DNA from: Lacibacter cauensis
GTDB taxonomy: Bacteria; Bacteroidota; Bacteroidia; Chitinophagales; Chitinophagaceae
Direction: 5' to 3'
DNA length: 64,000 nucleotides
Assembly (NCBI RefSeq): GCF_007830055.1
Contig: NZ_VLLE01000002.1
Location: 1,003,953-1,067,952, forward strand
This document shows, one piece after another, positions 1 through 64,000 of this stretch. The notes beneath the pieces are model-generated. The model saw nothing but the letters and a program-made list of their open reading frames with translations. It had not been told where the DNA came from and did not search any database. Both the position numbers and the translations under genes were made by a program. Each line of letters begins with the position of its first letter. Within the stretch, counting starts at the first letter, position 1.

Positions 1-455
1 CGAAACTCGATGCTGTAATAGCACCGGTTGGCGGCGGAGGGTTGTTGAGTGGCACTGCTTTAAGTGTGCTTTATTTTTCGCCGGGCACTGTTGTCTATGC
101 AGGCGAACCGGAAGGTGCAGCCGATGCTGTACGCTCTATGAAAAGCGGTAAAATTGAAGATGCACCTTACATCAATACCATTGCAGATGGTTTGCTAACA
201 AAGCTCGGCGACAAAACCTTCCCCATCATTTACGAACATGTAAAAGAAATTTTTACGGTAACAGACGAAGAAATTATTGCTGCCCTCCGCTTGGTTTACG
301 AACGCATGAAGATTGTTGTTGAACCCAGCTGTGTTGTACCGCTTGCAGCTGTTTTAAAAAACAACAAGGTATTTGCAGGTAAAAGAATCGGCATCATACT
401 TTCAGGAGGCAATATTGACTTAAGTAAACTGGCGGGCTGGTTCAATGCTGCCTGA
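1..455 (+). CDS. Threonine/serine dehydratase, C-terminal part (5' end outside window)
   Basis: The reading frame is open from the first bases and starts upstream of the window, so only about 150 C-terminal residues are seen. The first visible residues, KLDAVIAPVGGGGLLSG, carry the glycine-rich loop that binds the phosphate of pyridoxal phosphate in fold-type II enzymes. The C-terminus has the SGGNIDL segment seen in threonine/serine dehydratases and serine racemases. The frame ends with no room for an ACT regulatory domain, which points to the short catabolic type that deaminates threonine or serine to the 2-oxo acid. The fold-type II assignment is firm; threonine dehydratase versus serine racemase cannot be settled from this fragment. 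Confidence 0.88.
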   Translation, partial: KLDAVIAPVGGGGLLSGTALSVLYFSPGTVVYAGEPEGAADAVRSMKSGKIEDAPYINTIADGLLTKLGDKTFPIIYEHVKEIFTVTDEEIIAALRLVYERMKIVVEPSCVVPLAAVLKNNKVFAGKRIGIILSGGNIDLSKLAGWFNAA

Positions 456-466
456 TGCAGGTAAGG

Positions 467-907
467 CTATGGACCAACCAATGTAGCTAATGGAAATACA
501 AACTCGCAACGGGTGGCCGGATCAATTTTCGGAAACTGCTCATCCTGCTGAAAACAGATTTTTACCTTTTCAAAATCGGATCGATTAGTAATCGGTTCTG
601 CAAATATCTTAATCGCTCTCCTTGCTAACGAATCAAGGCCTTTTTCTGTTGCCGGCAAATCCTTACTGTTATACAGTGTGATACTGATGTTGGCCTTAGG
701 CCGCTTTCCATCTCCCGCAGTATTTATTGTCTGCACCTTTACATCGGCATTGGCAAATTTGGCTGTAGCCATTACATCCTGAATAACGATGGTATAATTT
801 TTTGAAAAACTGGGCTTAACGCTTTTGTTCCTGTTTGTGCAGGCCTGGAGGCTGATGGCAGCAATCAGCAATAATGCTGCAAATACGTGGTGGGTTGTAT
901 TTCTCAT
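467..907 (-). CDS. Small hypothetical lipoprotein
   Basis: A 146-residue protein with a type II signal peptide: a basic start, a hydrophobic stretch and the lipobox LQAC at about residues 20-23, so it is probably anchored in a membrane by a lipid on that cysteine. The mature part is a compact domain of alternating beta and alpha character (TYTIVIQDV-like start; a later segment containing two cysteines). I do not recognise a family. It is convergent with the dehydratase gene, which ends 11 bases away. A candidate small RNA with a terminator lies just upstream (1031-1101). The coding call rests on the clear signal peptide and a sensible start; the function is unknown. Confidence 0.72.
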   Translation of the reverse strand: MRNTTHHVFAALLLIAAISLQACTNRNKSVKPSFSKNYTIVIQDVMATAKFANADVKVQTINTAGDGKRPKANISITLYNSKDLPATEKGLDSLARRAIKIFAEPITNRSDFEKVKICFQQDEQFPKIDPATRCEFVFPLATLVGP

Positions 908-1030
908 GGTGGAATGTGCTTTTTTAATAAGTCTGCAACCGGTTAAATGCTTTTCTATATTACAACTTTTAAAGGAAACTTACAAACGGGCTGTGCTGTT
1001 GCTGCGTTTTCCTTTTTAGAAATGTGTTTC

Positions 1031-1101
1031 AAAAAAAAAGGCCATCCCTAGAAAGAGTTGGCCGTTGCTAACCTATGAAAAACACCTATGATGCAAATGT
1101 A
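1031..1101 (-). ncRNA. Candidate short RNA ending in a terminator hairpin
   Basis: Read on the minus strand, TACATTTG at 1101-1094 matches the Bacteroidota -7 consensus TAnnTTTG. About 25 bases after the predicted start comes a hairpin with outer stem GGCCA/TGGCC and inner CTC/GGG (1063-1040), followed directly by nine T. Together they would make an RNA of roughly 55 nucleotides. No good -33 TTG element is seen at the expected distance. The same signal could instead be an attenuator in the leader of the lipoprotein gene that starts at 907. I do not recognise the RNA family. Confidence 0.35.
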
Positions 1102-1243
1102 GGGCGCACACATAAACTGTCTTGTAGTATTATTACGATATTTCGTGTAGAATCCTTTTGATACCATAAACAGGCTGTAAAGCAGTTTTCCGAAATCGAT
1201 TGCAGGGAATAACTTTTGTGTGCTTTTTCCCATTTACCAATAA

Positions 1244-1267
1244 CAAAGCCCGGCAAACCGGGCTTTG
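1244..1267 (-). terminator. Terminator downstream of trhO
   Basis: Perfect 10-base-pair stem CAAAGCCCGG/CCGGGCTTTG with a four-base loop, 31 bases past the trhO stop codon. The U-tract on the minus strand is weak (TTATTGG). Confidence 0.7.
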
Positions 1268-1297
1268 TATAAACATATTTCAAAAATTGTTCTGGAC

Positions 1298-2332
1298 TCA
1301 TTCCGTCTTCAGGTCTTTTAACCTCGACTTTGCCTTATTAAAAACATTCCGCCCTTTATCGATGCCGCTGCGTAATGCTTTTTGCTCTTCTTCGGGCAAA
1401 TGAATGAAATCAAAACATTCCTTGCTGCAGGTTCCTTCCATTTTCGCTTTACACTCCTCGCACTGGATAAACAGCAAATGACAGGCATCGTTTACACAGT
1501 TGACATGTGTATCGGCAGGTTTACCGCACTGGTGACAACAGGAAATAATTTCCTCTGTAACACGCTCGCCTAAACGTTGATCGAATACAAAATTCTTTCC
1601 ATGAAACTTATTACCCAGCCCCTGTTCTTTTACCTGATTCACATAATTGATGATGCCGCCTTCCAGGTGAAATACATTTTTAAACCCTTTGTGGAGCATG
1701 TAGGCGCTGGCCTTTTCGCAACGAATGCCGCCTGTGCAATACATAATAATGTTCTTGTCTTTGTCGGCAGCCATCATATCTGCAGCCATCGGTAATTGTT
1801 CTCGGAACGTATCGCTCGGAATTTCAATAGCGTTTTCAAAATGACCAACCTCAAACTCGTAATGATTGCGCATATCAATCACCACCGTATTCGGATCGTT
1901 GGTAAGCTGGTTAAACTGCTCCGCATTTACATACTTGCCTTTGTTGGCCATATCAAAAGCAGGGTCATCAATTCCATCAGCAACAATTTTATTCCGCACT
2001 TTAATATCCAGCACATAAAAGCTCTTGCCGTCATCATCAACTGCAACATTTAACCGCAGTCCGTTCAATGGCTCAATTGCATAGAGGTAGTTGCGGAAGC
2101 TTTCCATGTTTGCGGTGGGCACACTTATTTGAGCATTAATCCCTTCATGCGCCAGGTAAATACGCCCTAACACACCCAAGGCAGTAAAGTCTTTATACAG
2201 CTGATCACGAAAAGCTTTGGGCTCTTCAATTTTAAAATAACAGTAAAATGAAATGGTGGTACGTGGAGTTGGATCTTGCAGAATACGCTCTTTAAGCTCC
2301 TTGCGGGAGATGCGGTTGTGTAAAACAGCCAT
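1298..2332 (-). CDS. trhO: tRNA uridine(34) hydroxylase, rhodanese type (TrhO)
   Basis: A 344-residue cytoplasmic enzyme of the TrhO (YceA) family, which uses oxygen to convert U34 of certain tRNAs to 5-hydroxyuridine. It has an N-terminal acylphosphatase-like domain (about residues 20-110) and a rhodanese domain (about 135-245) with the active-site loop [11 protein letters not shown], catalytic cysteine near residue 199. A C-terminal cysteine-rich segment with CCHQCGK, a CEEC motif and further cysteines looks like a zinc-binding tail. Length and domain order match the family. The ATG start at 2332 lies about 150 bases after a good TTG-N21-TATCTTTG promoter, which gives the mRNA an unusually long structured leader (2333-2484). 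Confidence 0.93.
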
Positions 2333-2484
2333 TGTGTTTGAATTTTAGTTGTTAAATGGTGTACATGAACATCGTTCGGTACAGCTTCCAGACCCTTCGT
2401 CACTTCTACCCGATAGCTACCAGGTTCGCTCAGGACGCAGAGTCTTTAGAACCCCAATTGCAGGTTGGGCAAAATTCTAAAGCA
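2333..2484 (-). promoter_or_regulatory. Structured 5' leader of trhO
   Basis: With the promoter at 2488-2519, transcription should start near 2482. That is exactly where a nested hairpin begins: outer arms CTTTAGAA (2444-2451) and TTCTAAAG (2475-2482), inner arms CCCAA (2453-2457) and TTGGG (2465-2469). The leader continues as a GC-richer stretch to about 2370 with no start codon leading to a credible peptide. A leader this long and structured is unusual beside the very short leaders elsewhere in the window. It does not match any riboswitch consensus I know. Confidence 0.45.
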
Positions 2485-2487
2485 GGG

Positions 2488-2519
2488 CAAAGATAATGAG
2501 AATAAAAGACAAGGATCAA
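2488..2519 (-). promoter_or_regulatory. Promoter of trhO
   Basis: On the minus strand, TTG (2519-2517), 21 bases, then TATCTTTG (2495-2488): both parts of the Bacteroidota -33/-7 promoter at acceptable spacing. Confidence 0.6.
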
Positions 2520-2600
2520 GGAACAAAAGCCAGTAACCATATTCAAAACAAAAATGAATAAGGCAAAGCAGCAATAACGCAAGGTACAGGAGCCGAAATA

Positions 2601-5063
2601 TTAATCATCATTATTGCTGCCGATGTTAATGAGTGAGCCGATGCGCACTTCCATTGTTGGTTTCGAGGCTTGCTGGTAGCCCGTTACGACATCTACCCTG
2701 AAAAAGCGAAATACATTTTCCAGACCAACATGCCATTCAGCATAAGTTTTCTTTTGCAGCCACATGGCCGCTACGCCACTTACCAAATGCCAATTAAGCT
2801 GTTTCAGTCCCGGCACTTTGTTGGTTAAGAATCCATTAAAATGATGCTCTGCAAATACAGTTGCATAATTCCGATCGCTGTTACTGAACAGATAATATTG
2901 CGGCAATTGAAATGTGGTCATAAAATCAGAAGAACGGATCAAACGGTTGCCGGGCAGGTGTTTCAGATCGGGCAAATACACGGATGTTTGATTGATAAAA
3001 CCACCGGTTTCGGCACGATAGTTAAACCGACCCGCCATTTTAAAATTCAAATTATCCCGTACGTTCAACATCCATTTATCGTAATCTACATCGCTGCCAA
3101 AAACGTTCTTTAACCCTTTTGTGTATTGCAGATTGAACGTAGGCCACTTATTACCGGCACTGATGGTCCTGTCCGGAAATTCAACATAACGAGCTCCTGG
3201 CCTGAAGTTGATTCCAAACGTTGCAATAGCCGCCTGATGTGCATCAAAGTTTTGCGTTACCAGTTCCGAAGGATAGTTTGGAGTGTACGGACGTAAGCGT
3301 TTGTTATTCCAGCTATAGTTGGTTGTATTTTCCAGCGGCGATCTGTTTTGATACTGCAGGTTGGCATACAGTGTTAAGCCACCTCCTACTCCTTTTACAA
3401 AGTTGATGCGCACATAATCGGCCGCATACAATTTCATGAAGTTGTTTTTATAGAAGAGTGTAGAAACTGTATTGGCCAGTTGTTCGATCGGGTTTTCGTT
3501 ATTGATCTGGAACACACGTTTACCGCCACTGACGTTGATGGATGTGGTATATTTTTCACCAAACACATAACGGGTGCTGAGCCATGCATTAAAGCGTTCG
3601 TTGCTGAAGCCATAACGGATATGCGGTGTAATAACAAGGAAGTTGCGTTCGGCAAATATTTTGGTACTGCTTACTGCAACATCGGCAACCAATCCTTCAA
3701 CTGTATTAAACTGTACAGACGATAATAAGCTGGGTAAACGAAAACTGAGTTTTTTATTTTGCTTACTGATCGTTTTTCCACTGAATAGAATATTGCCGAA
3801 CTTGATCTTGTTATTCACTCTGTCAATTGAATCGAGATAGGCAGGATCTTTCCGTAATTGTTCCAGGCTGTCTTTTTTGATGTAGTCAACCTGTTCTTCT
3901 CTGGTTAATGCCAATGGACGAATACTATCCCAATAGCCAATTGATTTTTTATTACTGCCACGTTCGTATTTCAACACCGTGTTACCAAAATACTTTTTAT
4001 CAAACACCGGCTCTGTATTAAAGTTGCGGTAAATGTTGGCGAATACACCATATGCATCAAACCCAAAAAACTTCACCGCCGGATACAACACCTGGCTTTG
4101 CGGCACCCAATAGTTCGTTCCCATCTGTCGGTACAATAGTTCTACACGCAGTGTGTCAGCAAAATTCATCTGGCTTTCTTTTACCAGCTGCAATTGCAAA
4201 CTGTGTATACGCCATTCATCTTCTACAATGTTTATGTAACCGCTGAAACAGGGTTCGTACTTCCGCTTGGGTGTTACTTTAATTTTACTGATGAGTTTAC
4301 CTTCTTCGCTAAATGCTCCTTCGTATTTGTATTTGTAGTAGTACAGTGCATTTTCAGCAATGGGCGAAATAAAACCACGTGGATTCAATGAGTTACTGAT
4401 CTGCACATTGTTTGCGTAAAACGACAGAAAATCGGCACCTGCAAAACCAAAGCCATCACTTTGTCCGCTGACTCTTGTACTGATGACTTCTGTTTTTTCT
4501 TTATTGGGCTTATCAACCGATAGTTTTGACACCGTTTCGGAGAGATAGATCATTTTCTTTTTGCTGGAATCGCCATCTTCAAAATCTACGGTTTCACCCA
4601 TAAAGCGTTTGGGAAAATCACGCAGGCTCATGGTTCCTTTGCTGTATACTTCGCAGGTATAGCGGTCGTTTTCATTCACATAATCTTTCCGCTTTTTGAT
4701 GGCCTTGCGGATGATGGCATAAGCAGGATCTTCTGCACCCGCCTTCACCACTACTTCGCTTAAGTTAACCGACTGTTCCTTTAAATTGAAATTGAGCTGT
4801 AATTCTTCGTTTGTAACTGTAATTGTTTTCTCCTGCCGTTCGTAACCCACATGGCGGCAAATAACAGTGTATGTTCCTGCTGGCAGTTGTAAAAAATAAA
4901 CACCCTGGCTGTTGGCCGATGTAGCTTCTTTACTTCCTTTAACGGTAACAGAAGCATAAGGAAGTGGCTCTCCCTTTTCGTTGCTGACAACACCGGTAAC
5001 TTTTCCGGCGTAAACAGTAACAGTCGTCAATAAGCTGAAAAGCAGCAGTGCTAAGGTTTGCAT
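2601..5063 (-). CDS. DUF5686 outer-membrane protein with carboxypeptidase-like N-terminal domain
   Basis: About 820 residues. The start is set at the ATG at 5063 (MQTLALLLFS...), which gives a clean signal peptide; the upstream GTG at 5084 would put a charged and polar stretch before it. After the signal comes a carboxypeptidase-regulatory-like beta domain (KVTGVVSNEKGEPLPYASV, about residues 20-105), then a long region typical of DUF5686 with many aromatic beta strands, ending in a short C-terminal barrel-like strand. Such proteins lie in or on the outer membrane of Bacteroidota; their biochemical role is not established. It stands alone, with terminators or gaps on both sides. Confidence 0.88.
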   Translation of the reverse strand: MQTLALLLFSLLTTVTVYAGKVTGVVSNEKGEPLPYASVTVKGSKEATSANSQGVYFLQLPAGTYTVICRHVGYERQEKTITVTNEELQLNFNLKEQSVNLSEVVVKAGAEDPAYAIIRKAIKKRKDYVNENDRYTCEVYSKGTMSLRDFPKRFMGETVDFEDGDSSKKKMIYLSETVSKLSVDKPNKEKTEVISTRVSGQSDGFGFAGADFLSFYANNVQISNSLNPRGFISPIAENALYYYKYKYEGAFSEEGKLISKIKVTPKRKYEPCFSGYINIVEDEWRIHSLQLQLVKESQMNFADTLRVELLYRQMGTNYWVPQSQVLYPAVKFFGFDAYGVFANIYRNFNTEPVFDKKYFGNTVLKYERGSNKKSIGYWDSIRPLALTREEQVDYIKKDSLEQLRKDPAYLDSIDRVNNKIKFGNILFSGKTISKQNKKLSFRLPSLLSSVQFNTVEGLVADVAVSSTKIFAERNFLVITPHIRYGFSNERFNAWLSTRYVFGEKYTTSINVSGGKRVFQINNENPIEQLANTVSTLFYKNNFMKLYAADYVRINFVKGVGGGLTLYANLQYQNRSPLENTTNYSWNNKRLRPYTPNYPSELVTQNFDAHQAAIATFGINFRPGARYVEFPDRTISAGNKWPTFNLQYTKGLKNVFGSDVDYDKWMLNVRDNLNFKMAGRFNYRAETGGFINQTSVYLPDLKHLPGNRLIRSSDFMTTFQLPQYYLFSNSDRNYATVFAEHHFNGFLTNKVPGLKQLNWHLVSGVAAMWLQKKTYAEWHVGLENVFRFFRVDVVTGYQQASKPTMEVRIGSLINIGSNNDD

Positions 5064-5160
5064 GGTACACGAAAATAAAGGCACTGCTGTTAGGAAAAAA
5101 CTAATTCTTGCCCAAAGTCATTAGTGAATCAATACCTAGTGTAAGAAGATACAAAAGAAA

Positions 5161-5188
5161 ATAACCGCAGTATATCCACTGCGGTTAT
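5161..5188 (-). terminator. Terminator after the small membrane protein gene
   Basis: Perfect 11-base-pair stem ATAACCGCAGT/ACTGCGGTTAT with a six-base loop. On the minus strand it is followed by a T-rich run (TTTCTTTTGT). It ends the transcript of the gene at 5219-5575. Confidence 0.75.
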
Positions 5189-5218
5189 CGTTTATTCTTT
5201 TAGTCTGCAACTGAAAAA

Positions 5219-5575
5219 TTAAACTTCTGCTTTTTTTGATTGGCGCAAATACGCACCACTCAACGCTGCGAACCCGGCTACCAAAGCAGCCACCAAACCT
5301 GTAACACTCATAATCAAAGCATGCGAATGCGACTTGAATAACAATTCTGCAATTTTCATGGAAAGAATGTGCTGATTCGCCATATCAATATACAGCGCAA
5401 GACCAACCCACAACAGAAAGAGTGAAAGAAAGCCGGCTAAAAAAGCTTTCCCTGGTTTTTGTGGAATAGCAACTGCAACAATAAATGCAGCGATTGCAAT
5501 ACTCCACCAAGGCAAATAAAAACCGGCGGCATAACTTAAGAGTGCAGTCAATATAAAGGCAACTAAAAATTTCAT
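5219..5575 (-). CDS. Small integral membrane protein, unknown function
   Basis: 118 residues made almost wholly of hydrophobic segments: helices at about residues 2-22, 24-40, 44-64 and 85-108. A loop of about 20 residues between the third and fourth helices contains an HSH motif (FKSHSHALI). The C-terminus is short and basic. It lies 36 bases downstream of the penicillin-acylase-like gene in the same direction and was probably made from the same transcript, ending at the hairpin at 5161-5188. I do not recognise a functional family. Confidence 0.75.
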   Translation of the reverse strand: MKFLVAFILTALLSYAAGFYLPWWSIAIAAFIVAVAIPQKPGKAFLAGFLSLFLLWVGLALYIDMANQHILSMKIAELLFKSHSHALIMSVTGLVAALVAGFAALSGAYLRQSKKAEV

Positions 5576-5611
5576 ACTAATTATTTTTTATGATCTTTTG
5601 TTGATCGAAAA

Positions 5612-8056
5612 TCATGCTTTTTTAAATGTCATTGTCCATTTTACTTTCGGGTTCTTATCCTCTCCTTTCTTCATTACCCATGCTTTGTAATAATTACCGG
5701 CAGCCCATGTATCAATAAACTGATCGTAATACTTACTGCCGGGGTTACCACTTTGTCCGCCGGGATACACCACATACGCATCTGTTTCATTGGTCAACTC
5801 CACAATCATTCGCCAGCTGGGGCCATGACTGTGCTGTGTGGCGTTGATGATGTGTTTGCCTCCGCCGATGTTTAATCCTTTGCGGGCAAAAGGCATTACA
5901 GCATCTTTGAGTATGTGATACACCGTTGTGTTTTTATTGGCCGCCCATTCCAGCTTTCCTTCTTTTTCTTTTTGCAGCAATGCAGGTGTTGCTGCTTTTA
6001 ACGAAGCAGCAAACACATCGTAAATGGTTTCTTTGGCCGGTGTGCGTATATCATCAATAAACACAAAGGCAGAATCTCTTGTGAGTGCATCGGCCAATGT
6101 ATTTTCATAAGGCCACGCATACACAACAGAATCCTGTTGCGTCAATTCATCGTACCAGATCTTCGTTTCCAGACTATCGAACCAAACCTGGAAAACAGTT
6201 GCCGCTTTTGAAGTAACTGTGTTTTGCAGATCCCACTGCTTTATCATTTCAAAGAAACGTTTTTCATCACCGGTAAGCGAAGCAGCATTGGTATACTTCA
6301 GCATCAGCTTGGTCACCACTTCTGCAAACGGATTATAATTTACATTCTGCAGCTGCTGCATATCGGCAGTGGTAATGCCATTCATTTTTGACAGCCTCCT
6401 GTTTATTTCCAACCCACGATACACATCATAACCACCGGGAATAAAGTAAGGATACGTACCATCAACCGGACGCTGATTGGCACTGCTTACAAAACCTCTT
6501 TCGGGATTTACCTGGTGCGGATTTTCATCGGGCGGAATAATGCCCTGCCAAATGTAACTGCTGTCTTGTCCCGGCATAACGTACAAGCCCTGTCTGTTCC
6601 AACGCAATGGAAAATGGCCTTGCTGCCACAAAGCAATATCGCCCCGCTTGCTGGCAAAAATCATGTTCTGTGCAGGTACCGTAAAGTATTTGATGGCATT
6701 GTAGTAATCATCGTAATTCTTTGCTCGATCAAGATAATGCCACATCAGCAATTCGTTGCTGGGGTCGTGTGCAATCCAGCGGGTGGCAATTGCTTTTTTA
6801 TTGGTGAGCGGAGTGGTAAAACTTTCATCGTACGTAACAGGGCCAAACACGGTATAAGCCACTGTATCAAACACAGAAGGTTTTCCTTTTATTTTAATTT
6901 CTTCCACACGCTGCGGCGCATCTCTCCATTCGTTGTTGAACCAGTATTGTTTTTTTGTATTGTCTTTGAATTTGATCTCATAAAAATCACGCACATCTCT
7001 GCCGGCATTGGTAAAACCAAATGCAATACTGTCGTTGAAGCCAATTACCACGCCCGGTATACCAGGGAAGGATACGCCATAAGCGTTTATGTTATTGGTA
7101 GTGATCTGCATTTCGTACCAAATGGCAGGCAGACTCAATTCAAGGTGCGGATCGTTACAAAGAATGGGTGCTCCACTTTTTGTTTTGGCACCACTTACCG
7201 CCCAGTTGTTACTTCCGTTGTCTTTCGATGGCTGATCAATGAATGCCATTTTCAAAGATGAATCCTTTTTCTGCAAATAAACTGAATCAACACCCGCTGG
7301 TGCAACAGCTGTTGCGGCTGGCGGAGCAAACGTGGTTCCTTTCGGTACAATCGGATCTAACGAATCCTGTAATTGCGGATAAAGAATTTCGATTTGGTCA
7401 TCGCTGAATACTTTGCGTAAAGCCGTTAACGGCAAATCATCAACCGAAAATGCAAGCGTCTTCGTCATTTGTTTAATGAAGAGTGCGGTTTTAAGGTTGT
7501 TCCATTTTTCAGGACTGTAACCAAGAATTTTATATTCAATGGGCAATTCACTTTCGGCTAAGGTTTCAATGTAGGCATTCACGCCTTTGGTATAATTATC
7601 GACCGATAGTTTGGTAAACTCATTCGCTTCCATTTCTTTCAACATATTCTCAGCGGCAAATACCATCCCGATACGACGTTGCTCTCTATCGAAATTAATT
7701 GCACGTTCGCCAATGATTTCACTTACACGGCCTGCAGCAGCGTGTGTAGAAAATTCCATTTGCCATAAACGGAATTTCGCATGCAGGTAACCTTGAATGA
7801 AATAAGCATCCGCATCGTTATCGGCCACTACATGCGGCACCAAACGCTCGTCGAAATACACACTGGCGTTGCCATTCAGTTGCGGAAAAACAAGTTCTTC
7901 ACTAAAGTTCTTATCAGCGGGTTCGGCATTTTGCCAGAAACCATGTTGCGGACTTAAAAATTTACCAAGTGCCGGAGCAGGACCAATACGTGTATTGAGT
8001 GTATACGCAAGACCAATAGTTACGGCGGATGAAATGAGGAATGGGATCAATCGCAT
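5612..8056 (-). CDS. Penicillin acylase family protein (Ntn hydrolase)
   Basis: 814 residues, the usual size of the precursor in this family of N-terminal-nucleophile hydrolases. The enzymes are made as one chain, cut themselves between an alpha and a beta chain, and hydrolyse amide bonds of acylated compounds such as acyl-homoserine lactones or beta-lactam side chains. The N-terminus has a hydrophobic export segment (residues 1-20). The alpha-chain signature QGYLHAKFRLWQMEF lies near 88-103. The self-cleavage site is seen at NGSNNWAVSG, so Ser282 would become the new N-terminus and nucleophile; CNDPHLELSLPAIWYEM follows as expected. The likely location is periplasmic. The natural substrate cannot be told from sequence or neighbours. 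Confidence 0.92.
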   Translation of the reverse strand: MRLIPFLISSAVTIGLAYTLNTRIGPAPALGKFLSPQHGFWQNAEPADKNFSEELVFPQLNGNASVYFDERLVPHVVADNDADAYFIQGYLHAKFRLWQMEFSTHAAAGRVSEIIGERAINFDREQRRIGMVFAAENMLKEMEANEFTKLSVDNYTKGVNAYIETLAESELPIEYKILGYSPEKWNNLKTALFIKQMTKTLAFSVDDLPLTALRKVFSDDQIEILYPQLQDSLDPIVPKGTTFAPPAATAVAPAGVDSVYLQKKDSSLKMAFIDQPSKDNGSNNWAVSGAKTKSGAPILCNDPHLELSLPAIWYEMQITTNNINAYGVSFPGIPGVVIGFNDSIAFGFTNAGRDVRDFYEIKFKDNTKKQYWFNNEWRDAPQRVEEIKIKGKPSVFDTVAYTVFGPVTYDESFTTPLTNKKAIATRWIAHDPSNELLMWHYLDRAKNYDDYYNAIKYFTVPAQNMIFASKRGDIALWQQGHFPLRWNRQGLYVMPGQDSSYIWQGIIPPDENPHQVNPERGFVSSANQRPVDGTYPYFIPGGYDVYRGLEINRRLSKMNGITTADMQQLQNVNYNPFAEVVTKLMLKYTNAASLTGDEKRFFEMIKQWDLQNTVTSKAATVFQVWFDSLETKIWYDELTQQDSVVYAWPYENTLADALTRDSAFVFIDDIRTPAKETIYDVFAASLKAATPALLQKEKEGKLEWAANKNTTVYHILKDAVMPFARKGLNIGGGKHIINATQHSHGPSWRMIVELTNETDAYVVYPGGQSGNPGSKYYDQFIDTWAAGNYYKAWVMKKGEDKNPKVKWTMTFKKA

Positions 8057-8307
8057 AAGACAGATTATGGGTGGAAATTAAAGAAAAAAAACAGTAACGA
8101 TGAAACATATCCATTCCATAACCTGCTACCCACTTTGTGGTATTGTTTCGCATGAAATAAAGATGTCTTTTTGCACTATAAAATCAGCTAACCAAAAACA
8201 CCCAATTGATTTTAAAAATGGTCGAGCTGACCTGTGGTTGACACCTTTCAACTTTAAGTTTTAACACCTTCGGCTTCCGGTTTCCCGGGAGCCTTTATTT
8301 TTGCACT
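8057..8307. other. Divergent intergenic region
   Basis: 251 bases between the divergent penicillin-acylase-like gene and miaE. Apart from the miaE -7 element at its right edge and a short CCGG-rich stretch near 8278-8292, I see no gene or clear repeat. Confidence 0.5.
8296..8303 (+). promoter_or_regulatory. -7 promoter element of miaE
   Basis: TATTTTTG matches TAnnTTTG exactly and ends four bases before the miaE ATG, so the mRNA probably starts at or very near the start codon (leaderless). No clear -33 element is visible. Confidence 0.5.
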
Positions 8308-8919
8308 ATGCAAGAAGAAACCATAGACGTTAAAAATATACTGGGTCTGCAATTACCCAGCGATCCCCGTTGGGTTGACCTCGCTCCGCTGTCGCTGGAA
8401 GAAATATTGACCGACCATGCTTACTGCGAGCAGAAAGCTGCCACCACCTGTATATCACTTATTCAGCGTTACAGCCAATACGAAAAACTGGTAATGGAAC
8501 TTGCTCCGATTGTTACCGAAGAATGGGGACACTTCAGAGCTGTGTTGGCCGAATTGCAAAAACGGGGCTTAAAGCTGGGTAAACAACGAAAAGATATTTA
8601 TGTGAATGAGCTGCTCAGCTTCCAGAAAAAAGGCGGACATGTAGACGACCGTTTCCTGGATGAATTATTAACCATGGCCTTGATTGAAGCCCGCAGCTGC
8701 GAACGTTTTAAACGTTTGAGCGAAGGATTGAACGATGCCTACCTGCGGAAGTTTTACCGAAAATTTATGGAAAGCGAGGCGGGACACTATACGCTGTTTA
8801 TCACTTTGGCTGAACATTACCTGCCTAAGAAAAAAGTGCGTGACCGCTGGAAAGAATGGCTGGCGTTTGAAAAGGACTTGATGCAACGTATGGAGGTACG
8901 TGGCGACAGAATTCATTGA
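8308..8919 (+). CDS. miaE: tRNA-(ms2io6A)-hydroxylase (MiaE)
   Basis: 203 residues, a ferritin-like diiron monooxygenase that hydroxylates the isopentenyl group of 2-methylthio-N6-isopentenyladenosine at position 37 of tRNA. The expected metal ligands of the four-helix bundle are present: Glu41 in CEQKA, Glu72 and His75 in EEWGH, Glu127 in IEARSCE, and Glu157 and His160 in ESEAGH. Length and motif spacing match MiaE. It is a single-gene unit with a probable leaderless promoter and a strong terminator shared with the convergent DsbA-like gene. It is the second oxygen-dependent tRNA-modifying enzyme in the window, after trhO. Confidence 0.93.
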   Translation: MQEETIDVKNILGLQLPSDPRWVDLAPLSLEEILTDHAYCEQKAATTCISLIQRYSQYEKLVMELAPIVTEEWGHFRAVLAELQKRGLKLGKQRKDIYVNELLSFQKKGGHVDDRFLDELLTMALIEARSCERFKRLSEGLNDAYLRKFYRKFMESEAGHYTLFITLAEHYLPKKKVRDRWKEWLAFEKDLMQRMEVRGDRIH

Positions 8920-8923
8920 TATC

Positions 8924-8961
8924 AACCGAACCGTCTGACGAGTGTGCCAGACGGTTCGGTT
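8924..8961. terminator. Bidirectional terminator between miaE and the DsbA-like gene
   Basis: Perfect 14-base-pair stem AACCGAACCGTCTG/CAGACGGTTCGGTT with a ten-base loop, between two convergent genes. The stem is GC-rich in the middle; the U-tracts on both sides are weak. Confidence 0.75.
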
Positions 8962-8979
8962 TCAGTTTCGTTTATTGCA

Positions 8980-9972
8980 TTATTGTTTCTTACCTACTTT
9001 CATCTTCCACAACGAACCATTTTTGCTTTCTATTTTCTGCAGCATCCCTTTCGCTGTCAATTCTTCCAGCATTGCTTCACTTGCTGCACGAGAAACATCC
9101 CCTAACTCAGCAAATTCTTTTGCCGTTAACGATTGAAACTTCACAAACAAATCGTTCCAGCTTTTACTGTAAGTTCTTTTACTGGCTTCGGGGTAAAGTT
9201 TTGCAACAGTGTTTGCATATACTGCATACGGTTTTGATCCGTACACCAATTCCGTACGTCCGGCTGCATCGGTAAAGAACATGCTGGGGAAACCTCTCAC
9301 AGCAAGCTTTTTTGCAAGTGCAAGATCTTCTTGAAACAACTCAACAGCTTTTCCTTCATAATCTTCTTTTAGTTGTATGCTGTTTAAACCTGCTGTTACG
9401 GCTGCAGCTGCAAGATGTTCCCAGCGTGTAATATTTTTCTTTTGCAGAAAAAGCATCGTACGCATTTCACGCAAAAAAGCAATTGCTTTTTCTTTATCCT
9501 GTAGCTGCGCAGCTTTAAATGCAACAGAAGGAGGATAAGAAGAATGCAAAGGATCTTCCAGCCAAACATCACCATCAATAGGCATATCGTAATAACCACT
9601 CACTTCATCCCAATGATGTGCCACATCCGAAGGTTTGCTGATGCCCCCACTGTTGTAACTCCAGTCGGGTAACAAGCCTCCCATTCTGTATTCAATTGCA
9701 AGAATATCGCCATACTCCAATTTCAGTTTTCGTAACTGCGGCTCAATACCCCAACAAGTAGAGCAAATGGGATCTGTATAGTAAATTACTTTGATCGGCT
9801 TTTCAACGGCCACCAATGCGTTTGTGTTGTTTGTAACCGTTTGCTGCATCGGCAATTCGCAAATGCCTGTTTCCGGATTACATAACAAAGGGTTACTGCT
9901 GTTTGTGTTTACTGTTGTGCTATCGATTGCATGTTGCGCTGTATCGTGTGCCTCACTTGTGTACTGTGCCAT
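8980..9972 (-). CDS. DsbA-family thioredoxin-like protein (FrnE/SpxH type)
   Basis: 330 residues. The thioredoxin fold begins near residue 58 with IKVIYYTDPICSTCWGIEPQ, so the redox motif is Cys70-Ser-Thr-Cys73. The CxxCWxIEPQ context resembles the FrnE/YjbH (SpxH) branch of the DsbA superfamily rather than periplasmic DsbA, and no signal peptide is present, so a cytoplasmic location is likely. The first 55 residues are polar and carry a second cysteine pair (Cys31 and Cys38 in CNPETGIC). After the thioredoxin part there is a C-terminal extension of about 70 residues that looks like a small winged-helix domain (SLTAKEFAELGDVSRAASEA). It diverges from an HxlR-type regulator 64 bases away. Thiol-disulfide or adaptor function is inferred. 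Confidence 0.82.
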   Translation of the reverse strand: MAQYTSEAHDTAQHAIDSTTVNTNSSNPLLCNPETGICELPMQQTVTNNTNALVAVEKPIKVIYYTDPICSTCWGIEPQLRKLKLEYGDILAIEYRMGGLLPDWSYNSGGISKPSDVAHHWDEVSGYYDMPIDGDVWLEDPLHSSYPPSVAFKAAQLQDKEKAIAFLREMRTMLFLQKKNITRWEHLAAAAVTAGLNSIQLKEDYEGKAVELFQEDLALAKKLAVRGFPSMFFTDAAGRTELVYGSKPYAVYANTVAKLYPEASKRTYSKSWNDLFVKFQSLTAKEFAELGDVSRAASEAMLEELTAKGMLQKIESKNGSLWKMKVGKKQ

Positions 9973-9989
9973 ATTATCGTTTAATTTTG
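9957..9989 (+). promoter_or_regulatory. Promoter of the HxlR-type regulator
   Basis: TTG at 9957-9959, 22 bases, then TAATTTTG at 9982-9989, which matches the -33/-7 consensus. It overlaps the start region of the divergent DsbA-like gene, so a regulator bound here could affect both genes. Confidence 0.5.
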
Positions 9990-10036
9990 CACAAAGTTCA
10001 ACCGGCTGTTTATGGCAAACAATAAGTCAAAAAAAG

Positions 10037-10348
10037 ATGACTACTAACAATAGCAATGAAAATGAAGCTACTTGTCCTGCACAGGCGATGTTAAAGCTGG
10101 TAGCAGGCAAATGGAAGCCGGAGATTCTTCGTCTTGCAGTGGAGCAGCCACTCCGTTTCAGCAGTCTTTTGCGTACACTCAAAGGTTCGAACAAGCAGGC
10201 AATTGCTGCAGCGTTAAAAGAACTGGAGGAAACAGGTTTATTAGAAAAAGTGGTGATCAAACAAAAGCCACTGCATATCGAATACTATCTCACCAAACAG
10301 GGACATGCGTTGATTCCTGTTCTGCAGCAACTGGAAAATATTGGTTAA
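10037..10348 (+). CDS. HxlR-family winged-helix transcriptional regulator
   Basis: About 103 residues, the normal length of the family, starting at the ATG at 10037 (MTTNNSNENEATCPAQ). The frame is open far upstream, but that part would read through the divergent gene's promoter and start. The conserved N-terminal cysteine (Cys13) precedes LKLVAGKWKPEILRLA, followed by the recognition region SLLRTLKGSNKQAIAAALKELEETGLL and the wing. In relatives such as HypR, QorR and YodB this cysteine senses reactive electrophiles or disulfide stress. The divergent DsbA-like gene is the obvious target, which suggests a small thiol-stress module; this is inference. Confidence 0.88.
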   Translation: MTTNNSNENEATCPAQAMLKLVAGKWKPEILRLAVEQPLRFSSLLRTLKGSNKQAIAAALKELEETGLLEKVVIKQKPLHIEYYLTKQGHALIPVLQQLENIG

Positions 10349-10364
10349 GCTAGTAAACAAAAAA

Positions 10365-10387
10365 GGGTAACATGTTTCATGTTACCC
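10365..10387 (-). terminator. Terminator of the heptad-repeat gene
   Basis: Perfect 10-base-pair stem GGGTAACATG/CATGTTACCC with a three-base loop. On the minus strand it is followed by T6GTTT, so it mainly stops the gene at 10427-10798; it may also stop the convergent HxlR gene. Confidence 0.78.
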
Positions 10388-10426
10388 ATGTATAGGGAAG
10401 AGTGCTCTTGCATAGGGATAGTATGT

Positions 10427-10798
10427 CTAAAAAATTCCATTGCGACGGTCTCTGCGGTCTTCCTTACGATCACGCACATCTTCACGACGATCTTTTTTAT
10501 CTTCCTTGCGATCACGCACATCTTCACGACGGTCTCTTACATCTTCCATACGATCTTTTACGCCGCCATCATGTTTTGCATCACGTACATCTTCCCTACG
10601 GTCACGAATATCTTCACGGCGATCTCTTACATCTTCCTTACGGTCACGTACATCTTCTTTACGATCCCGTACATCTTCACGACGATCGAAACGGTTTTCT
10701 CTACGGTCGAGTTTACGCTTTGCCTGGGCCGATGCTTCGTTCACTGAACCAAGGATTACTGCGGCTACTACTACGGATAAAAAGAGGGCTTTTTTCAT
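10427..10798 (-). CDS. Secreted protein built of charged heptad repeats
   Basis: 123 residues. Residues 1-25 are a clear signal peptide (MKKALFLSVVVAAVILG, cleavage near ASAQA). The mature part is almost nothing but a seven-residue repeat of consensus DRREDVR or DRKEDVR, about a dozen copies, broken once by DAKHDGGVK. The composition is dominated by Arg, Asp, Glu and Lys, with one hydrophobic residue (Val or Ile) per heptad. This pattern favours a long single alpha helix stabilised by salt bridges, or a weak coiled coil, in the periplasm. No cysteine, catalytic motif or anchor is present. I do not recognise a functional family. All frames across this region stay open because of the repeat; the signal peptide and the terminator identify this strand. 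Confidence 0.78.
   Translation of the reverse strand: MKKALFLSVVVAAVILGSVNEASAQAKRKLDRRENRFDRREDVRDRKEDVRDRKEDVRDRREDIRDRREDVRDAKHDGGVKDRMEDVRDRREDVRDRKEDKKDRREDVRDRKEDRRDRRNGIF
10430..10711 (-). repeat. 21-base tandem repeats coding the heptads
   Basis: Imperfect tandem units of 21 bases, each coding one DR(R/K)EDVR heptad. Units differ mainly at synonymous or Arg/Lys positions, so they are not recent identical copies throughout. There are no unique spacers, so this is not a CRISPR array. Confidence 0.75.
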
Positions 10799-10913
10799 GT
10801 GTTTATTTTTTGTTGTTTTTAATTGTCACATTGTATAAACATTAAAAATTATTATTAAAGCGTCTGTATGACGGCACGATAATTTTTAATGTTTATTTCA
10901 TGTGTTTATTTTT
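10793..10913. repeat. Direct repeat and inverted repeat around the heptad-gene start
   Basis: An exact 18-base direct repeat, TTTCATGTGTTTATTTTT, lies at 10793-10810 and again at 10896-10913. The first copy contains the start codon and upstream bases of the heptad-repeat gene (minus strand); the second contains the same ATG context but runs into a stop after two codons. Between them is a 16-base inverted repeat, AAACATTAAAAATTAT (10837-10852) and its complement (10879-10894), with a small CGTC/GACG hairpin in the loop. It may be a remnant of a duplicated start or a small mobile element; no transposase is nearby. Confidence 0.6.
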
Positions 10914-11055
10914 ATTTGGTTAATGATTTTTGATGCATTTATTTTCTTTACTTGCATTTGTGTATAAGAGACCTGCAGACAAAATGAAGGTTTAAAATCA
11001 ACTGCAGTTTTTTTTTTAAAACACCCTACATTCACTACTCCTTAACAATACAAGC

Positions 11056-12096
11056 ATGATCAACAGAAGACGTTTTTTACAACTTACCGGCCTGTCGGCC
11101 ACACTTGTCGGCACCAAAGGTTTTGCCGCAACAGCAGCGCCTGCCAAAGGTCCGTTGGTAGTTTCTACATGGGCACATAACATGAAAGCAAACAAAGCGG
11201 CCTGGGAGGTTTTAAGCAAAGGAGGTTATGCATTGGATGCGGTGGTTACAGGTGTAATGGTACCCGAAGCAGACCCAAGCGATAACAGTGTTGGCTACGG
11301 TGGCTTACCCGACAGAGATGGAAAAGTAACGGTTGATTCGTGTGTGATGAATGAAAAAGGACAGTGCGGTGCAGTAATGGCACTTGAAGATATTTTACAT
11401 CCGGTACAGGTAGCCCGTTTGGTGATGGAAAAAACGCCGCATGTGCAATTGGTTGGCGAAGGTGCATTGAAGTTTGCTTTATCGCAAGGCTTTAAACGTA
11501 CCAACCTGCTTACTCCCGAAAGCGAACAAGCGTGGAAAGAGTGGTTGAAAACATCCAACTACGATCCGTTACGAACAGTAAAAGAACTGGAAGAAAAACT
11601 GAAACGTGAAGGCTACGAAAAACAGGAAGCCATGTTGTACAAATGGCCAAGTGAAGTATTAAACCACGATACCATTGGTATGATTGCGCTGGATGCAAAA
11701 GGGAATCTTTGCGGTGCATGTACTACCAGCGGTATGGCGTTTAAAATGGATGGACGTGTAGGCGACTCTCCGATTATTGGTGCCGGTTTATTTGTAGATA
11801 ATGAAGTTGGTGCAGCATCGGCAACAGGTGTGGGCGAAGAAATGGTAAAAATCTGTGGTTCGCATACAGTGGTTGAAATGATGCGCCACGGTGCAAGCCC
11901 CGAAGCTGCGTGTAAAGAAGCCATCCGTCGTATTGTGAAAAACAACGGCGTAAATGCAAAGAATGTACAGGCTTGCTTTATTGCCATTAACAAAAAAGGT
12001 GAATACGGTGGTTATTCTGTTATGAAAAACTTTTCGATGGCAATACGCAACAACAGTATTGAAAAATCGATGAATACAAAAAGCTGGTTCAGTTAA
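11056..12096 (+). CDS. N4-(beta-N-acetylglucosaminyl)-L-asparaginase (glycosylasparaginase)
   Basis: 346 residues, an Ntn hydrolase that splits the bond between asparagine and N-acetylglucosamine in glycoprotein remnants. The N-terminus NRRRFLQLTGLSATLVG looks like a twin-arginine export signal, so the enzyme is probably folded before export to the periplasm. The self-processing site is NHDTIGMIALD, with Thr206 as the expected nucleophile after cleavage. The downstream segments CGACTTSGMAFKMDGRVGDS and GAGLFVDNEVGAASATGVGE bind substrate in characterised homologues. Length and motif order fit the family well. It is followed in the same direction by cutC after 77 bases, so the two may be cotranscribed. 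Confidence 0.92.
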   Translation: MINRRRFLQLTGLSATLVGTKGFAATAAPAKGPLVVSTWAHNMKANKAAWEVLSKGGYALDAVVTGVMVPEADPSDNSVGYGGLPDRDGKVTVDSCVMNEKGQCGAVMALEDILHPVQVARLVMEKTPHVQLVGEGALKFALSQGFKRTNLLTPESEQAWKEWLKTSNYDPLRTVKELEEKLKREGYEKQEAMLYKWPSEVLNHDTIGMIALDAKGNLCGACTTSGMAFKMDGRVGDSPIIGAGLFVDNEVGAASATGVGEEMVKICGSHTVVEMMRHGASPEAACKEAIRRIVKNNGVNAKNVQACFIAINKKGEYGGYSVMKNFSMAIRNNSIEKSMNTKSWFS

Positions 12097-12173
12097 ACAG
12101 TTGCTGGTTTATGGTTTGTTGTTTCTTGTTAAACACCCCAACTATAAACCTATAAACTATAAACATTTTTATT

Positions 12174-12911
12174 GTGCATTATAAACTAGAAGTAATTGCC
12201 TTCAGCATCGAATCGTGCAGCATCATTCAAAAAGCAGGGGCACATCGTATAGAACTATGTGATAATCCCGGCGAAGGAGGCACTACCCCATCGTACGGCA
12301 TGATCAAAAAAGCAAGAGCACTGGCATCGATTGAACTGTACACGATGATCCGTCCACGTGGTGGTGACTTTCTTTATAGTGCCGATGAGTTTGCTGCGAT
12401 GAAAGAAGACATTCATCTCTGCAAACAACTGGGCTGCGATGGTGTGGTGTTTGGTTTATTAAATGCAGATGGCACTGTTGATAAAGCCCGTACAGCAACA
12501 CTGGTTGAACTGGCCTACCCGATGGGCGTTACCTTCCATCGTGCATTCGACCGTACAAGAGATGCACTGGAAGCATTGGATACATTGATTGAACTTGGTT
12601 GCGAACGTGTGCTTACTTCCGGTTTACACCCCAACATAACTGCAGGTAAGGAAACATTAAAGCAATTGATTACTGCAGCAGATGAGCGTATCATCATCAT
12701 GCCCGGCAGTGGTGTACGGCATACCAACCTTGCAGAGCTTGCACAGTTTACCGGTGCAGTAGAACTGCATACTTCCGCACGAACCAATCTTGCAAGCGGC
12801 ATGAACTACCTGAACAAACAGATGAACGAAGACCTCTCGTCTGTTACGGTTGATGAAGCCGAAGTAATTGCCTGCGTACAGGTATTAAACCAACTGCAAC
12901 AAACTTCTTAA
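12174..12911 (+). CDS. cutC: CutC family protein
   Basis: 245 residues forming a TIM-barrel of the CutC family, long called a copper homeostasis protein although its direct role in copper handling is disputed. The signature IESCSIIQKAGAHRIELCDN is at the N-terminus, followed by GGTTPSYGMIKKA, MIRPRGGDF and VTFHRAFD, all typical. The frame starts at a GTG at 12174 with no in-frame ATG close by, and the sequence VHYKLEVIAFSIESC lines up with the usual family start, so a GTG start is likely. It is cytoplasmic. Confidence 0.9.
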   Translation: MHYKLEVIAFSIESCSIIQKAGAHRIELCDNPGEGGTTPSYGMIKKARALASIELYTMIRPRGGDFLYSADEFAAMKEDIHLCKQLGCDGVVFGLLNADGTVDKARTATLVELAYPMGVTFHRAFDRTRDALEALDTLIELGCERVLTSGLHPNITAGKETLKQLITAADERIIIMPGSGVRHTNLAELAQFTGAVELHTSARTNLASGMNYLNKQMNEDLSSVTVDEAEVIACVQVLNQLQQTS

Positions 12912-13049
12912 CCTCAGCCTCAAACTTTTTAAACTCTTTCTACTTTTTCAAACTCTTAAGCTTTACTTTTTCACTTTTTTATCTCTCAGCGACTGAACCT
13001 CCGTGAAGAAATACTAACCGAACACAACAAAGCACAGGCGCAGAAGATT

Positions 13050-13517
13050 GTGCAATGGATCGGCACATCGCAAAAGCGGATGGATGAACTGCTGCATTTG
13101 TTTATAACCGATGAATACCGTGTGGTACAACGTGCAGCCTGGCCCATTGGTTTGCTGGCCGAAACACAACCACAACTGCTGCAAAAACATTTGCCGCTGT
13201 TGGTAAGCTTATTACGCAAGCCCGGTTTGCACAATGCTGTGCGCCGCAACATCACCCGCATTTTACAGTACCTGCAAATACCCGAAGAACTGAAAGGCGA
13301 AGTAATGGATGCCTGCTTTTCGTTTATCTGCGATGTGCAGGAGAAAGCTGCTGTAAAAGCATTTTCATTAACGATACTTGAACAGCTGTCTAAGGAATAC
13401 CCTGAAATACTTCCTGAAATTATTACGGTTATTGAAGAACGCTGGGAATATGAAACAGCAGCGTTTCATTCGAGGGCGAGGAAGATATTGAAGAAGAATA
13501 AAAAACAAAGCATATAG
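13050..13517 (+). CDS. HEAT-repeat-like helical protein
   Basis: At least 155 residues of paired amphipathic helices typical of HEAT or armadillo-like repeats (VVQRAAWPIGLLAETQPQLL, LLRKPGLHNAVRRNITRIL, KAAVKAFSLTILEQLSKEYP). The first ordinary start codon in frame is the GTG at 13050. The frame is open back to 12960, and the bases from 12993 read LNLREEILTEHNKAQAQKIV, which looks like the genuine first helix. The true start may therefore be an unusual codon such as the CTG at 12993. No ATG, GTG or TTG occurs in frame in that stretch. No catalytic motif is seen; a scaffold or binding role is inferred. The stop codon overlaps the hairpin at 13512-13532. Confidence 0.7.
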   Translation: MQWIGTSQKRMDELLHLFITDEYRVVQRAAWPIGLLAETQPQLLQKHLPLLVSLLRKPGLHNAVRRNITRILQYLQIPEELKGEVMDACFSFICDVQEKAAVKAFSLTILEQLSKEYPEILPEIITVIEERWEYETAAFHSRARKILKKNKKQSI

Positions 13518-13532
13518 AGGCTACCTCTATAT
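13512..13532 (+). terminator. Possible terminator overlapping the HEAT-protein stop codon
   Basis: Perfect nine-base-pair stem ATATAGAGG/CCTCTATAT with a three-base loop, followed by an AT-rich run (AATTAATTTTAAT). It is weakly GC-paired, so termination may be partial. Confidence 0.45.
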
Positions 13533-13557
13533 AATTAATTTTAATAAAAAAGATAAC

Positions 13558-14195
13558 ATGCAATATTTGATATCTAGATTTAATAAAGACGGAATAAATA
13601 GATACAAAGAAATAGGTTTCAGGCTTCTTTTTTACAATTCCTACATTAAACAAATAGAAAAACTAATTGAATCTTCGCTACAGGATATAGAAAAAAATGA
13701 ACTTATTCCAAGCGAATCTATTGCGCATAAATACGCAACGTTGCAGTATTCTCATTATAAAGACATTTACTTTGAATCACTAATCATCGCAATGTATTCA
13801 TTTTGCGAGACTAGCTTATTCTCCTTATGCAAGGTTCTCGAAAAAGATCAGAAAATAAAAGTATCAGATTTTTGGGGGGGAAGGGTATTTTCAAATACAA
13901 GCAATATTTGGAAAAAGTAATCGACTTAAACTTTTCCGCCATTGCTACAGAGTGGGAGCTATTACTACAATACAATAAACTTAGGAATCAGCTGGTACAT
14001 TCTTCAGAAAAAAGAAAAATTACAAAGGAGCTAGAGGAATCTGTTAAAAAAATAAACGGAGTAGAAATTATAAAAAATGAATTTGGCACAGAATTTTTCT
14101 TCGCAAATATTTTTGCGTTAACAGATTTAAGAAATATAATTGAAAAAATATTAGACCATCTAAACTTTGAAAAATCCAACTCAAAAACAGAGTAA
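13558..14195 (+). pseudogene. HEPN-type protein gene with a poly-G frameshift
   Basis: Two overlapping frames (13558-13920 and the frame that ends at 14195) together make one protein of about 212 residues. The break is at a run of seven G at 13874-13880: adding one G joins SDFWG directly to GKGIFKYKQYLEKV and restores a continuous helical protein. The second half contains RNQLVHSS, the R-x4-H motif of HEPN domains, which in toxins and some defence proteins act as RNases. The gene is clearly richer in A and T, and in AT-ending codons, than its neighbours, which suggests recent acquisition. It may be a dead gene, a phase-variable gene switched by the G tract, a slippage-decoded gene, or a sequencing error. 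No antitoxin-like partner is beside it. Confidence 0.6.
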
Positions 14196-14262
14196 TATAT
14201 TTGCCTTCAATTACTTTATCTCTCTTGCTTAGGTCTCTGACCAATTACCATAGCGCACTAAC

Positions 14263-14292
14263 GCCCTGGTTCTTGTCGCCACGAACCAAGGC
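14263..14292. other. Imperfect hairpin in the intergenic region
   Basis: Arms CCCTGGTTC and GAACCAAGG pair with one mismatch around a ten-base loop, in the 160-base gap between the HEPN-type gene and the next gene. It has no strong U-tract, so a terminator role is uncertain. Confidence 0.35.
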
Positions 14293-14355
14293 AACAATAA
14301 CCTTTACTTTCATTCTCTTTATTTCATTGTATTTTAATCCGACAAACCTTCACAC

Positions 14356-14931
14356 TTGATCGATTTCAGCAATATCAAAAACTTTACCACTCCCCGTCCC
14401 AATCAATGCTCTGTGTTTGGCACGGCTGCGGAGTTTGATGCTTTACCCGAAACGCACAAAGCACAGATCTTTTTCCTTGATACAACTGCCCGTAAATTTC
14501 TGTATGAGTTTATTGATCATGCCTGTTTGTTATCGGATGGTGGCTGGGCTCCGTTTTCGTACAAAAATTATAAGATCATTGAACAGTTTGAACATGCAGT
14601 TGATGTACAGGAAAATATTCCTTTGCTGAAAAAATGGATGTACAACCGGGGCATTCCCTTCGGCAATTATGTATTTGTATTAACCGACAGTAACGAACAG
14701 CCCTTGCTGATGACCTGGAAAATGGCGATCAAATATGCATTCGATCTTTTTCTGATTGGCGATACACTCATCTTCGATCCTACGATCAACTGGGCAGTGT
14801 ACAACTACCACGAAGGAAAGCTGTTCTTTGCCAAAGACAATATCTACGACCCCTCAGAAATGGAGCGGTATGTACAGGAATTGAACGAACGCAAGAAAAA
14901 ATATCCGCAGTTCAGGCATCCGTTTTTATAG
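14356..14931 (+). CDS. Hypothetical protein, unknown family
   Basis: 191 residues with ordinary composition for this genome, no signal peptide and no membrane segment, so probably cytoplasmic. The frame opens with TTG at 14356 (LIDFSNIKNFTTPRPNQ); an internal ATG start is possible but would remove well-structured sequence. Visible features are a hydrophobic core rich in aromatic residues (FAYDLFLIGDTLIF-like strand, TINWAVYNYHEGKLFFAKD) and a charged C-terminal helix (ELNERKKKYPQF). I recognise no motif or family. It is convergent with the DUF2071 gene 23 bases away. Confidence 0.72.
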   Translation: MIDFSNIKNFTTPRPNQCSVFGTAAEFDALPETHKAQIFFLDTTARKFLYEFIDHACLLSDGGWAPFSYKNYKIIEQFEHAVDVQENIPLLKKWMYNRGIPFGNYVFVLTDSNEQPLLMTWKMAIKYAFDLFLIGDTLIFDPTINWAVYNYHEGKLFFAKDNIYDPSEMERYVQELNERKKKYPQFRHPFL

Positions 14932-14954
14932 AAAGAAGAGACAGCCGAATTACA

Positions 14955-15659
14955 TCAAAGAATCTTTCGATCGTATACGCTCACTGCCGATCCTTCGGCA
15001 ACAAACAACGAATCGGGCTGCACATCATTTAAAAAAGCAAATGCATCGCCATACAATTGTTGAAAATCGATTGTAAAAGAAAAATTCGTAACCGGGTAAA
15101 TATTCCAGCGGGGGTGTTCTACTTTGTATTCACCTGTACGAAAAGCAGACAATGATGTGTAACCCCAGTAATGTTCAAAAATAAATTCTTCCTTGCTGCC
15201 TGCTACAATCGGTTGTACAATACCGGCTGTTTCTACGTTTAATTTGTGTTGCAGTTGTCTGCCCCATTCGAAATGCAGGAAACGGGAGGTAGTATGTTCT
15301 ACTTTACTTTTAATAGGTGTGTAGGTATACTTCTCTTTGTAAAAAAGTTTCGCTACCCATGCAATAGCCGGCTTGGGAACGAGTTCGCTAATGAACACCA
15401 CGCCTCTTTTTACTTCATTCCCCTCTTTATAGCGTACATAAAAACGCAGGTTAATTTCTGCAAAGTCTCTGTGAAAAGGAAAACCGATACCTTTTACTTT
15501 GGTGTTGAGAAAATGAAAAGCAACAAAGCTTACATAACATTTTCCTTCAAACGCATCCAGTTCCACATCCTTTGGCAAATAAGGTTTCAACACATCCTCC
15601 GATACCACAAAATTCATCATCACCAGGTTTCGCCATTCGGCTGTAAGAAATGCCTTCAT
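14955..15659 (-). CDS. DUF2071 (YqjF-like) protein
   Basis: 234 residues, matching the length and pattern of DUF2071 proteins: an N-terminal AEWRNLVMMNFVVSEDVLKPYLP segment and later YVSFVAFHFLNTKVKGIGFPF, with the conserved aromatic and proline positions. The fold in relatives is related to acetoacetate decarboxylase-like proteins, but no enzymatic role has been shown that I know of. It is cytoplasmic, with no signal peptide. It lies 63 bases downstream of the type II NADH dehydrogenase gene in the same direction and may be cotranscribed with it. Confidence 0.82.
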   Translation of the reverse strand: MKAFLTAEWRNLVMMNFVVSEDVLKPYLPKDVELDAFEGKCYVSFVAFHFLNTKVKGIGFPFHRDFAEINLRFYVRYKEGNEVKRGVVFISELVPKPAIAWVAKLFYKEKYTYTPIKSKVEHTTSRFLHFEWGRQLQHKLNVETAGIVQPIVAGSKEEFIFEHYWGYTSLSAFRTGEYKVEHPRWNIYPVTNFSFTIDFQQLYGDAFAFLNDVQPDSLFVAEGSAVSVYDRKIL

Positions 15660-15722
15660 ACAATTTGTTTACTGTTTAATTCGTACCATACACTAACAAG
15701 CAACAGACAAGGATGTTTGTTT

Positions 15723-16994
15723 TTAATTGTTTACTTCGTCTTTACGATAAAACTCTTTAAAAATTAACCGCAGACTCTGATCGTAGGTAACATAGTTATA
15801 CAACCAGTTGGTAAAAACAAAGAACCTGTTCTTAACACCCAATATCAACATCAGGTGCAACCCCATCCAGATTAACCAGGCAAAGAAACCACCGAAATGA
15901 AGCTTTGGTTTCGGCACATCAACCACTGCCAGGTTGCGTCCTACAGTTGCCATCGCACCTTTGTCGTTATACCGGAAAGGTTGGGCTATTTTTCCTTGTC
16001 GCAGATGAAGCAAATTTTTTGCCAGTAATGTGGCTTGTTGTATAGCAACCGGTGCAACCTGTGGATGACCGTTGGGAAAAGCTTCTTCTTCCATGTAAGC
16101 AATGTCGCCGATTGCAAACACATTGTTCATGCCCTGTACAAAATTGAATGCATCCACTTTAATACGGTTACCTCTTGCAACAAGCGAAGGGTCGATACCT
16201 GCAGGAATGTTGCCTTTAATACCTGCTGCCCAGATCACCAGTTTTGAAGGAATAAGCGTTCCATCTTTCAACGTTACGTTTTCGCCATCATAATCCTGCA
16301 GCAGCGCATTGATTTTTACCGTTACGCCCAAGCGTTGCAGATAGGTTAAACTGTTGTTGCTGCTTTGTTCACTCATTGCTGCTAATGTTTTACCCGCAGC
16401 TTCGAGCAGGTAGATATTCATCTTTGAAAAGTCCAGTTCGGGATAATCTTTCGGTAACACATATTTTTTCATTTCAGCGATAGCGCCACTCAACTCTACA
16501 CCGGTTGGGCCACCACCTACCACCACAATATTCATCAGGCGCTGCAGTTCTGTTGCATCGTTTGTGTGCAAGGCATCTTCAAAATTCTGGATGAGTTTGT
16601 GCCGCAACTGCAATGCCTCCACCGTACTCTTCATCGGAAAAGCATGTTGCTCCAAATTTTTATTGCCGAAGAAATTGGTGCTGGCGCCGGTTGCAATAAC
16701 CAGGTAATCGTAGCTGTAGCTGTCTTCATTGGTGATCACCTGTTTGGTAACCGTATCAATCCGTTCTATCTCGGCCATGCGGATGCGTACGTTCTTGCTG
16801 TTATGAAAAGCTTTGCGTAACGGAAAGGAAATATTGCTGGCATCGAGTGCTGCAGTTGCTACCTGGTAAAACAGCGGCTGAAACTGGTGATAATTAAAGC
16901 GATCAATAATGGTGATGTCGATACCGGGTTTATTGTTGAGCAGTCGGGCAAGGCGTAAACCGCCAAAGCCACCACCCAGGATAAGAAGTTTCAT
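15723..16994 (-). CDS. ndh: Type II NADH:quinone oxidoreductase (NDH-2)
   Basis: 423 residues. It passes electrons from NADH through FAD to menaquinone at the inner face of the cytoplasmic membrane without pumping protons. The N-terminal FAD-binding motif GGGFGG (residues 7-12) is followed by a second dinucleotide motif VVVGGGPTGVELSGAIAEM near 155-175 for NADH, and by VFAIGDIAYM that contacts FAD. The C-terminal 70 residues contain hydrophobic, amphipathic stretches (FFAWLIWMGLHLMLILG) that would hold it at the membrane. The length fits the family. A TAAATTTG -7 element lies just before the gene. Confidence 0.92.
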   Translation of the reverse strand: MKLLILGGGFGGLRLARLLNNKPGIDITIIDRFNYHQFQPLFYQVATAALDASNISFPLRKAFHNSKNVRIRMAEIERIDTVTKQVITNEDSYSYDYLVIATGASTNFFGNKNLEQHAFPMKSTVEALQLRHKLIQNFEDALHTNDATELQRLMNIVVVGGGPTGVELSGAIAEMKKYVLPKDYPELDFSKMNIYLLEAAGKTLAAMSEQSSNNSLTYLQRLGVTVKINALLQDYDGENVTLKDGTLIPSKLVIWAAGIKGNIPAGIDPSLVARGNRIKVDAFNFVQGMNNVFAIGDIAYMEEEAFPNGHPQVAPVAIQQATLLAKNLLHLRQGKIAQPFRYNDKGAMATVGRNLAVVDVPKPKLHFGGFFAWLIWMGLHLMLILGVKNRFFVFTNWLYNYVTYDQSLRLIFKEFYRKDEVNN

Positions 16995-17012
16995 AAAGAG
17001 TGTTTAACTCCT

Positions 17013-17020
17013 CAAATTTA
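17013..17020 (-). promoter_or_regulatory. -7 promoter element of ndh
   Basis: Minus-strand TAAATTTG fits TAnnTTTG; a TTTTC at 17045-17041, 20 bases upstream, could serve as a weak -33 element. The leader would be about 12-15 bases. Confidence 0.45.
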
Positions 17021-17057
17021 CGAAGTTTTCAATATTTTTTGAAAATATCGGAAAAAT

Positions 17058-18314
17058 TTAATTTCGGTCCCATCCACCCGATGTCCAGGTGTAAATAATC
17101 AACCCAACAAAATAAATTCCAACTGCAATTCCTGCAGCTGAACTATTGAGCAATGCGAATAAAACAGCTGTAAGACCTGCTACAATAAGTGCCGATGTAA
17201 AAATTGCTTTTACCGAACGCAGCTGCATTGTATCGCCCTCTTCGAACCGGCTTACCGGCATACACATGGTTGCAAGTATAATACCTGCCAGTGTAAGGTT
17301 AATGTTCATATTGGCGATATATGCTGTTGAACCAAGTGCAATACCACTCAACAGCAACACAACAATTGCAATGGCTGTATACCGCTCCCAGTTATTGAGG
17401 ATGTATTTTCCATCTTTATGAAACAACAACATGAAATTTGCAACAGAGCTACCGATCCAGCTAAACGAAACATACAACAAGTAAAGAATAATAACCGGTA
17501 CCAGTATCCATCGTATACCCGGTGTTGATGCAGCCATACTTGTTACAAAACGAAACAGGATGTACAAACCAATGGAGAAACCAATGCGAAAGCCCTGCCC
17601 TTTCTCGGCGAGCCAGAAACCTAACTGTAACAGAAAACGGTAAGGCGGGAAATTGGCTTTCAACGCTTCTTTCAAACCTTCTTTTGCAGAATGTAAGTTG
17701 GGCGATAACCGCAATGCTTCCCGGAAATGCTGCTGTGCTTCTTTATGTCGGCCACGTTCGAGATGATTGAAGCCAATGGTTACATGGGTAAAATCACTTT
17801 CAGGCGCATTGCTTAATGCATCCTGCATGGTTTCTACCGCTTCATCAGTTCGCTTCAGTTTATTGAGTGCTCTTGCCCGTGCATTTAAGCTGGTTATATT
17901 CTCAGGATCGAGTTCCAATCCTTCGTTTGCTTTTTCAAGCGCCAGTTCATACTTTCTGTCATCGAGTAAGATAAAGGCATACAAGCCGAAATATTCTGCA
18001 TGATAAGGATACAAACTGATGGCTTTGTTCAACTCTGTTGTTGCCATTGCCAGTTGGTTCAAATGATAATAAGCAAACCCACGCAGATAGAAATAATAAG
18101 CCTCATCCGGTTCGAGTGCAATCGCCTGTTGTATTTTTTCAAGTCCCTGGCTATACTCTCCTTTTGCATAATGGCAACGTGCATATAATGCATACGAATA
18201 CGCATTATCGGGTTCCTGCTGCAACGCATTTTTTAATTCTTTCACAGCATCGTTGATCCTGCCCTGTTCCAGCAACAGCTCGGCTCTGCTGATGTGTACA
18301 TTGTTTGGCTCCAT
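17058..18314 (-). CDS. TPR protein with C-terminal membrane domain
   Basis: 418 residues. The first 210 or so are about six tetratricopeptide repeats (AVKELKNALQQEPDNAYSYA, GLEKIQQAIALEPDEAYYFY and so on), a protein-binding superhelix. Residues of about 225-415 hold five to six hydrophobic helices, so the TPR part faces the cytoplasm and is tethered to the membrane. It is the last gene of a three-gene operon with serA and the AAA+ gene; the gap to the AAA+ gene is 14 bases. The joint layout suggests that the AAA+ protein, which carries its own TPR-like N-terminus, works with this membrane protein. The target is unknown. Confidence 0.8.
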   Translation of the reverse strand: MEPNNVHISRAELLLEQGRINDAVKELKNALQQEPDNAYSYALYARCHYAKGEYSQGLEKIQQAIALEPDEAYYFYLRGFAYYHLNQLAMATTELNKAISLYPYHAEYFGLYAFILLDDRKYELALEKANEGLELDPENITSLNARARALNKLKRTDEAVETMQDALSNAPESDFTHVTIGFNHLERGRHKEAQQHFREALRLSPNLHSAKEGLKEALKANFPPYRFLLQLGFWLAEKGQGFRIGFSIGLYILFRFVTSMAASTPGIRWILVPVIILYLLYVSFSWIGSSVANFMLLFHKDGKYILNNWERYTAIAIVVLLLSGIALGSTAYIANMNINLTLAGIILATMCMPVSRFEEGDTMQLRSVKAIFTSALIVAGLTAVLFALLNSSAAGIAVGIYFVGLIIYTWTSGGWDRN

Positions 18315-18328
18315 AGAAAAGTACGGCG

Positions 18329-19639
18329 CTACCGTTTAATCTTTAAATACTTGAGAATATCATCGTACAAACCCGATTCGTTGGCATAAAGTGCATAATT
18401 GCGTGCACTGCTGAACCATTCCTGTGTGGTGGGTTTGTGCACTTTTAATGCACGCAGAATATCTTTGGTAGTAAGCGGTTGCAGTTCGCCTGTTTCAATT
18501 GACTGCGTTAATTTATCCTCAATTGCAATATCAATTACTGCGTTGAAGTCGGCACCTGAATAACCTTCGCTCTGTGCGGCAATTTTCTTTACATCCATTT
18601 CGCCCACCGGCTTATCTTTCAGCAGCTGTTGCAGTATATCCACTCTTGCTTCTTCATCTGGTGGTGCAACAAAAATGATGCGGTCGAAACGTCCTGGTCT
18701 TCTGAAAGCACCATCCACACTCCACGGTGCATTGGTTGCTGCCAATATTAAAATGCCTTCGTTATCTGCATCCACACCATCGAGCTCAGCTAAAAACTGG
18801 TTGATGACATGCCGCATAGCCGATTGCTTTAAATCGGATCGGCTGCTGCCTAATGCATCTACTTCATCAAAAAACAAAACACAAGGTTTGTTGGCTCTTG
18901 CTACTTCAAACACCTGGTGCAGATTTTTTTCGCTGTTGCCAATCCACATATCCAGTATATCGTGTAAACCAATACTGATGAATTTGGCATCGATCTCTCC
19001 TGCTGTTGCTTTGGCAATAAATGTTTTACCACAGCCCGGAGGACCGTATAACAAAATACCTCCGCCAGCTTTCTTGCCAAATGCTTTGTACAGATCGGGA
19101 TTTTTTAACGGTTGAATGATCTTTAAAGAGATTTCATTCTTCACATTCTTCATGCCACCTACATCGCTGAACTTGGTGGTTGGCTTTTCAAGAAAGAAAC
19201 TGCTGTCATCCATCATAAAGTCATCATCACCGGTATCTGTTGACGAGCCAAGACGGAGTTCCCTGTCAATCTCTTCATCAGAAAACTGCGGATGCTGCAT
19301 CAGCAAATGCCTGTACAATTCAATCGCCTGTTCAATGGAATGTTCCTTGATTAAGCTACGAATAAAAAAAGCAGCCGACTGAACAGGTAACTGTTCAAAA
19401 TCGAGCTGCTCGTACGTTATAATGGCTGCGGAATATTTACCGAGATGATAAAAACATTCTGCCAGTTGTTGCTGTGCGGATGTATGACCGTAACTGCGTT
19501 TCAATACTTCGCTCAGCTGATCGGCAGCTTCGGCATACATTTTTTCATTCATCATCAGGTTGGCCACTTGTAAACGCAAGGGAACATTGTCGGGCGACAG
19601 GTTCAAAGCGTCCACAAGGTTCTGAATCATTTCTTTCAT
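18329..19639 (-). CDS. AAA+ ATPase with N-terminal TPR-like region
   Basis: 436 residues. Residues 1-115 are helical repeats similar to TPRs (MYAEAADQLSEVLKRSYGHT). After an acidic linker (about 130-150) a single classic AAA domain begins with FSDVGGMKNVKNEI. Walker A is GPPGCGKT (199-206), Walker B is LFFDE (255-259), and ATNAPWSVDGAFRRPGRFDRI holds sensor 1 and the arginine-finger region. The sequence is close to the CDC48/FtsH class of AAA modules but has no protease or second AAA domain. It would form a cytoplasmic ring that remodels a protein. Its place between serA and a TPR membrane protein suggests a shared transcript rather than a role in serine synthesis. Confidence 0.87.
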   Translation of the reverse strand: MKEMIQNLVDALNLSPDNVPLRLQVANLMMNEKMYAEAADQLSEVLKRSYGHTSAQQQLAECFYHLGKYSAAIITYEQLDFEQLPVQSAAFFIRSLIKEHSIEQAIELYRHLLMQHPQFSDEEIDRELRLGSSTDTGDDDFMMDDSSFFLEKPTTKFSDVGGMKNVKNEISLKIIQPLKNPDLYKAFGKKAGGGILLYGPPGCGKTFIAKATAGEIDAKFISIGLHDILDMWIGNSEKNLHQVFEVARANKPCVLFFDEVDALGSSRSDLKQSAMRHVINQFLAELDGVDADNEGILILAATNAPWSVDGAFRRPGRFDRIIFVAPPDEEARVDILQQLLKDKPVGEMDVKKIAAQSEGYSGADFNAVIDIAIEDKLTQSIETGELQPLTTKDILRALKVHKPTTQEWFSSARNYALYANESGLYDDILKYLKIKR

Positions 19640-19650
19640 AGGCTGCGAAA

Positions 19651-20889
19651 TTAATAAACCATCCGCACCTTGATCGTTTCTTTTACTTCTTTTAGCAATT
19701 CAACTGCTTTTTTCGAAAGTTTACTGTCTACATCCAATACCACGTAACCGATCTGGTCGTTGGTTTTTAAATATTGTCCGAGGATGTTGATGTTATGCTT
19801 ACTTAACTGTGTGTTGATCTGGCTCAATACACCCGGCACGTTCTTATGAATGTGCAGAATACGATGCGTGCCTTCCTGTACAGGTAACGCCAGCTCGGGA
19901 ACAGTATGCGAGCCAATGGTGGTGCCGCCTTCTAAATACTGCACCAGTTTATTACTTACATCTTCACCAATATTCTCCTGCGCTTCTTCGGTACTGCCGC
20001 CGATATGCGGGGTAAGAATAACGTTGGGCAAATCCTGTAATGGTGTTTGAAAACGATCGCCGTTTTTCTCCGGCTCCCAGGGAAATACATCCACAGCTGC
20101 ACCCGATAAATGTTTATCGAGTAAAGCCTGGCGCAATGCATCCAGATCAACCACTTCGCCACGTGCATAGTTTAGCAGGATTGCTCCTTTTTTAAACTGC
20201 TTGAGCAGGTTTTTATTGATGAGGTTTTTTGTTTGATTGGTTTCGGGAACATGCAGTGTAACGATATCCGATTTACCCAACAACTCTTTTAAATTTTTAT
20301 ACTGTACCGCATTGCCTAACGGAAGCTTGGTAACAACATCGTAGTAAATTACTTTCATGCCCATTGCTTCGGCTAATACACTTACCTGGCTGCCGATATT
20401 ACCGTAACCGATAATACCCAAGGTTTTTCCACGCAATTCGTAACTGCCTTTGGCATCCTTGTTCCAGATACCTTCGTGTGCAGCTTTATTTTTATCAATA
20501 ATTCGTCTGATGAGGATAATGCTTAAACCAACAACCAGTTCGGCCACGCTGCGTGTGTTGCTGTAAGGTGCATTCATTACCACCACACCTTTGGTTGTAG
20601 CATATTTCAAATCTACCTGGTTTACACCAATACAAAAACAACCAATAGCCTGCAGCTTTGTTGCAGCATCGAGCACCTTCTTTGTTATTTGTGTTTTTGA
20701 ACGGATACCAAGCAAATGCACATCTTTAATTTCTTTGATGAGTTCTTCTTCGCTCAGTGCGCCACTCAACTTGCGTACACTTGCATAACCAAAGCTTTTA
20801 ATATTTTGTACAGCTGTTTCACTGATGTTTTCCAGTAAGAGAATATTGATCTTGTCTTTTGGATAACTGGTGGTCTTTTTTTCTGCCAT
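19651..20889 (-). CDS. serA: D-3-phosphoglycerate dehydrogenase
   Basis: 412 residues, the first enzyme of serine synthesis (3-phosphoglycerate to 3-phosphohydroxypyruvate, NAD-dependent), of the E. coli SerA type. The NAD-binding motif appears as GKTLGIIGYGNIGSQVS, the substrate and catalytic region as NYARGEVVDLDAL, and the catalytic histidine in LTPHIGGSTEEAQENIG. The last 75 residues form an ACT domain (IHKNVPGVLSQINTQLSKHN), through which serine usually inhibits the enzyme. It is the first gene of an operon with the AAA+ and TPR genes (11- and 14-base gaps). The TATCTTTG promoter element lies 32 bases before the ATG. Confidence 0.94.
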   Translation of the reverse strand: MAEKKTTSYPKDKINILLLENISETAVQNIKSFGYASVRKLSGALSEEELIKEIKDVHLLGIRSKTQITKKVLDAATKLQAIGCFCIGVNQVDLKYATTKGVVVMNAPYSNTRSVAELVVGLSIILIRRIIDKNKAAHEGIWNKDAKGSYELRGKTLGIIGYGNIGSQVSVLAEAMGMKVIYYDVVTKLPLGNAVQYKNLKELLGKSDIVTLHVPETNQTKNLINKNLLKQFKKGAILLNYARGEVVDLDALRQALLDKHLSGAAVDVFPWEPEKNGDRFQTPLQDLPNVILTPHIGGSTEEAQENIGEDVSNKLVQYLEGGTTIGSHTVPELALPVQEGTHRILHIHKNVPGVLSQINTQLSKHNINILGQYLKTNDQIGYVVLDVDSKLSKKAVELLKEVKETIKVRMVY

Positions 20890-20921
20890 GACTGTAAGTA
20901 TGATTTGCTTATTTTGCAGCG

Positions 20922-20929
20922 CAAAGATA
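20922..20929 (-). promoter_or_regulatory. -7 promoter element of the serA operon
   Basis: Minus-strand TATCTTTG matches TAnnTTTG, giving a leader of about 25 bases before serA. No convincing -33 element is seen at the expected spacing. Confidence 0.45.
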
Positions 20930-21036
20930 GTCTACCAAGGCCCAATAGAATGTTAGTTTTTCAACTTTCCGTTGAAGCAGCTTGTTCGGCACTATTTTTC
21001 GTACAATCACTCAACCACCGATTTGAAATATAAAGC

Positions 21037-22200
21037 ATGATGTTGTTCAAAAAACGAACGTTCTTTTCTATAGTACTGATCACTTTACTTGCTGCCTGCA
21101 ACAGTTCTGCACACAAAAAAAATCAACAGAAAGATTTAGCATCAACAGCTGCTCCTGTTGCGCCCTTACCCGAAGCTGAATTGAAAGAGTACAGAAGAAA
21201 AATCAATAACTTTTACGATTCAAACCTGTCGCACAGTGGCTTTAACGGCTCCATGCTTGTTGCAAAAAACGGATATGTGTTGTTTGAAAAATACAATGGG
21301 CTTGTAAGGCTCCGTGGAAAAGATCCCATCAATGCTTCTACTCCGTTTCATATTGCATCGACCAGTAAAACATTTACAGCCATGGCTGTTTTAAAACTGG
21401 CTGAAGAAGGCAAGCTTAACATCAACGATTCGCTGCAGAAATTCTTTCCCGGTTTTCCATATAGCGGTATGACGGTTAAAATGCTCTTGAACCAGCGAAG
21501 CGGTTTACCCAACTACGGTTACTATCTCGAAAAAATAAACTGGGATAAAAAGGTAAACGTTACCAATAAAGATGTGCTGCAAACGCTCATTACCTACAAG
21601 CCAGAGTTAGCGAATGCAATTAATCGCCGGTTTAATTATTCCAACACCAATTTTGCATTGCTGGCACTGATTATTGAAGCTGTATCGGGTAAATCGTATG
21701 CCGATTATCTGCAGACAACCTTCTTTACGCCTTTGCAAATGACGAATACAAAAGTGTACAACCATGCCGATTCTGCAACGGTAACACCAAGCTATATGTG
21801 GAATGGCGTACAGGAAGCATTTACCTTTTTGGATCTTACTTACGGCGATAAAAATATTTACAGCACTGTGCGTGACTTGCTGAAATGGGACCAGGCATTA
21901 TATACCAACCAATTGTTTAAACAATCAACACTCGATTCTGCATTTCAGCCTTACAGCTTCGAACGTCCCGGTATACATAACTATGGTTTTGGCTGGCGGA
22001 TGTACACACTGTCGCCAAGCAAAAAAATTGTCTATCACAACGGATGGTGGCATGGTAACAATGCAACCTTCTACCGTGTGTTACCCGACTCATTAACGAT
22101 CATCATCCTCGGCAATAAGTTTAACCGCAACATTTATCGTGTAAAACCCTTAATTGAATCGTTAACCGATCTGCATTTCTCCTACGAAGCAGAAGAATAA
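21037..22200 (+). CDS. Serine hydrolase lipoprotein (class C beta-lactamase/esterase fold)
   Basis: 387 residues. The signal peptide ends in the lipobox LAAC (Cys21), so the protein is membrane-anchored outside the cytoplasm. The three catalytic motifs of the beta-lactamase-related family are present: SxxK as Ser108-Thr-Ser-Lys111 (IASTSKTFTA), YxN as Tyr201-Ser-Asn203, and an HNG box near residue 337 (VYHNGWWHG) in place of the KTG box. Such enzymes act as D-aminopeptidases, peptidoglycan-modifying enzymes or esterases; activity on beta-lactams cannot be assumed. The gene ends one base before the convergent transporter gene ends, with no terminator between. Confidence 0.9.
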   Translation: MMLFKKRTFFSIVLITLLAACNSSAHKKNQQKDLASTAAPVAPLPEAELKEYRRKINNFYDSNLSHSGFNGSMLVAKNGYVLFEKYNGLVRLRGKDPINASTPFHIASTSKTFTAMAVLKLAEEGKLNINDSLQKFFPGFPYSGMTVKMLLNQRSGLPNYGYYLEKINWDKKVNVTNKDVLQTLITYKPELANAINRRFNYSNTNFALLALIIEAVSGKSYADYLQTTFFTPLQMTNTKVYNHADSATVTPSYMWNGVQEAFTFLDLTYGDKNIYSTVRDLLKWDQALYTNQLFKQSTLDSAFQPYSFERPGIHNYGFGWRMYTLSPSKKIVYHNGWWHGNNATFYRVLPDSLTIIILGNKFNRNIYRVKPLIESLTDLHFSYEAEE

Positions 22201-22201
22201 A

Positions 22202-23188
22202 TTATTCGGGGAAAGCATGTTTTTTATTTGGCAGTAAATTTTCCTTACTCCATTCGATCTGTTGCTGAAACGGAAGTTTGCGCACCGGGCATTCGGTTAA
22301 CAAACAGTGCCTGCAGCTGGAGCTGATGCAGGGATCGGTATGGATAAAAAATTCAATACTCCCCTTTTGAAAATTTGTATTCAGTACGGTATCAAGTTTT
22401 GTTAACTCATCATGCACCTGTTCTAACGAATAATAATACGGCATGGTTACATGACAATCGACATGATAGTAATTGCCAAAACGTTGCACACGCATATTGT
22501 GCACATCAATCCATTCGGATTTTCTGTTCAGTTTTAAAATATCAACGAGCTCATCTACCACTTTCATATCTACCTCATCCATCAAACCTTTAACCGATTT
22601 ACTCATCAACCGAAAGCCGGTAAAAATAATTACTGCTGCTGCAAATACCGATGCCAACGGATCAATCCATGTATAACCGGTCAGCAAAATCAACACAACT
22701 GCCACCAATACACCAATGCTGGAGTAACTATCGCTGAGGATGTGTTTGCCGTTGCCTGTTAATGTAAGACTATTGCGCTTTTTACCAGTTTGCACCAAGA
22801 AATAACCCAGTATAAAATTAGCTGCACCACCGGCTACTGTTAGCCATAAACCGGCTGTTAACCCTTTGAGATTTTGCGGATGAATAAAGCCTTGCACCGC
22901 CTGCACCAGGATGCCGACGCCTGCAATGAGGATCATCGCTCCCTCGAAACCAATGGAGAAAAATTCGATCTTACCATGACCGTAAGGATGCTCGGTATCT
23001 CTTGGCTTGTTCGACAGATAAATGCTGTACCACGCAAATGCAGCAGCTGCTACATTGATGATCGACTCCAACGCATCACTCAATATCACCAACGAACCTG
23101 TAATTGCCCACGCTACAAATTTTACAGCACAGATGAAAATGCTGATGATAAAGGAAAGACGGATGTAAAAGAGGTCGCTGCGTTTCAA
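22202..23188 (-). CDS. Cation diffusion facilitator transporter
   Basis: 328 residues, with six membrane helices in the first 200 and a C-terminal cytoplasmic domain (about 205-290), the usual CDF layout for export of Zn, Fe or similar ions in exchange for protons. TM2 carries SDALESIINVAA, where the usual His/Asp positions read Glu/Asn, and TM5 carries HILSD, the expected H-x3-D site. The last 35 residues are unusual: CISSSCRHCLLTECPVR, four cysteines and a histidine that could bind metal. The frame starts at TTG (23188), and no nearby in-frame ATG fits the first helix. The metal is not predictable with confidence. Confidence 0.88.
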   Translation of the reverse strand: MKRSDLFYIRLSFIISIFICAVKFVAWAITGSLVILSDALESIINVAAAAFAWYSIYLSNKPRDTEHPYGHGKIEFFSIGFEGAMILIAGVGILVQAVQGFIHPQNLKGLTAGLWLTVAGGAANFILGYFLVQTGKKRNSLTLTGNGKHILSDSYSSIGVLVAVVLILLTGYTWIDPLASVFAAAVIIFTGFRLMSKSVKGLMDEVDMKVVDELVDILKLNRKSEWIDVHNMRVQRFGNYYHVDCHVTMPYYYSLEQVHDELTKLDTVLNTNFQKGSIEFFIHTDPCISSSCRHCLLTECPVRKLPFQQQIEWSKENLLPNKKHAFPE

Positions 23189-23235
23189 TTACAGTTCAAT
23201 TAATATTCAGCAAAACAACACATTTTATTGCATAA

Positions 23236-23267
23236 AAAAAGGGCGTGTTTTGCAACACGCCCTTTTT
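23236..23267 (-). terminator. Terminator of the SusCD operon
   Basis: Perfect 14-base-pair stem AAAAAGGGCGTGTT/AACACGCCCTTTTT with a four-base loop TTGC and a further T-rich run, seven bases after the DUF4397 gene. Confidence 0.85.
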
Positions 23268-23273
23268 GCTTTT

Positions 23274-24056
23274 TTACTGATTGTAGATAAGGCTGACTAA
23301 ACGCCTTCTCGGCTCAGCTGTAGAGGTTGATGTAATGGCATTATACCCTCTTGCCAATACCGTAAACACCCGCTGATTTGACAGCGATGATGCATTGGCG
23401 TAAGTAACAAGATTTGTAGTACCACCTGCTACCCGGATAGCCCATGTTGAAGAGGCATTATTTGTGGGCAAAACAAACGAAGGGCTTACACCTTTGTACG
23501 GAATTGCTGATGCTACTTTTACACTACCAATGTAGAGATCGAGACCTGTGGGTACATCGGGCATCATATTTACAAACTTAAAAATTACAAAACCAGAGTC
23601 TGGCGCTGTTAACGAATCCTCAACCAAAAGACTGGTGGTGTTTGCACTTGTATCGGCAAAATACAAGGAATATTTTTTACCCGCTGCAACGGTTTGCTGC
23701 ACATTAGCCAGTTGCAAAGAATCGACATTGGTACCAAACTTCGGCACCGCAACAGCAAAGCTGTTTTGGCCTGCTGTTACACGAAGATAGTCTGCTGTAC
23801 TACCGCCACCTGTATTTAAACCTCCTCCCGGAAAAGGCGTGAACGTTGTTAATGTACTGCTCACGATCTGATCATTTACTTTGATGTAAATACGGGGATT
23901 AGACCGATAGAAAGAAGCAAACATCACTTTTACCTGTGCTTCATTTGCTGTAAGTTTATTTACCTCTGTTGTATTCAGTTCATTTTTTTCGCAGGCTGTA
24001 AAAAGAACCAGCACAGCTGCAAAAAAACAGATGAGTTGAAAAAATCTGTTTCGCAT
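23274..24056 (-). CDS. DUF4397 lipoprotein
   Basis: About 260 residues from the ATG at 24056 (MRNRFFQLICFF), chosen because it gives a standard lipoprotein signal with lipobox FTAC; the longer frame adds 12 unlikely residues. The mature part shows two DUF4397-like beta-rich segments (VMFASFYRSNPRIYIKVNDQ and FKFVNMMPDVPTGLDLYIGS), each with the 'contingent' pattern of an exposed immunoglobulin-like beta sandwich. It is the last gene of the SusC-SusD operon, 17 bases after susD, so it is probably a surface lipoprotein that helps to capture or process the same substrate. No enzyme motif is visible. Confidence 0.82.
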   Translation of the reverse strand: MRNRFFQLICFFAAVLVLFTACEKNELNTTEVNKLTANEAQVKVMFASFYRSNPRIYIKVNDQIVSSTLTTFTPFPGGGLNTGGGSTADYLRVTAGQNSFAVAVPKFGTNVDSLQLANVQQTVAAGKKYSLYFADTSANTTSLLVEDSLTAPDSGFVIFKFVNMMPDVPTGLDLYIGSVKVASAIPYKGVSPSFVLPTNNASSTWAIRVAGGTTNLVTYANASSLSNQRVFTVLARGYNAITSTSTAEPRRRLVSLIYNQ

Positions 24057-24073
24057 ATGTAATAGTTTAAAAA

Positions 24074-25717
24074 TTAAGGTAAGCTGAACCACATTTCTTT
24101 TGTATGATAATCTGCTGCTGTTCCTCCTATACGGATCAACTCATCCAGATTCCATACATACTCGGAATTATAACGTGGCCTTATACGTGTTGCCAGTTTA
24201 CCGTTATTTGTTGCAGGTATAGCTGTTGGTACAATAAATCCTTTGTAAACAGGTTGACCTGTAACAGGATCAAGATCGGTATAATGATAACGACGCATAT
24301 CCACCCATGTTTCGGTAAAGCCCCAACCCCACAATGCAATATATTTTTGCAGCATGATATCAGTAAGCGTAAGTGCAGCAGCATTTTGCTTTACGTTCCC
24401 ACTTGCAAGATATGCGGTACGCTGTGCTGCAGAAATAATGGTTGTGTTATAAATAGGCACATTACTTCTTGGATAAACAGCACGGTTAATAAAATCGAAA
24501 TGACCGTTAATACCGTTCAGGTAAGCCTGGTAAGCAGTCGCATCCGGACCACCGGCTTTTCTGTAAGCAGCTTCCGCTTTCATGAATTGCAGTTCACTGT
24601 ACGTCATAACAGGCGATACGGCTTTATCACGAAACAGGTATTTACCACGTGAAGGGTCGAAACGACTTGCACTTGGATTTGCGTACAACGAATCGCCAAA
24701 CGGTGCTGCTACACGTTTATTGAGTGTATTCGGATCGGCAAGGCCTGGCTCCAATGCGTAATAACCTCCGTTACCGTTTGTAGTATCGTTCGAAGCGCAA
24801 AGCATATGACGTAAACGGGGATCTCGGTTAATTCCAGCAGTACTTCCGGTAAACGTTGTGCCGTCGAGTAACTGAACAATCATTTTCGTTTGACGGAAAG
24901 AACTCAGGTTATCACGATAAGTACCAAAGAAGTTTGAGTCGTCATTTTTGGTTGCATCAAACGGCACCACAAAATCATCTTGTGTATTTGCAAACGAACG
25001 ATCAACATAATAAATCACCGAATCAGCCATGTACGACGACTTGTTGGTCATACGGTGAAAGTTTTTTGCAAGCAGACCATTTACAAACTTGATCCATTTT
25101 GCATTGCTGCCATCATAAATGTAATCGCCTCTTACCAACAAAGAATTCGACGGACTCAGATCAGTACGTTGCAGGTAAAATAAAGCGAGCTTACATAATG
25201 AATCGATGCCTTTGTATACAACCTGCTGATCGTCGTATTTAAACATCGATGTATTTTCCTTAAATGCTTCTGTGTAAATAATTTCACCATACTCATCGGT
25301 ACACATCTGGAAAATCATTGCCTTTAACGCATAAGCAGCACCAACATAGTCCCACTGCCCTTTGCGTTTACCATTATCAATAATGTAATTCAGGTTTGCG
25401 CCTAAACCATAATAACACTGACGCCAGATATCGCCGCCTACATCCGACGGGTTGGGATAGTTTTGATGACCATGAACATCCCATGCATTTCCCGCAGCAT
25501 TCTGCGCAAAATTCTGAATGTATTTTGATACGTAACGTGCATCGTACTGCGTACCTCTTGGTATGGCAGCTAACATAGCCGGAAATACAGACGATACATC
25601 GGGCTGTTGCGGAGTATCCGGATCGGAGTTGATGTCGAGATATTTCTTACAGCTTGTTGCGTTAATCAACACAGCCGAAAGAAGCAGTATATGAAGAAGT
25701 TTCTTTTTCATGTTCAT
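24074..25717 (-). CDS. SusD/RagB-like nutrient-binding outer-membrane lipoprotein
   Basis: 547 residues. The signal peptide ends with the lipobox ATSC near residue 23, followed by KKYLDINSDPDTPQQP, a typical SusD start. The body is helical with TPR-like packing and ends with a characteristic tryptophan- and tyrosine-rich region (GWGFTETWVDMRRYHYTDLD, YVWNLDELIRIGG). It resembles the second SusD subfamily (SusD-like_2). It sits as a lid on the SusC channel at the cell surface and binds the nutrient before import. It follows the susC gene by five bases. Either of two nearby ATGs (25717 or 25711) can start it. Confidence 0.93.
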   Translation of the reverse strand: MNMKKKLLHILLLSAVLINATSCKKYLDINSDPDTPQQPDVSSVFPAMLAAIPRGTQYDARYVSKYIQNFAQNAAGNAWDVHGHQNYPNPSDVGGDIWRQCYYGLGANLNYIIDNGKRKGQWDYVGAAYALKAMIFQMCTDEYGEIIYTEAFKENTSMFKYDDQQVVYKGIDSLCKLALFYLQRTDLSPSNSLLVRGDYIYDGSNAKWIKFVNGLLAKNFHRMTNKSSYMADSVIYYVDRSFANTQDDFVVPFDATKNDDSNFFGTYRDNLSSFRQTKMIVQLLDGTTFTGSTAGINRDPRLRHMLCASNDTTNGNGGYYALEPGLADPNTLNKRVAAPFGDSLYANPSASRFDPSRGKYLFRDKAVSPVMTYSELQFMKAEAAYRKAGGPDATAYQAYLNGINGHFDFINRAVYPRSNVPIYNTTIISAAQRTAYLASGNVKQNAAALTLTDIMLQKYIALWGWGFTETWVDMRRYHYTDLDPVTGQPVYKGFIVPTAIPATNNGKLATRIRPRYNSEYVWNLDELIRIGGTAADYHTKEMWFSLP

Positions 25718-25722
25718 AGAAT

Positions 25723-28700
25723 TTAAAATTTAATAGCGCAACCAAAGTTGAAACCACGTGGAATACTTAATGCACCATAATCAATACCGGCACCGCCAAA
25801 GCCACGGTTTGAAGCAGTGTTTGCGTTAACTGCAGGATCGGCACCGCTGTAATTCGTAATCATCAGTAAATCTGTTCCTGTAAAGTATACCGATGCTGAT
25901 TTAATAAATTTCACTCCCGAAAGCATGCGTGCAGGTAGCGTGTAACGCAATGTAACATCACGCAAACGTGCCCAGCTTACATTTTCAACAAAATCTTCTT
26001 CTGTTGCAGCTGTTGTGCTTGAGTAGAACGATGAATTGTACATTGGTGTAACTGCAATTGTATTCTTTGTAGGATTAGCTGTATTTTCCAAACCATCCTG
26101 CAATACACCTTCAATTACACGTGGCGTTTCACGGTCGAGTGTTTTAACACTGTAACCGGTTAAGTAAAGAAAATATTCTGTTGCATTAAACACATCACCA
26201 CCTTTTCTGAAATCGATATTAAAAGATAAATCGAACTGCTTGTAACGAATATTATTTACCCAACCTAATTTAAACTGAGGCTGACGGTCTCCTACTGTTT
26301 TAAAATCATTATCACGAACAGGCAACCCTGTTGTTGGACTGATCAACACCTGGCCAGCATTATTACGGGCCACAGTGTTTGCTGCCATGTTACCAATTTT
26401 TGCACCAGGGAAATACTGCGAACGCAGATTACCAAATACCCATGTATCAGAATCGTAATAAGTGGGTAATCCTGCAGGCATTGTTTTCACAGTGCCTACG
26501 TTACGATCGAAGTTGAAGATCGTTTCCCAACGGAAGTCTTTTGTTTCAACCGGCGTACCTGCAAGCTGCACTTCAATACCTTTGTTTTCTACTTCACCAC
26601 CATTAAACCATTTTATTACAAAACCGGTACCGTACGATGCACGTGCAGCAAGAATCTGGTTTTTGCTCAGCAATTGGTAACGTGCCACATCCAAACGCAC
26701 ACGACCTTTAAACATCGACAACTCTGCACCATACTCGAGGTTATTTGAACGTTCAGGAACGAGATCAAAGTTGTTACCGGTAACATCGTAAGCAAAACCA
26801 CCACCTGTAGTAACCTGGCTGGTGAAACGATAGTCGATGATGTATGGTAAAGAAGGACTTTTACCTGTTGTTGCATACGAAATACGGCCTTTGGCAAGAT
26901 TAAGCCAGGGCAACGCTTCTTTTACGCCTTTAATATCGGAAAGCACGAAACTTAATGAAGAAGAACCATAGTTAAAGAATGGATCTTTATCAACCACACT
27001 CGACATAAACGTTGATGAACCTTCACGGCTGCCTGCCAATGATAAGTAAACAAATTTATAGCCCAGAATATAGTTACCGAAGAAACGTACTTTGCGGATG
27101 TTGTTGATAGCAGTACGTGCATCACGAGAAAGAGGATCGGTATTATTGATACCCAGGAAATCACGCTCATAAAAACGTTCCCCTTTTTGCGATTCAATTT
27201 TGGTGTAGTTGTTCTCCATATAAAAACCTGCAGTAAAGGAGTTACTGAAATCGCCGAACTTTTTAGTTGCAGTGGCTTTCAGTGTATTACTGAAGTTGCG
27301 TGTAGTTTGCTGGTAAAGCGAATAGAATCCGTTACCTGCCAAACCAAAACGTGAAAGCGGATGAACAGCCAGTGTACCGTATTGGGTATAATAGTCTATA
27401 CCTGTAACCGCACCCAGGTTTAACCAGCTTGTAACATCGTACGAAAGGTTCAGATTACCAGTTAATCGATCCACTTTGTCCATACCCGGATTCTTGTATA
27501 CATCCCACATAGGATTATCATATTCCAGGTTAAGATTGGTGATATTGCGTAATGGGATTTTTGTTCCATCCGGCTTTTGAAAATTGCGGACGTCTGAAGT
27601 TACAGGCCATGTTAACAATGTAAGTAAATAGCCCCCTGCTCCTTTACTCGCTTTATCGGTAGTGCTGCTTACATAGTTCATACTGGTTGATAACCGTAAT
27701 TTGTTACCAATTTTTGTAGAACCCATTAAACGTGCAGTAATCCTCTCGAAACCAGTGTTGGGAACAACACCTTGCTGGTTGGTGTAATTGGTTGAAAAAC
27801 GATACGTCGCTACATCACTTCCTCCTTCAACATTAATATTATGTTGTTGTGTAAATCCGTTGCGGAAAAAGTTTTCGGCATTATCAAACGTTTTTAACCC
27901 AGTCTGCAGCTTTGGACCAAAGGCTGCAGGAATACCTGCACCGGTAGAACTTCCCAATACCGAAAAAGGATTGGTTGTAAAGTTCGGATCATATATACCA
28001 TTGTTACCTAAACCATATACTTTTTGTACTTCAGGAAAACGATATACATTTTCAACACGGAAAGAATTATCGTATGATACTGATGCTTTACCCGACTTTC
28101 CCTTCTTTGTGGTAATTACAATTGCACCCGATGCACCATCTGCACCATAAAGAGCAGTTGCTTCCGGGCCTTTTAGAATGGTTACGTTTTCAATATCATC
28201 AGGATTAATATCCATTGCACGGTTACCATAATCGGAGTTTCTGTTTGCAAACGAAACCGAACCGCCAACAAGGTTCTCCTGATTCAATGTCTGGTTATCG
28301 TAAGGAACACCATCAACTACAAACAGCGGTTGGTTATTACCTCCGATGGAAGTAGCACCACGCAATACGATCTGTGATGATGCGCCCGGCACACCAGAAG
28401 AAGGTGTTATTGTTGCACCGGCAACACGGCCTGCAAGAGAGTTGACAAAGTTTTCACGACGGGTACCTGCGATATCATCACCATCAACCACCTGTGTAGA
28501 ATAACCGAGCGATTTCTTTTCTCTTCGGATACCGTAGGCTGTTACAACCACTTCACCTAAACTGGCTTTAGATGCTCGCAATGTAACAGTAATAGTAGCG
28601 CTGGTACCAACACGAACAGTTTGTTCCTCGTAGCCAATATAGCTTACCACTAATGTTGCGCCGCTTGCTGCACTAATCGTAAACACACCGGAGGCGTTTG

Positions 28701-28869
28701 TGGTTACAGAGCGGTTTGTACCTCTTACCGAAACTGTAGCACCTGGTAGCGGTGTGTTCTCTTCGGAAAGAACAGTTCCTGTTATCGTTTTATCCTGACC
28801 CAAAACCAATAAGGGCAACCAGAAAAACAGCAATAACAGCTTGTCTTTGCATTTCAACAGTTTTCTCAT
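25723..28869 (-). CDS. SusC/RagA-family TonB-linked outer-membrane transporter
   Basis: 1048 residues with, in order: a signal peptide (1-24), a carboxypeptidase-like domain (KTITGTVLSEENTPLPGATV, about 26-105), a TonB-dependent plug (EVVVTAYGIRREKKSLGYST, then PLFVVDGVPYDNQTL) and a large beta barrel ending in aromatic GCAIKF. It imports a large ligand, usually a glycan or peptide, across the outer membrane using energy from TonB. It is paired with the SusD gene five bases downstream. No glycoside hydrolase, peptidase or sensor of known specificity is in the operon, so the substrate is unknown. Confidence 0.95.
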   Translation of the reverse strand: MRKLLKCKDKLLLLFFWLPLLVLGQDKTITGTVLSEENTPLPGATVSVRGTNRSVTTNASGVFTISAASGATLVVSYIGYEEQTVRVGTSATITVTLRASKASLGEVVVTAYGIRREKKSLGYSTQVVDGDDIAGTRRENFVNSLAGRVAGATITPSSGVPGASSQIVLRGATSIGGNNQPLFVVDGVPYDNQTLNQENLVGGSVSFANRNSDYGNRAMDINPDDIENVTILKGPEATALYGADGASGAIVITTKKGKSGKASVSYDNSFRVENVYRFPEVQKVYGLGNNGIYDPNFTTNPFSVLGSSTGAGIPAAFGPKLQTGLKTFDNAENFFRNGFTQQHNINVEGGSDVATYRFSTNYTNQQGVVPNTGFERITARLMGSTKIGNKLRLSTSMNYVSSTTDKASKGAGGYLLTLLTWPVTSDVRNFQKPDGTKIPLRNITNLNLEYDNPMWDVYKNPGMDKVDRLTGNLNLSYDVTSWLNLGAVTGIDYYTQYGTLAVHPLSRFGLAGNGFYSLYQQTTRNFSNTLKATATKKFGDFSNSFTAGFYMENNYTKIESQKGERFYERDFLGINNTDPLSRDARTAINNIRKVRFFGNYILGYKFVYLSLAGSREGSSTFMSSVVDKDPFFNYGSSSLSFVLSDIKGVKEALPWLNLAKGRISYATTGKSPSLPYIIDYRFTSQVTTGGGFAYDVTGNNFDLVPERSNNLEYGAELSMFKGRVRLDVARYQLLSKNQILAARASYGTGFVIKWFNGGEVENKGIEVQLAGTPVETKDFRWETIFNFDRNVGTVKTMPAGLPTYYDSDTWVFGNLRSQYFPGAKIGNMAANTVARNNAGQVLISPTTGLPVRDNDFKTVGDRQPQFKLGWVNNIRYKQFDLSFNIDFRKGGDVFNATEYFLYLTGYSVKTLDRETPRVIEGVLQDGLENTANPTKNTIAVTPMYNSSFYSSTTAATEEDFVENVSWARLRDVTLRYTLPARMLSGVKFIKSASVYFTGTDLLMITNYSGADPAVNANTASNRGFGGAGIDYGALSIPRGFNFGCAIKF

Positions 28870-28908
28870 GATCCAGTTTTATTTTGGTTGTTTAAGAATA
28901 CAAAAATG

Positions 28909-29658
28909 TTACAAAACAATTACCCCAGCTTTGTGGTAATCGCTTAATCGTTTATCATCGGGTGGTAATTCGGTAATCAGATGTGTGATTTTGTCGAGAC
29001 CACAGATCCGTAAGGGTTGCGAACTGTTGAGCTTTTCGGAAATGCTCAAACACACTACTTTTTTTGATGCTTCGATCATTTCCCGTTTCAGGTTGGCCAC
29101 TTCCCAATCGTTTTCTGTTACGCCGCTTTTACTGTCAATGGCATTGATACCTAAAAAACAGATATCGGCATTCAACTGCCGTATTTTACTGATGGCTTCG
29201 GAACCACAGGTGATCTTTGAGTCTTTCAAAATTTTATCGCCAATCATCACGACATCTATCGATGGATGTTTCAGGTATTCATTTACAGCAGGAATACTGC
29301 CGGTCATAAATGTTGCACGCAACTGCGGTGGTAACACTTTTGCCATTTCAACAATGGTTGTACCTCCACCGGTTAAAACAAACATTCCGTTCTCTACTAA
29401 TGAAACTGCCTTTTCTGCAATGATGCGTTTTTTTTCGGGAGAGTATAAATGATCGCTTGAAAACTGAACTTCGCTGAAGGAAAGCGACAATGCACCGCCA
29501 TGCACTTTTATTAATTTCTCTGCAGCTGAAAGCTCCTGCAGGTCTCTGCGAATCGTATCTTCCGACACTTCCATGATCTGGCACAAATCGTTCGACAAAA
29601 CCTTGTTGTGCAGGTTTAGCTGATGCATGATGAAGGCGTGTCGTTCTTTTTTAAGCAC
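28909..29658 (-). CDS. DeoR/GlpR-family transcriptional regulator
   Basis: About 249 residues. The start is set at the GTG at 29658, which yields MLKKERHAFIMHQLNLHNKV, the usual N-terminus of DeoR proteins; the longer frame from 29706 adds 16 unrelated residues. The helix-turn-helix reads LCQIMEVSEDTIRRDLQELS, followed by LIKVHGGAL, the family signature. The C-terminal domain (about 75-245) is the sugar-phosphate isomerase-like fold that senses phosphorylated sugars (VLTGGGTTIVEMAKVL, FLGINAIDSKSGVTE). It lies 39 bases upstream of susC in the same direction, so it probably controls, and is made with, the SusCD operon in response to a sugar-phosphate intermediate. Confidence 0.9.
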   Translation of the reverse strand: MLKKERHAFIMHQLNLHNKVLSNDLCQIMEVSEDTIRRDLQELSAAEKLIKVHGGALSLSFSEVQFSSDHLYSPEKKRIIAEKAVSLVENGMFVLTGGGTTIVEMAKVLPPQLRATFMTGSIPAVNEYLKHPSIDVVMIGDKILKDSKITCGSEAISKIRQLNADICFLGINAIDSKSGVTENDWEVANLKREMIEASKKVVCLSISEKLNSSQPLRICGLDKITHLITELPPDDKRLSDYHKAGVIVL

Positions 29659-29771
29659 AGTTTTGGTTTGAAGTTCAATATACAAATTAGCTGCAAAAAA
29701 CCGCACAAACTCTCAACAACTTGCAGAAATGTGGAAAACTATTGGGTATTAGTTTCCGTTTTGCGCAACAA

Positions 29772-29802
29772 AAAACCCTGAAAGAAGATCTTTCAGGGTT
29801 TT
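29772..29802 (-). terminator. Terminator of the M14 peptidase gene
   Basis: Perfect 14-base-pair stem AAAACCCTGAAAGA/TCTTTCAGGGTTTT with a three-base loop. On the minus strand a further T-run follows (TTTGTTGCGC). Confidence 0.85.
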
Positions 29803-29823
29803 CGTTATGGAGATAAAAACGGC

Positions 29824-32325
29824 TTAGAAGAACACTGCATTACACAGCATCAACTTACCGTTTTCCCAGAAGTTGCGGAACATAATATCATCAGTTAAAT
29901 AAATAACCGAACCACGGCCAATGTTTTGTGCGCCAAAGAGCAAACCATCTTTCAAACGGTTTTGCAATTTGCTGCCCACAAAACCTGCAAGCTGATTTTC
30001 TTTTTTCAGCACACCAACATTCCAGCCATTGCCATTCATGAACTCGTAAATATTATCATCCATTTTTAACGTGTAGTAATATTCAGGATATCCAAATGCC
30101 AACGGATGCGTGTTATCCAATTGTACTTTGTAAATAGAGCCTGGCGTCATCGTGCTTACAAAATCACGCTCACGGTTTTCGTAAGATGCCAATGCCTGGT
30201 AAGGATCTTTACTATTATCCCCTTCTGCCTTTTTCGATTTCAATCCCCAATCTAAACGTGCAAATGCTGCAACTGCAGACTCAAGTGCAATTACTTTACC
30301 TCCTTTGCTTACCCACTCTTTCAATTCGTCTGTTGATGATTTATCGCTCATGAAACGATAGTTACCATCGGGCATAATGATGACATCTGTTTTTGCCCAA
30401 TCGATACGGCTGAAATCGTTGGCATATACCAGCGATACAGGATACTCGAGTTGCTTATCAAAGAAATGCCAGATTTCACCTGCACCAAGGCTGCTTACGC
30501 CTTCGCCTGTAAGCAATACAACACGTTTCATTTTAAAAGGTGTTACCAAATCGCTACCAAAATCGCCACCATTATCAACAAAGCCTGTTGTTACAGGATA
30601 GAGTTTTACATTGTTCGCATTTGCAGCATCAACAACATGTTTCCATAAATCTGCCCCGAAAGCCTGATTACTCGTCTTCATTACAATAACAGATCCACGA
30701 TCGAATTTCTGTCCATTTACTTCAAAGGGCACTTCGCTGTATCGAAGCGTAATACCTTTTTGCAATAACTGGCCGGTTGTTTTAGCACTTTGCAAACCTT
30801 CCCATTTAATGACATACGCATATACATCACCTGTAGTATTTACAACAGCCGCAGGTTTTTGATATGCAGTTGGGTTAATACGGTCTTTCGTTGCAAAAGC
30901 CTGTAACCCGTATGCATACGGCAAACTCCATGCGGTAATATCATAGGTTGCAGAATCGCTGAGTTTCGATTTTGGTTCCAGCAATGCCTGCACCATGGCA
31001 GAGCGTGGTTGAAATGCACTCACCACAACATCACCATTGGCGACAGAAAAACTTTCTTCTTTGGCAGTAAAGTAATTATAGCCTTTGCCGTTTCCAGTAG
31101 CTGTGCCATACTCAATACCATTCTTTTCCAGCAATTGCAACAATGCCTGCAAGCGATCGGCATCTTTCGGATTGTTTTTGATGATATAGGTTTTATACTC
31201 ACCAAAACCGCCGCTTACAGCCCTGTTAAAAAACTTACGGTATTCAGTAATGAGTTTCGATGCATTGATGGATGCAATTTCGATGGTGCTCATTCCTGTT
31301 GTAAAATGATGGATTGCACGATCGTACAAGGTAAGTGTATCGCCTTCTTCGGTTAAAGCAGTTGCACCACCTGCCGGGCCACCACCCTGCTCATACGTCA
31401 TACCAATTGCACCATTGTAGGTAGGATATGTATCGCCGTAAGAAGGATAGAATAAATCGAAACGAAGTTTGGTGAAGTATAACCAGCCATTTGCATCAAA
31501 ATATTTTGCATGGCTCTTACCGATCGTTGTTTGAAAATCTCTTTGCCATTGTGTAATTATTTCGTGGTAAGGTTCTGCTGCCGGCGCAAAGTAGTAAGGT
31601 TCGTTAATGCCTTGCTCATGATAATCGACATGTATCTGCGGCATCCATTGATTGTATAATTTCAAACGTTGCTGACTTTCAACCTGTGTTTGCCAGGCCC
31701 AGTCACGGTTTAAATCGAAATTATAATGGTTACTTCTGCCACCCGGCCATGGATCACGGTGTTCACGAGTATCCATACGTGGCGTAGCCTTAACACCTAC
31801 AACCGAATTAAACCAGTTTACATAACGGTCACGGCCATCCGGATTGATGCAGGGATCCATCACCACCACGGTATTCTTTAACCACTCTTTTATTTTTGTA
31901 TTGGCCGGATCAACCAGTGCCCACACCGTCATCAATGCTGCTTCGCTGCTCGATGTTTCGTTACCGTGTACATTGTAGCTTAACCAAACAATCGGTGCTG
32001 CATTTTCGTTTGGTGCCGCTTTATCTCTGCTGAGATTAGCTAACCGCAGGTTGTTGGCACGGATGGCTTCAAGGTTGTTCATGTTTTCTTCCGAAGAAAT
32101 AAAAGCAACCATCAGCGGACGACCTTCGTTGGTTTGGCCATACTGCTGAAGTTTAACTGTTTTAGGTGCATTGGCAGCCACATGCTGGAAATAGCTGACA
32201 ATTTTCCAATGCGGCGTGTAACGGGTTCCGATTTTGTAACCAAGAAACTGCTCAGGACTTTGCAATTGTGCAGAGGCCTGCCCAACCAAAGCAAGTAAAA
32301 GAATCAGGGAAAGAATTTTTCTCAT
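29824..32325 (-). CDS. M14-family zinc carboxypeptidase, secreted
   Basis: About 833 residues from the ATG at 32325 (MRKILSLILLLALVGQASAQ, a clear signal peptide). This start is supported by a TACATTTG promoter element 17 bases upstream; the longer frame would begin before the promoter. The peptidase domain is at about residues 30-350: zinc ligands in SYNVHGNETSSSE, substrate-binding NPDGRDRY, and the third ligand in QIHVDYHEQG. The C-terminal half (about 400-830) includes a glutamine-amidotransferase-like domain (VVLLTGEGVSSLGAGEIWHF, IIMPDGNYRF), common in this large bacterial subfamily. It should hydrolyse peptides in the periplasm or outside the cell. It diverges from the gamma-glutamyltransferase gene. 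Confidence 0.9.
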   Translation of the reverse strand: MRKILSLILLLALVGQASAQLQSPEQFLGYKIGTRYTPHWKIVSYFQHVAANAPKTVKLQQYGQTNEGRPLMVAFISSEENMNNLEAIRANNLRLANLSRDKAAPNENAAPIVWLSYNVHGNETSSSEAALMTVWALVDPANTKIKEWLKNTVVVMDPCINPDGRDRYVNWFNSVVGVKATPRMDTREHRDPWPGGRSNHYNFDLNRDWAWQTQVESQQRLKLYNQWMPQIHVDYHEQGINEPYYFAPAAEPYHEIITQWQRDFQTTIGKSHAKYFDANGWLYFTKLRFDLFYPSYGDTYPTYNGAIGMTYEQGGGPAGGATALTEEGDTLTLYDRAIHHFTTGMSTIEIASINASKLITEYRKFFNRAVSGGFGEYKTYIIKNNPKDADRLQALLQLLEKNGIEYGTATGNGKGYNYFTAKEESFSVANGDVVVSAFQPRSAMVQALLEPKSKLSDSATYDITAWSLPYAYGLQAFATKDRINPTAYQKPAAVVNTTGDVYAYVIKWEGLQSAKTTGQLLQKGITLRYSEVPFEVNGQKFDRGSVIVMKTSNQAFGADLWKHVVDAANANNVKLYPVTTGFVDNGGDFGSDLVTPFKMKRVVLLTGEGVSSLGAGEIWHFFDKQLEYPVSLVYANDFSRIDWAKTDVIIMPDGNYRFMSDKSSTDELKEWVSKGGKVIALESAVAAFARLDWGLKSKKAEGDNSKDPYQALASYENRERDFVSTMTPGSIYKVQLDNTHPLAFGYPEYYYTLKMDDNIYEFMNGNGWNVGVLKKENQLAGFVGSKLQNRLKDGLLFGAQNIGRGSVIYLTDDIMFRNFWENGKLMLCNAVFF

Positions 32326-32342
32326 AACGTAAAAATATGTTG

Positions 32343-32379
32343 CAAATGTAAGCATGGTGTTTAGTGGCGGCTTGCCACT
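32343..32379 (-). promoter_or_regulatory. Promoter element and palindrome between M14 peptidase and GGT genes
   Basis: Minus-strand TACATTTG (32350-32343) matches the -7 consensus and gives a leader of about 10 bases for the M14 peptidase. Just upstream is a six-base-pair inverted repeat AGTGGC/GCCACT (32363-32379), in the -20 to -35 area, which could be an operator. Confidence 0.4.
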
Positions 32380-32451
32380 TATCACAACTTTATTAACTGC
32401 CAAGATAGGTTGCTTTCAGCCGAAAAAATTAATTTCGGTAAAATTTCGGGC

Positions 32452-34149
32452 ATGAGATCATTCGCAGCAATGCTTTTGTTGTTTATTACTTTAACAACGG
32501 AAGCACAGTATAATCCTTACCAGTACAGCATTACCAAAAAAGCAGAAGTAGCAAATGGAGCAGTTGTTAGCGCCCACCCTCTTGCAAGTAAAGTAGGCGT
32601 TGCAATATTAAAGAAAGGCGGCAACGCATTCGATGCTGCTATTGCAACACAACTGGCACTGGCGGTTGTGTATCCTGGTGCCGGCAATATTGGCGGCGGA
32701 GGTTTTTTGGTAGCAACAACCCCTAACAACGAATACGTTGCGTTAGACTATCGGGAGAAAGCACCTGCTGCTGCAAATCGTGATATGTATCTCGATAAAG
32801 ACGGTAATGCACAAACGAACCTGAGCCAGAACGGACATTTGGCATCGGGCGTACCCGGTACCGTTGCGGGTTTATTTTCCACACATAAATACGCAAAGCT
32901 TCCTTTTAAACTATTAATACAACCCGCAATCGACTTAGCTGAAAAAGGTTTTGTTATTACTGAAGCCGAAGCCAACAGTTTAAATAATTATGCCGGTGAT
33001 TTTATTCGGTACAGCAGCAAGCCTAACGCTTTTATTAAATATGGCGGATGGAAAGCAGGTGACACGTTGATTCAAAAAGAATTGGCCAATACGCTCAAAC
33101 GTATTCGTGATTTTGGACAGAAAGGTTTTTATGAAGGTGAAACGGCCAGGTTGATTGTTTCAGAAATGAAACGTGGTGGTGGTTTTATTACGCTGGCAGA
33201 TTTAAAGAATTACCAAACGGCCAAACGTGAAGCCATGGTTTCGAAATACAAGGACTATACAATCATCGGAATGCCGCTTGTGAGCAGCGGTGGTATTCTT
33301 ATTCAGCAAATGATGGGCATGGTTGAAAACAGAAATATTGCACAATATGGTTTTCATTCGCCACAGGCTGTGCAGTTAATGGTTGAAATTGAACGCAGAG
33401 CTTATGCCGACCGTGCAGAGTTTCTGGGCGACCGTGATTTTGTAAAAGTGCCGGTGAAAAAACTTACTTCACCCGAATACTTACGGGAACGCATGGCCGA
33501 TTATAATGCAACCAAACCCGGCAACAGTAAAACAACAACACATGGCAATGCCAATCCTGAAAGTGAAGAGACTACGCACTTAAGTGTGTATGATCAATTC
33601 GGCAATGCAGTTTCTGTTACAACCACACTCAACGGTGGTTATGGCAGCCGAACTGTTGTTGGCGATGCAGGCTTTTTATTGAATAACGAAATGGACGATT
33701 TCAGCATTAAGCCCGGTGTACCGAATATGTACGGCGCATTAGGTACAGAAGCCAATGCCATTGCGCCTAACAAGCGCATGCTCAGTTCCATGACGCCCAC
33801 TATTGTTTTGAAAGAAGGCAAACCCTATTTGGTGATTGGCTCGCCCGGAGGCACCACTATTCCAACACAAGTGTACCAGGTGTTGCTGAATACACTGGAG
33901 TTTAATCTAAGTCTGGAAGATGCGGTTTGGAAACCACGCTTCCATCACCAATGGTTGCCCGATGTAGTTTATGTTGAGAAGAATTTTCCTGCAGATACAA
34001 GAGAGAAATTAAAAGCCATGGGCTACGAAATTGTAGTACGTGGAAACATCGGTCGCTTTGAAGCAATCAAGATCACACGCAATGCTGCTGCTGTAAAAAT
34101 TGAAGCAGTGGCCGACAACCGTGGCGATGATCATGCAGAAGGATATTAG
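32452..34149 (+). CDS. ggt: Gamma-glutamyltransferase
   Basis: About 565 residues from the ATG at 32452 (MRSFAAMLLLFITLTTEAQ, a signal peptide); the longer frame starts at a TTG with no export signal in front. This periplasmic Ntn hydrolase removes or transfers the gamma-glutamyl group of glutathione and related peptides. It is made as a precursor that cuts itself. The segment GGNAFDAAIATQLALAVVYP and the oxyanion region GNIGGGGF lie in the large chain; the nucleophile is the first Thr of TTHLSVYD (near residue 374), followed by the small chain with MDDFS and GSPGGTTIPTQV. It fits in size. It may recycle a product of the amidoligase cluster further on, but this is speculation. Confidence 0.93.
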   Translation: MRSFAAMLLLFITLTTEAQYNPYQYSITKKAEVANGAVVSAHPLASKVGVAILKKGGNAFDAAIATQLALAVVYPGAGNIGGGGFLVATTPNNEYVALDYREKAPAAANRDMYLDKDGNAQTNLSQNGHLASGVPGTVAGLFSTHKYAKLPFKLLIQPAIDLAEKGFVITEAEANSLNNYAGDFIRYSSKPNAFIKYGGWKAGDTLIQKELANTLKRIRDFGQKGFYEGETARLIVSEMKRGGGFITLADLKNYQTAKREAMVSKYKDYTIIGMPLVSSGGILIQQMMGMVENRNIAQYGFHSPQAVQLMVEIERRAYADRAEFLGDRDFVKVPVKKLTSPEYLRERMADYNATKPGNSKTTTHGNANPESEETTHLSVYDQFGNAVSVTTTLNGGYGSRTVVGDAGFLLNNEMDDFSIKPGVPNMYGALGTEANAIAPNKRMLSSMTPTIVLKEGKPYLVIGSPGGTTIPTQVYQVLLNTLEFNLSLEDAVWKPRFHHQWLPDVVYVEKNFPADTREKLKAMGYEIVVRGNIGRFEAIKITRNAAAVKIEAVADNRGDDHAEGY

Positions 34150-34236
34150 CAAGTACGACGGAAAGGCACAAGTAAAACAAAACAGAAACAAGAATGAGAG
34201 TGCAAAACATTCACCATTCACTATTCACCATTGACT

Positions 34237-34770
34237 ATGACATTCGCTGAAACTTTTTTAAACTCCTACATCAAACGGGCGCTGGGTTACAAAGAACTGG
34301 CCGATAAAACATTTGCACAATTAAGTGATGCAGATTTTCATTTTCAGCCAAACGAAGCAAGCAACAGTATTGCAGTTATTGTGCAGCATGTGGCAGGCAA
34401 TATGCGCAGTCGCTTCACCAACTTTCTTACCGAAGATGGCGAGAAAGCATGGCGCAAACGTGATGAAGAATTTGAAGATCAACAATGGAATAAAGAAACA
34501 TTGCTGCAACGATGGAACGAAGGCTGGGATTGCTACATCAACGCAGTGCAGCAATTAACTGCAGATGATCTGTTGAAAACTATTACCATCCGCAGCGAAG
34601 GCTTAACAGTAATTGATGCTTTGAACAGACAACTGTCGCATTACCCCTATCATATCGGGCAGATTGTTTACATTGGCAGGATGATCAAAAACAACGACTG
34701 GCAAAGTTTATCAATCGCAAAAGGCCAATCGCAACAGTTTAACGATCAAATGCAGCACAAACATTCATGA
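34237..34770 (+). CDS. DinB-like (DUF1572) protein
   Basis: About 177 residues from the ATG at 34237 (MTFAETFLNSYIKRALG); the frame also has a TTG two codons earlier. It forms a four-helix bundle of the DinB/YfiT superfamily. The three expected metal-binding histidines are visible: one in VQHVAGNMRSRF near residue 52 and a pair in QLSHYPYHIGQIVYIGR near 130-137. In relatives, this fold includes thiol transferases that use mycothiol or bacillithiol, and proteins with unknown roles. Its stop overlaps the start of the next gene (ATGA), so translation of the two is coupled. Confidence 0.86.
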   Translation: MTFAETFLNSYIKRALGYKELADKTFAQLSDADFHFQPNEASNSIAVIVQHVAGNMRSRFTNFLTEDGEKAWRKRDEEFEDQQWNKETLLQRWNEGWDCYINAVQQLTADDLLKTITIRSEGLTVIDALNRQLSHYPYHIGQIVYIGRMIKNNDWQSLSIAKGQSQQFNDQMQHKHS

Positions 34771-35804
34771 TCACTTTACAACACATACCCGGCCGAACTA
34801 CCATCATCGATGGAAAGGAATACCTATTTTTTTCCGGTTATTCTTATCTTGGTTTAGGTGTGTTGCCCGAGTTTACTGATTTGGTAAAGAAAGGAATTGA
34901 CCTATATGGTGTGGTATATCCTTCCTCACGTATCTCTAATACACAGCTCGATCTCTATACAAGAATGGAAGAACAGTTGGCTGCATTTGTACAAACCGAA
35001 GACGCAGCCTGTGTTTCTTCTGGCTTTCTTTCGGCACGAACAGCAGTGGAAGTAGTTGCAGAAGAAATGCAGGTGTATGCCTTCCAGCATACACACCCTG
35101 CCTCATCGGCCATGGCAGCGATGCAGCCAATACCTGAAAATCAAAGCTGGGAAGAGTTCTTACGGCAACGGGCAGCCGCAAATGAATACCGCTTTGCTGT
35201 GGCGGCCGACAGTATGTACATCACTCCCGGCCACATCAACGATTTTTCTTTCTTAAAAAATACACCCGCTCGTTTCACTATCACACTCATCATTGATGAT
35301 TCGCATGGAATCGGGTGGCTAGGAAAAGATGGCCGGGGCATCCGTTCAGTGCTTACGCTGCCCGGCAATATCGAACTGCTGCTAAACTTTTCCCTGTCAA
35401 AAGCATTTCACATGAATGGCGGAGCTGTTTGCGGCTCACGCAAATGGATAAACGCAGTTCGCCGTCACGTAAACTATGCTACCAGTACACCGTTTATGCC
35501 GGCACTCGCCTATGCCTTTACACAGGCAAGCGATTTGTTTCAACAACAACGGCTAAAACTTCATCAAAACATCGAATATTTGCAAAAGCTAACTTCAAAC
35601 CATACATTTGTGGCCAATGAAGGAACGCCTGTATTTGTTGTAGCCAAAAAAGGCATTGCACAACATCTTTTGCAAAACAACACAATCATTTCATCCTTCG
35701 GCTATCCCAATCCTGAAGACGATCCTGTAAACAGGGTTGTTGTGAATGCCCTCCATACCAAATCCGATTTCGAAAGACTTGTTCATTTACTGGAAGCATT
35801 TTAA
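34767..35804 (+). CDS. PLP-dependent aminotransferase-fold enzyme, 8-amino-7-oxononanoate synthase-like
   Basis: 345 residues of the alpha-oxoamine synthase branch (BioF, KBL, HemA, Spt), which join an amino acid to an acyl thioester with loss of CO2. The motifs YLFFSGYSYLGL, SSRISNTQ, IIDDSHGIGWLG and SLSKAFHMNGG (Schiff-base Lys212) are present. The enzyme is about 40-50 residues shorter than standard BioF, and the usual DEAHxxG reads DDSHGIG. It is translationally coupled to the DinB-like gene by a four-base overlap, not to biotin genes, so a role in biotin synthesis is not supported by context. Cytoplasmic. The family assignment is firm; the substrate is unknown. Confidence 0.85.
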   Translation: MITLQHIPGRTTIIDGKEYLFFSGYSYLGLGVLPEFTDLVKKGIDLYGVVYPSSRISNTQLDLYTRMEEQLAAFVQTEDAACVSSGFLSARTAVEVVAEEMQVYAFQHTHPASSAMAAMQPIPENQSWEEFLRQRAAANEYRFAVAADSMYITPGHINDFSFLKNTPARFTITLIIDDSHGIGWLGKDGRGIRSVLTLPGNIELLLNFSLSKAFHMNGGAVCGSRKWINAVRRHVNYATSTPFMPALAYAFTQASDLFQQQRLKLHQNIEYLQKLTSNHTFVANEGTPVFVVAKKGIAQHLLQNNTIISSFGYPNPEDDPVNRVVVNALHTKSDFERLVHLLEAF

Positions 35805-35835
35805 ACTTCCGGCTGCAATCACTAAAAATTAAACA

Positions 35836-36474
35836 ATGAAATCGCTTCTGCTTACCGCAACTATCTGCTTATTTCTTTCGGCTGCATCAACTGCACAAAC
35901 ACTTGGTAAAATTGAATACGGTATTAAGGCTGGCTACAACCATGTATTCTCTAAATTTTCCGCTGCAAAAACAACCGGCTTTTCGGGCGGCTATGCAGGT
36001 GTACAAATGAAAATACCCTTCGACAACCGTTTGTTTTTTACTCCACAGGTAGATCTTAACTATCGTGGCATGAAAACAAATGCACTGCCTGCAGGCACTT
36101 ACAGCAAAATAAGTGAAGTGCAATTACGTCTGATGCCTCTTTTGCAAATCGATTTTAAACATCCTGATAAAAAAGAAAACAGCTTATTTGTAATGCTTGG
36201 ACCATCGCTGGGCTTTGGTCTTGCGGGTAACCAAACCAAACAGGATGGAGCCGGTGTTCCGCAAGAAGGTAAGCTGAAATATGGCTTTCAGCATTACGGA
36301 CAGTATGATGCAGCATGGCATACAGGTCTTGGCTTTGAAACAACATCCGGTTTACGATTACTGGTTGATTATACGTTCGTATTCGGAAACATGATCAATA
36401 CCGACGATGCACCCGGCTTGCGTTACCACACTGTAAGTGCAGGCATTGGTTATTGGTTTGGCCGCAAAAAATAA
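35836..36474 (+). CDS. PorT-like outer-membrane beta-barrel protein
   Basis: 212 residues with a signal peptide (MKSLLLTATICLFLSAASTAQ) and a series of eight or so amphipathic beta strands with aromatic girdles, ending in an aromatic strand (TVSAGIGYWFGRKK). This matches the small 'outer membrane beta-barrel' family of Bacteroidota to which PorT belongs. Its role is not specific from sequence. It follows the PLP enzyme by 31 bases and precedes the bestrophin gene by 23 bases, so it may be part of one transcript. Confidence 0.83.
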   Translation: MKSLLLTATICLFLSAASTAQTLGKIEYGIKAGYNHVFSKFSAAKTTGFSGGYAGVQMKIPFDNRLFFTPQVDLNYRGMKTNALPAGTYSKISEVQLRLMPLLQIDFKHPDKKENSLFVMLGPSLGFGLAGNQTKQDGAGVPQEGKLKYGFQHYGQYDAAWHTGLGFETTSGLRLLVDYTFVFGNMINTDDAPGLRYHTVSAGIGYWFGRKK

Positions 36475-36497
36475 GAACTTCGTCTTATACAGTTATT

Positions 36498-37385
36498 ATG
36501 ATCGGTTACAATCCTAAAGAGTGGTTTACGTTTTTATTCCATCTGCACAAGTCAGATACCTTACGTAAGCTATCGCCCCTTTTGCTGGGCGTGGCCATTT
36601 ACTCTGGCATTATTGCCGTACTGGAAGTAGAAGTGTTCCGTTTATCAGAAAACAATCATCTCAAAAACATACCGCTCATGCATAGCCTGCTGGGCTTTGC
36701 CATTTCTATGTTACTGGTGTTTCGTACAAATACTGCTTACGACCGCTGGTGGGAAGGACGCAAACTCTGGGGAGCTTTGGTAAACAACAGTCGCAACCTT
36801 TCCATTAAACTTGCGGCAATATTAAAAGAGGATGATAAAGCCAACCGCACTTTTTTCAGCAGCAGTATTGCGTTTTATGCATACAGCCTGTTGAACCACC
36901 TGCAACAGGAAAGCACAAAGACAGCACTGTTCGATGAAGATGATCATGGTCATGTAATAGCAGGTATTGATCAGGGTAAACATATACCCAACCAGGTAGC
37001 GGCACAATTGTTCAAGCGGGTGCACAGTTTGCACAAACAGGAGAAAATTACCGGCGATGAGTTGATTGTGCTGAATGCAGAACTGCACTCGTTCACCGAT
37101 ATCTGCGGTGCCTGCGAACGCATTAAAAACACACCCATCCCTTTTTCGTACAGCGTCTTTATTAAGAAATTCATCTTTTTCTATGTAATGACGCTGCCCT
37201 TCGGCTTTGTGTTCAGCATGGGTTATTACGTAATACCTGTTGTAACCTTTGTATTTTATGTGCTGGCAAGTCTTGAACTGGTGGCCGAAGAAATTGAAGA
37301 TCCGTTTGGGATTGATGCCAACGATCTGCCCATGGAGAAAATTGCTTCCAACATTAAAAAGCATGTACAGGAGCTATTACATTAA
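36498..37385 (+). CDS. Bestrophin-family ion channel
   Basis: About 295 residues from the ATG at 36498 (MIGYNPKEWFTFLFHLHKSD). The frame is open earlier, but it would overlap the preceding gene. Four hydrophobic helices, the motif FRTNTAYDRWWEGRKLWG and the segment IPFSYSVFIKKFIFFYVMTLPFGF are typical of bacterial bestrophin homologues, which form pentameric anion- or cation-conducting channels in the inner membrane. The C-terminal PFGIDANDLPMEKI is also conserved. The ion and its role here are unknown. Confidence 0.9.
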   Translation: MIGYNPKEWFTFLFHLHKSDTLRKLSPLLLGVAIYSGIIAVLEVEVFRLSENNHLKNIPLMHSLLGFAISMLLVFRTNTAYDRWWEGRKLWGALVNNSRNLSIKLAAILKEDDKANRTFFSSSIAFYAYSLLNHLQQESTKTALFDEDDHGHVIAGIDQGKHIPNQVAAQLFKRVHSLHKQEKITGDELIVLNAELHSFTDICGACERIKNTPIPFSYSVFIKKFIFFYVMTLPFGFVFSMGYYVIPVVTFVFYVLASLELVAEEIEDPFGIDANDLPMEKIASNIKKHVQELLH

Positions 37386-37451
37386 ACTCTCCTCCGATTA
37401 GGATTAACGGTCTGCATTGTTTGATTTTGTTTTGTTAATTGTGGTATTGAA

Positions 37452-37482
37452 TTTGCCGTAACAGGCCGAATGGTTATTTTTA
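37452..37482 (+). promoter_or_regulatory. Promoter of tamB
   Basis: TTTG at 37452-37455, a 19-base spacer, then TATTTTTA at 37475-37482. This is the best -33/-7 pair in the window, with one mismatch in the last base. The leader would be short (about 8 bases). Confidence 0.55.
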
Positions 37483-37495
37483 CAGCACAGATACC

Positions 37496-40400
37496 TTGGT
37501 ACGAAAAATCGCTAAAATACTATCCCGCATTGTTCTCGTTTTATTGCTTCTGCTGATAGCGGCGTGGTTGCTTATTCAAACAAGTGTAGTACAAAACTGG
37601 TTAACACATAAGGCCGCCAACTGGCTTTCCGGTGAGTTGAAAACAGAAGTAAGTGTTAAACATGTTAATCTTTCGCTCTTTAATAAAGTATTGATAGAAG
37701 GTGTACTGGTAAAAGACCGCAATAAAGATACACTGGCAAATATCGGTAAACTGAAAGTAAACATTACCGATTGGTTTTTCCTGAAAGAACGAATTGAGCT
37801 GCAATATATCGGTCTTGAACAAACGAAATTGTATGCTTACAGAAAAGACAGTGTATGGAATTACCAGTTCCTCATCGATTACTTCTCTTCACCAAGCACC
37901 GGTAAAAAATCGCAATCGCAGACCGATCTGCGGCTTAAAAAAGTTGAGCTCCGGAATATCGAACTCATCCAACGGGACGATTGGCGTGGGCAAACGATGT
38001 CGGGCAAACTCGGTTACCTACTCGTCAACTTTAACCAGTTTGATCTTAATAAAAAAATCATCCAGGCTGATAACGTAGTCATAGAATCACCATTTTTCAA
38101 CCTCAGCAGTTACGACGGGCTGCGACCCAAACGGCAACGCAAACCCGATAGCGACTATCACCTCAACGATACCATCCCCATTCATTGGAATGAAGATGGA
38201 TGGAAGCTTACGGCAAACGATATCCAGATCAGCAACGGCATATTTAAACACGATGTAGCAACAGAAAGAGCTGCTTACGATTACTTCGATGGCGCACATA
38301 TCGAGTTCAGAAAAATAAACGGCCGTTTCAAGAACCTGCAATTTGTTGGCGATTCGCTAACAGCCAATATTCAGCTGTCAACAAAAGAACGCAGCGGCTT
38401 CGAAGTGAAACAGCTCAAAGCAGATTTTTTGTTTCATCCGCAGGGCATGGAGTTCAGCAATCTGCTGGCCGAAACCAATAAAAGCCGCCTCAGCAATTTT
38501 TTTGCAATGCGCTACACCCAGTTTGAACACGACATGAGTGAGTTTATTACGCATGTGCGTATGGAAGGTGTGTTTGAAAACAGTGAACTGCACAGCGATG
38601 ATATAGCCTTCTTCGCTCCCGTTTTAAAAGACTGGAACGATAAAATAAATATTAAGGGAAGAGTACGGGGAACAGTTGATCACTTAAAAGGAAATGATAT
38701 TGTTATTACAACACTCAAACAAACAGAGTTTGATGGCAGCTTTACCATGGATGGGTTGCCCGATATTAACGGCACATTCCTCGATTTGAAAGCGAATACA
38801 CTCCGAACCTCGTATGCAGATGCTGCAGCAATTTATCCACCGTTGAGAGAAATAACCTACCCTGCAATTTCAAAAATCAGCTACCTCAATTTCAACGGGT
38901 CGTACACTGGTTTCTTTAACGATTTTGTTACTTATGGAACCATCCATACCAACCTTGGTACATTGGTAACCGATATTAACCTGAAACTGCCAAAAGGTTC
39001 CGACCCCATCTATTCCGGTAAAATAAAAACAGACGGTTTTGCTCTGGGCACCTTTATAAAAGATGATTTATTGGGAAGCATTGCCATGAACGGTTCTGTA
39101 AAAGGAAAAGGCTTTAACCCCAAAACACTTTTTGCTGAAGTGGATGGTAATGTACGTTCCATTTATTTGAACGGCTATACCTACAAGAACATTACAGCAA
39201 AAGGCATTTACGAGAAAGAAAAGTTCGATGGCGCATTTGTAGTTAATGACAGTAACCTCCGTGTAAACCTCACGGGTCTTGTAAACTTTAGTAAAGACAC
39301 GCCAGTGTACAAAGTAACCGGCGATGTATACCATATTAATTTCAAAAAGCTGGGCTTAACGAAAGCAGACCTGCGCCTGAAATCATACGTTGATCTTGAT
39401 TTCAAAGGACGTAATATCGACGATTTTTTAGGCACTGCCGATTTACGCAATGCAGTTTTAACCAACGATACTACACAACTTTCGTTTGATTATCTTTCGC
39501 TGTCATCAATCATTATTGATGGAAAGAAACGATTAACCGCCAGCAGCAATGAAGCAGATGTAAGTATTGCCGGTGATTTTAATATTCTTGATCTGCCCAA
39601 CGCTACCCTCTCGTTTTTGCACACTTATTTTCCATCGTATATAGCAGCACCCAAAAAACAGGCAAAGAACCAGGATTTCACATTTGAAGTAACTACCCGC
39701 AATATTGCTGCCTATATTGATTTGTTGAACATACCGGTAAAAGGTTTTGATAACAGCACTGTTAAAGGTCGCATCAGTACGAATCAGAATACGTTTAATG
39801 TGCAAACAAATGTACCGGCCTTTCAATACAATAACATCGCATTTAACTACTCTTCTATTATTGCAAACGGCGATTATAAACGCTTGAACCTGCAAGGCGC
39901 CATCAACGAGGTTGCCTTTAACGACAGCCTCAGCTTACCAAAAACAACGTTCTCATTAATCGCAGCAAACGATACAGGTTCGGTCAACATCCGTACAAGA
40001 GCTACACAAACATTAAAGGATGCAGACCTTAATGCAAAAATCAAAACATCCAAAGAAGGTGTTGAAATTGTATTTCAACCTTCAACACTTGTAGTAAACG
40101 ATAAGGTTTGGACCATTGAAGACAAGAGTGATTTGTTTATTGGTAAAAACATGATTCACTCCGAACAAATACGTTTAAACTCGGGCAACGAATCAATCCT
40201 TGCATACACCAAGTTCTCCGAAACAGGAACGAATGAAGATTTTGTAGTAGAGCTGAACAAAGTACAGATTGGCGACTTTATGCCGTATGTATTAAAAGAC
40301 CCACGCCTGGAAGGACAAGTAACAGGCCGTGTTGATATTCTGAACCCACTTGGAAAATTCCAGGTTGAAGCAGACCTTGATGCAGAGCGATTCCGCTTTA

Positions 40401-42181
40401 ACAACGATTCAATCGGTACTGTAAAACTTTCGGGTAATTACAATAGCCAATCGGGTGAGATCAATACAAAGATCATATCCGATAATCCACTCTACGATTT
40501 CTTCAGCGAAGGAAAGATCAACATCAAAGACCCAAAAAATCCACAGATAAACCAGGTGATTGATGCAAAGAATTTAAAGCTGAGTATCCTTGAAAAATAC
40601 CTGTCGATTATAATGACGGATATGCGAGGTGTGGCTAATGGTAAAATTCTTGTGCAGGGAAATGCCGTTAAACCCGATTTAATCGGCAACGTAAAACTCA
40701 GCAACGCATCATTTGTGCTCGATTATACAAAAGTTCGTTACAACATGAAAGAAGGCACCGAAATTGCTTTCCGCAAAGGAGAAATCGATTTCGGCAGCAT
40801 TGCATTAACCGATACAACCAACCGGGCTGCAACTTTTTCCGGCAAACTCTACCATCAGTTCTTCGACAGTATGAGTTTCCGCATGTCGTTTCGTGCTAAC
40901 GATCCACGCAGAGGATTGCTTGTACTCAACACCACTAAAAAAGACAACAATCTTTTCTACGGAAAGGTAATTGCCAATGCAAGTGGTACTGTAAATGGGG
41001 ATGTTGACAATCTTGTACTGCGGTTCCAGGGCGAACCAACAGACAGTTCACATATCTACTTACCTACTTCCGATTCGAGGGTAACCGGCACAGCCGATTT
41101 CATTGTGTTCCGCAAGTATGGTAAAGAAATGAAAGTGGAATCGCAGATTAAGAAAACATCGAACATGTTGGTTGATTTGGATATTACTGCCAACCCACTC
41201 GCAAAAGTGGATCTGATATTGGATGAAGTAACCAATGATATCATCCAGGGACAAGGTTATGGTAATCTCAACATTCGTACCAGTACATTTGAAGGAACAA
41301 CCATGGCTGGTCGTTATAATATTACCAACGGTAAGTACACCTTTAACTGGCAAAAAGTATTCAAGAAACAATTCCTCATCGATAACGGAAGTGTCGAGTG
41401 GAATGGAGACCCTTACAATGCCAATATCAATATCGATGCAAAATACATTACGCCAAATATTGCACTACCGCAGGATTTGGCGCAAGGCTGTAGTTCAAAT
41501 GAACGAAGTCCGATAACGCTTATCAGTAATCTTTCCGGTACACTTTCTAACCCTATCATTAATTTCAAATTTGAGCTGCCGCAAAATCATCCTTGCAGAA
41601 ATAATCCTGTTACAAAAGCCGGTTTCGACAGAATGTATGCGAATACAAATGAGTTAAACAACCAAGTTTTCTCTGTGCTTTTGTTTAATCAGTTTTTGTC
41701 TACCAGCGCAAACTCTTCCAACTCCGCAGCAAATATTGGAACGGGTGTGTTGAGCAGTGCCGCAGGTACTATTTCCGAATTTATTGCGCAGCAAATCGAA
41801 TCGGGTTTGGGTATTGCATTAAAAAATATTCCGGGTATTAACAAACTCAACCTCGATCCGTATGTAAGTTTTAATCCTTTGCTTGTTTCAGGTTTACAGG
41901 CACAAGGTGTGGGCTTTAACGGCACCGGAAGTTTTGGTGTAACAAAAACCATGTTAAACGGAAGACTGATATTAAAAGCCGGTGGCTCTTTATTGGTAAA
42001 CACAGGCCAGGCCACCACAACGCAAACCAACCAGTTAACCCCCGACTTTACGTTGGAATGGTTGCTTTCGCCCGATGGCAAACTCCGTATCATCGGCTTT
42101 TACCGAAGCGTATACGATGTTCAGTGGCGTGCAGCCAACCGCACAGGTATCAGCTTCTCGTATGTAAGGGAATTTGAATAA
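37496..42181 (+). CDS. tamB: Translocation and assembly module protein TamB
   Basis: 1561 residues, a single inner-membrane anchor near residues 8-28 followed by a very long beta-helical periplasmic body with repeated AsmA/DUF490-like segments. The C-terminal 400 residues (DUF490/TamB domain; NSSNSAANIGTGVLSS, GLGIALKNIPGINKLNLDPY) end with the conserved aromatic tail YRSVYDVQW...VREFE. TamB-like proteins span the periplasm and move phospholipids or help outer-membrane proteins to assemble. No tamA is adjacent. The gene begins with TTG (37496), eight bases after the expected transcription start, so a leader of a few bases and a non-ATG start make translation unusual. It is convergent with ribBA, six bases apart. 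Confidence 0.9.
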   Translation: MVRKIAKILSRIVLVLLLLLIAAWLLIQTSVVQNWLTHKAANWLSGELKTEVSVKHVNLSLFNKVLIEGVLVKDRNKDTLANIGKLKVNITDWFFLKERIELQYIGLEQTKLYAYRKDSVWNYQFLIDYFSSPSTGKKSQSQTDLRLKKVELRNIELIQRDDWRGQTMSGKLGYLLVNFNQFDLNKKIIQADNVVIESPFFNLSSYDGLRPKRQRKPDSDYHLNDTIPIHWNEDGWKLTANDIQISNGIFKHDVATERAAYDYFDGAHIEFRKINGRFKNLQFVGDSLTANIQLSTKERSGFEVKQLKADFLFHPQGMEFSNLLAETNKSRLSNFFAMRYTQFEHDMSEFITHVRMEGVFENSELHSDDIAFFAPVLKDWNDKINIKGRVRGTVDHLKGNDIVITTLKQTEFDGSFTMDGLPDINGTFLDLKANTLRTSYADAAAIYPPLREITYPAISKISYLNFNGSYTGFFNDFVTYGTIHTNLGTLVTDINLKLPKGSDPIYSGKIKTDGFALGTFIKDDLLGSIAMNGSVKGKGFNPKTLFAEVDGNVRSIYLNGYTYKNITAKGIYEKEKFDGAFVVNDSNLRVNLTGLVNFSKDTPVYKVTGDVYHINFKKLGLTKADLRLKSYVDLDFKGRNIDDFLGTADLRNAVLTNDTTQLSFDYLSLSSIIIDGKKRLTASSNEADVSIAGDFNILDLPNATLSFLHTYFPSYIAAPKKQAKNQDFTFEVTTRNIAAYIDLLNIPVKGFDNSTVKGRISTNQNTFNVQTNVPAFQYNNIAFNYSSIIANGDYKRLNLQGAINEVAFNDSLSLPKTTFSLIAANDTGSVNIRTRATQTLKDADLNAKIKTSKEGVEIVFQPSTLVVNDKVWTIEDKSDLFIGKNMIHSEQIRLNSGNESILAYTKFSETGTNEDFVVELNKVQIGDFMPYVLKDPRLEGQVTGRVDILNPLGKFQVEADLDAERFRFNNDSIGTVKLSGNYNSQSGEINTKIISDNPLYDFFSEGKINIKDPKNPQINQVIDAKNLKLSILEKYLSIIMTDMRGVANGKILVQGNAVKPDLIGNVKLSNASFVLDYTKVRYNMKEGTEIAFRKGEIDFGSIALTDTTNRAATFSGKLYHQFFDSMSFRMSFRANDPRRGLLVLNTTKKDNNLFYGKVIANASGTVNGDVDNLVLRFQGEPTDSSHIYLPTSDSRVTGTADFIVFRKYGKEMKVESQIKKTSNMLVDLDITANPLAKVDLILDEVTNDIIQGQGYGNLNIRTSTFEGTTMAGRYNITNGKYTFNWQKVFKKQFLIDNGSVEWNGDPYNANINIDAKYITPNIALPQDLAQGCSSNERSPITLISNLSGTLSNPIINFKFELPQNHPCRNNPVTKAGFDRMYANTNELNNQVFSVLLFNQFLSTSANSSNSAANIGTGVLSSAAGTISEFIAQQIESGLGIALKNIPGINKLNLDPYVSFNPLLVSGLQAQGVGFNGTGSFGVTKTMLNGRLILKAGGSLLVNTGQATTTQTNQLTPDFTLEWLLSPDGKLRIIGFYRSVYDVQWRAANRTGISFSYVREFE

Positions 42182-42187
42182 AAAAAC

Positions 42188-43387
42188 TTACTTCAATATT
42201 TCGTGGCCGAGTTTATCTCTTTTTGTTTCGAGGTATTTTTGATTGTACTTGTTTGGTGCAATCTGGATAGGTACAGTATCCACAATCTTCAATCCATACC
42301 CCAGCAGGCCTGCACGTTTTTTAGGATTATTGCTGATGAGTTTTATGTTGCAAACATTCAGTGTACGCAGTATCTGAGCACCAACGCCGTAATCTCTTGC
42401 ATCCATTGGTAATCCAAGATGCAGGTTGGCTTCTACAGTATCCATTCCTTCTTCCTGCAGTTTGTACGCTTTCAATTTGTTAAAGAGACCAATCCCTCTT
42501 CCCTCCTGGTTCATATACAAAACAACACCTTTCCCTTCTTTCTCTACCATTTGCATGGCACCGTGGAGCTGTTCGCCACAATCGCAGCGCAGCGAACCTA
42601 AAATATCGCCTGTAAAACAAGAAGAATGCACACGCACCAATACCGGTTCATCTTTTTCCCATGCTCCTTTAATTAATGCAAGATGTTCCTGGCCCGTTTC
42701 TTTTTCCTTAAATGCTGCCAGCTGAAACTTACCGTAAGCTGTAGGCATGTCTACCCGCACTATTTCTTCAATCAGCGAATCGGTTTTTAAACGGTATTCA
42801 ATCAGGTCTTTAATAGAAATGATCTTTACACCCAGCTTCTGCGCCAACACTTCCAGCTGGGGTAAGCGAGCCATGGTTCCGTCTTCATTCATTATCTCAA
42901 CCAGTACACCGGCTGGTTCAAGGCCTGCCAGTCTTGGCAAATCAATTGCGGCTTCGGTATGGCCTGTACGGCGGAGTACACCGCCTGGTTTTGCACGTAA
43001 CGGAAAAATATGTCCCGGACGGGCCAGATCTTCCGGTTTTGTATCGGGGTTGATGAGAGCAAGAATTGTTTTTGAGCGATCCTGGGCCGAAATACCGGTA
43101 GAAGTTCCCTGGCCGATTAAGTCGACTGAGATGGTAAAAGCCGTTTCGTGTAAAGAGGTGTTAGATGAAACCATTGGCTCCAGGCTCAGTTCTTTACAAC
43201 GGTCATCGGTAAGCGCTGCACAGATAAGACCACGACCTTCTTTTGCCATAAAATTGATCACCTCAGGAGTAGCATGACGGGCAGCCACAATAAAATCGCC
43301 TTCATTTTCACGGTCCTCGTCATCCACCACGATCACTATTTTACCTTGTTTGATATCCTCGATAGCACTTTCTATAGAATCCAGCAT
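42188..43387 (-). CDS. ribBA: Bifunctional 3,4-dihydroxy-2-butanone-4-phosphate synthase / GTP cyclohydrolase II (RibBA)
   Basis: About 399 residues. It supplies both building blocks of riboflavin: the N-terminal half (about 1-205) makes 3,4-dihydroxy-2-butanone 4-phosphate from ribulose 5-phosphate ([12 protein letters not shown], then [10 protein letters not shown]), and the C-terminal half (about 210-399) opens GTP (zinc cysteines in [20 protein letters not shown], and NQEGRGIGL). Start choice: the TTG at 43408 lies inside the promoter element TAACTTTG (43413-43406), so the ATG at 43387 is the real start, giving a leader of about 12-14 bases. No other riboflavin genes are adjacent. Confidence 0.94.
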
Positions 43388-43405
43388 GCGTTTACTTTTT
43401 GGCCG

Positions 43406-43413
43406 CAAAGTTA
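43406..43413 (-). promoter_or_regulatory. -7 promoter element of ribBA
   Basis: Minus-strand TAACTTTG fits TAnnTTTG. It decides the start of ribBA, because an upstream TTG start would overlap it. Confidence 0.5.
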
Positions 43414-43462
43414 GTTGAAAACAAGGCGGGAAAACGCAGGAAAGATCACATATTAAAAAAGA

Positions 43463-43499
43463 GTTTAAACTCCTTGCAGCAACAGGGTTTAACTCCTTG
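43463..43499. repeat. Short direct repeat upstream of the Oar-like receptor gene
   Basis: GTTTAAACTCCTTG (43463-43476) is repeated as GGTTTAACTCCTTG (43486-43499), one helical turn pair (23 bases) apart, in the region between ribBA and the TonB receptor. It may be a regulator-binding pair; evidence is only the repetition. Confidence 0.35.
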
Positions 43500-43580
43500 T
43501 CATTCTTTACGAAATGTTAATATTTCTTTACTTCTCGAAGGGAAGTTTGTCGTTTATTTGCACACGTAAAACTATAAAGT

Positions 43581-46500
43581 ATGCTAAAAATCAAAAAACT
43601 GCTTTTGGGAGTTATCTCCCTGTTTCTGGCTCTTGCAGCCTATTCGCAGGTAACAACCGCTAATATTGCGGGTGTTGTAAAAGATGAAAATGGAAATTTA
43701 CTTGAAGGGGCAACTGTTAGAGTAACCAATACTCAAAACGGCTCAGTTAAGCTGTCAAAAACAGACAAGAATGGTCGTTTTTCAATCCCCAACCTTGATG
43801 CAGGTGGTCCGTACGTTGTTTCTGTAACTTTCGTAGGATTTACAATCGCCGACAAAACGGATGTGATTCTTCAGCTCGGCACAACCGAAACGCTTGATTT
43901 TACAGCACGTTCTTCAAGCAGCACACTGGAAACAATTGTTGTAACCGGCAGTAAAGGATCCCGCACAATTAAAACGGGAACAGGTGCAAACTTCAACCAA
44001 CGTACTATCAACAGTTTACCAAACATCAACCGTAACATTTCAAACGTTGCGACATTAACGCCGCAAGCAGGTGGAGGTAACTCTTTTGGTGGTCGTGATG
44101 GTCGTTATAATAATATCCAGATCGACGGTGCCAGCTTCAACAATAACTTTGGTCTTTCCAGCAATCCACTTCCAGGCGGTGCTATTCAGCCAATTTCAAT
44201 TGATGCGATCGATGAAATTTCTGTAAACGTGAGCCCGTTTGATGTTCGCCAGGCAAACTTTACCGGTGCAGGTATCAACGCTACTACTAAAAAAGGTACC
44301 AATACTTTTAAGGGAAGCGTTTACGGCTTTTACCGTGATCAGGATTTCCTCGGAAGAAGAGCAGTAGGTCAGAAAATCCCAACTGTAACTCAATCAAGAT
44401 CGAAAACTTTGGGTGCTCAAATCGGTGGCCCGATCATCAAAAATAAATTATTCTTCTTTGTAAACGTTGAGCAGGTTGAAGTAAGCGTACCAGGTGTTGT
44501 TTGGAAAGCAAGCAGACCAGGTGTTACTGCTGATGCCAACACTACACGTGTTCGTGCAACGGCTCTTGATTCTGTAAGTGCATATTTGAAATCGAAATAC
44601 GGCTACGAAACAGGTCCTTACGAAAATCTTGGTAACTTCCAAACCAAGAATCAAAAAGTACTTGGACGTTTAGACTGGATTATCAATAACAAGCATACAG
44701 CTTCATTCCGTTATAACTTCTCAAAAACAGATGATGATCAGTTATTGAATGGTAACAGTGCACCTAACCCACGCAGTTCTACCAACCGTTGGAGTGTTAA
44801 CAGTATGAGTTTTGAAAATTCAAACTATGCTAACACAAACAAGCTTGAGTCGTATGCATTTGAGGTAAAAAGCAACTTCAATACAAAACTGTCAAATCAG
44901 TTTATTGCTACTTATACTAAAGCAAACGATCCTAAAAGAAGTTCAAAGTCTACTCCTTTTCCTTTCATCGATATATGGGAAGGCGGCTTCAACTATATTA
45001 GCGCAGGTTACGAATTGTTCTCCTGGAACAATGATGTTGTAAACAACACGTTAACCTTTAACGACAACGTGACTTACACAACCGGTAAGCATACCATTAC
45101 TGCAGGTGCCGCATATGAAAATATTTATGTGCAAAACTACTTCCTGCGTTATGGAACCAGCTACTATCGTTACAATTCGTTAGCTGATTTCTTTAACAAT
45201 ACTGCGCCCAGCGCATTTGCAATTACGTTCCCTGTACAAGGCAGAACTCCTTTTGTAGAATTGAAGTTTGGTCAGGCAAGTTTGTATGCACAGGATGAAA
45301 TCAAGTTTAACGATAGATTTAAATTAACGGTTGGTTTACGTGCAGATCGTCCTTTATTCCAGAACAACTTGTTAGGTAACAGTTCAATTCAGGCTCTTAC
45401 TTTTTACAATTTGGACAACCAACCTTTCAAAATGGATGTTAGCAAATGGCCAAAAGAGCGTACTTATTTTAGTCCTCGTGTTGGCTTTAACTGGGATGTT
45501 GCAGGAGACAAGAACTTAATTATACGTGGTGGTACAGGTATATTCACTGGTCGTTTTCCATTCGTATGGTTTACCAACCAGCCAAGCAACAGCGGTACTT
45601 CAGTTGTACCTTACGAAGTGTTACCCGGCAACCCTACCTACAATCTGAACAACTTCCTGTTCAATCCTGATCCATTTGCATACGTTGGCAGCTTCCCAAG
45701 CAGTGCAGGTAATCCTCCATTGCCAAGCAGCCTTGCTATTGTTGATCCCAACTTTAAAATGCCTCAGGTATTCAGAACAAGTTTAGCGGCAGATAAAAAA
45801 TTTGGTGACGACTGGACTTTAACTGTTGAAGCCATTTTTAACAAAGACATCAACGCATTATTGCAATACAACGCCAATCAACGTCAGCCAATTGGTACAA
45901 CATTTGGCCCGGGTGGTCGTCCTTTATTCGGAAATTCAAATGCAACAAGAAGACACAATTCCGGAATTTCAGAGGCTATTGTTTTAACAAACACTAGCAA
46001 AGGTGCAGCAGGTATCTTTACTGTACAGTTGGCAAAACGTTTCAACAAAAACTGGGATTTCTCTGTAGCATACACCGGAACTGTTGCTATGGATGTAACT
46101 GGCAACCCTGGTTCTCAGGCGGCTAGTTCATGGAGCAATGTGCAAAGCTTAAGAGGTAACAACAACCTCGATCTTTCATACAGCGATTACGCAACTCCAA
46201 ACCGCATCGTTGCATATGCTTCGTATAAAGCAAACTGGAACAAATTCTTAAGTACAACATTTACATTGGTATACTTAGGATATGAGCAAGGCCGTTTCAG
46301 TTACATTTACTCGAACGATTATAATCAGGATGGTTTATCTACAAACGATCTGATCTACATTCCAAAAGATCCATCTGAAATTACATTCGTTGCCAATGGT
46401 GCTTTCAGTGCACAACAGCAAAGCGATGCATTCTTTGCTTACATCAACCAGGATAAATATCTCAAAAAGCGCAAAGGACAATTTGCTGAAAGAAATGGTG

Positions 46501-46823
46501 CAAAACAACCTTGGTTCAGTAACCTCGACTTCCGCTTGTTACAGGATATCTTACCGCTGAGTAAGCATAAGAACTATGGTGTTCAGTTAAGTTGGGAAGT
46601 TGAAAACTTTACCAACCTGCTTAATAACGACTGGGGTGTAACCAAGCGTACCAATTACAACAATGGTGCTATTTTACGTGTAGCTTCTGCTCCAACAGCA
46701 ACTACTGCAGCTACTTACCAAATGAACCTTGTTAATGGTGCGTTACCAAAAAATACATATATCAGCAACATTACCGTTGCTAATACATGGAGAATGAACT
46801 TTGGTGTACGTTTGTTGTTCTAA
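43581..46823 (+). CDS. TonB-dependent receptor, Oar-like
   Basis: 1080 residues with a signal peptide (about 1-22), an N-terminal carboxypeptidase-like beta domain (IAGVVKDENGNLLEGATVRV), a plug (ETIVVTGSKGSRTIKTGTG, IQIDGASFNNNFG) and a large barrel closing with NTWRMNFGVRLLF. This pattern matches the Oar-like subset of outer-membrane receptors, named after a Myxococcus protein needed for development and protein secretion. It has no SusD partner or regulator beside it and is followed by a bidirectional terminator, so it appears to be a single-gene unit. The ligand is unknown; it may import or export a large substrate. Confidence 0.92.
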   Translation: MLKIKKLLLGVISLFLALAAYSQVTTANIAGVVKDENGNLLEGATVRVTNTQNGSVKLSKTDKNGRFSIPNLDAGGPYVVSVTFVGFTIADKTDVILQLGTTETLDFTARSSSSTLETIVVTGSKGSRTIKTGTGANFNQRTINSLPNINRNISNVATLTPQAGGGNSFGGRDGRYNNIQIDGASFNNNFGLSSNPLPGGAIQPISIDAIDEISVNVSPFDVRQANFTGAGINATTKKGTNTFKGSVYGFYRDQDFLGRRAVGQKIPTVTQSRSKTLGAQIGGPIIKNKLFFFVNVEQVEVSVPGVVWKASRPGVTADANTTRVRATALDSVSAYLKSKYGYETGPYENLGNFQTKNQKVLGRLDWIINNKHTASFRYNFSKTDDDQLLNGNSAPNPRSSTNRWSVNSMSFENSNYANTNKLESYAFEVKSNFNTKLSNQFIATYTKANDPKRSSKSTPFPFIDIWEGGFNYISAGYELFSWNNDVVNNTLTFNDNVTYTTGKHTITAGAAYENIYVQNYFLRYGTSYYRYNSLADFFNNTAPSAFAITFPVQGRTPFVELKFGQASLYAQDEIKFNDRFKLTVGLRADRPLFQNNLLGNSSIQALTFYNLDNQPFKMDVSKWPKERTYFSPRVGFNWDVAGDKNLIIRGGTGIFTGRFPFVWFTNQPSNSGTSVVPYEVLPGNPTYNLNNFLFNPDPFAYVGSFPSSAGNPPLPSSLAIVDPNFKMPQVFRTSLAADKKFGDDWTLTVEAIFNKDINALLQYNANQRQPIGTTFGPGGRPLFGNSNATRRHNSGISEAIVLTNTSKGAAGIFTVQLAKRFNKNWDFSVAYTGTVAMDVTGNPGSQAASSWSNVQSLRGNNNLDLSYSDYATPNRIVAYASYKANWNKFLSTTFTLVYLGYEQGRFSYIYSNDYNQDGLSTNDLIYIPKDPSEITFVANGAFSAQQQSDAFFAYINQDKYLKKRKGQFAERNGAKQPWFSNLDFRLLQDILPLSKHKNYGVQLSWEVENFTNLLNNDWGVTKRTNYNNGAILRVASAPTATTAATYQMNLVNGALPKNTYISNITVANTWRMNFGVRLLF

Positions 46824-46842
46824 TAAGAACGCAAATCACTAT

Positions 46843-46880
46843 AACAAAAAAGGTTGCCAATATTGGCAACCTTTTTTGTT
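46843..46880. terminator. Bidirectional terminator between TonB receptor and esterase genes
   Basis: Long palindrome with core AAGGTTGCCAA/TTGGCAACCTT and flanking A6/T6 tracts, so both transcripts end in a U-tract. The strict loop is only two bases, so the real loop probably opens a few pairs. Confidence 0.85.
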
Positions 46881-46892
46881 ATAAACAGTTTT

Positions 46893-47699
46893 TTATTTTC
46901 CCCATCCCCACTCTAAAAAAACGGGAAATGCCTTAGTCCATGTTGGCACATCGTGTGTCCCATCTTCCAGCTCAAGATATTTGATTGATTCTGCAGGATA
47001 GCCCTTGCGCTTCAGTTCCATCATTAAGTCCAGTGCATCATCAATTGAATCGATAACACCATTGTTGTTGCGATCAGATTTTTCATCTAACAAACCTGTT
47101 TGAAAAAAGAATTTCAGCCACGGCGATGCTTTACCCGCACGTACCTGGTTGTGCATGATGCGGTCTGCTTCATCTGTATAACCATCATCATATCCTTTTT
47201 GCCGCCACCACAACGAGCCGGAGAACACGCCCACTTTAGTAAACTCATGTGCATGGTTCCAAACAATATCCAATGCCATTAATCCCCCAAGCGAAAAACC
47301 GGCATACGCCTTTTCTTTAAACTGGGGAACGTTATACTTTTTACGGAGATAAGGCAGTAGTTCATTAAACACAAACTTCGTATACAAACCGGCTTTTGCA
47401 CCACGCCCCAGGTAATCGGCCTGGCTTGCAATACCGTATTCCATTTTACGATCTGGGCCACAATGAATACCTACACAAAGCAGCGGTTGCATCTTTTGTT
47501 GCTCGTATAAGTTTTCAAGTATCTCTGTAAAGGGCATCTTCAGCAAGTCCTGCCCGTCGTTAATAAGCAGTAAACTAATTTCAGTAGAGTCAACAACGGG
47601 AGACGGCAAATAAAAATCAACCGTTACTTCCCGTTCCAGGTATTCCGATAACAGCTGCTCAGATTCAAACACCACCTGCATTAATTTCGTATTAAGCAT
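46893..47699 (-). CDS. Alpha/beta-hydrolase esterase (PF00756-type) with a calcium-binding-like loop
   Basis: About 268 residues from the ATG at 47699 (MLNTKLMQVVFE), chosen because the TTG at 47708 sits inside the promoter element. The nucleophile elbow is YAGFSLGGLMAL and the catalytic histidine lies in LEDGTHDVPTW, both as in esterase D/Fes-like enzymes. Between them is DRNNNGVIDSID, an EF-hand-like loop with Asp/Asn ligands at positions 1, 3, 5 and 9. No signal peptide is present. It diverges from the ATP-grasp ligase gene across 137 bases and is part of the amidoligase neighbourhood by position, perhaps releasing or trimming the product. Confidence 0.84.
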   Translation of the reverse strand: MLNTKLMQVVFESEQLLSEYLEREVTVDFYLPSPVVDSTEISLLLINDGQDLLKMPFTEILENLYEQQKMQPLLCVGIHCGPDRKMEYGIASQADYLGRGAKAGLYTKFVFNELLPYLRKKYNVPQFKEKAYAGFSLGGLMALDIVWNHAHEFTKVGVFSGSLWWRQKGYDDGYTDEADRIMHNQVRAGKASPWLKFFFQTGLLDEKSDRNNNGVIDSIDDALDLMMELKRKGYPAESIKYLELEDGTHDVPTWTKAFPVFLEWGWGK

Positions 47700-47705
47700 A
47701 AACGC

Positions 47706-47713
47706 CAAAAATA
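47706..47713 (-). promoter_or_regulatory. -7 promoter element of the esterase gene
   Basis: Minus-strand TATTTTTG, six bases before the ATG at 47699, so the mRNA is probably leaderless. No clear -33 element. Confidence 0.5.
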
Positions 47714-47836
47714 AGGAAATGCATTAAAATATTTTTCATCATTACCCGATGTTACAGAATTGTGTGCTATATTAATGCAGTGAACAAACGCTTTGCAAAG
47801 CCTTGTACACACATCACCTACATTAAATAAAAAAGT

Positions 47837-48790
47837 ATGAAAAAGATCGGCATCTTACACGGAAAAGAACGCTCTTTCCCCACTGCATTTGTTGAACGTA
47901 TTAACAGTAAAAACATAGCCGGTATTATGGCCGAACCTGTTCGCATTGATAAGGTAAAGCAGGGCGTTAATAATGGTTATGCTGTTATTGTCGATCGCAT
48001 TTCGCAGGATGTGCCGCATTACCGTGCGTATTTAAAGAACGAAGCCATTACGGGTACTGCTGTTATTAATAATCCGTTTTGGTGGAGTGCCGATGATAAG
48101 TTTTTTAATAACTGCCTTGCAACTAAGATCAATGTGCCTGTTCCGAAAACGGTGATCCTTCCGTCGAAAGAACGCCCCGATGATACCAGCGATGCATCGT
48201 TCAGCAATCTTGCATACCCGATGGATTGGGAAGGCATGTTCAACTACATTGGTTTTCCTGCATACATGAAACCATTTGCAGGTGGTGGCTGGAAGAATGT
48301 ATACAAACTGAATAATGCTGCAGACTTTTTTGATAAGCATGCCGAAACAGGTCAGCTGGTAATGCTACTGCAGGAAGAAATTGTATTTGAAGAATATTAC
48401 CGTTGTTATTGCATAGGTCGTAAGCATGTACGCATTATGAGTTACGAACCACGCAATCCGCATCATTTACGTTATGTGGCCGACTTTCAACCATCGGCTG
48501 AAAAGCTGCAGATGATGACGGATATTGTACTGCGTATTAACAATTATCTTGGTTACGATTTTAATACCGTTGAACTTGCTTTGCGTGATGGTGTGCCGTA
48601 TGCAATTGACTTTTGCAACCCTGCCCCCGATGCAGACCTGGCAAGTGTTGGCCAGGAAAATTTTGATTGGGTGGTTGAAGCTGCAGCCAGCTATGCTATT
48701 GAACGGGCACTTGAACACAAAGAAGGAGAAGATAATTTAACCTGGGGCGAATATGTAAAACGTAGTGCGAATAAACAACCCTTGTATTAA
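47837..48790 (+). CDS. ATP-grasp ligase-like protein (amidoligase cluster)
   Basis: 317 residues, related to ATP-grasp ligases that join a carboxylate to an amine through an acyl phosphate. The N-terminal domain starts KKIGILHGKERSFP. The ATP-binding part contains YPMDWEGMFNYIGFPAYMKP and FAGGGWKNVYKL, where a lysine and a glycine-rich loop would hold ATP. The metal-binding stretch is VELALRDGVPYAIDFCNPAPD, with the Glu, Asp and Asn of the ATP-grasp active site. It precedes the GCS2-type ligase by 19 bases, so both are made from one transcript. The substrates are unknown; a role in making a short peptide or amide is inferred from the cluster. Confidence 0.83.
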   Translation: MKKIGILHGKERSFPTAFVERINSKNIAGIMAEPVRIDKVKQGVNNGYAVIVDRISQDVPHYRAYLKNEAITGTAVINNPFWWSADDKFFNNCLATKINVPVPKTVILPSKERPDDTSDASFSNLAYPMDWEGMFNYIGFPAYMKPFAGGGWKNVYKLNNAADFFDKHAETGQLVMLLQEEIVFEEYYRCYCIGRKHVRIMSYEPRNPHHLRYVADFQPSAEKLQMMTDIVLRINNYLGYDFNTVELALRDGVPYAIDFCNPAPDADLASVGQENFDWVVEAAASYAIERALEHKEGEDNLTWGEYVKRSANKQPLY

Positions 48791-48809
48791 TAACGATAAG
48801 CGATAAAGA

Positions 48810-49922
48810 ATGGCGAACATCAATTATAAACAGTTTACAATCGGCGTAGAAGAAGAGTACATGGTGTACGATCCCGTAACAAGGGAACTTAAAAGCCATG
48901 AACAAAAAATTGTAAGCGAAGGGCAAAAAGTGATTAAGGATAAAGTAAAAGCAGAAATGCACCAGGCTGTGGTAGAAGTTGGAACAGACATTTGCCACAA
49001 CATTGAAGATGCATACAAAGATGTTTCGTTACTGCGCAAAACAATACAAGGTATTGCAGGTAATCTTGGTTTAGCTGTAGGTGCAAGCGGTACCCATCCG
49101 TTCAGTCATTGGCAGGATCAGTTAATTACCGATCATGTACGCTACAACCAGATCGTAAACGAATTACAGGAAGCTGCAAGAAGTAATCTCATTTTTGGTT
49201 TACATGTACATGTAGGAATGGAAAACAGGAAGATGGCGATTCATTTAGCCAACAGTGCACGCTATTTTCTGCCGCATGTGTATGCTCTCAGCACCAACTC
49301 TCCTTTTTGGGAAGGAAGAATGACGGGATACAAATCGTTCCGCACAAAAGTGTTTGACAAGTTTCCTCGTACAGGCATTCCCGAATCTTTCGACAGTATT
49401 GAAGCATACGAAAACTATGTAGCATTGCTGATTAAAACAAACTGTATTGATAATGCAAAGAAGATCTGGTGGGATCTGCGTGTGCATCCATTCTTTAACA
49501 CTATTGAATTTCGTATTTGTGATGTACCGATGACGGTGATGGAAACCATTGCTATTACAGGTTTGTTCCAGGCTATTACTGCTAAACTGTATAAGCTGCG
49601 TAACCAGAACATGAACTTCATTCAATACCAACGTGCACTCATCAATGAAAATAAATGGAGAGCGAGCCGTTATGGTATTGATGGCTACCTGATTGACTTT
49701 GGTAAAGAAGAAGAAACCAATACACGTGCGCTCATTTATGAACTACTCGACTTTGTAGATGATGTAGTGGATGAATTAGGCTGTCGTGCTGCCATCAACT
49801 ATATTCCTGAAATGTTGAACAAAGGAACCGGTGCCGACAGACAGCTGAAAGTATATGAAGAAACAAAAAGCCTGCCTTCTGTAGTAGATTATATTGGTGC
49901 GGAATTTTTAAGTGGCGTATAA
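48810..49922 (+). CDS. Glutamate-cysteine ligase family 2 (YbdK-like) carboxylate-amine ligase
   Basis: 370 residues of the GCS2 family, which contains plant-type gamma-glutamylcysteine ligases and YbdK. It ligates an amine to a carboxylate, often of glutamate, with ATP. The N-terminal signature FTIGVEEEYMVYD carries the acidic residues that bind magnesium; FGLHVHVGMENRKMAI and GASGTHPFSHW line the active site; and IEFRICDVPMTVMETIAI is conserved. The usual length is about 370. Its partner is the ATP-grasp protein directly upstream (19-base gap). The two convergent genes beyond the terminator (second ATP-grasp and class I amidotransferase) complete the cluster. No gshB or known glutathione gene is adjacent. 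Confidence 0.87.
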   Translation: MANINYKQFTIGVEEEYMVYDPVTRELKSHEQKIVSEGQKVIKDKVKAEMHQAVVEVGTDICHNIEDAYKDVSLLRKTIQGIAGNLGLAVGASGTHPFSHWQDQLITDHVRYNQIVNELQEAARSNLIFGLHVHVGMENRKMAIHLANSARYFLPHVYALSTNSPFWEGRMTGYKSFRTKVFDKFPRTGIPESFDSIEAYENYVALLIKTNCIDNAKKIWWDLRVHPFFNTIEFRICDVPMTVMETIAITGLFQAITAKLYKLRNQNMNFIQYQRALINENKWRASRYGIDGYLIDFGKEEETNTRALIYELLDFVDDVVDELGCRAAINYIPEMLNKGTGADRQLKVYEETKSLPSVVDYIGAEFLSGV

Positions 49923-49945
49923 ACGAAATAATAAAATCATTGTAA

Positions 49946-49980
49946 TAAAAAAGGGGTACAGAGATTGTACCCCTTTTTTA
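49946..49980. terminator. Bidirectional terminator inside the amidoligase cluster
   Basis: Stem TAAAAAAGGGGTACA/TGTACCCCTTTTTTA with a five-base loop GAGAT between two convergent genes. It overlaps the stop codon of the minus-strand ATP-grasp gene (49978-49980). Confidence 0.88.
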
Positions 49981-51171
49981 TTTTTCAACAAACGCTACAC
50001 TACCTCCTACCCAGGTTTTGTCTTTATTGTAACGCACGCCAATCATTTTACCTTTGCTCATGCGTGCAAGATTAATGGCTGCATGTGGACGCTCATCGCC
50101 ATCGGGCCATACATACATAATACGAATCTCCACTTTTGCCGGGCCATCGGGTGTCTCCACAACATCAGCATACTGCACTTTGCGTTGCAGAATAAAATTT
50201 TCAGGATCAGCAATTGCATCAATGTCTTCCTGTGTTACATCAATGATTACGCCTTGGCCGGCAAATGAAAACAACGGCTTTAATACGTATTTCGACAAAT
50301 CATCAGGCAGCTGTTTTATTTCATTGAGGAAAAATGTTTCCGGAACATAAGGATGATCAATAAACGGCAATGTGAATTTGCTGATGCGATAGAACCAGTT
50401 GGGATGCGGCAACCATTCCACATCAAGATCCTGTGTAATATCAACAACATCTCCCAGCTTTTCTTTATTCGCTTTCAGGTCATCAAAGATGATGCGGTTG
50501 TAAATTCGTTTTACTTCCGTTTTCACTCCGTCTTTCATGTAATACAACTTGCGTCCTTCTTGTATGAGTTTGGTTAAGCAAACAGCTTCAATACCAATGT
50601 AATCTTTGGTGCAGGAAAAATCAATGCGTGTTTTCTGTTCTTCAGGTTTTATTTCAAGCAGAATAACATTTTCTGTTGCATGCGAACCAATGATGAGTTT
50701 ACGCAACAGCTCAATATAAGTTTCCTTTGTATAACCATTTAAGAACTGGCTGTAATTGGAAGGAATATCGAAATGACGCTGCACAACTTCGGGATAATAT
50801 ACCTGGAAGCCAAACAAAGTTGGGAAACCCTGCATTTCAATTAACTGCGGCTCCAACTCGCCGGCTTCGTTTTGACAAACACCAAAATCAAACGCAATCA
50901 TGTGCGAATGTTTGCTTTCATTCGGCACTTTCTCTCCTGCAGGAATGGAACGTTCCGTTAACGAAAGAAAAGAAGGTTCGCAAATAACATCTACAATACG
51001 TTCGCATGCATCGATCATCTTTTGCGCAAACGTCTTGTCTACAAATACCGGCGTTTCACTTACACGAAACTCAATATCGCCGGGGTGAAGGCTATGCAGA
51101 TCTTTTAAGAAGGCTTCATACTTTTCAACTGTAAATGCATTGTTGAATGCTTTGCGTATTGCAGGAACCAT
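49978..51171 (-). CDS. ATP-grasp-like protein, second ligase of the cluster
   Basis: 397 residues. The C-terminal half carries KPLFSFAGQGVIIDVTQED, which resembles the ATP-grasp lysine and glycine-rich loop, and RIMYVWPDGDERPHAAINLARM, which looks like its metal-binding region (acidic residues and an Asn). The N-terminal half (EFRVSETPVFVDKTFAQKMI, EPQLIEMQGFPTLFGFQVYY) is not familiar to me; the motif order suggests a rearranged ATP-grasp of the glutathionylspermidine-synthetase kind, but I cannot be sure. It is probably cytoplasmic. It is made after the class I amidotransferase gene on the same strand (53-base gap). The fold assignment is likely, the substrate unknown. Confidence 0.72.
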   Translation of the reverse strand: MVPAIRKAFNNAFTVEKYEAFLKDLHSLHPGDIEFRVSETPVFVDKTFAQKMIDACERIVDVICEPSFLSLTERSIPAGEKVPNESKHSHMIAFDFGVCQNEAGELEPQLIEMQGFPTLFGFQVYYPEVVQRHFDIPSNYSQFLNGYTKETYIELLRKLIIGSHATENVILLEIKPEEQKTRIDFSCTKDYIGIEAVCLTKLIQEGRKLYYMKDGVKTEVKRIYNRIIFDDLKANKEKLGDVVDITQDLDVEWLPHPNWFYRISKFTLPFIDHPYVPETFFLNEIKQLPDDLSKYVLKPLFSFAGQGVIIDVTQEDIDAIADPENFILQRKVQYADVVETPDGPAKVEIRIMYVWPDGDERPHAAINLARMSKGKMIGVRYNKDKTWVGGSVAFVEK

Positions 51172-51224
51172 AGAAGATGTTTTGTCTTCTAAAAGTATCT
51201 GATTTTATTTACATAAGAAAGTGT

Positions 51225-52064
51225 TTAAACTTCTACTGTTTGCTGAGCAAAAACAGCACTGTGTAAAAAGTTCGGCAGTATGTGTGAGTAGGTATAAAGA
51301 ATTTTATCCGGATCTTCCAAATGCTCAATCATGCTCTTCCATTTTTCAAACCCGTGATTATCAATAACCGTTTTCTTTTTATCTTCTTTCTGCAGGTACA
51401 TGCTCATGCCAATTGCATCCGCTTCGGGATGAAACTGTGTGCCGATCATGTGTTGGTTAAAACGCACGCCCATAATTGCACGTTCGAACGGCACATGCGG
51501 ACGTTCCTTTTCAATACAGAGCAAAGAAGCACCGATCTGTTTCAGATATTTATGATCGGGCTGTATTACCTGGTAATCTCTGCTGTCCACAGCATAAAAC
51601 GGATCTTTCAATCCGCTGAATACAACCTCTTGTTCTACTCCTTCAATAATGTGAACAGGAAAAACACCAAAGGCTGTTGATTTACGGGCACACACGTTAC
51701 CGATTTTGAAGAAACGACAGGCTAACTGAAACGAATGACAAATGAAGAATACAGGTTTCTTTTTGCTGTTGAGCGGATTATCGTTCCATTTCTTCACTGA
51801 ATCAATCCAGTTGAAGAATGTATTCTCCCAATCTGTTCCTTCACTTTCCAAAGGGCTGCCCGGACCACCGGTAGAAATATAGAGGTCGTAAGACAAATCA
51901 GGAACCTGGCACTTACCACGTACATCAAATTCATCCCAACTCAAATCCAGTACATTGATGTCGGCAAAGCTGTTCAGTATTTCACGTATACAGCGCATGC
52001 CCTGGTTGGCAACGCCATCATACATATCCAATATTGCAACACGCACCTGTTTTACTTCTGCCAT
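51225..52064 (-). CDS. Class I glutamine amidotransferase-like protein
   Basis: About 279 residues from the ATG at 52064 (MAEVKQVRVAILDMYDG). The longer frame starts at a non-ATG codon before the TATTTTTG promoter element, so it is not the true start. The triad of class I amidotransferases is visible: Cys109 in FFICHSFQLACR, and His212 and Glu214 in GTQFHPEADAI. The usual glycine after the nucleophile is replaced by serine (CHSFQ). Such domains release ammonia from glutamine or cut gamma-glutamyl bonds. It precedes the second ATP-grasp gene and is probably the ammonia source or hydrolase of the cluster. Confidence 0.84.
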   Translation of the reverse strand: MAEVKQVRVAILDMYDGVANQGMRCIREILNSFADINVLDLSWDEFDVRGKCQVPDLSYDLYISTGGPGSPLESEGTDWENTFFNWIDSVKKWNDNPLNSKKKPVFFICHSFQLACRFFKIGNVCARKSTAFGVFPVHIIEGVEQEVVFSGLKDPFYAVDSRDYQVIQPDHKYLKQIGASLLCIEKERPHVPFERAIMGVRFNQHMIGTQFHPEADAIGMSMYLQKEDKKKTVIDNHGFEKWKSMIEHLEDPDKILYTYSHILPNFLHSAVFAQQTVEV

Positions 52065-52070
52065 AAACGG

Positions 52071-52078
52071 CAAAAATA
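52071..52078 (-). promoter_or_regulatory. -7 promoter element of the amidotransferase gene
   Basis: Minus-strand TATTTTTG, six bases before the ATG at 52064, so the mRNA should begin at or next to the start codon. This fixes the gene start. Confidence 0.5.
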
Positions 52079-52133
52079 CCAAAAAATGCTTGTTTGAACA
52101 GGCATTCATCTATCCACAGATGTGTAAAATACA

Positions 52134-52162
52134 AACGGGCCGCTGAAGTTCAGCGGCCCGTT
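52134..52162 (-). terminator. Terminator of the TPR protein gene
   Basis: Perfect 14-base-pair stem AACGGGCCGCTGAA/TTCAGCGGCCCGTT around one base (the real loop is wider), followed by TTGTATTTT on the minus strand. Confidence 0.85.
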
Positions 52163-52184
52163 ATTATAGTGCGTTCATTTACGT

Positions 52185-53216
52185 TTACATGCCCATATCC
52201 ATTTTCTTTTGCTTCAGGCTGTTCAACGATGGATCTAATTCAATCGCCTTATCGCAAAGCGCCATGCCTTTATCTTTTTGTCCCATCTTCTGATAAGACA
52301 TACCGATCATATACAACGCTCTTGCATTTTTATTATCGCCTTGTAATACCATATCCCAGTTATCAATCGCATCTTTATAACGGCCACCTTTGTATAACGA
52401 TTCTGCCAATGCATAGCGAACGGTTAAACTGTGCGGACGTTTTTCTAACGACAGCTGCAGGTTTTCTGTTGACTTTGCAAAGTCGCCGAGATTCATGTAA
52501 CAATAAGCTAAGCTCTCGTAATAATCTGCATTTTTTTGCCAGCCTCTTTCTGCAGCCAGTTCAAACATTGCAATGGCATTCTTATCGTCAGGAATAGAAT
52601 AATAAACCATCGCCATTTCGAAAACGTAACGTGCATTTTTCTGATCGGCATTCGCTGCTTTCTGGTAATAAGGAATGGCTTGCTTGTAACGTTCCATTTC
52701 TAAATAGCTGCGGCCAATAGTATAATAAAGCACTGCATTAGCAGTATCTTTTTCCATGGCATACATTAAGCGATTAATTGCCTGCGGATAGTTCTCCAGA
52801 TAATACTGGCACATACCGGCAATGTAATGCATGGGTTTATCCTTGTGCAGCTTCTCCCACTTTTCAGTAAAGTTCAACGCATCCTGGTGACGACCAAGAT
52901 TAAAATAAAGTGTAGCTAATTGTTGAAAAGTTGATTCGTTATTTGGCTCAAGACGATTCCAACGGGTGAATGCATCAACTGCCTGGCGGTAGTTGCGGCT
53001 TTCAATACCATACTCGCCCATTGCTTTTAATGCCTCAACATTGGTGGTATCGTATTTTACTGCCTGCTCAAAAAGATTCAAGGCTAACTGGATACGACGT
53101 TCGTTTTTAGCGGTAATTGCACGCTGTAACACGGCATTTGAACTATCTCTGTTTTGTGCAAAAAGGGAAATACTGCAAAAGAGAAAGATGGTTGTTAGTG
53201 TTAACCAGGTTTTCAT
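52185..53216 (-). CDS. Secreted tetratricopeptide-repeat protein
   Basis: 343 residues with a signal peptide (MKTWLTLTTIFLFCSISLFAQ) and about nine tetratricopeptide repeats filling the rest (RRIQLALNLFEQAVKYDTTN, AINRLMYAMEKDTANAVLYY, AIPYYQKAANADQKNARYVF, and others). It probably lies in the periplasm or at the outer membrane and binds other proteins. It has its own terminator and is separated from glgB by 104 bases. Partner and function are unknown. Confidence 0.86.
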   Translation of the reverse strand: MKTWLTLTTIFLFCSISLFAQNRDSSNAVLQRAITAKNERRIQLALNLFEQAVKYDTTNVEALKAMGEYGIESRNYRQAVDAFTRWNRLEPNNESTFQQLATLYFNLGRHQDALNFTEKWEKLHKDKPMHYIAGMCQYYLENYPQAINRLMYAMEKDTANAVLYYTIGRSYLEMERYKQAIPYYQKAANADQKNARYVFEMAMVYYSIPDDKNAIAMFELAAERGWQKNADYYESLAYCYMNLGDFAKSTENLQLSLEKRPHSLTVRYALAESLYKGGRYKDAIDNWDMVLQGDNKNARALYMIGMSYQKMGQKDKGMALCDKAIELDPSLNSLKQKKMDMGM

Positions 53217-53288
53217 GGATTTACGGTTTTTGGATTTCGTGTAAAATTAGACATAATAAAGGTATTACAAAGCGTAAATCTACTCGCA

Positions 53289-53323
53289 TAAACCCTGCCA
53301 TTTTTCCCATTTTTAAGGGTTTA
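53289..53323 (-). terminator. Weak possible terminator of glgB
   Basis: Eight-base-pair stem TAAACCCT/AGGGTTTA with a long 19-base loop, overlapping the glgB stop codon. There is no good U-tract, so it may instead be chance. Confidence 0.3.
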
Positions 53324-55270
53324 CTTTAAAATAACGGCCCCTAACGATGGCAAATGGATATTGAGCTCGTACCAACCTGCTTGTCCATCTACAACCCTTA
53401 CCTGTATATCCGGGTTATAAGTATCGCCTGTTCCCCAGAATTTAGCATCATTGCTGTTGAAGATTTCCTTCCAGCTTTCTTTCCCTTGTACATGCAGTTT
53501 CCAGTCTTTTCGCACAACCGGGGTCATGTTTAAAACAACCACAATATCCTCTGCAGGATTTTTGCCTTTGCGCCTGTAGGCCATTACCGATTCAGCTCCG
53601 TGATTCAGGTCAACCCATTCAAACCCAAACTGGTTGAACTGGTTTTCGTACAAAGCCGGCTCTGCTTTCAGCAAATTCGCCAGGGCCTTTACACATTCCC
53701 GAACACCTCTGTGCGAATCGTATTGCAATAACTCCCACTGCAACTCGCTCTTATAATTCCACTCGCTGGTGGCTCCAAACTCGTTACCCATGAACAGCAA
53801 TTTGCCGCCCGGATGGGTAAACATATAGCTGTACATTAAACGCAGGTTGGCGAATTTCTGCCACTCATCGCCCGGCATTTTGTACAACATCGGGCTCTTA
53901 CCGTGCACTACTTCATCATGACTGAGAGGTAACATAAAATTCTCGTCATAATAATACATCATACTGAAAGTGAACTGATCTTGCTGATATTGACGATATA
54001 CCGGGTCCTGTTTAAAATACTTGAGCGTATCGTGCATCCAGCCCATCATCCACTTCATACCAAAGCCCAACCCATCTTCAAAAGTGGGCTTGCTTACACC
54101 CGGCCAATCGGTGGCTTCCTCGGCAATGGTTTGCACATCAGGAAAGTCACGGAAGATAGTTTCGTTCAAATCCTTGATGAAAGCGATAGCTTCCAGGTTA
54201 CCATCACCACCATGTTCGTTTGGCTCCCACTGTCCTGCTGTACGGGAATAATTCAACTTCAACATGGATGAAACCGCATCTACACGAATACCATCAATAT
54301 GATATTTGCGGAACCAATGCATGGCACTGCTGATGAGGAATGATTTTACTTCGCCACGTTTATAATTGAAAATATAACTGTTCCAATCGGGATGATAGCC
54401 CTTGCGCATATCAGCATACTCATAGGTATGTGTGCCATCGAACATAAACAGGCCATGTGCATCGTATGGAAAATGCGATGGCACCCAATCGAGAATTACA
54501 CCAATACCTTCTTTGTGAAACGCATCAACCAAGTCCATAAACTCCTGCGGTGTTCCGTAACGGGATGTTGGTGCAAAATAACCAGCCCCCTGGTAACCCC
54601 AGCTGCCATCGAACGGATGTTCCATAATGGGCATTAACTCAACATGCGTAAAGCCCATCTCCTTCACATAACTCACCAGGTGTTCTTTAAAGAAACTGTA
54701 AGTATGATAGGACTCTTCGTTGTATTTATCCGGACGCATCCAGCTGGCCAAATGCACTTCGTACACACTCCACGGTGCATCGAGTTTGTTATGCTCTTTT
54801 CGTTTATCCATCCACGTTGCATCTTTCCAGCTGTAATCGAGTGCCCATGTACGTGAGGCTGTATTGGGACGAACTTCCCAGAAGTTGGCATAAGGATCCC
54901 CCTTATCTAACTTTTGACCTGCATAACCGTGTATGTGATATTTATAGGATGCTCCTTTGGGCAACTCAGGAATAAAGCCTTCCCATATACCCGAATTATC
55001 GAGTCGCACATAAAGTGCATGTATTTGCTTGTCCCAATTGTTGAAGTCACCAAACACGGAAACAAATGTTGCATTGGGAGCCCATACTGCAAAATAGTAT
55101 CCTTTGGTGCCCAGCACTTCCATTTCATGCGAACCAAATAATTCATCGCAACGATAATTCGTACCATTTTGAAAGTTGGCTATATCATCGCCTTCAAAAC
55201 GGGAATAATTCCAAACAGGTTTCGTAGTATCTATAAAGTGATAGTCTTCGTATTTGCCGGCAGTTTGCAT
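53321..55270 (-). CDS. glgB: 1,4-alpha-glucan branching enzyme
   Basis: 649 residues, the branching enzyme of glycogen synthesis, family GH13. An N-terminal carbohydrate-binding domain (CBM48-like, about 25-140) precedes the catalytic barrel. The catalytic aspartate lies in HIDGIRVDAVSSML, the acid/base glutamate in QTIAEEATDWPGV, and the transition-state aspartate in LPLSHDEVVHGKSP. A C-terminal beta domain ends the chain (QAGWYELNIHLPSLG). Length and order fit GlgB. It diverges from the TonB-type receptor gene across 162 bases, with an inverted repeat between. The other glycogen genes (glgC, GH13, MFS) lie 5-8 kb downstream. Confidence 0.94.
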   Translation of the reverse strand: MQTAGKYEDYHFIDTTKPVWNYSRFEGDDIANFQNGTNYRCDELFGSHEMEVLGTKGYYFAVWAPNATFVSVFGDFNNWDKQIHALYVRLDNSGIWEGFIPELPKGASYKYHIHGYAGQKLDKGDPYANFWEVRPNTASRTWALDYSWKDATWMDKRKEHNKLDAPWSVYEVHLASWMRPDKYNEESYHTYSFFKEHLVSYVKEMGFTHVELMPIMEHPFDGSWGYQGAGYFAPTSRYGTPQEFMDLVDAFHKEGIGVILDWVPSHFPYDAHGLFMFDGTHTYEYADMRKGYHPDWNSYIFNYKRGEVKSFLISSAMHWFRKYHIDGIRVDAVSSMLKLNYSRTAGQWEPNEHGGDGNLEAIAFIKDLNETIFRDFPDVQTIAEEATDWPGVSKPTFEDGLGFGMKWMMGWMHDTLKYFKQDPVYRQYQQDQFTFSMMYYYDENFMLPLSHDEVVHGKSPMLYKMPGDEWQKFANLRLMYSYMFTHPGGKLLFMGNEFGATSEWNYKSELQWELLQYDSHRGVRECVKALANLLKAEPALYENQFNQFGFEWVDLNHGAESVMAYRRKGKNPAEDIVVVLNMTPVVRKDWKLHVQGKESWKEIFNSNDAKFWGTGDTYNPDIQVRVVDGQAGWYELNIHLPSLGAVILK

Positions 55271-55297
55271 CTGTTGAGTTTGTTTGGTTCAATCTTA

Positions 55298-55340
55298 AAA
55301 CGGCAACAAATACACATATATAAAAAAACTATTGCCGTTT
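55298..55340. repeat. Inverted repeat between glgB and the TonB-type receptor
   Basis: AAACGGCAA (55298-55306) and TTGCCGTTT (55332-55340): a perfect nine-base inverted repeat with a 25-base AT-rich spacer, in the shared upstream region of two divergent genes. It could be an operator or a loop-forming site. Confidence 0.45.
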
Positions 55341-55432
55341 GTATGGAAATATACCACTTTAACATCTTTCAAGGAAAAACTCTAGGAAAAACATTTTAAT
55401 ATCGCAACCACTTATCATCATCAACTAAAACC

Positions 55433-58207
55433 ATGATGTCACCAAAACAACTACTTCTGCTTATTTGCAGCACCTTCATTGCATTGCAATCCTTTAGTCA
55501 ATCCGGTAAAATTTCTGGCAGCATTACAGACACGAGCTCAGGTAAGAAGCTGAGTATGGCTGTGGTAAGTCTTATCCGCACAAAGGATTCTACCCTTTCC
55601 AAATTTACCCGCACAAACGAACAGGGCAGTTTTGAACTAAGCAATTTAACAGCAGGCTCCTACATTTTTATGGTGAGCTACCCGGGCTATGCTGAATACG
55701 TAGATGAACTTACAATTACTGCGGGGAGTGATGTACAAAAGAACATCACCATTATTCCACGAAGCAAGTTGCTGGAAGAAATCATCATTCAGCAAAAAGT
55801 AGCAGCAATAAGAATCAAAGGCGATACAACAGAATACAAAGCAGATAGTTTTAAAGTGGGGCCTAACGCAAGTGCACAGGAATTGTTGAAACGACTACCA
55901 GGCCTGCAGGTGAATGCTAAGGGAGAAATTACAGCACAGGGACAGAAAGTAGAAAAGATATTGGTTGATGGTGAAGAGTTTTTCAGCGACGATCCTGCTG
56001 TGGTGGCACAAAACCTGCGTGCAGATGTAGTTGATAAAGTACAGGTGTTTGATAAGAAGAGTGAGCAGGCAGAGTTTACCGGTGTTGATGACGGACAGAA
56101 AACCAAAACCATTAACCTGGAGTTGAAAGAAGATAAGAAGAAAGGTTACTTTGGTAAAATTGAAGCAGGAAGCGATTTTGATAAGTACCGCAATGGTAAA
56201 GCAATGATCAACTCCTTTAAGAAAAAACAGAAGATTGCGGCTTACGTTACACACAACAACACAACCTTTGAAGGGTTGAACTGGAACGAGCAACGCAACT
56301 TCGGCAGCAGCAGTAATACCAACATGGAAATAACCGATGATGGGGGCATGATGATGTGGGTTGGAGGTGATGATTTCAGCAGCGGGCAAGGTTTACCTAC
56401 TTCAACTACCGGAGGTATTTCTTACTTAAACAAATGGAACAAAGACAAAAATACATTTAGCGGAAGCTACCAATTTAACGACCAGCAGGTGAAAGGACTT
56501 AACAGCAGCTTTACGAAAACTTTACTGGATAAAGATTCAAGCTTCAGCAACACTACCACTGAATTTTTCAACAGCAGCCGCCGGCGCAGTAAGCTCAATG
56601 CAAACTACGATTGGCAAATTGACTCCAGTGCAACGCTGAAGTTTAAAGCAAGTGGTTCGTTGGTAAACAACAGCAAAATGAGCGAATATACCGGAGAGTC
56701 TTATACAGACGACAATCTGCCGATTAACAATACCAACCGCACCACAACCACTGTTGGTGAAAACAAAGACTTTACTTCGGAATTAAGTTTCCGTAAGCGT
56801 TTAAAAAAGGCAGGACGTACTATCAGCTATACCGGCAACTTCAGTAACAACGCAAGAGTTGGAGAAGGCTTCCTGTTTTCCGAAAATAACTTTTACGACA
56901 AAGCCGGGCAGTTCCTACGCCAACAGGATATCGATCAGAAGAAAACGAACAACGAAAATCAACAAACATTCCAAAACAGCTTGGTGTATACAGAACCACT
57001 GTCGAAAAAATGGAATCTTGAGTTGACATATCGTAATAACTTCAGCCAGAATGACGCAAAACGAAATACACTGGAAAAACCTATAAGCAATGATAAGTAC
57101 ACGGAAATTGTAGATACTTTAAGTAACCATTTTCTGTTTAAAACAACCGATCATACCGGTGGTGTTTCATTTCGCTTTGCAGGTAAAAAAATTACTACTT
57201 CATTTGGTACAGCTCTTGGCCGAACCCAATTTAATCTGGATGAGTTAAACAAAGGCACAAACCGCAACATAGCTTTTATAAACTTGTTGCCCAGAGCCAG
57301 TTTCCGTTTTGCACCAAAAAAGCAACGCAGTTTAACATTGCGTTACAATGGATCAACACAAAATCCTACCCTGCAGCAAATTAATCCTATCATCGACAAT
57401 AACGACCCATTGAATATTACAATTGGAAACGACAAACTCAAACAGGCTTTTCGTCATAATTTTTCGTTTAGCATGAATGATTATAAGATAATTAAGAGTA
57501 AGAACCTGTATGTAGATGCAAGTTTTTCATTTGTAAATAACGCCATCAGCAACGCAAGCGCTATCGATTCAATTGGCCGCCGCATTAATCAAACCATCAA
57601 CGTAAACGGTAACTATAATGGCTATATGTGGGGCAGGTATGGTTTCGAAATTTTCAAGGGAATCAATTTTAACATCAGCACCAACTCTAATATCAGCCGC
57701 TTTGTAAATCGTGTAAACAATCAAACGAATGTCAGCGACAACTATTCAGCCGGTTTTGGTTTCGGCATCAGTCGCTGGAGCGACAAGTGGATCAGCTTCA
57801 GTGTTAATTTGCAGCCTACGTACAATTATTCAAAATCATCGATCAATAAATCCCGTGAAATAAAGTACTGGAGTATGAACACCTACCCTTACGTATCGAT
57901 GCGTTTCAAAAAGCAGAAATTATATTTCGATCTGGAAAGCAATGTTTCGCTCTACCAGAAAACCGAAACATTTGCCAACCAGCGGAACATCTTCTTTGTA
58001 ACAACATCACTGCGCCGCACATTTACAAAGTCAGATGCCTTTGAAGCAAAGATCACTGTTAACGATCTGTTCAATCAAAATCTTGGAGTACAACGTAACA
58101 TCAGCAGTAACTTTATTTCTGAAAACACATTCCAGAACATCCGCCGCTTCTGGCTGCTTACGTTTACCTGGAACTTTACTAAAAACGGTAAACCATCAGA
58201 ATTTTAA
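55433..58207 (+). CDS. TonB-dependent receptor-like outer-membrane protein
   Basis: 924 residues. Signal peptide (about 1-23), carboxypeptidase-like domain (GKISGSITDTSSGKKLSMAV, about 25-105), a plug-like segment (SAQELLKRLPGLQVNAKGEI, KILVDGEEFFSDDP) and a barrel of the OMP_b-brl_3 kind that ends with an aromatic strand (LTFTWNF). It lies 19 bases before the GLPGLI-family gene; this pairing recurs in Bacteroidota, where the smaller protein is thought to act with the receptor. The ligand is unknown. Confidence 0.9.
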   Translation: MMSPKQLLLLICSTFIALQSFSQSGKISGSITDTSSGKKLSMAVVSLIRTKDSTLSKFTRTNEQGSFELSNLTAGSYIFMVSYPGYAEYVDELTITAGSDVQKNITIIPRSKLLEEIIIQQKVAAIRIKGDTTEYKADSFKVGPNASAQELLKRLPGLQVNAKGEITAQGQKVEKILVDGEEFFSDDPAVVAQNLRADVVDKVQVFDKKSEQAEFTGVDDGQKTKTINLELKEDKKKGYFGKIEAGSDFDKYRNGKAMINSFKKKQKIAAYVTHNNTTFEGLNWNEQRNFGSSSNTNMEITDDGGMMMWVGGDDFSSGQGLPTSTTGGISYLNKWNKDKNTFSGSYQFNDQQVKGLNSSFTKTLLDKDSSFSNTTTEFFNSSRRRSKLNANYDWQIDSSATLKFKASGSLVNNSKMSEYTGESYTDDNLPINNTNRTTTTVGENKDFTSELSFRKRLKKAGRTISYTGNFSNNARVGEGFLFSENNFYDKAGQFLRQQDIDQKKTNNENQQTFQNSLVYTEPLSKKWNLELTYRNNFSQNDAKRNTLEKPISNDKYTEIVDTLSNHFLFKTTDHTGGVSFRFAGKKITTSFGTALGRTQFNLDELNKGTNRNIAFINLLPRASFRFAPKKQRSLTLRYNGSTQNPTLQQINPIIDNNDPLNITIGNDKLKQAFRHNFSFSMNDYKIIKSKNLYVDASFSFVNNAISNASAIDSIGRRINQTINVNGNYNGYMWGRYGFEIFKGINFNISTNSNISRFVNRVNNQTNVSDNYSAGFGFGISRWSDKWISFSVNLQPTYNYSKSSINKSREIKYWSMNTYPYVSMRFKKQKLYFDLESNVSLYQKTETFANQRNIFFVTTSLRRTFTKSDAFEAKITVNDLFNQNLGVQRNISSNFISENTFQNIRRFWLLTFTWNFTKNGKPSEF

Positions 58208-58226
58208 ACCCTATTCAAACATATAC

Positions 58227-58967
58227 ATGAAATATCTTTTTTTTATTCTCGCATTCATTAGCTGCAGTATACTGCATGCACAGGTTAAATTTATTGGCAG
58301 CGGACGTATTGAATTTGAAAAACGATCTAACCAGTTTGCTTTTTTTGAAGGAGAAAGTGATGATAATATTTGGGTTGCAGAAATGAAAAAAAACTATCCC
58401 AAGATGGTTAGCGAAACGTATGTAATGGAATTTAACGAAGAGAAAAGCATGTACAAACTCCTGAAAGAAGATCCGGCAGGTAAATATGTTTGGGGACGTA
58501 AGCCAAGTGAAAATGATGTTACAATAAAAGATGTTCGCCTTGGGCAAATTTCGTTGCAACGTGATATTTTTGAACAAACCTATCTTGTAAAAGACAGCAT
58601 CCGCAATTATCAATGGCGCATAACCAACGAAACAAGAACCATTGCCGGTTTTGAATGCCGTAAAGCCGTAACCATCATTTGCGATTCCGTTTATATTGTT
58701 GCGTTCTATACAGATGAAATTACAGTTAGCAGCGGACCTGAAAGTTTTGGCGGCTTGCCCGGCATGATACTGGGCCTTGCAGTACCCCGTTTACAAATGA
58801 CCTGGTTTGCTACAAAAGTTGAATTAAAAGAACCAGCAGCCACAACCCTTGCACCAAAACAAAAAGGAAAAACCGTAACATGGAATACGTATGAAAAAGA
58901 TTTGAGTAAGGCCATGAGCGATTGGGGAAAAGAAGGGGCAAAAATTTTATGGGCAAGTTTGCTATAG
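58227..58967 (+). CDS. GLPGLI family protein
   Basis: 246 residues from the ATG at 58227 (MKYLFFILAFISCSILHAQ, a signal peptide). The family motif appears as GGLPGMILGLAVP near residues 175-187. Other features are beta-rich with conserved Cys/Thr (AGFECRKAVTI) and a C-terminal charged helix. GLPGLI proteins are periplasmic or outer-membrane proteins of unknown activity, usually found beside a TonB-type receptor as here. The frame is open well upstream, but that part overlaps the receptor gene in another frame. Confidence 0.88.
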   Translation: MKYLFFILAFISCSILHAQVKFIGSGRIEFEKRSNQFAFFEGESDDNIWVAEMKKNYPKMVSETYVMEFNEEKSMYKLLKEDPAGKYVWGRKPSENDVTIKDVRLGQISLQRDIFEQTYLVKDSIRNYQWRITNETRTIAGFECRKAVTIICDSVYIVAFYTDEITVSSGPESFGGLPGMILGLAVPRLQMTWFATKVELKEPAATTLAPKQKGKTVTWNTYEKDLSKAMSDWGKEGAKILWASLL

Positions 58968-58984
58968 CCTACAACCACACATAA

Positions 58985-59013
58985 AAAAAGACAGAACCTT
59001 GTTCTGTCTTTTT
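58985..59013. terminator. Bidirectional terminator between the GLPGLI and DUF805 genes
   Basis: Perfect 13-base-pair stem AAAAAGACAGAAC/GTTCTGTCTTTTT with a three-base loop. Both strands end in T-rich runs. Confidence 0.85.
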
Positions 59014-59032
59014 ACTTATACAACAATTCCGT

Positions 59033-59470
59033 TTATTGTCCTGTAAATTCCAGTTCTGGCATACCCGGATTTTTTGGATCCTCACCATAATCATTTACAA
59101 AACGATTCCCATCAGTAAATAACCATACCAGCATAAGGATTGGACCGACGATTGGTATTAAATAGATCAGGATATACCATCCGCTTTTGTTTAAATCGTG
59201 CAAACGACGAACTAAAACTGCAAGGCTTGGAATAAACATTGCCAAGCCAAACAAACCAAACAGCCCCATGCCTAAAATTCCTACTGACTCAGAGTCGTTT
59301 AACAAGCCGCCAATAGAAAAAGCATAAAGAGGAATGTAGATGATAAAATTCACGAGTACAAAATTCCAGTACTCCGCTCTGCGGGCACGGCCACTGAAAT
59401 TGGCGTAGTTTTTAAATACTACTTTTTTCCACCAGTCGAATAAGTTGTAATTAGATTCATGTTTCTCCAT
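59033..59470 (-). CDS. DUF805 membrane protein
   Basis: 145 residues with an N-terminal soluble part ending in FKNYANFSGRARRAEYWNFVL, the usual DUF805 entry motif, then three or four membrane helices (FIIYIPLYAFSIGGLL, LGMGLFGLFGLAMFIPSLAVL, SGWYILIYLIPIVGPILML). It sits in the inner membrane; no biochemical role is known for the family. The last residues are polar and acidic. Confidence 0.88.
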   Translation of the reverse strand: MEKHESNYNLFDWWKKVVFKNYANFSGRARRAEYWNFVLVNFIIYIPLYAFSIGGLLNDSESVGILGMGLFGLFGLAMFIPSLAVLVRRLHDLNKSGWYILIYLIPIVGPILMLVWLFTDGNRFVNDYGEDPKNPGMPELEFTGQ

Positions 59471-59515
59471 GTTGAAGTTGATTTTGGTTAAGGTTTAGTT
59501 TTCAACTAAAATAAT

Positions 59516-60043
59516 CTATTCAAACCTATTCAACAAAGTAATTCCCTGCTCCCATTTACCAAAACCCGCAGCTGCATTAATGTGTCCGGCGTCACCAATA
59601 TCAACCAGTTCGCTTCCCCATTGCTCTGCAAAAAATGCAGCCCGTTGAAAAGATACCCATTCATCATTTCTACTTGCCACAACCACTGTTTTAAATGAAA
59701 ATTTTCGCAGCGGTATCGGTGTAAAGCCTGTTGCAGGAAAGGTATACACCGGACTTTCAATATCGCTGGGCGCTACCAACAAAGCACCTTTAATGGTTTT
59801 ACCAAATTGCACAAACCAATGCGCAATTGCAGTGCAGCCAAGACTATGACCAATGAGTACAACTGTAGCTAAATCGTAACCGTTTAAAGCTGCATCAATT
59901 TTAGCAATCCAATCGCCGCAATCGGGTGCATCCCATTCGGTTTGCTCAATGCGTTTACAGTTGTTGAGCGTTTGTTCGAAGTATGTTTGCCAATGATCGG
60001 GACCAGAGTTGCCGAGACCGGGCACAATAAAATAATGCGTCAT
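59516..60043 (-). CDS. RBBP9/YdeN-like serine hydrolase
   Basis: About 175 residues from the ATG at 60043 (MTHYFIVPGLGNSGPDHWQ); the longer frame begins at a non-ATG codon. It has the small alpha/beta-hydrolase fold of RBBP9/YdeN proteins: PGLGNSGPDHW at the start, nucleophile Ser in VLIGHSLGCTA, catalytic Asp in VASRNDEWVS and His in GDAGHINAAAGFG. The substrate is unknown. It lies 46 bases downstream of the amylase gene in the same direction, so it may be in its transcript. Confidence 0.87.
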   Translation of the reverse strand: MTHYFIVPGLGNSGPDHWQTYFEQTLNNCKRIEQTEWDAPDCGDWIAKIDAALNGYDLATVVLIGHSLGCTAIAHWFVQFGKTIKGALLVAPSDIESPVYTFPATGFTPIPLRKFSFKTVVVASRNDEWVSFQRAAFFAEQWGSELVDIGDAGHINAAAGFGKWEQGITLLNRFE

Positions 60044-60089
60044 AACTACGAAAAGATAATTCAACTGTTCTCCAAAACAGCAGCAAACT

Positions 60090-61946
60090 TTATTTCAACT
60101 CCAACACAAGGTTTGATACAGGCATCAACTGCAATTCTTTTTCCAGCTTGAACTCCACACCCGCTGCTACATCCACAGCCGAACTAAAGCCTTTGATACG
60201 TTCAGTAAAACGAGTGAGATCAATTGTTTTTGGTTCTGCGTTCGTATTCATCACACACATTACCGTTTGCTTCGCATCGTAACGGAAATACACATATACA
60301 CCATCTGCCGGTAAAAACTGCATGAGCTTACCGGTTTTAATAGCCGATGACGTTTTGCGGAAATTAGCCAGACGTTTGATGTAATTAAAAATTTTGTTTT
60401 CTTTTTCTGTGCGTCCTGCAGCTGTAAACTTATTGTCCTTATCTCCTTCCCAGCCACCGGGAAAATCCTGGCGCACATAACCATCATTGGGCGATGTGAA
60501 TCCTGTCATCAGAATTTCATTGCCATAATACATTTGCGGAATACCACGGAAGGTAAGCATCCATGCAAATGCCATTTTATATTTCGAAGTATCTTCTCCC
60601 ACAACAGAATAAAAACGAGGAAGATCATGATTGTCTAAAAAGATCACCTGGCGCATCGGATCTTTGTATACATAATCCTGCGCAGCGGTAGTATAAAGTT
60701 TGTTCACGCCATCTGTCCAGCCAAACTTATCGTTACAGGCAGGCTGAATACCGTAGAACAACAGTTGAAAATCGGTTGTTGCCTGTAGGTTACTCTTATA
60801 AGGAATATTGTATTTGTTCTCGCAAAAGAAACTTTGATTGGGCACACCATGCACCCATGTTTCACCAAAGATGCTGATGCGAGGATACTCATCGTACAAC
60901 GCTTTGTTGCACTTGTTCATAAATACAAGATCGTTGTACGCATACGTATCAATACGCCATCCATCAATGCCAAATTGCTCTACTGTCCATATGGCATGCT
61001 GTATTAAAAAGTTTTGTACAAACGGATTACTTTGATCCCAATCAGGCATCGAAGGTACAAACCAACCATCGCTCATGATCTTTTTATCAATAGCGGCGGC
61101 ATAAGGATCAAACAAAGCCTGGTCTTTATAATTGGTTTGTGTGAACTTTGGCCAGCGATGAAACCAGGTACTGTCGGGCTGATCTTTAAACAAGATATGT
61201 TCGATGCCTACGTGATTATACACTGCATCCTGGATGATCTTGATCCCTTTTGCATGTGCAGCATTGATTAAGTTGCGATAGGCTTCATTACCTCCTAATC
61301 TGCGATCAACTTTGTAATGATTGGTAAATGCATAACCATGTTCCGTACGCTCCGGCATATCGTTTTCAATAATGGGATTCAACCACAATGCAGTTACACC
61401 AAGATCGGTGAAATAATCAAGATGATTTTGTATTCCTTTTAAATCGCCACCATGACGATTGAACACGGTATCTCTGCGTAATGTTTGATCGAGCATGCCC
61501 GGCACACGATCGTTCGATGGATCGCCATTGCTGAAACGGTCGGGCATGATGAGATACATCAGATCGGATGAAGTTGCTCCGTTTGCATAAGCTGTACCAT
61601 TGCCTTTGCGACGGGGCACCAGGTCGAATTCAAAATTCGACTGCTTGCCTGCAGCATTTTTAGAACGGATACCAATCGTGCCGGGCTTGGCAACAGGCGC
61701 AATCGTTATATCAAGAATAACATAGTTCCTGTTGCTGAAACGGTTTACTTTCGTTAATGTAACACCGGGATAACGAATGGAAAAATCGGAATGCTTACCC
61801 ACATCGTTACCACGTATCATCAACTGAATTTTATTGTACTTCATACCCACCCACCAGTTGGAAGGATAGAGTTCGTAACTGTTTTGTGCAAACGAAAAAG
61901 TTACTGCTGTTAACAGTAACTGAAGAAGAAACAATCTTTTCCGCAT
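60090..61946 (-). CDS. GH13 amylase-family enzyme (cyclomaltodextrinase/neopullulanase type)
   Basis: 618 residues, with a signal peptide (MRKRLFLLQLLLTAVTFSFA), so it acts outside the cytoplasm, probably in the periplasm. The N-terminal beta domain (about 25-120) is of the cyclomaltodextrinase kind, followed by the GH13 barrel: nucleophile Asp in FGIDGWRIDTYAYND, acid/base Glu in ISIFGETWVHG and the third Asp in VIFLDNHDLPRFY, and a C-terminal beta domain. It splits alpha-1,4 glucans to maltodextrins. It lies 39 bases downstream of the MFS transporter gene, so released sugars may be taken up by that transporter. Confidence 0.9.
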   Translation of the reverse strand: MRKRLFLLQLLLTAVTFSFAQNSYELYPSNWWVGMKYNKIQLMIRGNDVGKHSDFSIRYPGVTLTKVNRFSNRNYVILDITIAPVAKPGTIGIRSKNAAGKQSNFEFDLVPRRKGNGTAYANGATSSDLMYLIMPDRFSNGDPSNDRVPGMLDQTLRRDTVFNRHGGDLKGIQNHLDYFTDLGVTALWLNPIIENDMPERTEHGYAFTNHYKVDRRLGGNEAYRNLINAAHAKGIKIIQDAVYNHVGIEHILFKDQPDSTWFHRWPKFTQTNYKDQALFDPYAAAIDKKIMSDGWFVPSMPDWDQSNPFVQNFLIQHAIWTVEQFGIDGWRIDTYAYNDLVFMNKCNKALYDEYPRISIFGETWVHGVPNQSFFCENKYNIPYKSNLQATTDFQLLFYGIQPACNDKFGWTDGVNKLYTTAAQDYVYKDPMRQVIFLDNHDLPRFYSVVGEDTSKYKMAFAWMLTFRGIPQMYYGNEILMTGFTSPNDGYVRQDFPGGWEGDKDNKFTAAGRTEKENKIFNYIKRLANFRKTSSAIKTGKLMQFLPADGVYVYFRYDAKQTVMCVMNTNAEPKTIDLTRFTERIKGFSSAVDVAAGVEFKLEKELQLMPVSNLVLELK

Positions 61947-61985
61947 AATTGAAAATCTTAAAGAGTCAACAGAAGAAATTACAAA

Positions 61986-63320
61986 CTAAAGCCGTTGCCG
62001 TTGTTCCTTTACAAAAAGGAAACAGATCGTTGCAGCCAATATCATCAATCCGCCACCTATTTGTACTGCCAGCAATCGATCGTTGTTTAATACATTACGC
62101 ATTAACCAGCCAAAGCCAAGCGATGCAATAATTTCGGGCAATACAATAAAGAAGTTGAAGATGCCCATGTAAATACCCACCTTTTCTTTGGGCAACGAAC
62201 CACTCAGCATAGCATAAGGCATGCTTAAAATACTTGCCCATGCTACACCAACACCCGTCATGCTTACATACAACAGGTATTTATTTTGTACCCATGCCAC
62301 ACTAATTAAACCAATGGCACCGGCCAGTAAACAAAGTGAATGTGTAAGTTTTCGTCCTAACTTATCGGCAATAAGCGGCAGCACCAATGCAAACAAAAAG
62401 GTTACAACACTGTAGTACGAAAGTGTTAAGCTGCCGAAATCGGCACCTTCTGCATAAACAGGATCGCTTGCATCTTTTCCGCCAAAGACATTTACCGCTA
62501 CTGCAGTTGTATAATAAAACCACATTAAAAATAAACCGGGCCATGTGAAAAACTGCACCAGCGAAACAATCTGCATCCGCTTCGGCATATTACGCAAAGC
62601 ATGTAAAATTTCATTTACCCCCGTTGCAATACCACCTTTCTTTTCTTCATCTTTTTGGATGCCCAACTCTTCGGGCGAATATTCACGTGTAGTAAACACG
62701 GTGTACAAAACGGATGCAAGGAAAAAGAAGGCACCCAGATAAAACGACCATTGCACATTTTGCGGTATGCCACCAATGGCAGCAGTGTTTTCCAGTTTGA
62801 AAATATTCCGCATAATCCATGGCAAAGCAGAAGCGATGCTGCCGCCCAAACCAATCATTAAACTCTGCATGATAAAGCCACGGTTCACCTGCGAATCGGG
62901 CAATTTATCTGTTACAAATGCACGGAAGGGCTCCATGGATACATTACCAAATACATCCAGTACCCACAACAAACCGGCAGCCATCCACAATGCACTACTG
63001 TGCGGCATGGCGATTAATGCAAGAGAGCTTAAAATAGCACCGATCATAAAATAAGGACGACGACGCCCCCATTTCGGATGCCAGGTATGATCGCTCAAAT
63101 AACCAATGATGGGCTGCACCAGCAAACCCGTTAACGGAGCCGCAAGAAAAAGGATGGGAACTTCGTCGGGGTTGGCGCCAAGATTTTCGTAAATACGTCC
63201 CATGTTGGCACGCTGCAAATCCCAGCCAAACTGGATACCAAAAAAGCCAACGCTCATATTGATGATTTCCACAATACTGAGCTTTGGCTTTGAAACAGAA
63301 AGATTCTGCATAACAATCAT
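61986..63320 (-). CDS. MFS sugar transporter, SLC45/maltose type
   Basis: 444 residues with twelve predicted membrane helices. The N-terminus FFGIQFGWDLQRANMGRIYENLG and the loop YLSDHTWHPKWGRRRPYFMIGA between helices 2 and 3 (the RRR(P/R)Y box) are typical of the SLC45-like branch, which moves disaccharides such as maltose or sucrose with protons. It lies between glgC (73-base gap) and the GH13 gene (39-base gap), which supports a maltodextrin or maltose substrate. Two ATGs near the 5' end, at 63320 and 63311, are possible starts. It is in the inner membrane. Confidence 0.88.
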   Translation of the reverse strand: MIVMQNLSVSKPKLSIVEIINMSVGFFGIQFGWDLQRANMGRIYENLGANPDEVPILFLAAPLTGLLVQPIIGYLSDHTWHPKWGRRRPYFMIGAILSSLALIAMPHSSALWMAAGLLWVLDVFGNVSMEPFRAFVTDKLPDSQVNRGFIMQSLMIGLGGSIASALPWIMRNIFKLENTAAIGGIPQNVQWSFYLGAFFFLASVLYTVFTTREYSPEELGIQKDEEKKGGIATGVNEILHALRNMPKRMQIVSLVQFFTWPGLFLMWFYYTTAVAVNVFGGKDASDPVYAEGADFGSLTLSYYSVVTFLFALVLPLIADKLGRKLTHSLCLLAGAIGLISVAWVQNKYLLYVSMTGVGVAWASILSMPYAMLSGSLPKEKVGIYMGIFNFFIVLPEIIASLGFGWLMRNVLNNDRLLAVQIGGGLMILAATICFLFVKEQRQRL

Positions 63321-63393
63321 TCATCTTCCGTCCCGGACAGAAGATTTGTTTAGGTTCATAATCAATAGTTGAAAAACTTTCCGGGAAGAAAGC

Positions 63394-64000
63394 TTAAATC
63401 ACAAATCCATCGGGTAAAATAGCGCCCTTCTTCACCACCACAATACCATCTTTAACAGTGTACAGCGAATGATCTGTATTGGGCAAATGATGACCGCCAT
63501 TAATGCGCACATCGTTACCAATGCGGCAGTTTTTATCGATGATTGTGTTCTTAATGTAACAACGTTCGCCTATACCAATTTTCGGTATTCCTCTATCAGC
63601 AGCATGTTTCATTTCTTCGAGTGTTTCAAAATAATCACCCCCCATAATGTAACTGCTTACAACAGTTGTACCATGACCTATTCGTGTACGAATACCAATA
63701 ACACTGTTCTCTACCCTGCTTGCAAGGATGATGGAACCTTCTGCAATAATTGTCTTTTCTAATGTAGTACCGCTGATTTTAGCAGGCGGCAACATGCGTG
63801 CACGTGTGAATACGGGCTTGGTGTTATCAAACAAATTGAAATCCGGAATCTCTTGCGTTAATGCAAGGTTGGCTTCAAAGAAAGAATAGATATTTCCGAT
63901 ATCTGTCCAGTAACCATCGTACTGGTAGCTTGCCACTTTGTATTTTTCAATTGAAGCAGGCATGATTTCTTTACCAAAATCGGTCGCATCTTTATACTCA
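63394..64000 (-). CDS. glgC: Glucose-1-phosphate adenylyltransferase, C-terminal part (5' end outside window)
   Basis: The gene runs off the window. About 202 residues are visible, starting with EYKDATDFGKEI before MPASIEKYKVASYQYDGYW. The segment GYWTDIGNIYSFFEANLAL is typical of GlgC, followed by the left-handed beta helix of hexapeptide repeats (IIAEGSIILASRVENSVIGI, CYIKNTIIDKNCRIGNDVRI) and the C-terminus KKGAILPDGFVI. GlgC makes ADP-glucose from glucose 1-phosphate and ATP, the regulated first step of glycogen synthesis. Its downstream partners on this strand are the MFS transporter and the GH13 enzyme, with glgB further along. Confidence 0.92.
   Translation of the reverse strand, partial: EYKDATDFGKEIMPASIEKYKVASYQYDGYWTDIGNIYSFFEANLALTQEIPDFNLFDNTKPVFTRARMLPPAKISGTTLEKTIIAEGSIILASRVENSVIGIRTRIGHGTTVVSSYIMGGDYFETLEEMKHAADRGIPKIGIGERCYIKNTIIDKNCRIGNDVRINGGHHLPNTDHSLYTVKDGIVVVKKGAILPDGFVI

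Follow-up and report, generated by a model that had tools for sequence, protein, structure and literature searches.

A carrier-free amidoligase gene module conserved across Bacteroidota and its possible gamma-glutamyl product

Five genes, here called g1 to g5, lie together as intact ORFs in a 64,000-nucleotide stretch of the Lacibacter cauensis genome (the window), at the positions assigned by the initial annotation. The first, g1 (46893–47708, minus strand), encodes an alpha/beta-hydrolase esterase of the PF00756 class and is divergent from g2 (47837–48790, plus strand), which encodes a RimK/LysX-like ATP-grasp ligase. After a spacing of 19 bases, as previously noted, g2 is followed by g3 (48810–49922, plus strand), encoding a GCS2/YbdK-family glutamate (carboxylate)-amine ligase. 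The minus strand then carries g4 (49978–51171), encoding an ATP-grasp ligase resembling eukaryotic-type glutathione synthetase, GspS and YgiC, and g5 (51225–52064, with an ORF that reaches an upstream ATG at 52109), encoding a protein of the class I glutamine-amidotransferase fold that is predicted to be an amidase or peptidase. A hairpin at 49944–49982, located between the g3 and g4 stop codons with A/T tracts on either side (RNA fold -22.5 kcal/mol, z -6.3), is probably a bidirectional terminator for these two genes, which makes the terminator originally proposed as common to both gene pairs plausible. A second hairpin at 46840–46883, with a 20-pair stem (-28 kcal/mol, z -8.5), is a bidirectional terminator between g1 and the upstream outer-membrane protein gene. 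Other genes near the cluster in the window include glgB, ribBA and a TPR gene.

The g3 protein matches the GCS2 profile PF04107 (E 1e-58, 199 bits against a cut-off of 21), the carboxylate-amine ligase model PRK13515 (E 3e-156, 519.7 bits against a cut-off of 371) and the YbdK structure 1r8g (E 2e-46). The active-site motifs GxEEE, HxH and E-x-R-x-x-D are invariant, with E14–E16 found in 52 of 52 sequences that cover them and H132, H134, E233, R235 and D238 in 55 of 55. By full-length profile and motifs g3 is predicted to be a GCS2/YbdK carboxylate-amine ligase, as first labeled, and in these features it is like E. coli YbdK and EgtA. YbdK is not known to act alongside ligases of the RimK-like and GSS-like kinds. 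EgtA belongs to the ergothioneine pathway, and none of the other genes of that pathway was seen in the window.

No Pfam profile matches g2, and the NCBIfam model rimK_fam (TIGR00768) detects it at E 6e-6 with 25.8 bits, not reaching its cut-off of 143.4 bits. A structural model of moderate quality (pLDDT 73) is matched by Foldseek to RimK, LysX/ArgX and Ddl at E values near 1e-11, and K145, E246, D258 and N261 are invariant in 56 sequences. The modeling suggested at the outset predicts an ATP-grasp fold, and the ATP/Mg residues are conserved. The alpha-L-glutamate ligases RimK, LysX, ArgX and MptN are like g2 in fold and weakly so in sequence. However, its score is far below the family cut-off, and where such enzymes usually have E-x-N it shows the motif IDFxNPAPD.

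No Pfam or NCBIfam model matches g4 at an E value of 0.01, and in a profile search of the PDB the only faint sequence similarity was to the YgiC family (7uk8, E 0.075). Although invisible to family models, the 'ATP-grasp-like' label it was first given is backed by structure. Its AlphaFold model (AF2, pLDDT 90) is matched by Foldseek to the glutathionylspermidine synthase-like structure 3n6x (E 1.6e-14) and to yeast GSS (1m0w, E 1e-13), Cp1B (9cjn, E 5e-12) and YjfC (7uk6, E 1e-10), with TM scores of about 0.5–0.6 at 11–16% identity. The predicted fold is therefore of the glutathione synthetase/GspS/YgiC type, and D95, E112, Q114, R226, K298, R350 and R370 are invariant in 153 sequences. The glycine-rich loop reads FSFAG in g4 and FSREG in YgiC, and each of the 153 sequences has Ala or Ser at position 304. 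Because the loop of g4 is missing the acidic residue of YgiC, its metal site may differ. In a scan of the genome collection, the best 80 matches to g4 were all from close relatives. A mobile or phage origin was rejected, as g4 relatives are missing from 72,556 plasmid and 50,697 phage records and PHROGs gave no match for g2, g4 or g5.

The g5 protein matches the GATase profile PF00117 above the cut-off (E 2e-7). With C109, H212 and E214 invariant in 127 sequences, it is predicted to have the class I glutamine-amidotransferase fold with a full Cys-His-Glu triad. Six genomes, none of which has g5, contain a close orthologue of an M29-type metallopeptidase, and in the five where its place could be seen (G094, G132, G291, G295 and G311) the gene lies between g3 and g4, where g5 would be. 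Because this metallopeptidase replaces g5 at the equivalent operon position, hydrolysis is a more likely role for g5 than the donation of ammonia. The substitute is found in only six of the 34 phylum genomes that have g2, g3 and g4 but not g5.

The g1 protein matches PF00756 at E 7e-24, and Ser139 and His252 are invariant in the alignment. Its ORF starts with TTG at 47708, and an ATG is available at 47699. An orthologue (44–100% identity) is present in 22 of 25 module-bearing relatives, and g1 adjoins g2 divergently in many loci of other genomes. Most other lineages have an extra alpha/beta hydrolase, E2, as an operon member; the five-gene list drawn up at first was incomplete in missing E2.

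The initial annotation had named a lack of co-occurrence in other genomes as evidence against a single unit, and we find consistent co-occurrence in samples of 41 relatives and 297 Bacteroidota genomes. Each of g2, g3, g4 and g5 is present in 25–26 of the 41 relatives, in nearly identical sets, and the four occur together even in genomes that have them at separate chromosomal sites (G016, G017, G018 and G021). Across the phylum g2–g5 are all present in 50 genomes, and none of them is present in 190. Phi is 0.91 for g3 and g4 and 0.87 for both g2 with g3 and g2 with g4. The steadiest member is g2, found in 104 of the 107 phylum genomes with at least one module member. In one well-sampled family of 30 genomes (f21), a single set of seven genomes has g3, g4 and g5, and six of the seven also have g2. 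We conclude that g1–g5 are a functional unit. The proposal of a single unit is borne out, with three ATP-dependent proteins of the C-N ligase type and no carrier or condensation domains. In having several stand-alone C-N ligases, jointly conserved and free of such domains, the module matches an NRPS-independent amidoligase peptide pathway. No match was obtained with PADLOC, and a defense system was rejected.

The genes g3 and g4 lie within 6 kb of each other in 49 phylum genomes, and distant genomes (loci L142–L145, L159, L168, L170 and L171) have a compact one-strand operon with the order E2-g2-g3-g5-g4. The locus in the window is a rearranged, two-strand version of this operon. In a variant (L127–L136) that does not contain g4, a circularly permuted ATP-grasp protein (PF14403) is encoded between g2 and g5; hhalign relates it to g4 with a probability of only 5%. 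Nine genomes of this g4-less variant are missing g3, as are the genomes G076, G103, G197 and G217 of family f18. In the deep-branching families f38, f40, f43 and f44 the mapped module genes are apart. Genes for a porin, a nucleoside phosphorylase, an M42 peptidase, a LuxE-like protein and HlyD/efflux proteins neighbor the cluster in Chitinophagaceae. These were set aside as ordinary synteny, since they vary by lineage while g2–g5 are constant.

With modest confidence, we assign the cluster to a Bacteroidota-wide, carrier-free amidoligase module whose product is probably a small gamma-glutamyl peptide or amide built in the cytoplasm. A small peptide or amide made step by step, as initially suggested, is still the best reading of three C-N ligases in a conserved unit. 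The following account of the product, of the substrates and the sequence in which they are joined, and of the way the g5 reaction runs is an inference. The g3 ligase would convert the gamma-carboxyl of glutamate to an acyl phosphate and couple it to an amine. As the hub of the module, g2 would add a further amino acid, and g4 would join the carboxyl end of the peptide made so far to another amine, in the way that glutathione synthetase adds glycine and YgiC/YjfC add spermidine. Given the metallopeptidase in its place in some genomes, g5 would act as a thiol hydrolase similar to a gamma-glutamyl peptidase or amidase that trims or recycles the peptide. Both g1 and, in other genomes, E2 would cleave the precursor or the product at an ester or amide. 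Since g3 is missing from f18 and from the nine g4-less genomes, gamma-glutamylation by g3 is either not obligatory or supplied by another enzyme.

It is possible, but unlikely, that the product is instead a polyamine conjugate similar to glutathionylspermidine, with g4 acting as a peptide-spermidine ligase and g5 or the M29-type enzyme as the matching amidase. The folds nearest to g4 include the GspS-like 3n6x, YjfC and YgiC, and GspS-type enzymes are known to occur together with an amidase activity. YgiC and YjfC, which share their fold family with g4, are peptide-spermidine ligases according to Pederick 2023 as cited in PMC12568646. However, glutathione synthetases and Cp1B match with similar strength, so that the fold is silent on the amine acceptor, and no polyamine gene is among the annotated flanking genes. 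In this the g4 locus is unlike the contexts described for GspS-related ATP-grasp genes, which occur in PspA-linked operons with polyamine genes (PMC11237479).

We consider modification of a protein rather unlikely. In such a system g2 and the other ligases would attach a glutamyl or peptide tag that g5 or the M29-type enzyme strips, comparable to RimK or to pupylation. The similarity of g2 to RimK and LysX/ArgX and the pairing of ligase with hydrolase fit a reversible tag. However, the operons have no conserved gene for a small carrier or target protein, the fold relatives of g4 use small peptides, and three ligases with separate acceptor classes better fit a small molecule.

The initial annotation saw no gshA, gshB or bacillithiol genes and suggested that the cluster might therefore supply a low-molecular-weight thiol or a storage or signal molecule. 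The replacement of a missing thiol is rejected as stated, since the bacillithiol synthase BshC is encoded at G000:C2:1005797-1006903 of the same genome and, whether the module is present or not, by 292 of the 297 phylum genomes. Bacillithiol or N-methyl-bacillithiol has been reported chemically in Chlorobiaceae and in one Bacteroidetes strain (PMC6282198). We therefore regard it as doubtful that g3 makes gamma-Glu-Cys and g4 or g2 extends it to a glutathione-like thiol, and the absence of the module from 190 of 297 genomes means that its product is no general cofactor. Nevertheless, g3 and g4 belong to both enzyme classes behind glutathione in plants and other eukaryotes, type-2 glutamate-cysteine ligase and eukaryotic-type glutathione synthetase, and the PF00756 class of g1 includes S-formylglutathione hydrolases. 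Two ATP-dependent steps of the glutathione type would yield gamma-Glu-X-Y. The module differs in its third ligase (g2), its GAT-fold or M29 hydrolase, its two esterases and its low identity between g4 and the glutathione enzymes, and its use of cysteine or glycine is putative.

The amidotransferase label first given to g5 would make it the ammonia-donating subunit of a genuine glutamine amidotransferase, with one ligase using the ammonia to form a primary amide. The fold and complete triad are compatible with this role, which we nonetheless think improbable: the M29-type enzyme that stands in for g5 is incapable of supplying ammonia from glutamine and points to hydrolysis, and 34 genomes retain g2–g4 without g5. 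Additionally, the nucleophile motif of g5 is FxICHSFQ rather than the GxCxG usual in glutamine amidotransferases. Chance clustering of unrelated housekeeping genes, which the use of two strands and the ordinary neighbors in the window might suggest, is refuted by phylum-wide co-occurrence, operons and substitutions.

We found no description of the cluster in the searchable literature, which did not cover the 2009 amidoligase survey of Iyer, Aravind and co-workers. That work reportedly predicts non-ribosomal amidoligase operons in which ATP-grasp and GCS2-type amidoligases accompany peptidases of unrelated folds, a combination similar to that of the module. Returning to the small gamma-glutamyl product that we favor, we suggest more tentatively that it could be a previously undescribed glutathione-like metabolite, serving as a cofactor, metal ligand, polyamine conjugate or signal beside bacillithiol, and made by a patchily spread multi-ligase module in approximately one third of sampled Bacteroidota through a g4 family with no Pfam or NCBIfam model and interchangeable hydrolases. 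The module itself, conserved but patchy, is found in about a third of the sampled genomes, and its parts are like those of glutathione biosynthesis, yet its hosts have bacillithiol synthase. Knowing the product would put a name to a widespread metabolite, assign a function to the g2 and g4 families that have no curated models, and explain the interchange of a GAT-fold hydrolase with an M29-type metallopeptidase. The module is directly testable, as the cultured species with g4 include, among the matches listed, Niastella yeongjuensis, Sediminibacterium goheungense and Foetidibacter luteolus.

Five intact ORFs lie at positions 46893-52064 of the window, in a 4.9-Mb Chitinophagaceae genome, as the initial annotation had described. 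The first, g1 (46893-47708, minus strand), encodes a PF00756 esterase. On the plus strand, g2 (47837-48790) has a weak RimK-family match and no Pfam match, and is separated by 19 bases, the spacing noted previously, from g3 (48810-49922), which encodes a clear GCS2/YbdK ligase. On the minus strand are g4 (49978-51171), which no Pfam or NCBIfam model matches, and g5 (51225-52064, or to 52109 from an upstream start), which encodes a class I amidotransferase fold. A strong hairpin (49944-49982, z -6.3) with A/T tracts on either side lies between the convergent g3 and g4 stop codons. It is usable by both strands and is a clear candidate for the bidirectional terminator of both genes, in agreement with the shared terminator originally suggested. 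A second hairpin divides g1 from the outer-membrane protein gene upstream. The neighbours of the cluster are ordinary: ribBA, a TonB-type outer-membrane protein, a TPR protein and glgB.

The genes g2-g5 are one unit. Among 41 relatives, g2, g4 and g5 each occur in 25 genomes and g3 in 26, and the genome sets are nearly identical; in five genomes the four genes are scattered on the chromosome yet co-present. The sole exceptions are G004, an assembly of 800 contigs, and G023, where g1, g2 and E2 (an additional alpha/beta hydrolase of about 236 residues) are absent, g3 is reported with an in-frame TAA, and g5-g4 is intact; the module seems to be decaying in this genome. A close orthologue of the g1 esterase accompanies g2-g5 in 22 of the 25 module-bearing relatives. 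Across 297 genomes sampled from the phylum, counted with weak, distant matches excluded, all four genes occur in 50, g2, g3 and g4 in 34, and none in 190. The phi coefficient reaches 0.91 between g3 and g4, and 0.87 for g2 paired with either g3 or g4, so the genes do co-occur in other genomes, a condition on which the initial annotation had made its proposal depend. Because shared ancestry inflates Fisher p-values, the pattern within families weighs more. In one family of 30 genomes, g3, g4 and g5 occupy the same seven genomes and g2 six of these seven, and the other genomes lack all four; two heavily sampled families have no g2-g5 member in any genome. The most constant member is g2, present in 104 of 107 genomes with any module gene.

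In distant genomes (eight loci) the genes form a single same-strand operon, E2-g2-g3-g5-g4, often with g1 divergent and ahead of it. Since Chitinophagaceae loci show intermediate arrangements (seven examples), this order is probably ancestral and the two-strand layout of the window derived. E2 tracks the module in 25 of the 41 relatives. However, the copy in the window's genome lies away from the cluster (C3:663180-663896) and shares just some 30% identity, which makes E2 an uncertain member of the module there.

The cluster encodes three ATP-dependent C-N ligase-type proteins, where two or three had been anticipated. The assignment of g3 follows from its family match, and those of g2 and g4 from structural models, as the initial annotation proposed, together with conserved residues. 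A g4 profile (17 sequences) searched against the PDB gave YgiC as the sole meaningful sequence match (E 0.075). AlphaFold gave a good model for g4 (pLDDT 90, pTM 0.89), and Foldseek matched this model to the putative glutathionylspermidine synthase 3n6x (1.6e-14), grouping it also with yeast, human and plant glutathione synthetases, the E-64 ligase Cp1B, YjfC and YgiC. The latter two ligate peptides to spermidine, according to Pederick 2023 as cited in PMC12568646. Residues D95, E112, Q114 and K298 are invariant across 153 g4 sequences. At the position in the glycine-rich loop where YgiC carries an acidic residue, all 153 have Ala or Ser. For g2 the model is of moderate quality (pLDDT 73); its matches, with E-values near 1e-11, are to RimK, LysX/ArgX and D-Ala-D-Ala ligases, and the g2 residues K145, E246, D258 and N261 are invariant.

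At five loci in genomes without g5, an M29 metallopeptidase-domain protein is encoded between g3 and g4. A close orthologue (at least 59% identity) was found in six of 80 genomes searched, all six with g2, g3 and g4 and without g5; the gene lies between g3 and g4, as seen or derived from coordinates, in five of them and elsewhere in G247. Where g5 is present, any M29 protein is no closer than a distant paralogue (26-31% identity). The exchange of an amidotransferase-fold protein for a metallopeptidase is best explained if both enzymes hydrolyse a peptide or amide. The fold originally assigned to g5 stands, while hydrolysis is favoured over ammonia donation. Other variants affect the ligases. 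At loci L127-L136, some of which hold another esterase, g4 is absent and a circularly permuted ATP-grasp protein (PF14403) is encoded between g2 and g5. One family has a g2-g5-g4 operon, preceded by E2 at two of its three loci; as g3 is missing from such operons, it cannot be the source of the glutamyl step in every case.

GCS2 enzymes couple the glutamate gamma-carboxyl to an amine, and ATP-grasp enzymes of the RimK/LysX type attach amino acids. In the glutathione synthetase, GspS and YgiC enzymes, an amine is linked to a short peptide at its carboxyl end. Based on these known reactions, the ligases would assemble a gamma-glutamyl peptide or amide step-wise, g5 or the M29 enzyme would trim or recycle it, and the esterases may act on precursor or product. 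The initial suggestion that the cluster might stand in for a missing thiol, made as no bacillithiol genes were visible, is ruled out by bacillithiol synthase (BshC) in the same genome (C2:1005797-1006903) and in 292 of the 297 phylum genomes. Bacillithiol-type thiols are reported in Chlorobiaceae and one Bacteroidetes strain and predicted for other Bacteroidetes (PMC6282198). A second, additional thiol is a possible but less likely product.

Each protein family of the module is either known or has distant kinship with a known one, and pathways of stand-alone amidoligases have been recognised before as a kind of system. In the literature searched, of which the 2009 amidoligase-neighbourhood survey by Iyer and colleagues was not part, there is no report of this set of genes or its conservation across the phylum, of g4 as a ligase without a family model, or of the g5-metallopeptidase swap; that survey may mention the module.

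Several further genes adjoin the module. In three deep-branching genomes the immediate neighbour of g4 is a gene for a PF07969 metal-dependent amidohydrolase; at about a dozen Chitinophagaceae loci such a gene lies upstream of g5-g4, the two groups of proteins sharing 33% identity. It is possibly a further pathway member. A PF13535-type ATP-grasp ligase adjoins the module at six loci from genomes of different families, and at about 20 Chitinophagaceae loci g4 is followed immediately by a small gene for a cupin of about 105 aa. In G164, g4 is in frame with a sodium:solute symporter in an 867-aa ORF (L163:3637-6240), either a real fusion or a missing stop.
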